38,644 nucleotides of DNA from Acidobacteriota bacterium. GTDB lineage: Bacteria > Acidobacteriota > Blastocatellia > Pyrinomonadales > Pyrinomonadaceae. The notes under the pieces were generated by a model. It did not search any database. It saw only the letters and a program-made list of their open reading frames with translations, and was not told the origin of the DNA. This document shows positions 1 to 38,644 of the stretch, in pieces (position 1 is the first letter of the stretch; each line of letters begins with the position of its first letter). The stretch covers positions 1 to 38,644 of the forward strand of contig JADYZI010000182.1 of assembly GCA_020853255.1 (NCBI GenBank), written 5' to 3'. A program made the translations under genes and the position numbers.

Positions 1-114
1 CTTCATATCAGCCGCAACACGGTCGATAACCACATCCAACATATCCTCAAAAAACTAAACGCCCACTCCCGCCTCGAAGCCGTCCGCCGGGCCGAACTCT
101 CAGGGTTGATCTGA
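1..114 (+). CDS. LuxR-type HTH regulator, C-terminal end (partial)
   Basis: Frame 1 is open from the window edge to a TGA at 112-114 and encodes the last 37 residues of a protein. They read as the recognition helix of a GerE/LuxR DNA-binding domain: [16 protein letters not shown] followed by a short helix ([19 protein letters not shown]). This is the usual C-terminus of a NarL/LuxR response regulator or of a stand-alone LuxR regulator. The N-terminal part that would tell these apart lies outside the window. It ends about 370 bases before the tRNA-Cys fragment, so it may be host DNA or the end of a neighbouring element. Confidence 0.75.
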
Positions 115-142
115 AGCCGCCCGCCGCGTGTATGTTTCTGCT

Positions 143-164
143 CTTTGTACCTGGGTGTACAAAG
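143..164. other. Inverted repeat after the LuxR gene
   Basis: CTTTGTAC and GTACAAAG form a perfect 8-bp dyad around a 6-base loop. It lies 29 bases after the LuxR stop. No T-run follows, so an intrinsic terminator is not well supported; it may be a binding site or a weak 3' hairpin. Confidence 0.35.
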
Positions 165-484
165 TCATCGGCCCGCATCCCATAAACTCCGAAAGTAGCA
201 TAACGAATTGTGTTCGATCACAGTCTGGATCAAGGCAGGCGGTGAGCAAGCCTCTCGTGGGGAACCGACGAACTGGGGCAGCGCCACGGTTCCGGTACAG
301 CACGAAAGGTATAAAGGCGGATGCGGCCGCTACGGCCGATCCAAAAAAGCGGAATATAATTGCCTTACTAACGGGAACTCGAATATGTAAGTGCACGGGG
401 GACGATAATCACACGATAGTAGTAAACGGATCCAAATTCGTACAAATTATCTGCCTTGTAAGTTGTTGTAGCTAGGGAAGTTAT
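165..484. other. Non-coding flank left of the tRNA-Cys fragment
   Basis: No convincing gene is seen here; the short open frames lack codon bias and recognisable motifs. The only notable element is an ACGATAATC-ACACGATAG pair at 402-419. It matches the repeats found to the right of both tRNA-Cys fragments, so this stretch is probably an arm of an integration site or the edge of another element. Confidence 0.4.
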
Positions 485-529
<45 letters not shown>

Positions 530-638
530 TTCGAACTGACCGCTCATTCCCGACTGTCACATGTCGTCACGCCTTGGTTTTTACTGGCCTTTTAGAAAGA
601 TCGCGTCCATTGGGTATCACCCTGTTATACGAGGTGGA

Positions 639-657
639 TACGATAATCATACGATAG
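639..657. repeat. TACGATAATC/ATACGATAG arm repeat
   Basis: Two tandem copies of the short motif ACGATA(AT/G) lie about 105 bases right of the tRNA core. The same doubled motif stands at an equivalent distance right of the second tRNA-Cys fragment (20677-20697), and a related pair lies left of this one (402-419). The spacing fits arm-type integrase binding sites, though this is inferred from position alone. Confidence 0.5.
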
Positions 658-1088
658 AGCCCAATTCCTTCCACGCCTCTCAACGCCGATCTAAAGTTCC
701 GAATTTAGTCCCATTTTAGCACACCTCAGGACGAGCCTTCCGGTGTATCAAAGATCCCGCCCAGTTTCTCCGGTCCACCCCATACTCAGTTGGAATTCCC
801 GACTCAAGTGCATTCCTTAGCCCCGGTTCAAAATTGAAACAGCGGTGGTGCAACCTTGCACCACCGGTGCAGAAATGTTCCGGAGCGGGTTGGTGATCTA
901 TTGATGATTGTTGCGGCTGCATAAGCAAAACACCGGCTTCTAACCTACTTGCTCTTGGTTGCCCGCTGGCACAACGGTTGCCCAAAGCGCAAAACAAGGC
1001 GGTCGACAGAAATGTAGCAACGAATGATCGAACCGTCGCACTTCTGCTAGCGAGGACGTCCTAGGAAACCTTTCGTTCTGCAATTGAG

Positions 1089-2315
1089 ATGAAGCTCTAC
1101 AAGCAACCAAAAGGGAAGACCTGGTCGATGCGGTTCGTGTTCGAGGGCCGCCGGATCGAACGGTCGACGGGATACACGAACAAGATGAAGGCCGAGGCCT
1201 ACGCGGAGGCCTTTCGGACGAGACTGCGCAACGAAGGCGTCGGCTTCCTGGAGAAGAAGGACTATCCCACATTTAGGCAAGCGATGGCGGATTTCCTCGA
1301 GTGGTCCGCTTCGAGGCAGAAGGCGAATACGACCGTGCGATACAAGACGGCGTCCAAAGCGTTGATCGCTCATTTCGGCAACGTACGCCTGAACCTGATC
1401 GGCAAAACGCAGATCGAGATGTTCGTGACTCGACGGAGCTCGCAGTTCGGCACCGCCGGCGGGGCACGACCGAAAACCGGCAAGCGGAAAAGGCTGAAGC
1501 GGCAGATCTCCAGCGCGACGGTGAACCGGGAGCTCGCCTGCCTAAAGAAGATGTTCAGCAATCTCGTCGCGGACGGGGTCCTCAGCGCCAACCCGGCCCG
1601 ATTCGTCGAGTTTCTGAAAGAAGAGAACGAGTCGGGACGCGTGCTGGACAGGCAGGAGGAGCGGCTATACCTTTCGTGCGCGTCGCAGCCGCTTAGGGAC
1701 TACGCGATCCTGCTGATCGAGACCGGTGTGCGTCCGAACGAATTGACCCGACTGGGGGTTCGGGACGTTCATCTCGATATCGAGAGACCCTACCTGGTGA
1801 TCACGGACGGGAAGACGAAGGCGGCTAGGAGATCGATCCCATTGTCGACCCGGGCGGCCGAAGTTCTTACGGATCGGCTTGCGAATGCGAAAGGCAAGTA
1901 TGTTTTCGCGGGGGGAAGACGCGGCGATGACCCGGACAGCCCTGCCATTAAATTCAGCAACGCACACTATGGAGCCCTTAAGCGGAGCAAGATCGACGGC
2001 GCCAATCGGACCGGAACCGAAGGCTCATGCACCCTATATTCATTCCGGCACACCTTCGCGACGCGTTTCCTCGAAAGCCGCCCCGGCGACCTCCTGACGC
2101 TGGCCGCTTTGCTGGGGCATTCGAGCCTCCGGATGGTGATGCGTTACGCCCACCCATCCGACAATCATAAGTTCGAGGCGATAAGGTCGATGGAAGAAAG
2201 ACCGGCGAACGCAACTGCTGGCCATAGGGCCGATCACGGTTCTCTTGCGGAGGAAGAAAAAGAGTCTCGAAACCGATCGACGTTTACGTCATCAACTGAA
2301 TGCACATCAGCCTAG
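1089..2315 (+). CDS. Tyrosine recombinase / phage-type integrase
   Basis: This is a 408-residue site-specific recombinase that would integrate and excise the surrounding element. The N-terminal 70 residues form an arm-binding-like segment (KGKTWSMRFVFEGRRIERSTG). Residues 70-185 are the SAM-like core-binding domain and the catalytic domain follows. The catalytic set is visible: Arg215 in TGVRPNEL, Lys in the GKTKAARRS hairpin (242-244), Arg320 in YSFRHTFATR, His344 in LLGHSS and the nucleophile Tyr353 in MRYAHP. Tyr317 replaces the more usual His of the HxxR box, a common substitution. The gene lies 560 bases from the left tRNA-Cys 3' half, which fits an element using that tRNA as its target. 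The tail beyond residue 375 is polar and non-conserved. Confidence 0.93.
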   Translation: MKLYKQPKGKTWSMRFVFEGRRIERSTGYTNKMKAEAYAEAFRTRLRNEGVGFLEKKDYPTFRQAMADFLEWSASRQKANTTVRYKTASKALIAHFGNVRLNLIGKTQIEMFVTRRSSQFGTAGGARPKTGKRKRLKRQISSATVNRELACLKKMFSNLVADGVLSANPARFVEFLKEENESGRVLDRQEERLYLSCASQPLRDYAILLIETGVRPNELTRLGVRDVHLDIERPYLVITDGKTKAARRSIPLSTRAAEVLTDRLANAKGKYVFAGGRRGDDPDSPAIKFSNAHYGALKRSKIDGANRTGTEGSCTLYSFRHTFATRFLESRPGDLLTLAALLGHSSLRMVMRYAHPSDNHKFEAIRSMEERPANATAGHRADHGSLAEEEKESRNRSTFTSSTECTSA

Positions 2316-2333
2316 GAACTTGGCGGACAGTCA

Positions 2334-2394
2334 ATCTGATAATTACAAATCGTTCCGAATAACTTTCCACCTAGTAGCATGCAGTGTTATCTGC
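2334..2394. repeat. Imperfect 61-bp direct repeat, copy 1
   Basis: The segment starting ATCTGATAATTACAAATCG and ending GCAGTGTTATCTGC begins 19 bases after the integrase stop. It recurs with a few substitutions and one indel at 5512-5573. Together the copies bracket the Fic gene and the frameshifted HTH gene. Confidence 0.75.
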
Positions 2395-2570
2395 TTGTAT
2401 TTACAATACTTACTTGCTTTCGTGTTCAGTGGGTATCACCAGGAAACTGCACAGACCTACTACATTTCCTACTACATTCCATTTTCTCCCGCATGCGGTG
2501 AAAAATGACATTTATCCATAACAAATGTCGTATCGCACCGCTGAGAAGATCGAGATCTTTCCGGTTGAAA

Positions 2571-3800
2571 CTAAGATTTTTCCGGAAAGAGATTCGGGAA
2601 CCAATAGCCGGCCGCGTGGGGAGGGAACCCCAGGCGCAGAGGGCTCCGATGCCAGTCTGTGGTCGGTATGAGCAGACCTTCATCGATCAATGACTTGGCA
2701 ACCGTCCTCGCACTACGTTCACTCATACCTACGATCTCTACTATCTTGTTTCGCGGCAACTCACCAACAATGGCCGCTTCGCGCAGAATGAACGATGCCC
2801 GCGGGTGCATCGGCAGCGCTTTCACTCCTTTCTCGTCAACGATTGATCCTTCCGATCGCTTTGCGACATAGCTGTCCATTCGAGGCAAAAGGTCACCAAG
2901 GGCAAGGATCGAAGACATATATTTAGTCTGGTCCAGGCAGACATCAAGGAAGAATTTGCAGAACTCGGTCAAAGTTCGATTTGATAGATTTCCTCTTCCG
3001 TCAAGATCGTCCTCTCTCGGAAAATCCGCTGCGTCGAGATTCTTCTTGTATTCTCGATTTCTACGGGCCAAACCGCGACTTACATTCCATAGCCCATAAC
3101 CCTCCAAACCTATTCTTCGAAAGAACGCGTCCGTAAAAAGACGGGCGACGCGTCCGTTTCCATCCAGGAAAGGATGTATCCACATCAGACGATGATGAGC
3201 CGCTGCGATCGCGACTATCTTTTTTGTGCCATGAAGCTGCTCGGGGTCGTAAAACTCGTCGAATCTGCACAGGAATGCAGGAATGGCTTCGTGCTCGGGC
3301 GGAAGATGCTGGCCGACCGCGACCGGTCGACGACGAAACTCGCCAGCCTCAACCCACTCCTTGTTTCCATCCTCACCTTCAACCCACCGAAGGCTCTCCG
3401 GCATTTGCGTGTAAAACTCTCGGTGGATCCAAAGAAGAAAATCAGGGCCGGAGACATCCGTTTCTGGTTCGTTCTCCAGTCTAAGATCGATCTTTTTCTG
3501 AACGTCAATATGAATAAGACTTTCGATCTGCCGGTCTCTCTTCGCCGGATCGTTCGAGTAGTCCTTATGCATCGCCCGCTCAACATCGATGGGATGCGTA
3601 TTATTGCCCTCGATCAAGTTGCTGTAATAGCTGTTAATGACCCTTAACAATTCGCGGACGCCGTCTAACGTGATCGGGTGCAATTTGGTGGCAAGGCCAG
3701 CCGATGTCTGAGCCAGGTCAAACGCCGTATTCTCCAACTCACGGGTATCGGCAGGTATTAATGGTTCGAATTGACTGATCTCTGTATAGAATGTCGACAT
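2571..3800 (-). CDS. Fic-domain protein (AMPylase-type) with C-terminal winged helix
   Basis: Residues 209-217 read HPFLDGNGR followed by VAR, the complete catalytic HxFx(D/E)GNGRxxR motif, so transfer of a nucleotide or similar group onto a protein hydroxyl is expected. Near residues 60-65, SNLIEG matches the (S/T)xxxE(G/N) inhibitory motif, placing the protein in the self-inhibited group with an N-terminal inhibitory helix. The last 70 residues (RNKIVEIVGMSERSARTVAKSLIDEGLL) look like a winged HTH that could bind its own promoter. I chose the ATG at 3800; an in-frame TTG at 3839 would add 13 unremarkable residues. The gene is convergent with the integrase. Its substrate cannot be told from sequence. 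Confidence 0.9.
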   Translation of the reverse strand: MSTFYTEISQFEPLIPADTRELENTAFDLAQTSAGLATKLHPITLDGVRELLRVINSYYSNLIEGNNTHPIDVERAMHKDYSNDPAKRDRQIESLIHIDVQKKIDLRLENEPETDVSGPDFLLWIHREFYTQMPESLRWVEGEDGNKEWVEAGEFRRRPVAVGQHLPPEHEAIPAFLCRFDEFYDPEQLHGTKKIVAIAAAHHRLMWIHPFLDGNGRVARLFTDAFFRRIGLEGYGLWNVSRGLARRNREYKKNLDAADFPREDDLDGRGNLSNRTLTEFCKFFLDVCLDQTKYMSSILALGDLLPRMDSYVAKRSEGSIVDEKGVKALPMHPRASFILREAAIVGELPRNKIVEIVGMSERSARTVAKSLIDEGLLIPTTDWHRSPLRLGFPPHAAGYWFPNLFPEKS

Positions 3801-3810
3801 CTCTTTTATA

Positions 3811-3921
3811 TTGCCGGTAACGCTGCAAGTAACTGACAAGCGTAAGTGGTAGCAATATAGAGAGAATATGTCTATTTGAGCGTTGTGTAAAGCTAAACTA
3901 TTGCCGGTACATTTGCCGGTA
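3811..3921. promoter_or_regulatory. Three TTGCCGGTA repeats upstream of the Fic gene
   Basis: The nonamer TTGCCGGTA occurs at 3811-3819, 3901-3909 and 3913-3921, all in one orientation. The last two lie 12 bases apart, a little over one helical turn. They surround the likely promoter and leader of the Fic gene, so they are candidate operator sites, possibly for its own winged-helix domain. The link to that domain is inference. Confidence 0.4.
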
Positions 3922-4059
3922 TAGCTGCCTGTAGAACGATAGATCTATTGTAACCCTCGCCGTACCTGAGAGCATCAACGCGCAATTTAAAACGAACATT
4001 CCTCCTGGGGACCGCGATAAGTTCAGCGGAAGAACCCGTGAAATAAAGGTAATCCCGTA

Positions 4060-5306
4060 TCAGCAATAATCGAATAGATCAATTGCAACGTCGGGTGGAA
4101 CAAGAACCCTTTCCATCAGGCTCGACTGGGCACCGCTTTTGATAGGATCGATCAGGTCAGCGTTAGTGTTGCCCCATCGGATCCAATCTGTCATTTCTTG
4201 ACGACCCGGATCATCCGCCGGAAGCATTTCAATAGAGTTCGTGCATGCTTTTAGATATGAACGGATCTTGTTTGCTGTGTCCCAATCTATGGCCTGCTGG
4301 ATTAGCTCCTGCCGCCGCTTGAGTTCCTCCGCTTCGACACGACGGCGTATTTCGGCTATGCGCCGCTCTTCAATTTCCCGCTTTCGTATCTCCTCCCTTT
4401 TGGCGTGCTCGATTCTCAACAATTCATTCGACTCGACGATTTCGCACACGATGTCCGTCACACGCTCTTCGAGCAAAGAAGATTTGAGATCTTTCCAATG
4501 TCTTTGATTTAAGGGCCATCGACTCAGGACGATCTCGATTTCTTCGGAAGGGGCGTAATCCCATTTCTGGCGGTAGCTCCATCTGTATTCTTTTTCATTT
4601 TGGAGTTCTTTTGCTGTCGGGACATGATCGGATCGGTTGGACTTTCGAACGCGGAAAGTTTCATTTCAACTCCGTCCCTAATGAGATAGGTTCCGTGTTG
4701 CCCTCTATCATCGGTCGTCTTGATAGAGAATTGGTGCTTTTCAAGTGTATTGAGGATCGCATCGAAGAGTAGAAGTGTTCTGTCTAAAGCCTGCCGGCTA
4801 ACACTGACGTCAAGACATGCTCCGTCCACTACTCTCTTGAACAGGCGCCCGTACTCGCTCACATGCCCTGCGCTTAATAACTTTCTTGAGTTTCGTACCA
4901 GTTCGTGTGCTCCCTTGAAGTCCGAACGAACCGTGATTCGGTTCTCTGGTAACTGCAATTCTGCAAGCTCATCGAGCACTTTTTGATCCAACTTCACCAC
5001 CTCCACTATTGCGGCTTGCTTGCTCGATATCCAAATTCTGTCAACTTGGCCGCGAGTTGCCGCGGAAAGTTTCGGCTTCCTGACCTTCGTTCCAGCCTCA
5101 ATCTTTGCCCAGTAACCACGTCCGGGACGAGGAAGGCCGACCGCCTTACACTTCTTTGCCAAGGCGACATCGCTCATGCCGAATTCTTTAGCTAGCTGCT
5201 GGATCGGTTTCGACCAAATCAGGTCGAATAACTCCTCCCGCCCGTACCACCGGCCATTTTCACTTCTCCACATAATGTTTGATCCGGATAATGACTTCTG
5301 ATCCAC
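4060..5306 (-). pseudogene. HTH/coiled-coil protein gene split by a frameshift
   Basis: Two frames make up one protein. The first (GTG 5306, or more likely ATG 5273) has an N-terminal HTH-like block: YGREELFDLIWSKPIQQLAKEFGMSDVALAKKC, then GLPRPGRGYWAK. That frame runs to a stop at 4524, but its last 40 or so residues are low-quality. The other frame continues naturally from about 4648 with SDHVPTAKEL, an aromatic segment (EYRWSYRQKWDY), then LEERVTDIVCEIVESNELLR and a long charged coiled coil to the stop at 4060. Joining the two near 4640-4650 needs a -1 shift and restores a protein of about 410 residues. There is no canonical slippery heptamer, so a one-base deletion or a sequencing error is the simplest cause. 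DNA binding is inferred from the HTH; the function is otherwise unknown. Confidence 0.7.
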
Positions 5307-5748
5307 TCATTCTACATTCGAAGGATACTTCTTGGATCAGATGGGGAGGCAGGACGAATGTAAGAGCGCGAGTAGCGGGTGCGGTTGGGGATAGAGAGTT
5401 GCCATGACGCAGACTTCCTACATTTTTCACTACAGTGACAAAATGGGCGCTCCAACGAATTTGCTGAAACGCCCGTAAATACTGGAGCCGGTGATTAGAC
5501 CCGAACTTACGATCTGATGATTACAAATCGTTCCGATCAACTTTCCACCCAGTGACAGTGCAGTGTTATCTGCGTGAATGCGAGGAATGACCAACGGGTC
5601 GTCCAGGTCGGCTTGGGCAGACATCGTTTCGTGAAAACAAAGAATGAATTATTTTCGAAACAGATAAACCTTTGTCGTCCTCGACTACACTTCTATATAG
5701 AACATTCACATTTCTGTAACCCGTCGGTAATACTGAATATAGACGAAT
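5307..5748. other. Intergenic region upstream of the sigma-fusion gene
   Basis: No gene is seen. The stretch contains copy 2 of the direct repeat (5512-5573) and an AT-rich leader (5640-5748) that should hold the promoter of the sigma-fusion gene. A TGTAAC hexamer near 5715 resembles some extracytoplasmic-sigma -35 boxes, but no matching -10 is clear. Confidence 0.4.
5512..5573. repeat. Imperfect 61-bp direct repeat, copy 2
   Basis: This is a near copy of 2334-2394 in the same orientation. The best-conserved blocks are ATTACAAATCGTTCCGA, AACTTTCCACC and GCAGTGTTATCTGC. It stands 175 bases before the sigma-fusion gene and marks the right edge of the Fic cassette. Confidence 0.75.
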
Positions 5749-8700
5749 ATGCTCAGGCAGCCATTAAAATTGGTCGAGAACCATACCCACGAGGAACTGT
5801 TCCTCGAAAGGTACGACCGTCTAATGAAATGGGCACTGCATTTGGCGGGAAACGACAAGCAGGCCGCGGAGGATCTGCTGCAGGACGCGTTTGTGCAGTT
5901 CACGTTCTCGCGGCCGGAGATTTCGGGGATCAATAACGTCGAGTCCTATATATATGGGATACTCCGACACCTCCATCTTTCGCAGATCCGCAAGGCGGCA
6001 AATCGGCAATGGCAGCAATTCACGCTCCTTGAGTGTGATTCGGCCGAGATCGGCCTGCGTAAAAGTAATATCCTCAACGACCTCCAGGTTCGGGACGAGC
6101 TTCGTGGCATCTGCGAGTTCGCATGTTTTCGCAAGGAGTCGTCAAAAGCGGCGAGCGTCCTGATTCTTCGTTTCTTCCACGGCTATTACCCACGCGAGAT
6201 CGCGGACGTGCTGAACAATTCGATCCAGACCGTAAAGGTTTGGCTCCATACCGCCCGGTCCGAAGCAAAGACCTATCTGAACGATCCGGAAAAGCTCAGA
6301 TTCCTCAGAGCGGAAAAACCTAAGCAAAAGCCCGATATCAAGCAGTATGACGACAGCGCCGGCGATACAGCCGCGATACTCGCCGAGCTGAGGCGAACGA
6401 TCTTCAATTCGATCAGCGGCCAGCATTTGACAGAAGATCGGCGGAAAGAGTTATACGGAAAGTCGATCGATGAGATCGCAACGGCGCTCAGCGTGGGCGA
6501 ACTTGCTCACCTTGTGAGCTGCGCGCCCTGTCTGGACAACGTAAACACTACTCTCGATCTGCCGCTCCTGGCTGACCGATATCCTACCGATATGATAGGG
6601 AAAGATTCGAACAAGAACGATCCCAGCGGCGGAAGCCCGGGGCCGCGCGGGGGCGACGGAGGTGGTTCGGGCAGTTCAAACGGACCCGATGCCGGAGAGC
6701 TTATGCGGATGAGAGCCCGCGAAGTTTTCGAGCATTTTCCGCGCGAACTGCAAGTTGCCGTGAACGGCTACATTCACACGGCGCAGAAGGTCAATTCTGC
6801 GAAGAGCGAATTTTCTCTCTCTCTTGGTGATGGCGGGGCCATAGACTTTATTGAAATCTACGGTGGACACCAGACGAGGCTGATGCTGATGCCGGTTACC
6901 GCTCCGCCGCCTGAAGGGCCGCTTGAACTACGAGAAAGCATCGAGTTAAGCGAGAACCGCCGACTCGATCTTCAGCTGATATTCGGTAGCCCCAAGCCAA
7001 CGCTCCAGGTCATCTATTCCGATCCGACGTTCGTGCCCGATGATGTTCATGCGAGTTTCGCCAACCTGGAACTATCGGAGATAAATCGGCTTTCTTCGGA
7101 TTCGGTTAGGGAGGCGGTCGTTACTCATACATCCCAAACGGCCAACCCCGATCTTCGTTATCCTGATCCTCGAATTAGCACGCTGCTTGCTCCCGACAAG
7201 CTTCCTCGATGGTTCGATCTGCGCTCGTGGCTGAATCCATTTCGCCTCACGATAGCTTTTGGGGCCCTGCTTGTGTCTTTTGGCCTTATTTATTTCAACC
7301 AGCCGACCACGATCTCGCCGCCGCTAACGGCCGAAGATGTTCTCGGCAAAGCCAGAACAACAGAGGCCGGAATGATCGCATCCGCCGACAAAGTGGTCCA
7401 CCGCAACTACCAGGTCGAAGAATGGTCAGGCGGTAGTCTGCGTTCGAGAAAGCGGGTGGATCAATGGACGAAGACCGATGCATCCGCACAGCGGGTCTAT
7501 GACGAGGCCGGCAAGATGATCGCCGGGGAATGGAGCGATTCCAAAGTCCGCCGCGTCTATACGCAAGGCCGGAAACTCGTAACGACCGAAATATCCGCTC
7601 GCCACGATGCCTCCGCCACCGGACCGGAGCCGACTGTTTCCGGATTCACGGAGTTTGTCCGGTCATACAAGCCGCAGGAAGACTTTTCGCTCGAGGAAGC
7701 ACCGAAAACTTACACCATCGTATACAAGAACGATTCCGCAGAGCCGGCAAAGATGCCCGGTCAATTGCTTCTCGCATCCTTGACGCTCGACCGTCAAAAC
7801 TACGCACCGCTCTCCCAATTGATCGTCTTGCAGATCGGAGACGAGACACGTGAATATCGCATTTCGGATGTGCGCGTTGAGCAGAAACCTCTCGCGGGCC
7901 TTTCGCCGCTGGTCTTCCTCCCCGAAGAGGAGTTACTTCGTGGAGCTGTCAACGTTCTCAAGCCGCTTGAGATCACTGTACCTTCTCCGGCGACCTTTGA
8001 TCCGACGATATCCGACCCAAATAAGGCAGCTCCCGTGATGGCGACACTCGAAACCGAAGTTGAGGTATTTCGTGCCCTCGACGCCGTCAACGCTCTCTCG
8101 GGTGATCAAATTACCGTGACACGATTAGCCGACGGGCGCCTTCGCGTTACCGGCATTGTAGACACCACGTCACGAAAGACGGAGATACTCAACGCACTGA
8201 GTCCGATCAAGAACGCATCCGGGCTTAGCGTCGACATTCAAACTGCCGCGGAAGCTGCCAAGAAGATTCGGCCGAGCAATTCAGGCGAGAACATAACGCT
8301 CGATAGCGTCACGGCCCAGGTCGAACAATTCCTGCCCGTAGAGCCGGAGCTAAGGGCATACTTTGCAAAAAAAGGAATCGCCGGCGATGAGCTGAATGCA
8401 GGTATCAGGAATTATGCCGGCGCTGTCCGTGATCGCTCGCGCGCATTGCGGCGAAACGCACTCGCCCTTAAGCAGCTTGCGGAGCGTTTCTCGCCCGCCG
8501 AGATGGAACAGCTTGACCCCGCAAAACGCGATCAGTGGAAAGCCCTTTTGCGTTCCAAGGCAGCGGCGGTCGCGGGTGATGTGCGCTCGCTCGAATCGCA
8601 GCTTTCCGCAGTAGGCCTATCGGCCGGTGGCGGTGATTCCGGGGGGCTCGATGTCCGCGACGCTTCAGATCTTAGCAAGGCCGCTCAGCGGCTTTTCGGT

Positions 8701-8844
8701 TTGGCTGCCGCCTGCGACGCCCAGGTCGGACAGTCGTTCTCGATCTCCAGCAAGGGCAAGGAGATGGCTACGGTAAGGTCGGTTCAGTTCTGGCGAAATC
8801 TTCGCCAGATGGCCTCTCTCTCCGCCGAGATTCAACGTTTTTAG
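5749..8844 (+). CDS. ECF sigma factor fused to anti-sigma zinc motif, TM anchor and periplasmic sensor
   Basis: The 1031-residue protein begins with an ECF sigma factor (residues about 15-190): region 2 in RYDRLMKWALHLAGNDKQAAEDLLQDAF, and region 4 in LRFFHGYYPREIADVLNNS with QTVKVWLHTARSEAK. Residues 254-261 read HLVSCAPC, an exact HxxxCxxC motif of zinc-binding anti-sigma (ZAS) domains. A Gly/Ser-rich linker (about 285-310), a cytoplasmic beta-rich part and one membrane span (about 500-518, FGALLVSFGLIYF) follow. Outside is an RseB/anti-sigma-sensor-like region (about 550-620: RVDQWTKTDASAQRVYDEAG), a BON-like segment near 790 and a helical tail. Sigma, inhibitor and sensor in one chain is unusual; proteolysis or a conformational change would be needed to free the sigma part. 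The next gene is a TonB-dependent receptor. ATG 5749 has only a weak ribosome site. Confidence 0.85.
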   Translation: MLRQPLKLVENHTHEELFLERYDRLMKWALHLAGNDKQAAEDLLQDAFVQFTFSRPEISGINNVESYIYGILRHLHLSQIRKAANRQWQQFTLLECDSAEIGLRKSNILNDLQVRDELRGICEFACFRKESSKAASVLILRFFHGYYPREIADVLNNSIQTVKVWLHTARSEAKTYLNDPEKLRFLRAEKPKQKPDIKQYDDSAGDTAAILAELRRTIFNSISGQHLTEDRRKELYGKSIDEIATALSVGELAHLVSCAPCLDNVNTTLDLPLLADRYPTDMIGKDSNKNDPSGGSPGPRGGDGGGSGSSNGPDAGELMRMRAREVFEHFPRELQVAVNGYIHTAQKVNSAKSEFSLSLGDGGAIDFIEIYGGHQTRLMLMPVTAPPPEGPLELRESIELSENRRLDLQLIFGSPKPTLQVIYSDPTFVPDDVHASFANLELSEINRLSSDSVREAVVTHTSQTANPDLRYPDPRISTLLAPDKLPRWFDLRSWLNPFRLTIAFGALLVSFGLIYFNQPTTISPPLTAEDVLGKARTTEAGMIASADKVVHRNYQVEEWSGGSLRSRKRVDQWTKTDASAQRVYDEAGKMIAGEWSDSKVRRVYTQGRKLVTTEISARHDASATGPEPTVSGFTEFVRSYKPQEDFSLEEAPKTYTIVYKNDSAEPAKMPGQLLLASLTLDRQNYAPLSQLIVLQIGDETREYRISDVRVEQKPLAGLSPLVFLPEEELLRGAVNVLKPLEITVPSPATFDPTISDPNKAAPVMATLETEVEVFRALDAVNALSGDQITVTRLADGRLRVTGIVDTTSRKTEILNALSPIKNASGLSVDIQTAAEAAKKIRPSNSGENITLDSVTAQVEQFLPVEPELRAYFAKKGIAGDELNAGIRNYAGAVRDRSRALRRNALALKQLAERFSPAEMEQLDPAKRDQWKALLRSKAAAVAGDVRSLESQLSAVGLSAGGGDSGGLDVRDASDLSKAAQRLFGLAAACDAQVGQSFSISSKGKEMATVRSVQFWRNLRQMASLSAEIQRF

Positions 8845-8874
8845 GTCGGATTACGGGCCACCACCCGCGAATCA

Positions 8875-8883
8875 GGGGGGGGG
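8875..8883. repeat. Nine-G homopolymer upstream of the receptor gene
   Basis: A run of nine G lies 80 bases upstream of the receptor ATG (8963), in the gap after the sigma-fusion gene. Such tracts can slip during replication and alter promoter spacing. Whether this one does so cannot be told from one sequence. Confidence 0.5.
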
Positions 8884-8962
8884 TGATGCGATGTTTCTGG
8901 TTATAAACAGACAAGGGGACGCTAGAACGCAATCTTAATTCTAATTGAAAAGGAAAACTAAA

Positions 8963-11900
8963 ATGCTCAAACTCAGCACGTTTCGACTTCTATTGCTCCC
9001 TTGCTTCCTACTCGTATCCGTGTGCCTTCCAACGGCGGCTCAGACCAGCAGCGCAACTCTATCCGGCGTCGTCGAGGACTCCCAAGGAGCGGTTGTTCCG
9101 AATGTCAAGATCACCGTCACCAATCCTGCGACCGGTCTCGAACGTTCGGTGACAACGGGCTCTGATGGTTCATTCGTTGTGCCGCTCCTTCCGCCCGCGA
9201 CATATACGCTCGAGGCGGCCGCAACTGGGTTTAAGCGTCTTCAAGTTCCAGATCTGATCCTAAACGTTAGCGACCAGCGTTCTATGAGGATTCGACTTGA
9301 AGTAGGGGACGTTGCCGGGGTTGTCGAGGTGCGTCCCGACGAGACTCTCGTGGACAACAATCCGGCCGTAGCGACGGCGATCGACCGCAATTTCGTCAAC
9401 AGCCTGCCGCTCAACGGGCGGAGCTTGCAAACCCTGATTCTGCTGGCTCCGGGAGTGGTTAATACTCCGACCGGTGGGGCCAGCGGTAACGTCGGGCAGT
9501 TCAGCGTCAACGGACAACGCACCAATTCCAATTATTTTACGATTGACGGGGTAAGCGGCAATTTTGCTTCTCCGAGAGGAACCGTCGGACAACAAGCGAG
9601 CGGTTCACTTCCGGCCACGAATAGTCAGGGCGGATTTTCCAACCTGGCTTCGGTCGATGCGATCCAGGAATTTTCCATCCAGACCTCGACTTTCGCACCG
9701 GAATTCGGCCGCTCACCAGGGGGACAAATATCGATCGTGACGAGGGGCGGAGAAAATAGATTTCGCGGCTCGCTTTTTGAATATTTCCGCAACGACGCGC
9801 TCGACGCCAATGATTTTTTCAATAACGCGAATGGTATTAAGCGTCAAGCCTTGCGCTATAACAATTACGGCGGCACCATCGGCGGACCGGTAATTCTTCC
9901 GCATTTCGGGGAAGGCGGCCCGATGGTCTGGAAAGGGACGGATAAAACCTTCTTTTTCTTTTCGTACGAGGGACAGCGGTTCCTTCTTCCGCAGCCGACT
10001 TTGAGCGTGACCGTGCCCTCGCTTTCCGCCAGGCAGAATGCCCCTACAGCCGTGTCACGCGCCATTCTTGATTATTTTCCGTTGCCCAACGGAGCGACAG
10101 TCAATGACGGTTTTGGCAATCCGGTCGGAGCTATATATACGACCGCGTTTTCCAACCTCAATAACTCCGATTCATACAGCGTGCGGATCGATCATAATTT
10201 GACCAAGAATATTTCGCTTTTCGGCAGAGTCAATCACGCTCCTTCATCGGCCAACACTCGCAACAGCGCCAATCCCTCGATCTTTAGCTCTTCGTTCTCG
10301 AACACCCAAACGCTCACCCTCGGCTCAACACAGTTATTCGGCAGCAAAGTGGTTAATGAAATTCGAGCCAACGCGAGCCGCAATCTTGCGGGCAGCGAGA
10401 ACATTCACGACGGTTTCGGCGGTGGCGTCGATTTTGATCCATATTTGCTGCTTCCTACAGGGATCGAGGCCGCAGGTTCTTACATACTGTTCGACCCCTT
10501 AATTTCTACACCTGTCGGAAAATTCACAAATACGGCGAATCAAAACCGCCAATTCCAGATAGTGGATAATATTTCGTTTTCTCTTGGTTCGCATCAGCTT
10601 AAATTCGGCGGAGATTACCGCTTGCTTCTACCGCTGAATAATCGCGGGAGCAACTCGATAAATGTCATTAATTTTTCAGCGTCGGAACTCTACGCCGGTT
10701 CAGCCTTTTTGGTTACCTCCGACTCTAGAGCAAGTTTTACACCCCAAATAGAAACCTATGGATTTTACGGGCAGGATACCTGGAAGGCGAGTAAGCGGTT
10801 GACATTGACATTCGGTCTGCGGTGGGAAATAAATCCTTCTCCAACCGGACGCGGAGATAAAAAACCGTTCACGCTTTTATCACCCCCGGACCTGACAAAA
10901 CTAGACCAATCCGGACTTCAACTGGCCCCTGATGGTACGCCTTACTATGAAACCGACTTTACTAATATTGCCCCTCGCTTCGGGCTGTCCTACTTGGTTA
11001 GCGACAAAGCGGATCAGGAAATGGTCATTCGCGGCGGAATCGGCGTCTTCTACGATCTCGGACAATCCGGATTCGGTAATGTCGGTTTCCCGTATTCAAA
11101 GTCCAATACGTTATTTGGTTTGCCGATACCGCTGCCAGCTTCGGCGTTTACCTATACTCCATTAAATTTTGTCCCAAGCCCGACCAATCGCGCCAGTTTG
11201 ACGGTGGCTGGGCCGGATTATACCGCCCCGCGAACATATCAGTGGAATCTGACGGCAGAAAGATCACTCGGCAAAGATTCCGCCGTGTCGGTGGCATATG
11301 TAGCTGCTCAGGGTCGTGATCTGGCCCGAGCGTTAAGCCTGAGCTTCTCGGCAACTCCACAAGTCGGGACGTACTTTAGTCCAAATTATTCAAACGTTAC
11401 CTATATCGATAATGGCTCGGAATCAGACTATCACTCGATGCAGGTGCAATATACCAAAAGGTTGAGCAAGGGATTTCAGGCGCTTGCCAATTATACCTGG
11501 GCGCATTCGATCGATAATGCGTCCACGGACACATCTTTTGATGCTCCCGGATTTATATACGATCAGGACATTCACCGCGGTGATTCTAATTTTGATCTTC
11601 GGCACAATTTTACTGCGGCTCTGACCTATCAAATTCCGGTTCCCAAAATCGGAAAGTTCGGTGAAGCTCTCCTGCGGAACTGGTCGCTTAACGGCATTTT
11701 TATCGCGCATAGCGGTCTCCCGTATACCGTCCTGCTTACTGAGACAAACGCTTTCGGTTTCATCAATTCGGTCCGCCGTCCGAATCTGACCGGTCAGCCG
11801 TTGTATATAGAAGATCCGACGGTAGCCAGCGGAAGACGCTTAAATCAGGCCGCCTTCGACTTCACTGTCCCCCCGCCGACGATGGGGAGCCTTGGTAGAA

Positions 11901-12205
11901 ACGCTTTACGTGGCGAGAATTTCTGGCAGGTGGATTTGGGGCTGCATCGCGAGTTTCGTCTCGGCGAGAAGGTAAATCTTCAGCTCCGTGGTGAAGCCTT
12001 TAATCTTTTTAACCACCCCAACTTTCTTTATCCGAATGTTGTTAATGCGGTTCGTAACGCCAACGGGACCGTCACAACTTCGCCTCTGTTCGGCCGGATC
12101 ACGTCCAGTGCTGCTCGAGCCTACAGCGCCGGTGGGGGGTACAGCCCCTTGTTTCAAAGTGGCGGGCCGCGGTCGCTGCAGTTCGCGGCGAGACTGAGTT
12201 TTTAG
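8963..12205 (+). CDS. TonB-dependent receptor, Oar/CarboxypepD_reg type
   Basis: This is a 1080-residue outer-membrane transporter. A signal peptide (LLLLPCFLLVSVCLPTAAQ) is followed by a carboxypeptidase-regulatory-like beta-sandwich (ATLSGVVEDSQGAVVPNVKI to GFKRL, about residues 28-95). The plug domain has LPLNGRSLQTLILLAPGV and FSVNGQRTNSNYFTIDG, and a long barrel ends in RLSF with a terminal Phe, the usual assembly signal. The ATG at 8963 has AAGGA nine bases upstream; an in-frame TTG at 8945 is less likely. The family is greatly expanded in Acidobacteriota. The ligand is unknown; the neighbouring periplasmic peptidase and thioredoxins suggest a peptide or another redox-sensitive substrate, which is inference. 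It is probably the main target of the upstream sigma fusion. Confidence 0.93.
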   Translation: MLKLSTFRLLLLPCFLLVSVCLPTAAQTSSATLSGVVEDSQGAVVPNVKITVTNPATGLERSVTTGSDGSFVVPLLPPATYTLEAAATGFKRLQVPDLILNVSDQRSMRIRLEVGDVAGVVEVRPDETLVDNNPAVATAIDRNFVNSLPLNGRSLQTLILLAPGVVNTPTGGASGNVGQFSVNGQRTNSNYFTIDGVSGNFASPRGTVGQQASGSLPATNSQGGFSNLASVDAIQEFSIQTSTFAPEFGRSPGGQISIVTRGGENRFRGSLFEYFRNDALDANDFFNNANGIKRQALRYNNYGGTIGGPVILPHFGEGGPMVWKGTDKTFFFFSYEGQRFLLPQPTLSVTVPSLSARQNAPTAVSRAILDYFPLPNGATVNDGFGNPVGAIYTTAFSNLNNSDSYSVRIDHNLTKNISLFGRVNHAPSSANTRNSANPSIFSSSFSNTQTLTLGSTQLFGSKVVNEIRANASRNLAGSENIHDGFGGGVDFDPYLLLPTGIEAAGSYILFDPLISTPVGKFTNTANQNRQFQIVDNISFSLGSHQLKFGGDYRLLLPLNNRGSNSINVINFSASELYAGSAFLVTSDSRASFTPQIETYGFYGQDTWKASKRLTLTFGLRWEINPSPTGRGDKKPFTLLSPPDLTKLDQSGLQLAPDGTPYYETDFTNIAPRFGLSYLVSDKADQEMVIRGGIGVFYDLGQSGFGNVGFPYSKSNTLFGLPIPLPASAFTYTPLNFVPSPTNRASLTVAGPDYTAPRTYQWNLTAERSLGKDSAVSVAYVAAQGRDLARALSLSFSATPQVGTYFSPNYSNVTYIDNGSESDYHSMQVQYTKRLSKGFQALANYTWAHSIDNASTDTSFDAPGFIYDQDIHRGDSNFDLRHNFTAALTYQIPVPKIGKFGEALLRNWSLNGIFIAHSGLPYTVLLTETNAFGFINSVRRPNLTGQPLYIEDPTVASGRRLNQAAFDFTVPPPTMGSLGRNALRGENFWQVDLGLHREFRLGEKVNLQLRGEAFNLFNHPNFLYPNVVNAVRNANGTVTTSPLFGRITSSAARAYSAGGGYSPLFQSGGPRSLQFAARLSF

Positions 12206-12241
12206 ACTCAGATTTCGTCTCGATTTGAAAAACGAATTTGT

Positions 12242-12276
12242 AGCCGTCGAAGCTCAATAACAGACCTTCGACGGCT
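12242..12276 (+). terminator. Hairpin after the receptor gene
   Basis: AGCCGTCGAAG pairs perfectly with CTTCGACGGCT across a 13-base loop, followed by TTCATC rather than a long T-run. It lies 37 bases after the receptor stop and would act as a partial terminator or an RNA-stability hairpin that separates receptor from redox-gene expression. Confidence 0.55.
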
Positions 12277-12279
12277 TTC

Positions 12280-12320
12280 ATCACCGGCGGTAAACGTGGG
12301 TTAGATCTTCTTCGGTGATG
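12280..12320 (+). promoter_or_regulatory. Second hairpin in the leader of the thioredoxin gene
   Basis: CATCACCG (12280-12287) pairs with CGGTGATG (12313-12320), directly after the first hairpin and 23 bases before the GTG start at 12344. Consecutive hairpins before a start suggest attenuation or message processing, but this is not shown. Confidence 0.3.
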
Positions 12321-12343
12321 CCTATTAACCAAGAGAGAAATTA

Positions 12344-12958
12344 GTGATTGTGAAACAGTGGAATTTTAGAGGTTCGATCATATTTTTTGGACTAACGGCT
12401 CTGCTGTCGGTGGCAGCTTTAGGGCAGCAACCGAATTCTCGGGGCGAAGCTCAAAAAAGCGGATCGATCAAGGCACCGACCGAAAAACAGCCGACAGCCG
12501 TTTTGGAATTTGAGTTTATAGATTTTGCCGGGAAATCGCGTAAGTTTTCCGAGTTTCGCGGGAAATACGTGCTCATCGATTTCTGGGCGACGTGGTGCAA
12601 ACCGTGTCTGGCGGATATTCCGAAACTGAAGGAACTGTATGAAAAATACAAAGATGACGGCTTTGAAATCCTAGGTATGGATGCGGAGACGCTGACCGGA
12701 GACGACGAGGAGGAAGTCCCGGATCCAGAGTTCGCAAAGGAACAAGATGAGAGAGCCCGGCAAGTCGTGAAAATGCGCGGCGTGACCTGGACGCAAGCCA
12801 ATTCCGCTTCGGCCGTCCCGGTAGCCAAAACAATATTAAATGTTAAAGCCCTTCCGACGAAGATCCTCGTTGATAAGAACGGCAAAGAAATTGCCCGGAT
12901 CGGTGAAAAAGACGACCTGATGGGGATCGTTGAAAAACTGCTGAAAGAGAAGAAGTAG
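12344..12958 (+). CDS. TlpA/ResA-like thioredoxin-fold protein
   Basis: The protein has 204 residues with a signal-anchor or signal peptide (IIFFGLTALLSVAALGQQ), so it works in the periplasm. The redoxin domain starts near residue 50 (EFEFIDFAGKSRKFSEFRGKYVLIDFWATWCKPC), with the active-site pair Cys85-Lys-Pro-Cys88 and the cis-Pro loop KALPTKILVD. TlpA/ResA proteins reduce disulfides in exported proteins and draw electrons from a DsbD/CcdA transporter; a DsbD is encoded three genes on. The GTG start at 12344 has AAGAGAGAAA upstream and is preferred because the next Met would cut the signal peptide. An acidic insert (DDEEEVPDPEFAKEQDE) after the first half of the fold is non-standard. Confidence 0.9.
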   Translation: MIVKQWNFRGSIIFFGLTALLSVAALGQQPNSRGEAQKSGSIKAPTEKQPTAVLEFEFIDFAGKSRKFSEFRGKYVLIDFWATWCKPCLADIPKLKELYEKYKDDGFEILGMDAETLTGDDEEEVPDPEFAKEQDERARQVVKMRGVTWTQANSASAVPVAKTILNVKALPTKILVDKNGKEIARIGEKDDLMGIVEKLLKEKK

Positions 12959-12970
12959 TAATGATTTACG

Positions 12971-12987
12971 CACCGTTGGAGACGGTG
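12971..12987 (+). terminator. Short hairpin after the TlpA-like gene
   Basis: CACCGT pairs with ACGGTG around TTGGA, followed by AGATTTTG. It is a weak terminator or processing hairpin in the 78-base gap before the next gene. Confidence 0.35.
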
Positions 12988-13036
12988 AGATTTTGACTGT
13001 TGGCGTACGCCCTAATGATCAGGGAGAGAAAAAGAT

Positions 13037-14725
13037 ATGAAACATGGGAGTTTTAGAACAGTTTTCATCCTATTTGCTTTTGCCGGACTACTGGCAACGG
13101 CGATTGTAGCTCAACCGCCCGCTTCTTTGATTAAGGATGAAAAAAGCTCATCCATCAAAGCGCAGTTGGAGATTGCCAAAACCGCCGAAAGAAAGAGTGA
13201 TTTTCAGGCCGCGACTGATGCCTATAACCGGATACTCAAAATCGATCCGCACAACTATCAGGCACACACCGGGATCAATAATATCGGCAAGAATGGTCTA
13301 TTGAGGGCTTATCAGGAAAACCCCGGTTTCGGCAGTGACGAAAAGGTGATGAAAGAGCTCTCGGACAAATTGACAACCGAGGCGGCCGCAAAGCAGGCGA
13401 AATATGAAAAGCTGGCGAAAGACAACCCAACCAAGGCTGTCTATCAATTAATTCTGGCAAACAACAATGCGTATGAGCCGGTTAAGATGCAGGAGTATTT
13501 ATACGAAGCTCAGCGGCTCGAACCAAATAACCCTGACGTTTTAAGAATGTTGGCCCAGTTTGAAAAGCTCAAAGGAAATAATGCAATAGCAGCCGAACTC
13601 TATAAAAGACTCAGCGATCTTGACCCGCAGGATGAGGATGCCGCATTTGCTTACTACTATTCCTTATCCGACGTCGATCACGAGCAATTCAAAGAAAAGA
13701 CGCAGGAATTCATCAAGCGGTTTCCTAAGAGTGAACGCGGGGCGAGTTTGCTTTACCAAATTGCATCCAAGGGAGATGAAGCCGAGAAAGTTGCCTACCT
13801 AGAGAAATTGAAAAGCACGTATCCTCCCGACAAGAACCAGACATCGATGTCGGGGATGTCGGATCTGTTTTCGATGTACCTCCATTCGTCCCCCGATAAA
13901 GCGTTAACTTTTGCGCGCGAAATGCTTGCCTCCGCGTCCGAAAGAGGCAAAACGGAATGGCAGGGTTACATCGACTTCCTCACCGGTTACAAACAAGCGG
14001 AGTCGCTCATAAAGGACAACAGGACAGCCGACGCGCTCCAGATGCTTGAGAAGATCAAGCTGCCAAGCCGGTCGTCAGGGGCCAGGGAAGCGACCGTTAA
14101 GTTCAACCTTTTAAAGTCCGCTGCTCAAGCCGCCGGCGGGCAAACTGAAGCTGCTTACGAAGGTCTCAAGACTTTTTACGTAAAAAGTCCGTCGGACGAA
14201 GTTCGCAGCGAATTGACGAAGCTGGGCAAAGCGATCGGCAGAAAGGAAAGTCAAATTGAAAACGACATTCAAACCGGCGTCTCCGGACTGGCCAAGCCTT
14301 TCAAAGATTTCTCACTCGCTCTGTACGACCAGGACAAAACCGTTTCGTTAGCGGATTATCGCGGAAAAGTGGTGCTGCTCAATTTCTGGTATCCGCTTTG
14401 CGGGCCGTGCCACGCCGAGGCACCATATATTCAAAAGCTAGTTGAGAAATACGGGAAAGATAAGTTTGTAGTCCTGGCGCCGAACGCGTTCCCAAACCAA
14501 GACAGTCTGGTTGTGCCTTTTTTCAACGGCAATAAATATGACTTCATCCCCCTCAAAGTTCCGGACTCGGAGTACTTAAAGAACGAGTACCAAATAAGAG
14601 GTTACCCGACGAATTATCTGATCGATAAGAAGGGAAATCGGGTATTTGAAACCGGCAACGTGTCCCCGGAACGGCTTCGCCAAATTGAGCTGATGGTCGA
14701 AATGCTGCTGGCACAACAATGGTAA
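13037..14725 (+). CDS. TPR-repeat protein with C-terminal thioredoxin domain
   Basis: A signal peptide (VFILFAFAGLLATAIVAQ) begins this 562-residue exported protein. Residues about 45-400 are helical TPR-like repeats (AERKSDFQAATDAYNRILKIDP, AQRLEPNNPDVLRMLAQFEKLKGN), giving a protein-binding scaffold. Residues about 418-562 form a redoxin domain (LADYRGKVVLLNFWYPLCGPCHAEAPYIQKL) with Cys455-Gly-Pro-Cys458 and the cis-Pro segment RGYPTNYLID. The fusion suggests thiol chemistry directed at a bound client protein. AGGGAGA upstream of ATG 13037 gives a good ribosome site. It lies between the TlpA-like gene and the DsbD genes in the same direction. Confidence 0.88.
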   Translation: MKHGSFRTVFILFAFAGLLATAIVAQPPASLIKDEKSSSIKAQLEIAKTAERKSDFQAATDAYNRILKIDPHNYQAHTGINNIGKNGLLRAYQENPGFGSDEKVMKELSDKLTTEAAAKQAKYEKLAKDNPTKAVYQLILANNNAYEPVKMQEYLYEAQRLEPNNPDVLRMLAQFEKLKGNNAIAAELYKRLSDLDPQDEDAAFAYYYSLSDVDHEQFKEKTQEFIKRFPKSERGASLLYQIASKGDEAEKVAYLEKLKSTYPPDKNQTSMSGMSDLFSMYLHSSPDKALTFAREMLASASERGKTEWQGYIDFLTGYKQAESLIKDNRTADALQMLEKIKLPSRSSGAREATVKFNLLKSAAQAAGGQTEAAYEGLKTFYVKSPSDEVRSELTKLGKAIGRKESQIENDIQTGVSGLAKPFKDFSLALYDQDKTVSLADYRGKVVLLNFWYPLCGPCHAEAPYIQKLVEKYGKDKFVVLAPNAFPNQDSLVVPFFNGNKYDFIPLKVPDSEYLKNEYQIRGYPTNYLIDKKGNRVFETGNVSPERLRQIELMVEMLLAQQW

Positions 14726-14756
14726 TAACCCCATTGTCTATGCGGTCTGACGGAGG

Positions 14757-15329
14757 ATGGTAGTGGAACGGATTACAGTTTTCGCAGGGAAGAAAGCAAT
14801 GGCCAATTTCCTCGCTTTGTTGTGGGTGTTCGTCCTCTCAATGGGAGCCGTTGCGCAGGAGGGGACCAAACAGGACGAGCCAGATGCTGCGGGGGCCGAA
14901 TTGACCGCATCGAAACAAACGGCCGCGCCCGGCGAGACGCTTCTTTTGAAAGTTAAACTCAAACTCGCTGCTGGAGCTCATGCCAACTCCAATAGCCCGG
15001 CTGATCCATTGCTTATTCCTACAGTTTTTATTCCGAAGAAGAGTGAAGATATGGAATGGGGTGCAATCGAATACCCGGAACCTACTGAGGCGATTGCGGC
15101 CTATTCACCGACGCCACTAGAGGTCTTCGAAGACGGCGCGGAAATAATGGTGAGCGTCAAGGTAAGTGATCGAGTGAAGGAGGACACTCTCAGGATCGAA
15201 GGCAGCTTGAGAATCCAGGTCTGCGACGCTCAGCAATGCTACCCGCCGAAGCGAATTCCATTGTCAATTGCAATCAAAATAAGAAAGGGCGATTCGCCGC
15301 AGCGTTCAAGGAATGGGAAGTCTGAATGA
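14757..15329 (+). CDS. Stand-alone DsbD N-terminal-domain protein
   Basis: This 190-residue exported protein (signal MANFLALLWVFVLSMGAVAQ) consists of one immunoglobulin-like DsbD alpha domain. Two cysteines sit in IQVCDAQQCYPP (Cys156 and Cys161 from the first Met), the place of the DsbD-alpha redox pair, and the same arrangement recurs in the next gene. It may act as an electron shuttle from the DsbD membrane core to clients. Two starts are possible: ATG 14757, which has GGAGG too close, or ATG 14799, which has GGGAAGAAAG at good spacing and starts at the signal peptide; I favour the latter. The stop overlaps the next start (ATGA, 15326-15329), implying translational coupling. Confidence 0.82.
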   Translation: MVVERITVFAGKKAMANFLALLWVFVLSMGAVAQEGTKQDEPDAAGAELTASKQTAAPGETLLLKVKLKLAAGAHANSNSPADPLLIPTVFIPKKSEDMEWGAIEYPEPTEAIAAYSPTPLEVFEDGAEIMVSVKVSDRVKEDTLRIEGSLRIQVCDAQQCYPPKRIPLSIAIKIRKGDSPQRSRNGKSE

Positions 15330-17353
15330 TGGTATTTCGAAAATGGGCGCTTCTTCACTTGGCCTTTGCGGGAATTTTATGCTTCGTCGGCGCCGCTGAC
15401 GCGCAGAATCCAGTCTCGCTCTCAATGAGCGCTAAACCGGCGAAGGCGAAAGTCGGTGACAAGATAACTGCGCAGATTTCGGCGTCGATCAGCGGCGACT
15501 GGCACATGTATTCGATAACGCAGGGGGCGGGCGGACCGATCCCGACGCGCATCACGGTGGCGGGGGGCGGAGCCTTCAAAGCAGCCGGTGGAGCAACCGG
15601 CTCCGCCCCCCGCCGAGAGATGGATCCGAACTTCGGGATCATGACCGAATTCTACGCAGGTAGCGCACGGTTCACTGTTCCCGTGGCGGTGGACGCCTCG
15701 GCGCAACCCGGCCCGCAGACGCTGACAGTTAACGTCCGTTACCAGGTCTGCAACGAGACGTTGTGCCTTCCGCCGAGGACACTTAAAGTCTCCGCCCCGG
15801 TAGAGATCGTTGCGTCGAGCGACGCTCTCGTAATTGCTTCTCCTACCCCGGTTCCTGGCCCGACCGCAAGTCCTTCTCCTTCTCCGACGATTTCACCATC
15901 CCCCACCCCGACTATTGATCCGAATTCGAATGCTAACAGTATTGCCGGTCCATCTGACGGACCTCCTCCGCAGGTTGCGGACACAAACGCGTCCGATTTG
16001 AAGGCGAACGATCCACCGGTCACCGGCAATGACGTCGGGAAGGAAGCCTTGTGGTCATTCCTTTGGCTCGCAGTCGCGACCGGGGCTATTTCGCTGCTCA
16101 CCCCGTGCGTGTTCCCGATGATCCCGATCACGGTTTCGTACTTCACCAATCACGCCGCCGGCCGCCGGTCGCTGGCGATCCGCGATGCTTTGCTGTACGC
16201 GCTCGGGATCATCTTCACCTTCACGGCGATCGGGGTGACGCTGGCGGTGGTGTTCGGCGCGGCGGGGATCAACAACTTCGCATCGAGCCCGTACGTCAAC
16301 TTCGCCATCGCGGCGATCTTCATCGCGTTCGCCCTGAGTCTGTTCGGGGCGTATGAGCTGGGGATCCCTTCGGGCGTGATGACCAAGGTGGACGCCTTTG
16401 CACGAGGTAAGGAATCGAGCCGGATCCTCGGCGTGCTGCTGATGGGGTTTGTGTTCTCGCTCACGTCGTTCACCTGTACCGCACCCTTCGTAGGGTCGCT
16501 GCTAGTATTAGCGGCTGCGGGAGACTGGCTCTATCCAGTGGTGGGGATGCTCGCGTTCTCGAGCGTGTTCGCCCTCCCGTTCTTCGTTCTCGCTCTCGCT
16601 CCGCAGCTCGTCGCGCAGCTGCCCCGCTCGGGAGGGTGGCTCAACTCGATCAAGGTGGTGATGGGGTTCCTGGAGATCGCGGCAGCGATGAAGTTCATCT
16701 CCAATGTCGATCTCGTCCTGCACTGGGGGATCTTCACCCGCGAGGTCGTGCTGGCGAGCTGGGTCGCCGTCGCCGGGTTGATAACTCTGTACTTGTTAGG
16801 GATCTTCCAACTCTCGCACGATTCCAAACCGGAGCGCCTCGGCGCGGTGCGAGTGATGTGCTCGTTCTTGTTCCTCTCGCTGGGGTTCTACCTGCTGACC
16901 GGGTTGTTCGGAGCGAAGCTCGGGGAGTTGGAATCGTTTTTGCCGTATACGGCCGAGCAATCCACCGCCCCGGCCGGCACCGCGAAGGCCGCGGAAGCTG
17001 AGTGGATGAAGGATGACTACGAAGGAGCGTTGGCAAAAGCGAAGTCCGAAGGCAAATCGGTCTTCATCGACTTCACGGGCTACACCTGCACGAACTGCCG
17101 CTGGATGGAGGCGAACATGTTTCCCAAAGCGGAAGTACTTAAGGAGATGGACCGTTTCGTGAAAGTCCAGTTGTTCACCGACGGCGAAGGGGAGATCTAC
17201 GAGCAGCAGCAGAAGTTCCAGGAGGAGAAATTCGGGACCGTTGCTCTGCCGCTGTACGCGATCGTCGACGCAGCCGGGAATACCCGAGCGACCTTCCCCG
17301 GACTCACGAGGGATAAAGAAGAGTTTCTCAAATTTCTAAGATCGGCAGATTAG
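15326..17353 (+). CDS. dsbD: Thiol:disulfide interchange protein DsbD
   Basis: The protein has 675 residues and carries reducing power from cytoplasmic thioredoxin across the inner membrane. The periplasmic alpha domain ends near residue 165 with Cys142/Cys147 (YQVCNETLCLPP). A Pro/Ser/Thr linker (about 180-205) precedes the membrane core, which starts near 241, with about eight spans and the conserved Cys261 (LLTPCVFPMIP) and Cys384 (TSFTCTAPFVG). The C-terminal thioredoxin domain carries Cys588-Thr-Asn-Cys591 (FTGYTCTNCRWME). All six catalytic cysteines are present, so it should be functional. The likely electron acceptors are the TlpA-like, TPR-thioredoxin and stand-alone alpha-domain proteins encoded just upstream. 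Base composition is higher in GC in the membrane core than in the flanking genes. Confidence 0.93.
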   Translation: MMVFRKWALLHLAFAGILCFVGAADAQNPVSLSMSAKPAKAKVGDKITAQISASISGDWHMYSITQGAGGPIPTRITVAGGGAFKAAGGATGSAPRREMDPNFGIMTEFYAGSARFTVPVAVDASAQPGPQTLTVNVRYQVCNETLCLPPRTLKVSAPVEIVASSDALVIASPTPVPGPTASPSPSPTISPSPTPTIDPNSNANSIAGPSDGPPPQVADTNASDLKANDPPVTGNDVGKEALWSFLWLAVATGAISLLTPCVFPMIPITVSYFTNHAAGRRSLAIRDALLYALGIIFTFTAIGVTLAVVFGAAGINNFASSPYVNFAIAAIFIAFALSLFGAYELGIPSGVMTKVDAFARGKESSRILGVLLMGFVFSLTSFTCTAPFVGSLLVLAAAGDWLYPVVGMLAFSSVFALPFFVLALAPQLVAQLPRSGGWLNSIKVVMGFLEIAAAMKFISNVDLVLHWGIFTREVVLASWVAVAGLITLYLLGIFQLSHDSKPERLGAVRVMCSFLFLSLGFYLLTGLFGAKLGELESFLPYTAEQSTAPAGTAKAAEAEWMKDDYEGALAKAKSEGKSVFIDFTGYTCTNCRWMEANMFPKAEVLKEMDRFVKVQLFTDGEGEIYEQQQKFQEEKFGTVALPLYAIVDAAGNTRATFPGLTRDKEEFLKFLRSAD

Positions 17354-17455
17354 GGGCCGCGAAATTACGATAAAGAGCGAGGTTGACGTGAAATGCGCCT
17401 CGGGGAGTCGAAGTACGCGGATCTAGGCACCATTTTTACTAAGGAGACAGCAATA

Positions 17456-20245
17456 ATGCGGAATTCATACAGGCAAATAATCTATCTAACATTAACGATC
17501 GCACTTCTGCTACCGGCGCTCGTCCTCGGACAGTCGAATGGCAATCTACCAAATATCAACGTCACCCAATACCGTCTAAAAAATGGCTTGCAGGTCGTAC
17601 TGCACCAGGACAAGTCAACGCCGATCATCGCGGTGAATGTTTTTTATCACGTCGGTTCGAAGAACGAGACCCCGGGCAGAACGGGGTTCGCCCACCTTTT
17701 TGAACACATGATGTTCCAGGGGTCGAAGAATTACAGCAGTGACTATTTGAGTGCGATCGACGATATGGGTGGGAGCGTCAACGGCACTACCGATGAAGAC
17801 CGCACCTGGTACTTTGAAACGGTGCCGTCCAATTTCCTCGAAAGGACACTTTATTTGGAAGCCGACAGAATGGGAAATCTGCTGGAGGCGATGACCCAGG
17901 ACAAGCTGGATAATCAGCGAGATGTCGTAAAGAACGAGCGACGGCTTCGCGTGGACAATCAGCCTTACGGAACATCGTTCGAGAGGATCGGAGAGACCAT
18001 GTACCCCGAAGGTCACCCGTATCATTGGTCTGTGATCGGTTCCATGGCGGATCTTTCGGCGGCCTCCATGGAGGATGTGAAATCGTTCTTCCGGACATAT
18101 TATGTTCCCAACAACGCGACCTTGGTGCTGGCGGGCGATTTTGACGAGAACCAAGCCAAGGCTTGGATCGAGAAGTACTTCGGCCCGCTCGCGAAGGGCG
18201 ACGATATCAAGAGGCCAAACGATCCTCAGCCGAAACTGAACAGTGAAATACGCAAGACTTACGAAGACGCAGTCCCTTTCCCACGTCTTTCTATGGTTTG
18301 GCACGGCAGCCCACAGTTTTCCGCGGACGAGGCAGCTCTCGATACTTTGGCCTCGATCCTTTCTTCGGGAAGAGGCTCCCGCCTGCAAAGCAATTTGAAC
18401 TATGGCAAGGAGTTGGTCAGCCAGATCTTCGCCAGCAACCCAACCAACGAAATAGGGGGGTTATTTCAGATCACCGCCACCGCACGGCCCGGAAAGACGC
18501 TTGAGGAGATCGAGAAAGAGATCGACCAGGAGATCGAGCGGATCAAGAAGCAGCCGCCGACGGCCGAGGAGATGCAACGTGCGTTGAACGGGCGCGAATC
18601 ACAATTCATCTACGGATTGGAATCCGTTTCAGGCAAAGGAGCCCAACTAAGCAGTTATGCTGGATATCTAGGAAAGCCGAGTTACTTCCAAACCGATCTG
18701 GACCGGTATCGCAAGGTTACCCCGGCGGACGTTCAGCGGGTCGCCGATCAGTATTTGACGGTGAATCGGCTGGTGATGAGCTATGTGCCGAGCAAAGCCC
18801 CCGCATCCCGACCGAGCCCGGCAGCGGATAAACCAGCCTCAGGCAAGGCCGCCGAACTGGACAAGGACTCGATCGCCAGACAAAAAGCGATGCTGCCGAA
18901 GGCGGGACCGACTATAAAATTCGCGTTGCCTTCGATCGAGAAGCACAAGCTTTCGAATGGACTGAATGTTTGGTTCGTTAGAAATCCGGAGCTGCCGATC
19001 GTCTCGATGAATTTGGTTTTCAACTCAGGTTCGATTCTCGACTCGAACGAGAAGTATGGCGTCGCGTCCTGGACCGCTTCGATGCTCAATCAAGGAACCT
19101 CATCACGTTCGGCGGTGGAAATTGCCAATCAGTTGCAGTCGATCGGCGCGTTCTTGAACGCGGGTTCGGGTTGGGATTCGAGCAACGTGTTCATGCAAAC
19201 GCTCACCAAGAACCTCGATCAGGCGTTGAACATCTACGCGGATGTCATCCAAAATCCGTCATTTCCGGTCGCGGAAATCGAGTCTCTCCGGCGCCGTTCG
19301 ATCATTGGATTGGCCCAACGCAAGTCCCAACCAGGTGCGGTTGCCAACCTAGCGTTCAATAAAGTTCTCTACGGCGATCAGCCTTACGGACGTGACACCA
19401 CGGAAAGTACGCTCAAAGCCATCGCTCGGGATGATCTTATAGGTTTCCATAAAACGAATTACGTTCCGAACAACGCGACGTTGATCGTGGTCGGGGCAAT
19501 TGAAAGTGAGGCGATGCTGGCGAAGCTGGAAAGCTCGCTCGGCAAATGGAAGAGCGGTCGGCCCGTTTCCATTCCGGCATCGGCCCAGACTATGCGGGGC
19601 AAGCCCGGAATCTACATAATCGACAAACCGGGGGCCGCTCAGTCAACGATTGCGGCGGGACTGGTCGGGATCGACAGGAGCAACCCGGATTATTACGCGG
19701 TCCAGCTCCTGAACTCTATTTTGGGCGGTGGTTCGTCGGGGCGTCTCTTTAAAGTTCTGAGAGAAGAGAAGGGATATACATATGGGGCCTACAGCTCGTT
19801 CACGAGCCGAAAAGGTCCAGGCCCCTTTCGTGCGGGCGGCGACTTCCAGACGGGTTCAACGAAAGAATCAGTAGAGGAGTTGATGAACCTTATCGCAGGT
19901 GTGCGCGGTTCGGCATCGGCGACTCAGGAAGAACTTGATTCTCACAAACTCGCCATAATAAATAGCTATCCGCAAGGCTTCGAGACGACCGGTTCGGTTG
20001 CGGGTCAATTGTCGAATCTGGTCACCTTCGGGTTGCCGGACACCTACTTCAACGACTACATCCGAAACATCAGCGCAGTGAGCCTTAAGGATGTTTCAAG
20101 GGTTGCGAACAAGTACCTGGATCCGTCGAAAATGGCGATCGTGATCGTCGGTGACCGGACCGAGATCGAACCGAAGCTGAAGGAACTGCCATATGCGATC
20201 ACGATCTTGGACGCTGACGGCAATGCAATTGTGGCGACGCGTTGA
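17456..20245 (+). CDS. M16-family zinc metallopeptidase, two-domain, exported
   Basis: The 929-residue protein starts at ATG 17456, which has AAGGAG upstream and leads directly into a signal peptide (IIYLTLTIALLLPALVLGQ); a 21-residue upstream extension is unlikely. The first M16 half carries the inverted zinc motif His80-Leu-Phe-Glu83-His84, with Glu161 in KNERR as third ligand. The second half (from about residue 490: KLSNGLNVWFVRNPELP) is the inactive partner and contains the substrate-binding GYTYGAYSS segment. Such clam-shell peptidases degrade or trim peptides in the periplasm. Its place at the end of the receptor/thioredoxin cluster suggests processing of an imported or secreted disulfide-containing peptide, which is inference. 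Confidence 0.92.
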   Translation: MRNSYRQIIYLTLTIALLLPALVLGQSNGNLPNINVTQYRLKNGLQVVLHQDKSTPIIAVNVFYHVGSKNETPGRTGFAHLFEHMMFQGSKNYSSDYLSAIDDMGGSVNGTTDEDRTWYFETVPSNFLERTLYLEADRMGNLLEAMTQDKLDNQRDVVKNERRLRVDNQPYGTSFERIGETMYPEGHPYHWSVIGSMADLSAASMEDVKSFFRTYYVPNNATLVLAGDFDENQAKAWIEKYFGPLAKGDDIKRPNDPQPKLNSEIRKTYEDAVPFPRLSMVWHGSPQFSADEAALDTLASILSSGRGSRLQSNLNYGKELVSQIFASNPTNEIGGLFQITATARPGKTLEEIEKEIDQEIERIKKQPPTAEEMQRALNGRESQFIYGLESVSGKGAQLSSYAGYLGKPSYFQTDLDRYRKVTPADVQRVADQYLTVNRLVMSYVPSKAPASRPSPAADKPASGKAAELDKDSIARQKAMLPKAGPTIKFALPSIEKHKLSNGLNVWFVRNPELPIVSMNLVFNSGSILDSNEKYGVASWTASMLNQGTSSRSAVEIANQLQSIGAFLNAGSGWDSSNVFMQTLTKNLDQALNIYADVIQNPSFPVAEIESLRRRSIIGLAQRKSQPGAVANLAFNKVLYGDQPYGRDTTESTLKAIARDDLIGFHKTNYVPNNATLIVVGAIESEAMLAKLESSLGKWKSGRPVSIPASAQTMRGKPGIYIIDKPGAAQSTIAAGLVGIDRSNPDYYAVQLLNSILGGGSSGRLFKVLREEKGYTYGAYSSFTSRKGPGPFRAGGDFQTGSTKESVEELMNLIAGVRGSASATQEELDSHKLAIINSYPQGFETTGSVAGQLSNLVTFGLPDTYFNDYIRNISAVSLKDVSRVANKYLDPSKMAIVIVGDRTEIEPKLKELPYAITILDADGNAIVATR

Positions 20246-20268
20246 GCGGGAACGAGTTAGGACATTCG

Positions 20269-20296
20269 GGACCTACCGATGTACATCGGTAGGTCC
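20269..20296. terminator. Strong hairpin terminator after the M16 gene
   Basis: GGACCTACCGATG and CATCGGTAGGTCC form a perfect 13-bp stem with a two-base loop (a smaller stem with a larger loop forms in RNA), followed by TTTCGT. It lies 24 bases after the peptidase stop and closes the seven-gene set. The symmetry would also stop transcription from the right. Confidence 0.8.
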
Positions 20297-20523
20297 TTTC
20301 GTATCTATCCCGGTGAGATTATATTATTTGTCATCGCATCTAAGTCGCCCCCGGAAGTCTGCAATTAAGGCCGTCCGTCGAACTTAGATAGCTTTGTAGT
20401 GTTGCGGGTCGAGCAAACGAGGAATCGAACCGGTAGACGCAGGGGGTTACGATAATCGCGTGGCATTGAAAAGAACTTTCGACTAAAAGGCGAGCTGTAT
20501 CTCATTGATACCATTGATGTTAT
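20297..20523. other. Intergenic region left of the second tRNA-Cys fragment
   Basis: No gene is seen. TACGATAATC at 20448-20457 repeats the arm motif and lies about 75 bases left of the tRNA fragment, like the 402-419 pair at the first site. GGAATCGAACC near 20431 resembles a tRNA T-arm but has no partner sequence. Confidence 0.4.
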
Positions 20524-20568
20524 TGGAGGCGGCGGTGAGAATCGAACTCACGAGTAAAGGTTTTGCAG
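20524..20568 (-). other. tRNA-Cys 3' half (att site, right copy)
   Basis: On the minus strand this again gives CTGCAAA (GCA anticodon loop), a T-arm GTGAGTTCGATTCTCAC, the acceptor strand CGCCGCC, discriminator T and CCA. The T-stem differs from the left copy by compensated changes (GTGAG/CTCAC against ATCGG/CCGAT), so the two copies come from different tRNA-Cys genes rather than from a recent duplication. No D-arm or 5' acceptor strand follows on the right. The identical core AAAGGTTTTGCAGTTCGA and the shared right-hand arm mark it as a second integration junction. Confidence 0.8.
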
Positions 20569-20676
20569 TTCGATTTAGCCCTTTTTCAACTACTGCTACC
20601 TACTGTCACAGGCGGATATTCATTGACGTTCGCGAAAATCGCGTCCAACCAGAATCGCTGTGTCTTAGCACGTACA

Positions 20677-20697
20677 TACGATAATCATACGATAATC
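20677..20697. repeat. Doubled ACGATAATC arm repeat at the second att site
   Basis: Two copies of ACGATAATC separated by AT lie about 109 bases right of the second tRNA core. Between core and repeat, further blocks are shared with the first site: ACTGTCACA, and AATCGCGTCCAA against GATCGCGTCCAT. Confidence 0.5.
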
Positions 20698-20859
20698 CCG
20701 CACGCGGTTGGCTTTGAGGGGATGGGGGATCGGCTGACATAGAAACCTAACTACGCTTTCTGGATCGATTCGTTTTGATCGAGCTCGTACGTCAATCTTC
20801 AACAATCATTGGTGACCGCGCCCTTTTGATTGCCCACGAGATCAGTTCGGGCAGACATT

Positions 20860-21717
20860 TTAAGGCGGCTGTTTTCGAATATCCCTACCGCTCAAGCTCC
20901 TTACGACGAATGTACCGGTAAATTGCGCTATCTGGTAACCCAACCAAAGATCTTGAAGCCGATAGTCGGAACCCTTGTATCTGTCGCCGACGAAGGGGAA
21001 CACGTTGAGATGTTGAGCAATGTTTCCGATCTCGGAGCTCGGGTCCAAACTGAGGGCTTCGTTAAGAGCTTTTGTAAGGTCGTGACCAATGCGTTTCCTT
21101 GCATCATCTTCTGTTAGCCCTCCGTGGTGCGCCAAGAACGATTTTAGGAACATTTCCGTCGCCATGCGAGCTGACTCAAGGGCCTTAGGATTAGGATGGC
21201 GTTGGTGGAGCACCGTGACGGTCGATCGTAATTGCTGGTCGGCGCTGCGAAGTAGTTCGAGGGAGAAGTCAGTCGAACTAGACGACACTGTATCGTCAAA
21301 GCCAAGACCGTAGTCAACGCAATCCATCCAAACTGAGATATAGTCTTGCATCTGACCGCCGCTGAACAGGCGTTGCCTGATGGGATCGGGCATCGTAGTC
21401 AGAGCATTTCTTCCATCGATCCGCACGGTTCCGAAGATCGGCCATATAGTCACGGGCCAGAAGGATGCGTCGAAGTAATAAGAGCCGACGTACATCGACC
21501 CCAAATTGTGGGCGCCTTCGGGAGCATTCTCCGCAAACCATTCGAAGATACGCTTTACGTCCGGGTCGTTGAGGGCGAGCGAAACGCCCGTCTCCATCGA
21601 CCATTCCCGCCACGCCTCCATCGGCCTTTGAACGTGCGGCACTTCTTTGGCACTTAGCTCAGCGTTGATCTTCTCCAGCCATTCATCCGGTGGTGAGAGT
21701 TGAGGTTGTTCTGACAT
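20860..21717 (-). CDS. HEPN-like protein downstream of the STAND NTPase
   Basis: I do not recognise the family of this 285-residue protein. The N-terminal 150 residues are rich in aromatic residues (SYYFDASFWPVTIWPIFGTVRIDG). The C-terminal half is helical: ESARMATEMFLKSFLAHHGGLTEDDARKRIGHDL resembles a HEPN domain, with Arg207 and His212 in the Rx4H spacing of HEPN ribonucleases. The gene lies 48 bases after the STAND NTPase gene in the same direction, so it is probably co-transcribed. An RNase effector or partner switched by the sensor is plausible, but the HEPN assignment rests on pattern only. Confidence 0.6.
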   Translation of the reverse strand: MSEQPQLSPPDEWLEKINAELSAKEVPHVQRPMEAWREWSMETGVSLALNDPDVKRIFEWFAENAPEGAHNLGSMYVGSYYFDASFWPVTIWPIFGTVRIDGRNALTTMPDPIRQRLFSGGQMQDYISVWMDCVDYGLGFDDTVSSSSTDFSLELLRSADQQLRSTVTVLHQRHPNPKALESARMATEMFLKSFLAHHGGLTEDDARKRIGHDLTKALNEALSLDPSSEIGNIAQHLNVFPFVGDRYKGSDYRLQDLWLGYQIAQFTGTFVVRSLSGRDIRKQPP

Positions 21718-21765
21718 ATTGCTGAATTGTGAAAGCGATTAGCCCGGAACCCGGACAGGAGGTCG

Positions 21766-24700
21766 CTATACTATCTTAACGTGGCCACGTTCCTCATAAA
21801 GCTTCTTAAGTTCATTCCGAGCCTTGAAGTTGTCATCGCTTCTCATTCTTGCTGATATCTCTTCCGAAACGCCGTTCGCTTGAATGGCGAGCAGGGTGTT
21901 TGGCTCGCCGAGCCCGCCTAAACGCCGAAGCGTGTGCCTGTCTCCTTTCTCGCAGAGACAAAGGTAAGAGACAAGCCGCTTCATTCCAGTGTCTTTTTCA
22001 AATACATTCAGATGAAATGAAAGCATCTCGCGCTTCGCTCGTTGAGCCTGAGCCCTATCGGCTGCCTCTCGAACGAATTGCCGTTTGTCGAAACGATATT
22101 CACGAATTAAGGCCTCGTCACAATTCCAGTGGCCAAGTGATTCTACCGCACATGCCGCGGCTCGCTCATCCTTTGTCGTTGATGCAACCGCCCGTTCAAA
22201 GGTCCTTCGACAAAGATCGACGTTGAGGAAATCGAGAGTCGCGAGCGAGTGGTAACGGACGCCATGGTCACGAGAGGTAATTATCGGTACGGCGATCCTG
22301 ACTAGAAGCTCTTTGTCGATCGAATCATTCTCTGAAAGAACCCGAAAAAAGCTCGATATCTGTTTTTGACTGCTTGCGTTCAGGCGATTCATTTCAAGAT
22401 CTTCCGCAACCACCTCGAGCAATTCATTCCGCGCTCGCCGCAGAATTCCTTTTAGAACAAATGTTTGTTCTTCGAAAAAGTCTGAGACACTCCCGGATCG
22501 AACCTCCAGTTTGCTAGCAAGTTCTTGACTGTCGATCTCCTCCGCATCGAGTGAGAACACAGCCTGAGATATGTAGCGTTTGGAGTTTGGTCGAAGGTTC
22601 GGGATATCATTCAGGATCTTTATGCTCGATCTGTCCCCGATCGCCATGAAAGCGGTCGCGAAGAGTTCAATCGGTATGTCCTCGTATTTTGTGAGATTTT
22701 TGAAAGCGTACTCGATATCCGGCAGTGCGACAGTTGCCTTTAGTCCGGCAGCCAGACTACGAGCAGCATAGCCCTTCAACGAGGCGGAGACGCCACCTCT
22801 CCGAACAAGCTCGCGAAGGGGTTTGATCGCCGCCTCCTGTCTGCTCACGCCCAGTCCGAAGACAGCTTCGGTCAGGAGCAGTTCATCCGAGGATGTTGCT
22901 AGAACTTGTGCATACAGCTCAACGTGTTCCGTGGGCTCGAAATTTCTCAGCACACTAAGACAGACAGCTCGGCCAATACGGTCCGCGGATTCGTCGTACA
23001 CCACCTTCGCAATGTCTGCCGGTTCACACTGGCGCCGGATTAAGAGCGGGAGAAGGGTTTGTTCGTCGAACCTCCTAGATATGCCCTTCGAAAAGCTCGA
23101 AAGATTCGAAAGGATATATTGGGCCGATTTGTCCGTTCCGCACGTGCCCAATGGTCTTGCAGCACCGCTGATCGCAATTACGCGTCGACCATTGGAGAAT
23201 TCGTCCTGCCTCTTGATGGTACTTTTGAAGTGTTCGAGAAGGGCCGGTTCGTGCGACGTGTCGCCGAGAATCCAGTAATATTTTCCAAGCTGCTCCGTAC
23301 CGAAAGGCGAAACTCGGGGAAGTAAACGACGAGCCTGTTCAGGGAAATCGGGATCCTGAGCTTTTATTACCGGGGCTAGGTAATCAATGCGGTTCAGCCG
23401 ATCTCCGTAGAAGTCGCCGCTATCGTGAATGTGAGGCAGCAGGGCGTCAATGAATGCGGCCGATCCGTTTTGAACATGTTTCGGGGCAGTCGATAAAGAG
23501 TCGAGACCTGCGGGACTCCAAATCGCGCCCATATTTTCGACGAGTTGGATCGTTCCCCAGCCAACCTTCGTAGGATTGACCGATTTAACCGCCGCCTCAT
23601 AGAAATATGGAAAGAGTTCATGAACATCGTGCTCAAATATGGACGTAATCGGATAGATCTCACGCACGTCGGGATCGGTTACGATTTTCTCCTTCTCTGC
23701 ACGCAGAAACTCTCCCGCCCGTACTCGATCGAGCTTTACGAGTGCTGAAATAATCGAGGCAAGAGCGAAGCGATTTTCAAAGTCCTCCTCGGGATTCAGG
23801 CTACGTACAAGCCTTTGTAGAGAATCGAAGGCCGGTCCCTGCTCGATTGTTGCGAAATAGTTTGCTGCTGCTCGGATCAGCTTTGGCGAAGGATTTGAGG
23901 CTAAGGCTTCGAGAATGGGTACGGTGTGTCCCCGATCTCGAAGATGGGTGGCGAGATTTACTAACCCTTGTTTGAATGAATCGTGATCACGGTCGTCACT
24001 GGCATTGGGAAGCTGTTGAGCAACGGCGTTCGAGATCCTGTCATTTCTAAATCCGACGTAAATAAGAGCCCATGTGACCCGAGTTCGCAAAGGAGCATCA
24101 GCCGAACTGTCCACCAGCTTCTCCAACAACGGGTCGATCGTCGTCGGTCCCAGTTTGCCAAATGCCTTTACGGCGGCATCGCGAACCTCCCGGTCCTCAT
24201 TGCCGAGTAAGCCGATCAAGTCCGAAGCAAATGAAACCAAGCCATACTCACCGATCAATTCCGCCGCTAGTTCCTTAGCGCGGTCCGAGAGATCATATAG
24301 AGCCCGCCGAAGTAGCTCGTCGTTCGAAGGCGAATAACGGACATGCCTGGACGCATTCCGATATTCATAGAAGAGCCCTTTCTTTGTCTCGCTCCGAGCC
24401 TTTTCAAATAAAAATTCGAGAACCGATGGTTTCATCAGCCCGAACCACCATTCCTCCTGATGCTTAACCGCGATTACTTCCAATATTAGGTCAAGCAAAT
24501 CCTTCTGCAGAGGTGCCCCGGTAGCGAGACGGTCGATCAACGAGAGTACAGCATCTGCAACGGGCCAGTAGTTCCATCGTTCCAGTAGCCACGACATCAC
24601 TACATCCGTACGCTCCGGCTCGTTAGTTTCCGCAAGCTGATCTTCCAATTGGAACGACATTAGATATCCACCTGCGTCAGTAACACGGAAGGTGAAAATA

Positions 24701-26301
24701 TCTCCGGACGTGACTACGCCACTTGCGATCAAAGCGTCGTACAGAGAAACTCCGCCCTTAGTGATTTCGAACAATTTCGGAAAGAGCTCCTTTACCTCTG
24801 GGATCGGGATAGAAAAGTCGCGTATTCGATTCTCTCGGCAATGAGCAAGGAACTCTTTAAGCGACGTCTTGATCTCAGAGGCAGTGGATCCGGTAAGCTG
24901 TTCGATCTTGCGAAAGCACTGATCTAGACGTTTTTCAAGTAGCGTACTCCACGTTTCTTCACTGGCTTCGGTAATGTCTCCGACTGCATGCAGAGCCGCG
25001 AAATGCTCGAAGGTGCCCGGGTGTTTCAGTAGGCTTCGCATCGACGCTATGTGATCATTGAATTTTCCTTGACCGTCAGTCTCTTTCAGAAGATGAATGG
25101 CCCCGATTTCGTTCAGAGCGGCATCGAGTTCCCGATTGTCGAAGTCAGCGACCTCGATAGTTCGGCTATCAACCAGGGATAGCCCGCGCAGGTCGGCGGC
25201 CTGGGTGTAGAACCGAAGAAGTTTGTGTTCCTGAATGCTCGCTAATTCACTATCGCGGCAAGAGAAAATCACTTTGACATATTTCGGGTCCGTACGAGCC
25301 AGGGAGCGATCCAGCTGTGCGAGTTGATTAGCGAGATGTTCCGTATCCGCAGATTCGAGTCCGTCCAGAATCAGGAGGAGTTTTTCGGGTTCATTTTCGA
25401 CGCCCGACCCAGGGGACGGGTCGAGTTCAGTCTCCCACGGAGCAACTACGTGCGACCATTCCAGATCGCCGGGTCGTAGTCTCATGTCAGAACGGATCTC
25501 ATTAGCTATGATATCGAGTGAGAAATATTGTTCTGGCTGTACTTGGGTGAATAACGGTACGTAATTGTCTGCTGATGCATGGTTAGCCGCGTGTGCGCAA
25601 ACGGTAGATTTGCCGACGCCCGATGGGCCGGTCAAGAAACAGTACCGAACGGGGGACGCGAGAAACTCTTTAAGCTGCCTTTCGACGTGAGGGCGTCGAA
25701 CAGATGGCCGCGATTCTAAGACCTGACGTGCCGAGCGATTGGAAACGGTTCTAAGTCCTTTTTTCAGCGCTCCAAAACCGTACTTCTCGCCCGTGCCCAT
25801 GTTCCGCTCAAGAGTGGACAGGAGACTCTCTACCTCGGTGATTTCGACATAATCGAGTTTCGCGTAAAGATCGCTGGTATCTAGCAGATGCGTCTTATTG
25901 AAGGGGAACTTTCCTAGAGTCGCTTTCTCCCACCCTTTTACACTTATATTCGCTGTCACCGGTATGAGACCGATGACAAAGAACTCGTCGTAATCTTTAT
26001 ATAGATCGTTTTCGACAATCTTCCCGATGGTGTGAAGCACCTTTTGATTAGTCACGCGGGAGGTTACTTGAAAGGCAATTCTCTTGACCTTATCCCCAAG
26101 ATCCACGCCCGGAGCGTTCGGGTGCTCAAAGTTTAGATTTTCCAGATTCGGCAGGCTATAGACTACCTGCAGTACCGGCCGAATGATCTCTTCAGAGATT
26201 GTGTTTAGATCGACACGGCCGGCCTTATTATCATGCTGAAGCTGACTGGCGAGATTGGCGAACAAGTCCCTGATTCGAATTAGATACGTCTGCTTACTCA
26301 T
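21766..26301 (-). CDS. SMEK-domain STAND NTPase with C-terminal HEAT-like repeats
   Basis: This is a 1511-residue multidomain sensor of the anti-phage STAND/NACHT type. Residues 1-160 look like a SMEK domain (NLENLNFEHPNAPGVDLGD, KRIAFQVTSRVTNQKVLHTI). The P-loop GPSGVGKST is at 225-233 and a Walker B ILDGLES near 311. A helical region follows, and from about residue 650 HEAT-like repeats dominate (GLLGNEDREVRDAAVKAFGKLG, RTRVTWALIYVG), continuing almost to the end as a long recognition solenoid. Known STAND defence proteins recognise a phage component with the solenoid, oligomerise and trigger an N-terminal effector. That role is inferred here from architecture and from the defence-island setting. 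A small dyad sits just upstream of the start. Confidence 0.82.
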   Translation of the reverse strand: MSKQTYLIRIRDLFANLASQLQHDNKAGRVDLNTISEEIIRPVLQVVYSLPNLENLNFEHPNAPGVDLGDKVKRIAFQVTSRVTNQKVLHTIGKIVENDLYKDYDEFFVIGLIPVTANISVKGWEKATLGKFPFNKTHLLDTSDLYAKLDYVEITEVESLLSTLERNMGTGEKYGFGALKKGLRTVSNRSARQVLESRPSVRRPHVERQLKEFLASPVRYCFLTGPSGVGKSTVCAHAANHASADNYVPLFTQVQPEQYFSLDIIANEIRSDMRLRPGDLEWSHVVAPWETELDPSPGSGVENEPEKLLLILDGLESADTEHLANQLAQLDRSLARTDPKYVKVIFSCRDSELASIQEHKLLRFYTQAADLRGLSLVDSRTIEVADFDNRELDAALNEIGAIHLLKETDGQGKFNDHIASMRSLLKHPGTFEHFAALHAVGDITEASEETWSTLLEKRLDQCFRKIEQLTGSTASEIKTSLKEFLAHCRENRIRDFSIPIPEVKELFPKLFEITKGGVSLYDALIASGVVTSGDIFTFRVTDAGGYLMSFQLEDQLAETNEPERTDVVMSWLLERWNYWPVADAVLSLIDRLATGAPLQKDLLDLILEVIAVKHQEEWWFGLMKPSVLEFLFEKARSETKKGLFYEYRNASRHVRYSPSNDELLRRALYDLSDRAKELAAELIGEYGLVSFASDLIGLLGNEDREVRDAAVKAFGKLGPTTIDPLLEKLVDSSADAPLRTRVTWALIYVGFRNDRISNAVAQQLPNASDDRDHDSFKQGLVNLATHLRDRGHTVPILEALASNPSPKLIRAAANYFATIEQGPAFDSLQRLVRSLNPEEDFENRFALASIISALVKLDRVRAGEFLRAEKEKIVTDPDVREIYPITSIFEHDVHELFPYFYEAAVKSVNPTKVGWGTIQLVENMGAIWSPAGLDSLSTAPKHVQNGSAAFIDALLPHIHDSGDFYGDRLNRIDYLAPVIKAQDPDFPEQARRLLPRVSPFGTEQLGKYYWILGDTSHEPALLEHFKSTIKRQDEFSNGRRVIAISGAARPLGTCGTDKSAQYILSNLSSFSKGISRRFDEQTLLPLLIRRQCEPADIAKVVYDESADRIGRAVCLSVLRNFEPTEHVELYAQVLATSSDELLLTEAVFGLGVSRQEAAIKPLRELVRRGGVSASLKGYAARSLAAGLKATVALPDIEYAFKNLTKYEDIPIELFATAFMAIGDRSSIKILNDIPNLRPNSKRYISQAVFSLDAEEIDSQELASKLEVRSGSVSDFFEEQTFVLKGILRRARNELLEVVAEDLEMNRLNASSQKQISSFFRVLSENDSIDKELLVRIAVPIITSRDHGVRYHSLATLDFLNVDLCRRTFERAVASTTKDERAAACAVESLGHWNCDEALIREYRFDKRQFVREAADRAQAQRAKREMLSFHLNVFEKDTGMKRLVSYLCLCEKGDRHTLRRLGGLGEPNTLLAIQANGVSEEISARMRSDDNFKARNELKKLYEERGHVKIV

Positions 26302-26303
26302 TC

Positions 26304-26327
26304 TTGAAGCTGAATTAGATTCTTCAA
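26304..26327. promoter_or_regulatory. Dyad immediately upstream of the STAND gene
   Basis: TTGAAG (26304-26309) and CTTCAA (26322-26327) form a spaced inverted repeat starting three bases from the gene's ATG (26301, minus strand). It could be an operator or a hairpin masking the ribosome site. Confidence 0.3.
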
Positions 26328-26423
26328 TCAGGATTAACCCGGAGACAAATGCGCGTCGAACCTATTGATTTCTACACCTTCCAATTCCTTTTAGTTCTTC
26401 TTCGAGACTGTCGAAGACCGTTC

Positions 26424-27611
26424 CTACCTTGGAACCAGCCGCGCGGTTTCGGAATCGTAGCGAAAGTTTCCGATAGTCCCATCAACGATCTTGTCAACAG
26501 CTTCTTCAATCACGGACAGGGGAACTAAGAACCATTCTGTCGATTCGACGTCGATCCCGAACCGATCCTTGATCGTTAAATTCAGACGGGCACTGCTGAA
26601 GAATTTATGGATCAGGCCCTCAAGCCGTTTAGAATTGATGTTTGCCAGCTTAAACGTAGCTACTACGTCAACATCGGCTAACAAATAGGTTGGGTCCTTT
26701 TTCGCGTTGCCGATGCGGGCCTTAACGTCGCCGCCGGTAACTCCGATCTTATGGACGACCTCTCGATGTTCGGTAATGAACGGGTGGTCAGATCTGCTTC
26801 TTAGGACGTAAATATACCCCGTCGCCAGATCCCCTTCTTCTTCGATGCCTGCGAAAAGCGGACCTAGGCTGGGCTCGATGATTCGGCGGCTTGTTTTGTC
26901 GCGGTTCAGGGCGCGTTGCAGGGAACGCATCAGCAGGTCGCTCTCCGTCCCATTGGCGTAAATGACCCTCAGCCTCCAGTCATCTCGATCGTAGTTGCTG
27001 CGGAACGGCTCGCCCTCTTCGGCGACCAGGACCGTCTGCCCGTCGAGTATAAAAAGATCGCCCTTTCTTATACGGGAGTCATTCTCATACTTCAACGTCT
27101 CGCGTTTACCGCTTTCAAGATCCGCCTGGATCGTTTCAAAGATCGGCCTGAATTGTTCAAAGTCTTCGCAGGGATTCCGCTTTGCGATCTCTTCGGCTGC
27201 TTTGATCTCTTCGCGCGATCGGACATGCCTCAGTTGCATCAGATCTTCATCGGGATCAGTTTCATAGCCGAGTTCTGAAAGCAGTTCCTCATCCGTCGGT
27301 TCGCGTCGTGAGCTAAGGTCAGCTTCGTCACCCAGCAACCCGCGCGAATCGAGGTCTTTGAGAACCTCACGGCATTCCGCAGATTCGCGAATGCGGTCCA
27401 GCCTGACCGCATAAAGGCGCTCAAAGATGTCGCGATCATCGCCGTGCTCGGGCAGACGACCGTGTTCATCGACAAAGCGGTCGATCTCCTCGAAACCCGC
27501 AATTATGCGCTGGGCGGCCGCCGAATACTGGACCTTTTTTGCCGGTTGGGCAAATTCTTCCAGTTCCGACCGTAGCTCATCGAGGTCGATGTCAGTCATA
27601 ACGGCCTTCAT
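26424..27611 (-). CDS. GIY-YIG (T5orf172-type) nuclease protein
   Basis: The 395-residue protein is acidic and helical in its first 175 residues, followed by a small beta domain (about 180-250). The C-terminal GIY-YIG fold of the T5orf172 type has GYIYVLRSRSD (265-275) and HKIGVT (287-292) in place of GIY and YIG, Arg299, Glu331 in RLEGLIHKFF and TEWF near 358. It would supply the DNA-cutting activity of the operon. The gene overlaps the helicase stop; ATG 27599 is also possible and would leave an 8-base overlap. It is the last gene of a three-gene methyltransferase/helicase/nuclease unit. Confidence 0.85.
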   Translation of the reverse strand: MKAVMTDIDLDELRSELEEFAQPAKKVQYSAAAQRIIAGFEEIDRFVDEHGRLPEHGDDRDIFERLYAVRLDRIRESAECREVLKDLDSRGLLGDEADLSSRREPTDEELLSELGYETDPDEDLMQLRHVRSREEIKAAEEIAKRNPCEDFEQFRPIFETIQADLESGKRETLKYENDSRIRKGDLFILDGQTVLVAEEGEPFRSNYDRDDWRLRVIYANGTESDLLMRSLQRALNRDKTSRRIIEPSLGPLFAGIEEEGDLATGYIYVLRSRSDHPFITEHREVVHKIGVTGGDVKARIGNAKKDPTYLLADVDVVATFKLANINSKRLEGLIHKFFSSARLNLTIKDRFGIDVESTEWFLVPLSVIEEAVDKIVDGTIGNFRYDSETARLVPR

Positions 27612-29643
27612 CCTTATATCTCACAAATGCGGCGGCACCTTCTGCCATGCGGCGTTCCCATGCGTCCTGAGCGGTCGACGAAGGGATTCTGCCGCGTTCT
27701 TTTTTGAATTTCAACGCCCGAATTGCCAGATCGCGAGCTTCTTCCGGCGACAGCTTTGACTGTTTCCGCATAATGACGTCGGAAACCTGTTTCAGCCGCT
27801 CCTCGGTCATCGACTTGGCGAGGATCGCGTAGGCTTCGCCGAATGGGTTTATCCGATCGATCAGGTCGATATCCAACTCCGTGACTGACAGAGCAAACCG
27901 CCGCACGCCATCGATAAGAGATGTATTCTGAGACGCATCAGAGCCGTCGCCGATCAACGTCTTCTTTGCCTGCTGCACGATGTTCAGGGCAGCGATCGCG
28001 TGCTGTCGGACGGCTTCCTGGTCTTCGTCACCAAGGTTCGGAAATTTCTCTTTTACGATCTTGCCCATGCGAACCTGCGTTAGCTCTTCCGGTATCAGCT
28101 CTTCATCGAAAAGGCCGCTCTCGATCGTTCGCTTATCTTGAACAAACGCCGTGATCAGCTCGTTCAGGTCCTCCGTGCAGATGCGTTCGGCCTCAGGGCT
28201 CTTCGGTTCGGCCAGGCCTTTGATCTCAAGCTGGATGAGGCCGCGTTCGGCATCCACGCCGACATTGCATTTATTGGGATCGTAGCCGCCTTCACCGTAA
28301 TCGAAGCCGGGTGTCGGTACGTTTTCTTTGTACTTCGGCTTGAACTCGAAACGAGGTGAGAGCACCTGTTCCATTAGCAAGCTCGCGGCGATGGCTTTCA
28401 ATGTGTCATTGACGGCCTCGGTAACCGCCTGTTCACTCGCGTCCGGTTCGGCTATGAGATTGGTGAAGCGCGTCCGTGTTTTCCCGGGAGCGTCGCGTGT
28501 GGCCCGGCCGATGATCTGAACGATCTCAGTCAGGCTGGAACGATAACCGACCGTCAACGCGTGTTCGCACCATATCCAGTCAAAGCCTTCTTTCGCCATG
28601 CCCAAGGCTATGATGATATCGACATGGTCGCGATTGTTCTTTTGCTCGGGGTCGCGAAGTGCTCGCAAAACCTTGTCGCGCTTAGCGGGCTCATCATCTA
28701 CGAGGTCCGCGATCTTGAGGATCGTCCCGTCAGACGTTTTCACGAGCTGAAATCCGGTGTCTGGATCGGCACCTTGCCATTCGCCTAGTTCCTCGATAAT
28801 GTGCTCGACCTCGCGGATCTTGTCCTTTGTGCTCTCTTTAGAATTGACATTAGGTATATGAAGGATAGTCTTTTCCTTCGGGTCCAGCACCTGTAATATC
28901 TCGTCGGTGTACGAGCCGGTATAGAAGAAATAGCCGAGATCGAGCTGTTTCAGATATTGATATCCATTCAGCTGCTCATAATAGGTGTAGGTGACGGTGT
29001 CGAACCGGGCCTCATCGTCCGGGTGAAGTACGGCTTCGGCATCGCCGCGGAAATACGAGCCGGTCATCGCGACGATGTGCACTTTGTCGCGAGCCATCAG
29101 TTCGCGGACGTGCTCGCCAAGCTTGTTGCCGGGATTTGCCGAAATATGGTGAAACTCGTCAACCGCGATCAAGCGATCGTCAAAAGCCTCGGCGCCGAAG
29201 CGATCCATCGCGAATCTGAACGTCGCGTGCGTGCAAACCATCGTCTTGTCGTCGCTTTCCAGAAACTTTCTAACAGCATCGACCTTTCCGTTCGTGTCGT
29301 TACCGGGCGCATCGCAGAGGTTCCATCGAGGCTCGACCCGCCAGTCAGCCCAGAACCCGAATTGGCTCAGCGGCTCGTCGTGAAAGCTGGCTCCGATAGT
29401 GCGTTCCGGAACGACGACGATGGCCTGTTTGAGTTTCTGATTCTTGAGTTTATCGAGGGCGATGAACATCAACGCACGGCTCTTGCCCGACGCGGGAGGC
29501 GACTTGATAAGCAGATATTGTTCGCCGCGTTTCTGATAGGCACGCTCCTGCATCGGCCGCATTCCGAGCGCGTTGGAGTTCGTCGATCGCCCGTCCTGGG
29601 CGTAGGTAACCGAAATAGAAGGTATATGTACCGATCTGCTCAT
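27592..29643 (-). CDS. Superfamily 2 DEAD/DEAH-like helicase
   Basis: The 683-residue protein is an ATP-driven DNA translocase or helicase of the restriction type. Walker A is SPPASGKS (48-55), Walker B is VDEFHH (161-166; DEFH in place of DEAD/DEAH), motif III is MTGS in AMTGSYFRGDA, and motif VI is QIIGRATRDAPGKTRTRF. The C-terminal 250 residues are helical and specific to this family. Its ATG (29643) overlaps the methyltransferase stop by four bases, and its end overlaps the nuclease start. The three products are therefore translationally coupled and probably form one complex. Confidence 0.9.
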   Translation of the reverse strand: MSRSVHIPSISVTYAQDGRSTNSNALGMRPMQERAYQKRGEQYLLIKSPPASGKSRALMFIALDKLKNQKLKQAIVVVPERTIGASFHDEPLSQFGFWADWRVEPRWNLCDAPGNDTNGKVDAVRKFLESDDKTMVCTHATFRFAMDRFGAEAFDDRLIAVDEFHHISANPGNKLGEHVRELMARDKVHIVAMTGSYFRGDAEAVLHPDDEARFDTVTYTYYEQLNGYQYLKQLDLGYFFYTGSYTDEILQVLDPKEKTILHIPNVNSKESTKDKIREVEHIIEELGEWQGADPDTGFQLVKTSDGTILKIADLVDDEPAKRDKVLRALRDPEQKNNRDHVDIIIALGMAKEGFDWIWCEHALTVGYRSSLTEIVQIIGRATRDAPGKTRTRFTNLIAEPDASEQAVTEAVNDTLKAIAASLLMEQVLSPRFEFKPKYKENVPTPGFDYGEGGYDPNKCNVGVDAERGLIQLEIKGLAEPKSPEAERICTEDLNELITAFVQDKRTIESGLFDEELIPEELTQVRMGKIVKEKFPNLGDEDQEAVRQHAIAALNIVQQAKKTLIGDGSDASQNTSLIDGVRRFALSVTELDIDLIDRINPFGEAYAILAKSMTEERLKQVSDVIMRKQSKLSPEEARDLAIRALKFKKERGRIPSSTAQDAWERRMAEGAAAFVRYKDEGRYD

Positions 29644-32432
29644 TTGGGGGTTCCTTTGGTTTTACGTTTAGCTGGTTTTTGCCCGTCGCCTTGTTTCGCG
29701 GTCATCTCCGTATACAGTTCGAATAACTTTTCAAGCCGCTCGGTATCATTCTTGAACCGGCGACCGATGTATATTCGCTCAAGAGTTTCGTCGTTCTGCT
29801 CGTGGGCCTCGCGAAGGTTCGCGGGCATCTTCTCAGGGTCATAAAGCTGGGCGATCGTGGCCGGGAAATGGGTCTCACGAGCCAGCAGGATGTTTTCGGC
29901 ACAGCGGCCAAGGTCGGCCTTGTTTTGATCGCTAAATGTAGGCAAAGGGAAGGTGTTCCAGCCCAACGTGTTAGAATAACGATAGTCAGTCTTCAACTTT
30001 CCGCAAACGGTTCCGATCCAAACGAGGTGTAGTCGAGAAGCAATAATAGCGAGATTAAATATAGGCGCGTCGTAGAGAGCGAAAGCGAGGTTGGATACGA
30101 CCGTTCTGGCGCCGTACAGGTCGACGGGCAAAAATTCTCGTCGTTCGGAACTTACACTCGGAATCGCGATAGTGAACTTTTCCCCTACATCCTGTATTTG
30201 TCGAAACTTATATGGAAATGCGGCATATTGGCGAGTGCTTGGAGCAACGCTGTTTGACCTTGCTTCGGCAACCCTGTCAAAGCGTTCTTTCAAAGCGGGT
30301 ATCAGCCTCGCTTTATCCTTATCACCGTCTTCGATCCAAATGCAGAATCGCTGTTCACCGCGTATAATTTCCTGCGACCCAACGTACCGCATGATAAACC
30401 TTGACGCCTGCGGGCTTTTGCTCAAAAGATTCTGACGTTCATTTGAGCTGAGGCAAAGATTTCCCCCGTCACTCGGCTGATTGCCCTTAAGCATTAGCCA
30501 CCTGTCAGCTCGTTGACCGCTGGCCGCAGACACGAATACCGTATCAGATCCCACAAGATATGGATTGATATTGGCGACATCACGGACGGCAACTTCATTC
30601 GCACCTTGAGATTCAAAAATTTGCTTTTGCGCTCGCGGCGGGCCAAATCCGATAATTGCTACAGTTACCCCGGCATTATGACTAGCGAGGTTACTCCACT
30701 TGAAAGAGGCGTGACAAAAGTTAATCACTTGACCGGACTTCATGACGTGAGGCCAAAGAATCGGAACCTGCTCACCTTGAGATATAGAGTTTGTTGTCAC
30801 AAAAGCAGCCTCTCCTCGTGTAAGCCCCAAGTATAGGGATGCCTTCAGAAACCAGCCCGCAATATAGTCCAGCGAAGGCCATCGCTTTTCGAATTGCTTA
30901 AAAAGAGCTTGAAGGTCAGCTTTTTGTTCTGCATTTTGTGCTTGGCTGCCTTTATAAGGCGGATTACCAGAGATATAGGTTTCGCCGCCTTCGTTCTCGA
31001 AATCGATTTCGGGCTGATCCAATGGTGTGCTAAACAGATCATCTGCAACAAGCTTCACGCCCGTTCCCGTCGGCGGACAAATACTCGTCCAATCAAGGCG
31101 GAGGGCGTTCCCGCATGTGATCCAGTTAGCTTTTTCAAGTGGCAAAAACTCCGCAAGCGCGAGTTTTGGGCCGCGATAGAGCACATCGGCTTGATACTCA
31201 GCAATGATGAGCGCGAGCCGGGCGATCTCGGCGGAAAAGTGCCGGATCTCAATGCCGCGGAAATTTGTCAGCGGGATATCCGTTCGTCGTTCAGCTTCAC
31301 CGCGACGTTTGTTAATTTCCGCCTCGATCTCGCGCATCTGTTTGTAGGCGATGACCAGAAAATTGCCCGAGCCGCACGCCGGATCAAAGACACGGATCCG
31401 GGCCATACGATTCCTAAGGTTAAGCAGCTTGCGGCTGTTGTCGCCTGCCTCTTCAAGCTGTGTACGCAGGTCGTCAAGGAAGAGCGGATTCAGTACTTTC
31501 AGGATGTTCGGAACACTCGTGTAATGCATCCCGAGCGAACCGCGCTCCTCGTCGTCCGCAACGGCCTGAATCATTGAACCGAAGATGTCCGGATTGATCT
31601 TGGTCCAATCGAGTTTTCCGACGTGCAGCAAGTAAGAACGTGCGATCTTGCTGAATCGCGGCACGTCCATTGTCCCGCTGAAAAGGCCGCCGTTCACGTA
31701 AGGAAACCCGTCGGCCCAACTGCGGATGTTTGCGGACGCCCGATCAGCGATCTTCGTATTCATCGCCCGGAACAACTCGGTCAACACCTCGTGCGTGTTC
31801 GACGAATCTCGCGCGCTCATCTGTTCGATCGTGGCGGTGAAGAGCATCTCACCGTTGAAGATGTGCGTGTCCTCGGCAAAGAAGCAGAAGATCAGCCGGG
31901 CCATGAAGTGGTTCAGATCTTCGCGCCGCTCGGCCGTGCCCCATTCCGGGTTCTCCTTGAGCAGTTCGATATACAGCCGATTCAGACGCCCGGTAGCCTT
32001 AATATCGAACGCGTTTTCGCGGATCTGCTTGACCGTGGATATGCCTGCAAGGGCGAGGAAGAAACCGAAATGGTCAGGGAAGTCGGAATAATCGCAAGCG
32101 ACTGTCTCGCCGTCCAGCAGATTCTCCGCTTCGAACGACTTACCGTCTGTCGCAAGTATGAATTTGGCTTTTTGTTTCGCAGTTTGCGGGCTTTGACGAA
32201 GCTCGTCGAGAGTTGCGGGAACTTCGCCATCCGCGCAGACCTTGATGTGAATGTTGTTGCGTTGAAGAACCCCACCCGGCAGATCCGATTGATTTGTCGC
32301 CCCCGTTTTCAGCCGCTTGATCGTCGTCTCCTTATTCCCAAACGCCTCCAGAAACGCGAAAGGGAACCCCTCGGCGTCAAAAGGCTGCTCAGCGAGCAGG
32401 GAAACGGCTTCTTCGATCTCAACAGCATTCAT
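29640..32432 (-). CDS. Class I adenine-specific DNA methyltransferase (MmeI/YeeA-like)
   Basis: The 930-residue methyltransferase has the SAM-binding motif FDPACGSGN (349-357) and the catalytic NPPY motif at 490-493 (ISGNPPYKGSQ), giving N6-adenine (or N4-cytosine) methylation. The C-terminal 350 residues should be the target-recognition region. The N-terminal part (ATDGKSFEAENLLDGETVACDYSDFPDHFGF) resembles the MmeI-like N-terminal region but shows no obvious D-ExK nuclease site. Cutting is therefore more likely done by the GIY-YIG protein two genes on. It forms an overlapping operon with the helicase (ATGA at 29640-29643). Confidence 0.92.
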   Translation of the reverse strand: MNAVEIEEAVSLLAEQPFDAEGFPFAFLEAFGNKETTIKRLKTGATNQSDLPGGVLQRNNIHIKVCADGEVPATLDELRQSPQTAKQKAKFILATDGKSFEAENLLDGETVACDYSDFPDHFGFFLALAGISTVKQIRENAFDIKATGRLNRLYIELLKENPEWGTAERREDLNHFMARLIFCFFAEDTHIFNGEMLFTATIEQMSARDSSNTHEVLTELFRAMNTKIADRASANIRSWADGFPYVNGGLFSGTMDVPRFSKIARSYLLHVGKLDWTKINPDIFGSMIQAVADDEERGSLGMHYTSVPNILKVLNPLFLDDLRTQLEEAGDNSRKLLNLRNRMARIRVFDPACGSGNFLVIAYKQMREIEAEINKRRGEAERRTDIPLTNFRGIEIRHFSAEIARLALIIAEYQADVLYRGPKLALAEFLPLEKANWITCGNALRLDWTSICPPTGTGVKLVADDLFSTPLDQPEIDFENEGGETYISGNPPYKGSQAQNAEQKADLQALFKQFEKRWPSLDYIAGWFLKASLYLGLTRGEAAFVTTNSISQGEQVPILWPHVMKSGQVINFCHASFKWSNLASHNAGVTVAIIGFGPPRAQKQIFESQGANEVAVRDVANINPYLVGSDTVFVSAASGQRADRWLMLKGNQPSDGGNLCLSSNERQNLLSKSPQASRFIMRYVGSQEIIRGEQRFCIWIEDGDKDKARLIPALKERFDRVAEARSNSVAPSTRQYAAFPYKFRQIQDVGEKFTIAIPSVSSERREFLPVDLYGARTVVSNLAFALYDAPIFNLAIIASRLHLVWIGTVCGKLKTDYRYSNTLGWNTFPLPTFSDQNKADLGRCAENILLARETHFPATIAQLYDPEKMPANLREAHEQNDETLERIYIGRRFKNDTERLEKLFELYTEMTAKQGDGQKPAKRKTKGTPK

Positions 32433-32508
32433 ACATGCAACGCAATCTTTAATGATTTACCAAGGTCGGAATGTTTACAAGTTGCGGGGCCGTCTTGCGA
32501 CATTGAAG

Positions 32509-33051
32509 CTAGCCAACAAGAAATGAACCAAATTCTTCCGTTTTTAGATAGGCGAACTCCTCTTCGGCACTAAGGGCTTCAGCTAAGCAGATCGCTGTAT
32601 CCAACACTGCTCGATATAAGAGTTCAATATTTTTGAATACTAGCTCGGCGTCTGGATCATGCTTTGGCTGATTATTCAATGCATCTACGATCCATTGCCC
32701 TTCGCTATTGATTAGCCCAATATCCGAATTCTTATAGTGAACCAGCCAATCACGAAGTCGAATCAAACTAGCAATGCGTTGCAGCGGCAACTTGTCCCAA
32801 GCTAGTTCTAACTTGCCAAGGTCAAATAAAGTGTCGATTTTCGACCGAAATCGAAGATCATCGTAGTGCCGTAAGCTCGTGTAGTTTGCAAGCACAGAAT
32901 TAACGATCGCTTCAAGAGCACAGGCTAGCGCAATGGCACACACAGCACCACGTTCCACTTCCTTTTCGTGATCTGAATACGAGATCGTAAGCGATTCCTT
33001 TACGAATGAGAGATAGGCCTTTTCGGCAAAGAAAACAACTCTAAATGTCAT
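32509..33051 (-). CDS. Small HEPN-like protein upstream of the methyltransferase
   Basis: The 180-residue protein is all-helical. ALACALEAIVNSVL near residue 45 resembles the first HEPN core helix. SLIRLRDWLVHYKNS contains Arg100-x4-His105, the Rx4H catalytic motif of HEPN ribonucleases, in the typical LRDxLVHYK setting. The gene sits 76 bases upstream of the methyltransferase in the same direction, so it could be a co-transcribed abortive-infection toxin or regulator. Its family is not recognised by name. ATG 33051 is the first Met after the divergent HigBA promoter region. Confidence 0.7.
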   Translation of the reverse strand: MTFRVVFFAEKAYLSFVKESLTISYSDHEKEVERGAVCAIALACALEAIVNSVLANYTSLRHYDDLRFRSKIDTLFDLGKLELAWDKLPLQRIASLIRLRDWLVHYKNSDIGLINSEGQWIVDALNNQPKHDPDAELVFKNIELLYRAVLDTAICLAEALSAEEEFAYLKTEEFGSFLVG

Positions 33052-33238
33052 TCGTCCAGCATAACGGAATCGGTACGAATGGGGCTATGTCGCTCGGCGG
33101 AGTACTGAAGTACACGCGGGGCGTCGGAGCGGCAAGACCGCCATGTTCCCCGAGATCCACCGCGCTCTGATCGCGAGCTTATAACGTGGATCTGAACCGT
33201 TTGACCGCACTGCGTGTCGTATATTCCTAGGTCTGTCC
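33052..33238. other. Divergent intergenic region with a large dyad
   Basis: No supported gene is seen. AGATCCAC (33153-33160) and GTGGATCT (33186-33193) form an 8-bp dyad enclosing a smaller GCTC/GAGC stem. It lies between the HEPN gene and the HigBA promoter. Confidence 0.3.
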
Positions 33239-33311
33239 TTGACAAGTGTTGTCTACGTAAATTACCCTTTAGGTAATTCGTAAGCGGTATCTACGAATTA
33301 CCTTATGGGTT
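33239..33311 (+). promoter_or_regulatory. HigBA promoter and alternating AATTACC/GGTAATT operator
   Basis: TTGACA at 33239-33244 is a good -35 box. Directly downstream are AATTACC (33260-33266), GGTAATTCGTA (33272-33282) and TACGAATTACC (33292-33302), then a degenerate GGTTAT. The first two half-sites form a dyad with a 5-base centre. The second and third form a perfect 11-bp inverted repeat with a 9-base spacer. The operator runs up to the toxin start (33312), as expected for repression by the HigA-type HTH protein encoded next. Confidence 0.7.
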
Positions 33312-33674
33312 ATGGAAGTAGACGTACCGGATAACGCTCTTCGCAAGGTTCTGGAAGACGATAGGAAACGTGTTAGGGCATTCGGAAAGGATATTGCTTC
33401 AAAGCTTGCAATCCGACTGGCGGCCCTACTGGCTGCCGAACGGCTCTCCGATTTCTGGCCTCCCTTCAAGTTGCCCGAACGATGTCATGAACTGAAGGGA
33501 GAATTGAAAGGGACGTTTTCGATAGATCTCAAACACCCATTCCGACTCCTGTTTCGTCCAGTTGAAGAAAGACCAACCGATCCGATGTCTATGGATAAAG
33601 AGAGAGATGAGCTAGAGCGATGGAGTTCTATAACCCACGTAGACATCGTCGCAGTCAAGGACACTCATGATTAG
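33312..33674 (+). CDS. higB: HigB/RelE-superfamily toxin
   Basis: The 120-residue protein matches the HigB-like ParE/RelE fold. NALRKVLEDDRKRVRAFGKDIASKL forms the first helices, and LPERCHELKGELKGTFSIDLKHPFRLLFRP the central sheet with the basic residues typical of an mRNA-cutting toxin. A variable tail follows. It precedes the antitoxin, as in other higBA loci, and overlaps it by 8 bases (33667-33674). A good Shine-Dalgarno is missing because the operator occupies the leader, which may keep toxin translation low. Confidence 0.88.
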   Translation: MEVDVPDNALRKVLEDDRKRVRAFGKDIASKLAIRLAALLAAERLSDFWPPFKLPERCHELKGELKGTFSIDLKHPFRLLFRPVEERPTDPMSMDKERDELERWSSITHVDIVAVKDTHD

Positions 33675-34803
33675 GCAAAACTCAGTGAAATATAGCCCCG
33701 AAAGCACGCCTCACGCAGGTGAGACACTTCTCGACTATCTGGAGAGCTATGGATGGACACAGAAAGAACTGGCCCAGCGTACGGACCTCACTCCAAAGAC
33801 CGTAAGTGAAATTTGCTCCGGTAAAGCTCCAATTTCGCCCCGCACTGCTCTTGCTCTCGAGAAAGTATTCGAGCGTCCCGCAAGATTCTGGCTCGGATTA
33901 CAACGGCTATATGATGAGTATGATGCCCGAAGACTCGAGGAAGCTTCAATTGGACCATGGTTGGAATGGGCAAAACGCTTTCCTGTCTCTCAGATGAGAA
34001 ATGCTGGATATTTTGCTCATCTAGATGTGACGGAGGGGCCGGTAGAGACCTTGCTTCGCTTCTTTGCGGTTGCATCGCCGCGGAGTTGGCAGACGGTTTG
34101 GGAGGCTGCGAATCCAGCCTATCGGCAAACAGCAAAGTTTAAGAAGAGTCAGGAGGCTCTTTCCGCTTGGGTGAGAGCAACGGAAGTCTTTGCTGAATAC
34201 CTTGAAAACCAAATCCCTGTAAGCGAGTTTGATTCTCGAAAGCTAAGAAAGCTGATTCCTGAGCTCCGTCGTCAAACCGTTAACAAGGTCACAGACGCCC
34301 TTGGTGTGGTGCAAGAGCTCTGCGCAGGGGTAGGCGTTCTATTTGTAATCGTGCCTGAACTTGGCAAGACCGGAGTCAGCGGATGCACAAACTGGATCTC
34401 GGACACCAAGGTAATTGTTGCCCTAACTTTGAGGCACAAGAGAGACGACATCTTCTGGTTTACTTTCTTCCACGAGCTCGGCCATGTCCTGTTGCACAAA
34501 GGCCGATTCGGCTTAGTTTTAGACAATGCTACCGAGTCGGTAAGTGATAAGATAATTGATATTCCGATGGCATCAGTTGAGGAAGAGGCAAATCGTTTTG
34601 CGGCTGATACGCTTATCGAGCCAATGGCGCTTGAAGCGTTGATAAAAGTTGGTATCCCTGACGAAGATACCCTATTAGAATTTGCTCGTGAGCAGCAAGT
34701 GAGCCCCGGAATTGTTGTGGGGAGGCTCCAACATCTTGGAATTCTCCCTCGAAGCGTTGGCAATCACTTTAAGCAGACCATTTCTTGGAGTTTTTCTAAG
34801 TAG
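33667..34803 (+). CDS. higA: HigA-type antitoxin fused to ImmA/IrrE metallopeptidase
   Basis: The 378-residue protein begins with a Xre/HigA HTH (about residues 18-75: TLLDYLESYGWTQKELAQRTDLTPKTVSEICSGKAPISPRTALALEKVF). The C-terminal ImmA/IrrE-type peptidase domain has the zinc site His269-Glu-Leu-Gly-His273 and a downstream EEEANRFAADTLIEP with the third ligand. It would neutralise the upstream toxin and repress the operon. The protease half could cut a regulator, or the protein itself, under stress; that part is inference. Its start lies inside the toxin's last codons, so the two are translationally coupled. Confidence 0.88.
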   Translation: MIRQNSVKYSPESTPHAGETLLDYLESYGWTQKELAQRTDLTPKTVSEICSGKAPISPRTALALEKVFERPARFWLGLQRLYDEYDARRLEEASIGPWLEWAKRFPVSQMRNAGYFAHLDVTEGPVETLLRFFAVASPRSWQTVWEAANPAYRQTAKFKKSQEALSAWVRATEVFAEYLENQIPVSEFDSRKLRKLIPELRRQTVNKVTDALGVVQELCAGVGVLFVIVPELGKTGVSGCTNWISDTKVIVALTLRHKRDDIFWFTFFHELGHVLLHKGRFGLVLDNATESVSDKIIDIPMASVEEEANRFAADTLIEPMALEALIKVGIPDEDTLLEFAREQQVSPGIVVGRLQHLGILPRSVGNHFKQTISWSFSK

Positions 34804-34863
34804 CAGAACAAATCGAGTGGCCTGGAGGACATATGTGAATATTTATTCTTGAGGTAACAAATA

Positions 34864-35535
34864 ATGAGCTTTAGGTCGCCAATTAGTATCACAAGCAGCG
34901 GATTTGATCCCGAGCGAGGACTCTATGTAAAGGATCCTTGTTTAGAAGCGATTCCTCCAACACTTGGTGCTTGCCGCCCCGATTTGAGGCGGAAACTAGA
35001 ACCAGGGGATTGGAACTTTACAATTTCCGGCAAGATTAAAGGTTACGACCAGTACATCTTCGGAGGTTTCCAAGTTGCTGAGCGCATCACGATGCAACAG
35101 GCTTTCGACCGGTTTCCTCATCTGCGACTACATTTGCGGAGTGGCGGACAACTCGGCGGAAACATCGTTATCGACGGTTCCGGCAAGAAGCATCCGCTCG
35201 ACCAACACGACATAGATTCTTTCGAGCGTCGAATCCTAAGTCCTTACATTGTTGGCGGTAAATCCGTGCTCTTTACTCATTCCGATGAAATCGAAAGAGC
35301 TAGAAAGGAGACAATGGACATCTTGGTAGAGCTGTTTGGAAAAAATGGAGGAATTCCTAAAGATATTCTCGGACGCGGTGGTCGAAAACTCAGCGAAGAG
35401 CAGGTGAAACAGTTGCTTCGGCGTTTAGATGCGATCAGGCTGAAGAGGGTTTCCATTGCAGTGGGATCAGCTCGTCGTCCAATCCGCCCGAACCCGTCTT
35501 TGGGTCAAATCCATAATTTGGGACTGCTTAAGTAG
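34864..35535 (+). CDS. Nmad2-like (nucleotide-modification-associated) protein
   Basis: The 223-residue protein has no clear enzyme motif. The N-terminus (GACRPDLRRKLEPGDWNFTISGK, then YIFGGFQVAERITMQQAFDRFP) resembles the Nmad2 family, in which a C(K/R)PxxRR block is followed by GDW and a beta-strand core. The later GGNIVIDG, SPYIVGGKSVLF and ILGRGGRKLSEEQVKQLL segments fit the same layout. Nmad domains are linked to modified DNA bases in phages and in bacterial conflict systems. GAGG nine bases before ATG 34864 is a good ribosome site. The next gene starts 22 bases after its stop, so the two form a unit. The family call is from memory of the pattern and is tentative. Confidence 0.5.
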   Translation: MSFRSPISITSSGFDPERGLYVKDPCLEAIPPTLGACRPDLRRKLEPGDWNFTISGKIKGYDQYIFGGFQVAERITMQQAFDRFPHLRLHLRSGGQLGGNIVIDGSGKKHPLDQHDIDSFERRILSPYIVGGKSVLFTHSDEIERARKETMDILVELFGKNGGIPKDILGRGGRKLSEEQVKQLLRRLDAIRLKRVSIAVGSARRPIRPNPSLGQIHNLGLLK

Positions 35536-35557
35536 CTGAGGAGAAAAGAGACACTCC

Positions 35558-36655
35558 ATGTTGAAATCAAAATGTCGAATTGTTGATGTTGGGAAGCGTC
35601 GGGACGGCGGCACACGGTATTGGTGCATCCACCATCGTGCGGATGCGACGGCGAAGTACGGAAAGCCTGCGGACAAATGCCGATACGCTGATATTCCTGA
35701 GGTTTTGCCTGAAGAACAGATAGTCCTCGATCTCTCAAAATATAAAGGTGGCATCGGGCTTTGGGGTGCGGTTCCGCCAATCTACGACACTTCGACTATG
35801 CCGATAGATCGAGGCGTTCATGTTCACGCTAGGGAAACGGCGAACGGAGACAAATGCATCGATAGAACGTACCGGAAGGTGACTTTGACTAACTCAGAGT
35901 CGACTTCATGCCAGCGGGAGATTTCCGAATTGGATGCGATTTACTACATGATTTCGTCTGTGTTCGGATATCCCATGAAGAATGTCGAATGCGGTCTTTG
36001 CGGAGTATCCCACCTAGACAAAGATTGGTTCAGTTTGCATCCACACCACCGTCATTTATGTTCTGGCTGTGGAAAGTATTTTCGTGACGATCAAGACGCT
36101 ATCGGCAATCCATTGATCGGTTTACAAAAGCATTTTGGCCACCAGACTTCCGTGCCAACGGAAGTTGATCGAACCTTGAAGATCAAACAAAATGATTTCC
36201 CGGGCGGCATTCAGATATGGGGGTCGAATCCTGCAATATTTTGGACGAATCCGAACTCTGAAGAGTCGGGAATCCATGTTCATATTTACGACGAAAATGG
36301 GGTTATCTTAGACGACTACGACAATACATACTCCCGCGTTGTCATCGACGGAATCTACCTCGATGCAAAGGATGTTCAGAGGTTTATGGCCCAAAATATC
36401 TTGCCGCATATTTCGGGACGGGTTGTTTCGTTATCATGTCCGGAATGCGGAGGGGCGCACAGGTCTTCGGATACAGCAAGCTTTACACCTTCCGAATTTC
36501 ACCAATGCTCCACGTGCGGAAAAGAGTTTCGGTCCCGTGGCCGACGCCGACGGCTGATTTCTAATCCGATCGTTAAACAATTGGAGGCACTTGAACGCCA
36601 CGCTCCTCGTCTTCCACAAAAATTCGATTTAGGCCTACTCCCCGAAACACTTTGA
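35558..36655 (+). CDS. Protein with two tandem zinc-ribbon/HVH repeats
   Basis: I do not recognise this 365-residue protein. It has a Cys/His-rich N-terminus (Cys6, WCIHH at 22-26, Cys41) and two homologous units about 150 residues apart. Unit 1 is KGGIGLWG (63-70), GVHVHAR (86-92) and a zinc ribbon Cys145/148-Cys168/171. Unit 2 is PGGIQIWG (215-222), GIHVHIY (238-244) and a zinc ribbon Cys294/297-Cys317/320. The ribbons have the same 19-residue gap and both run into a basic ISNP/IGNP motif. Nucleic-acid binding is likely from the ribbons and the RSRGRRRR stretch. Its pairing with the Nmad2-like gene hints at recognition of modified DNA, which is inference. Confidence 0.7.
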   Translation: MLKSKCRIVDVGKRRDGGTRYWCIHHRADATAKYGKPADKCRYADIPEVLPEEQIVLDLSKYKGGIGLWGAVPPIYDTSTMPIDRGVHVHARETANGDKCIDRTYRKVTLTNSESTSCQREISELDAIYYMISSVFGYPMKNVECGLCGVSHLDKDWFSLHPHHRHLCSGCGKYFRDDQDAIGNPLIGLQKHFGHQTSVPTEVDRTLKIKQNDFPGGIQIWGSNPAIFWTNPNSEESGIHVHIYDENGVILDDYDNTYSRVVIDGIYLDAKDVQRFMAQNILPHISGRVVSLSCPECGGAHRSSDTASFTPSEFHQCSTCGKEFRSRGRRRRLISNPIVKQLEALERHAPRLPQKFDLGLLPETL

Positions 36656-37086
36656 AATTCATGTAAGTCTGGAGCGGTGTGTCAGTCTTTTGATTAATTC
36701 TCCGCGACCCGGAAACGATTAGGTATCGAATATGAACCTGTTTTCAATCCCAGCCCCATTTGATGAAGTGTACCCGCTAATCGACGAGATTAGAGTCAAA
36801 GTCGTGGAAGAGGGGTACATGGTGACACAGAAACAATCGGCGACGATGACAAAAGCAAACATTCGACCCGACTTCTCTTGCGGAATATTTCATGCCGTCA
36901 CGGTGGAATTAATATTCAATCGGTAACAGTCGAACGGTGTATGAGAAAACCGGAAGCTTTGATGGCGGTAATGAATGCAGGGGTATGAGGGTTCGCCAAA
37001 AGGTCGCGTCGTCCGCCGAAAGTGTATGAATATCTTTCACGTAACGATTGAAACAAAGTTCCTCGACAAAGTCGGATTCGGAGCGG
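36656..37086. other. Mostly non-coding gap
   Basis: Apart from the doubtful small frame at 36732-36926, nothing convincing is seen between the zinc-ribbon gene and the decayed genes that start at 37087. Confidence 0.4.
36732..36926 (+). CDS. Small hypothetical protein
   Basis: A 64-residue frame (MNLFSIPAPFDEVYPLIDEIRVKVVEEGYMVTQ) has plausible amphipathic helices. It stands 76 bases after the zinc-ribbon gene. The ribosome site is weak and no family is recognised, so it could be a chance frame. Confidence 0.3.
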   Translation: MNLFSIPAPFDEVYPLIDEIRVKVVEEGYMVTQKQSATMTKANIRPDFSCGIFHAVTVELIFNR

Positions 37087-37266
37087 TTATTGTGCCTTTG
37101 TGTTCTTGAAATCAGTAACAATCACGTCGGTATTATGGCCGAGGCGGAGGCCGTAGGTGCCGTCGGTCGGTTTGAGTTTGCCGGCTGCGACGAGCTCTGA
37201 GCGAGGGGATGAGTGGCGACGTGACTGTGTTGTTGATGGAGCAGGAGATCGAGTCGTCCTTGACGC
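37087..37266 (-). pseudogene. Remnant of a LamG/concanavalin-like domain
   Basis: On the minus strand the last 36 codons read LVAAGKLKPTDGTYGLRLGHNTDVIVTDFKN. Just upstream, in another frame, is KDDSISCSINNTVTS. Together they follow the ending of jelly-roll domains of the LamG/DUF1080 kind (GDSI.C.IN, then GK.GLR, then DF). The frame break means a decayed gene end. The assignment is tentative. Confidence 0.3.
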
Positions 37267-37282
37267 TGAGCTTACGCGGTGA

Positions 37283-37744
37283 CTATCGAAAGTCTCCAAG
37301 CAGGCTAAAGGCGGCCCAGTAGTAAGGCTCGTGGTACCCAACCTCTTTCTTGTTGATCATTGAAACTGCAGCCTTCTTTATGGCAATCGATGTCGAGTGT
37401 CCATTAAGTAGCTCTGCGTAAAATGCCGTGGCAAGCAATTTGGTTGACTTGTCTGTTGCCTCCCATTGCGATGAGACTATGGTCGAGCTGCCCGAGCCGA
37501 GCACCGCCCAGGGGATGCTGATGAGGCCTTCACCGTTGTGGACTTTGCTGGTGTCGCATGAAGCTAGGAATGCTAGGTTTCTGGGTTTGAGACGAATCGA
37601 CAGCAGGTCGTTCACGGTTAGCCTTCCAGAATCGCGAGGCCGCTGAGCGAATGCCAGAAATGATGAAAGTGGATCTTCGCCGTCGAGTTGAGCGTGCATC
37701 AAGAGATAGAGGCTATCCGCGTCGACTGAGCTGGTGACAAAGTG
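37283..37744 (-). pseudogene. Truncated CHAT-domain duplicate
   Basis: The frame holds only the C-terminal half of a CHAT protease, with the His (LLMHAQLDGEDPL) and Cys (FLASCDTSK) catalytic blocks and the ending HEPYYWAAFSLLGDFR. It is clearly homologous to the gene at 37854-38644. Upstream it runs into an in-frame TAG near 37745, so the N-terminal half is missing. The similarity continues beyond the stop codon (CTATCGAAAGTCTCC after both genes), showing a tandem duplication that later lost one copy's 5' end. Confidence 0.75.
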
Positions 37745-37853
37745 ATTCTAAGTGGCCCCGATCGTGGGAGCGATTCCAAAAAACCCTCCAATGCTTTTTG
37801 CTTCGTCATTTACTTGGGGGCGATATTCGATGAGGAGCGAAACTTACGGTGAT

Positions 37854-38644
37854 CTATCGAAAGTCTCCGTTTACCGTGAAATCAGCCCAATAATAGGGTT
37901 CGTGCATGTTGTTCGATTTGTTCTTGATCATTTGCATAGAGGCTTTTTGTAAAGCCTCAGCGGATGAAAGACCTGCTTTATAGTATCTATAGAATGCCTG
38001 AGTAAAGATCCCGGTCATTTTATCATTCGCTTCCCACTGGGCGGAGATCACAGTGGTTGCCCCAGCACCCATCGCTCCCCATGCAAGGCTAACGAGGCCC
38101 TCGCCGTTCAGCACATTGTTCGTGTCGCACGAAGCCAGAAATACGAGACTCCCTTTCTTGAGGTTCAGATTCAAAAGGTCGTTGACCGTGACGCGGCCAT
38201 CGTGGGCGCCGGTGGCGCGGAAGGCGAGAAAGGATTCCAGCGGTTGTTCGCCATCGACCTGAGCGTGCATTGAAAGATGAATCATATCAGCGTTGGCAGA
38301 ATGCCGTTGAAGATCCGCCGCGGTAGCAGCAAGGTAAGCACTCGATCTATAAAGACCCGCTATGCTCGAAGCTTCGGCATCTGCGAACCGCAGGTTCAAT
38401 TTATTGAACGAGGAATTAGAGAATGCTCGAATAGTTCGTCTGTTCGGCTTTGGTTGGCTCAGGTGCTCCAGCAACAGCGAAACAGAAGGCGAATAACTGA
38501 CGAGCTTCTCCTCAATAAGGTAACGTTCCCCATCGGGACTTAGGGCTTGAAAAGGAATTTTCCATAGATGTTTGTCGGGTATGATAACGAGATGTTTTGC
38601 CGTGAGAGAGAGCGGTTTCAAGAGTTTGTCAAAAAGTTCCTTGC
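37854..38644 (-). CDS. CHAT-domain protease (5' end outside the window)
   Basis: The minus-strand frame is open to the window edge, so the N-terminus (often TPR repeats) is not seen. The visible part is a full caspase-like CHAT domain: LVIIPDKHLWKIPFQAL, a linker, the catalytic His in HLSMHAQVDGEQPL, Cys in FLASCDTNN, then GATTVISAQWEANDK and the closing HEPYYWADFTVNGDFR. CHAT proteases cut partner proteins, for example gasdermins or toxins, in bacterial defence and death pathways. No gasdermin or partner gene is visible in the window. Confidence 0.88.
   Translation of the reverse strand, partial: KELFDKLLKPLSLTAKHLVIIPDKHLWKIPFQALSPDGERYLIEEKLVSYSPSVSLLLEHLSQPKPNRRTIRAFSNSSFNKLNLRFADAEASSIAGLYRSSAYLAATAADLQRHSANADMIHLSMHAQVDGEQPLESFLAFRATGAHDGRVTVNDLLNLNLKKGSLVFLASCDTNNVLNGEGLVSLAWGAMGAGATTVISAQWEANDKMTGIFTQAFYRYYKAGLSSAEALQKASMQMIKNKSNNMHEPYYWADFTVNGDFR

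Follow-up and report, generated by a model that had tools for sequence, protein, structure and literature searches.

A fused sigma factor of Acidobacteriota with a likely built-in brake, an outer LolA/RseB-fold sensor and a TonB-type receptor as its neighbour

Architecture and relatives of the fused protein

Can a gene switch, its brake and its outer sensor be parts of one membrane-spanning protein, and how would such a switch be released? The question is raised by a reading frame of an Acidobacteriota bacterium, studied here in a stretch of 38,644 nucleotides (the window). An earlier note on this DNA had proposed that one polypeptide combines an ECF sigma factor, a zinc motif, a membrane anchor and an outer sensor, which is borne out by Pfam, by structure models and by 19 near-full-length relatives. 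In this soil-type bacterium, the switch, a likely brake and the sensor are parts of one protein, laid out as follows.

5699..5725, +: candidate promoter of ECF type, AGAACATT-N16-GTC, preceding the fused gene; the block is common to the window and locus L095
5749..8844, +: fused sigma / ZAS-like / membrane span / LolA-RseB-fold / BON-like / helical protein, 1031 aa
5803..6000, +: region 2 of the sigma factor, residues 19-84 (PF04542 at E 5.8e-7, exceeding the cut-off)
6148..6258, +: region 4 of the sigma factor, residues 134-170 (PF08281 at E 4.8e-7, exceeding the cut-off)
6367..6552, +: ZAS-like helical segment, residues 207-268, putative ligands H226, H254, C258 and C261 (structure model, alignments, profile match to unfused ZAS)
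6601..6690, +: flexible linker rich in Gly, about residues 285-314 (pLDDT and Gly content)
6745..7020, +: cytoplasmic beta domain, residues 333-424, without clear fold match
7240..7296, +: predicted membrane span, residues 498-516
7318..7953, +: outer LolA/LolB/RseB-fold domain, residues 524-735 (fold match)
8041..8256, +: BON-like segment, about residues 765-836 (limits from predicted secondary structure)
8341..8841, +: C-terminal helical region, residues 865-1031 (structure model)
8945..12205, +: partner TonB-type receptor (OMP_b-brl_4/CarboxypepD_reg), 1086 aa from the first TTG; ATG at 8964

The assignment to ECF sigma factors follows from regions 2 and 4, which both exceed the curated cut-offs, as does TIGR02937; beyond these two regions, none of the families among the seven Pfam hits at E up to 1 rises above its cut-off. 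A CxxxC pair, C122/C126 (window 6112-6114 and 6124-6126), lies between the two regions and is kept at C122 in 60 and at C126 in 55 of 65 fused sequences. In the full-chain model (mean pLDDT 72.4, pTM 0.47), most of the linker falls under a pLDDT of 50, and its median glycine fraction is 0.33 over 49 aligned rows versus 0.059 overall (lowest row 0.03). The beta domain between linker and span is conserved among relatives, and a separate model of residues 195-470 (mean pLDDT 69.8) gave no clear match for it in a fold search. The span itself, previously placed near residues 500-518, is predicted almost at the same site. As for the outer segments that had been called RseB-like and BON-like, the first stands: residues 524-735 match the LolA/LolB/RseB/MucB fold well above unrelated rows, with lipid carriers such as LprG also matched, at a sequence identity to RseB of 7 percent. 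The second is weakly matched (DolP/OsmY probability 0.97-0.98, E above 0.1).

A search of 5.8 billion proteins returned at least 20 relatives of the fused protein at E up to 1e-3; here, as in a second search with an unfused sibling, the scored candidates were those sharing most words with the query. Nineteen of the 20 listed cover at least 97 percent of the query, at 33-98 percent identity. Since these 19 align over nearly the whole chain and the zinc ligand set is kept in 63 of 65 distinct fused sequences, an assembly artefact, against which the earlier note had cautioned, can be dismissed; on this comparison, the reading frame 5749-8844 is one genuinely fused gene. Among the matches listed, the nearest named genome locus belongs to a Pyrinomonadaceae MAG (72 percent), and the window is itself probably from this family of the Acidobacteriota. 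Matches occur in 16 of 99 genomes of a Pyrinomonadaceae set; besides full-length genes, they comprise pieces at contig ends, a single gene split between frames and two short forms. They also occur in at least 7 of 297 genomes of a phylum set, a lower bound because two candidates per genome were scored; one of these seven (G228) is an unfused sibling.

The zinc-motif domain as a likely brake

The HxxxCxxC motif previously noted at residues 254-261 is accompanied by a fourth putative ligand upstream, and it is this (C or H)-H-C-C set that the 63 sequences retain. In the 65-sequence set, which takes in the window protein and two short sequences (P0021, P0028), we counted 57 CHCC, six HHCC, one CHFC and one gapped at the first position. 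In an alignment of 49 fused rows, 48 of them distinct, H254 and C261 are invariant and C258 is altered once. Position 226 holds C in 43 rows and H in the other six, and a swap solely between C and H is what a metal ligand would do. The motif is likewise present in all 43 unfused siblings of suitable length (from at least 52 hits), in which the sigma factor is encoded separately, with an upstream H in 40 and a gap at that site in the other three. One fused gene (L003 9914-12802, the same as L093 12707-15595) has its first ligand cysteine replaced (HIVSFRDC) and may have lost zinc binding; its paralogue in the same genome (L092) keeps the cysteine.

Is this domain a ZAS? In a profile comparison of the fused segment with ZAS domains of the unfused proteins, ZAS windows ranked first of 63 in two versions, with best scores of 26.1 (probability 56 percent) versus 15.1 for the top non-ZAS window in one and 20.0 (24 percent) versus 14.0 in the other; a global mode and plain hmmsearch gave weak results. 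zf-HC2 (PF13490) matched neither the window protein nor its segment at E up to 1. In unfused siblings the family appears below cut-off (L074, 7.2e-4; L106, 0.013), and six of the 52 listed hits to the unfused sibling carry it. The model of residues 195-470 predicts helices for the segment, and fold searches with it listed no ZAS. As this support for a ZAS is moderate, we call the domain ZAS-like. It is likely the built-in inhibitor of its own sigma factor. The fused gene of L095 has beside it, on the opposite strand (16647-18535), a stand-alone ECF gene and the gene of a ZAS protein of 435 aa; a stretch of this ZAS protein shares 43 percent identity with the N-terminal part of the unfused L106 protein.

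Two short forms consist of sigma and ZAS without the membrane part, namely L107 (344 aa) and L108 (279 aa). Their match to the window protein ends at residue 286 in L107 and residue 281 in L108, and a tblastn scan of 5.0 kb and 8.0 kb, respectively, revealed no additional piece of it. Neither has a receptor beside it, with 1.4 kb examined downstream of L107. A further protein, L109 (441 aa), stops at a contig edge.

Partner receptor and candidate promoters

Besides the window, 30 loci carry a fused gene (L095, L081-L094, L096, L097, L075-L080 and L110-L116), six of them from one genome (L075-L079 and L096) and one with a frame-split gene (L094). The window and 29 of these 30 loci have a TonB-type receptor gene 3' of the fused gene, directly next in 26 and after one small OMP gene in three (L081, L083, L084). 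L075, the sole locus without a receptor call, ends there with its contig; other receptors are truncated where the contig stops (L082, L077) or lie in pieces or short frames (L094, L087). All 27 receptors scanned (26 beside fused genes and that of L106) carry OMP_b-brl_4 and CarboxypepD_reg. STN is missing from the 13 families listed for them at E up to 0.01; by this sequence test, the classical receptor contact is missing. The family is frequent in these genomes, with 27-67 OMP_b-brl_4 matches in each of ten (pieces rather than genes and, in seven of the ten, the best 40 of up to 104 candidates), yet too infrequent for chance to account for 29 of 30 adjacencies. The receptor gene is probably co-transcribed with the fused gene, because the gap between them is at most 58 nt in 17 of the 26 loci in which it comes directly next. 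On the other side, the window has genes for a Fic/DOC-family protein (2571-3839, -) and a phage-type integrase (1089-2315, +) upstream of the fused gene.

With the receptor probably co-transcribed, the interval 8845-8962, which had been put forward as a promoter region, is a poor choice, and the ECF-like block common to the window and L095 lies instead at 5699-5725. GAACATT-N15-17-GTC occurs a single time in the window, both strands scanned. We tentatively take this block as an ECF-like promoter of the window clade, from a two-sequence comparison chosen after looking. In another sigma-tree clade of six members (L081, L082, L084-L087; support 99), GTGGGTT-N15-CGTCT(T/A)A stands just upstream of the fused gene; this motif, too, was picked after looking and is confined to the one clade. 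The best dyad ending in CGTC was found in six of 28 regions, compared with a maximum of three in 100 simple shuffles that ignore relatedness. Across seven genomes and with at most one mismatch, the motif gave 15 matches versus six for a reversed control, and six of the 15, including all five exact ones, precede fused genes. The presence of an ECF-like motif upstream of the fused gene suggests autoregulation in this clade. Three further matches, in three genomes (L150, L151, L152), each precede by about 40 nt the same gene, whose 515-aa DUF4214 product has a signal-like start and is a candidate second target of the sigma factor; the remaining six of the 15 have no common pattern. Perhaps a small regulon extends beyond the fused gene.

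Proposed release of the sigma factor, known systems and unfused forms

Taken together, we consider it rather probable that the protein is a single-chain, receptor-coupled signalling sigma factor, braked by its own ZAS-like domain and probably freed by proteolysis. While the outer sensor is quiet, the ZAS-like domain would bind the sigma domain and hold it off RNA polymerase. A cue passed on by the partner receptor, or a ligand in the LolA/RseB-like pocket, would alter the outer domain; site-1 and then site-2 (M50) proteolysis would release the N-terminal sigma part, which would transcribe its own operon, receptor included. The Gly-rich linker between zinc motif and membrane speaks against rigid coupling and hence for proteolysis, and a precedent for proteolytic release is IutY (Pseudomonas putida, ECF243), reported to be activated by Prc and RseP (PMC5411451). 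M50 peptidases were found in ten of ten genomes, which is weak evidence because all 14 control genomes match too. In 21 fused loci, window included, the scan covered the nearest one or two genes that follow the receptor on its strand, and eight loci had a peptidase match (L095, L089, L091, L096, L097, L078, L113, L115), those of L113 and L115 being weak and under the Pfam cut-off. The M16 peptidase of the window, as the fifth gene after the receptor, is outside these eight.

A rival reading gives the receptor a smaller part. The outer domain alone could sense envelope lipid or lipoprotein stress in the manner of RseB, the receptor being a mere target, as might be read from the resemblance of its fold to LolA, LolB, RseB, MucB and lipid carriers and from the lack of STN hits in the receptors. 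The near-constant pairing with one receptor family points to a specific link rather than to a general stress response, and we regard this reading, compatible as it is with the proteolytic one, as rather unlikely. Release without proteolysis has also to be weighed. The conserved cytoplasmic beta domain between linker and span would suit a relay in which the outer and beta domains move the zinc domain through the membrane span; however, a Gly-rich linker modelled at low confidence separates the zinc motif from both, and proteolysis is used by the nearest single-chain precedent, so that such a relay appears improbable. Lastly, a redox or zinc-loss switch, presumably comparable to soluble RsrA-type systems, in which oxidation of C258/C261 would open the zinc domain and free sigma in place without receptor or proteolysis, agrees with the retained ligands, the soluble short forms, the well-kept C122/C126 pair, the thioredoxin and DsbD genes near the window gene and a reported strong reaction of singlet oxygen with HHCC zinc fingers of anti-sigma factors, but is quite improbable, as it accounts neither for the large, conserved outer part nor for the receptor and as relatives of those thioredoxin and DsbD genes occur in just two of the 30 other loci (L095 and L110; blastp E up to 1e-5, stretches of unequal length). 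The earlier note had argued for such a switch from these very neighbours; its fused chain with a likely inbuilt inhibitor holds, while the redox idea is deprived of neighbour support.

The single-chain, proteolytically freed sigma factor that we favour resembles several known systems in part. In E. coli, sigmaE, RseA and RseB provide an ECF sigma factor, a membrane anti-sigma factor and an outer LolA-fold sensor; these parts recur in the fused protein, but there they come from separate genes, and RseB shares only the 7 percent identity given above over the fold match. Single-chain sigma/anti-sigma proteins in print include ECF48, ECF52, ECF53 and IutY (PMC8999054, PMC5826349, PMC5411451). IutY likewise joins sigma and a membrane anti-sigma in one chain and works with a TonB-type outer receptor, IutA (PMC5411451, PMC8999054). 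As described there, it differs in its 374 aa and in belonging to the FecR-type cell-surface signalling group, whereas the fused protein has a ZAS-like inhibitor and a LolA/RseB-fold and BON-like outer part, and FecR is absent from its Pfam hits at E up to 1. ECF52 (SCO4117), ECF48 and ECF53 also unite, in a single chain, a sigma part, a zinc finger, one or more membrane helices and an outer extension, and proteolysis has been proposed for ECF52-type proteins with ECF48 and ECF53; unlike the present family, they are described as actinobacterial, and the cited passages make no mention of receptor pairing (PMC5826349, PMC8999054). ECF52 further differs in its proline-rich part and carbohydrate-binding domain, as outlined in the same sources; none of the seven Pfam hits of the fused protein at E up to 1 is a carbohydrate-binding family, and its outer domain matches LolA/RseB. 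In FecI-FecR-FecA, an outer receptor, a membrane regulator and an ECF sigma factor cooperate as proposed here, but they come from separate genes, the regulator is of FecR type and the receptor has a signalling domain for which our receptors gave no hit (PMC9249621). The pairing of receptor and regulator genes that marks FecR-type systems does recur, in the window and 29 of the 30 other loci.

What differs from all of these is a ZAS-like brake combined with a LolA/RseB-fold and BON-like sensor, a near-constant pairing with a receptor that gave no STN hit, the occurrence in Acidobacteriota and a swapping of sensors between fused and unfused forms. The architecture appeared in no title or opening of an abstract in the literature searched, and an ECF group covering the family may exist. 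It may even be, although we hold this somewhat tentatively, that cell-surface signalling here runs without FecR or a receptor STN, from a CarboxypepD_reg receptor to a single chain of LolA/RseB-BON sensor, ZAS-like brake and sigma, with the sensor as a plug-in part. If the favoured reading is true, the whole line from envelope to promoter, except the receptor, would lie in one chain in Acidobacteriota and offer a convenient way to test how a brake is released that is covalently bound to its target.

The same sensor, occurring both fused and unfused, also lends itself to a natural comparison. In L106, an ECF of 199 aa is followed by a ZAS-TM-LolA-BON protein of 620 aa, then by a receptor and an M16 peptidase; L074 has ECF, ZAS-TM-LolA-BON protein and a receptor in two frames; L072 and L073 pair an ECF with a ZAS-TM-LolA-BON-type protein, after which come large proteins that gave no barrel hit. 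In quick, unrooted trees, some built on distant alignments, 30 fused sigma domains split from five others (four unfused siblings and the separate ECF of L095) at an SH-aLRT of 100. The sensor trees (30 versus 4 and 63 versus 46 rows) need three changes between fused and unfused, two of them forced by starred branches. In the larger tree, a branch at 100 sets 53 of the 63 fused sensors apart, whereas the remaining ten are placed with the unfused ones. Since the sigma domains are one-sided and at least two changes are forced in the sensor trees, one type of sensor would have become attached to different sigma heads. The simplest reading of these trees would be that the sigma-ZAS head arose once and that outer sensors were exchanged at least once. 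In a tree of residues 205-430, nine fused genes with the unfused-like sensor fail to group (four changes, two forced). One genome, G004 (L072, L073, L075-L079, L096), has undergone an expansion, with six fused sigma genes and two unfused siblings.
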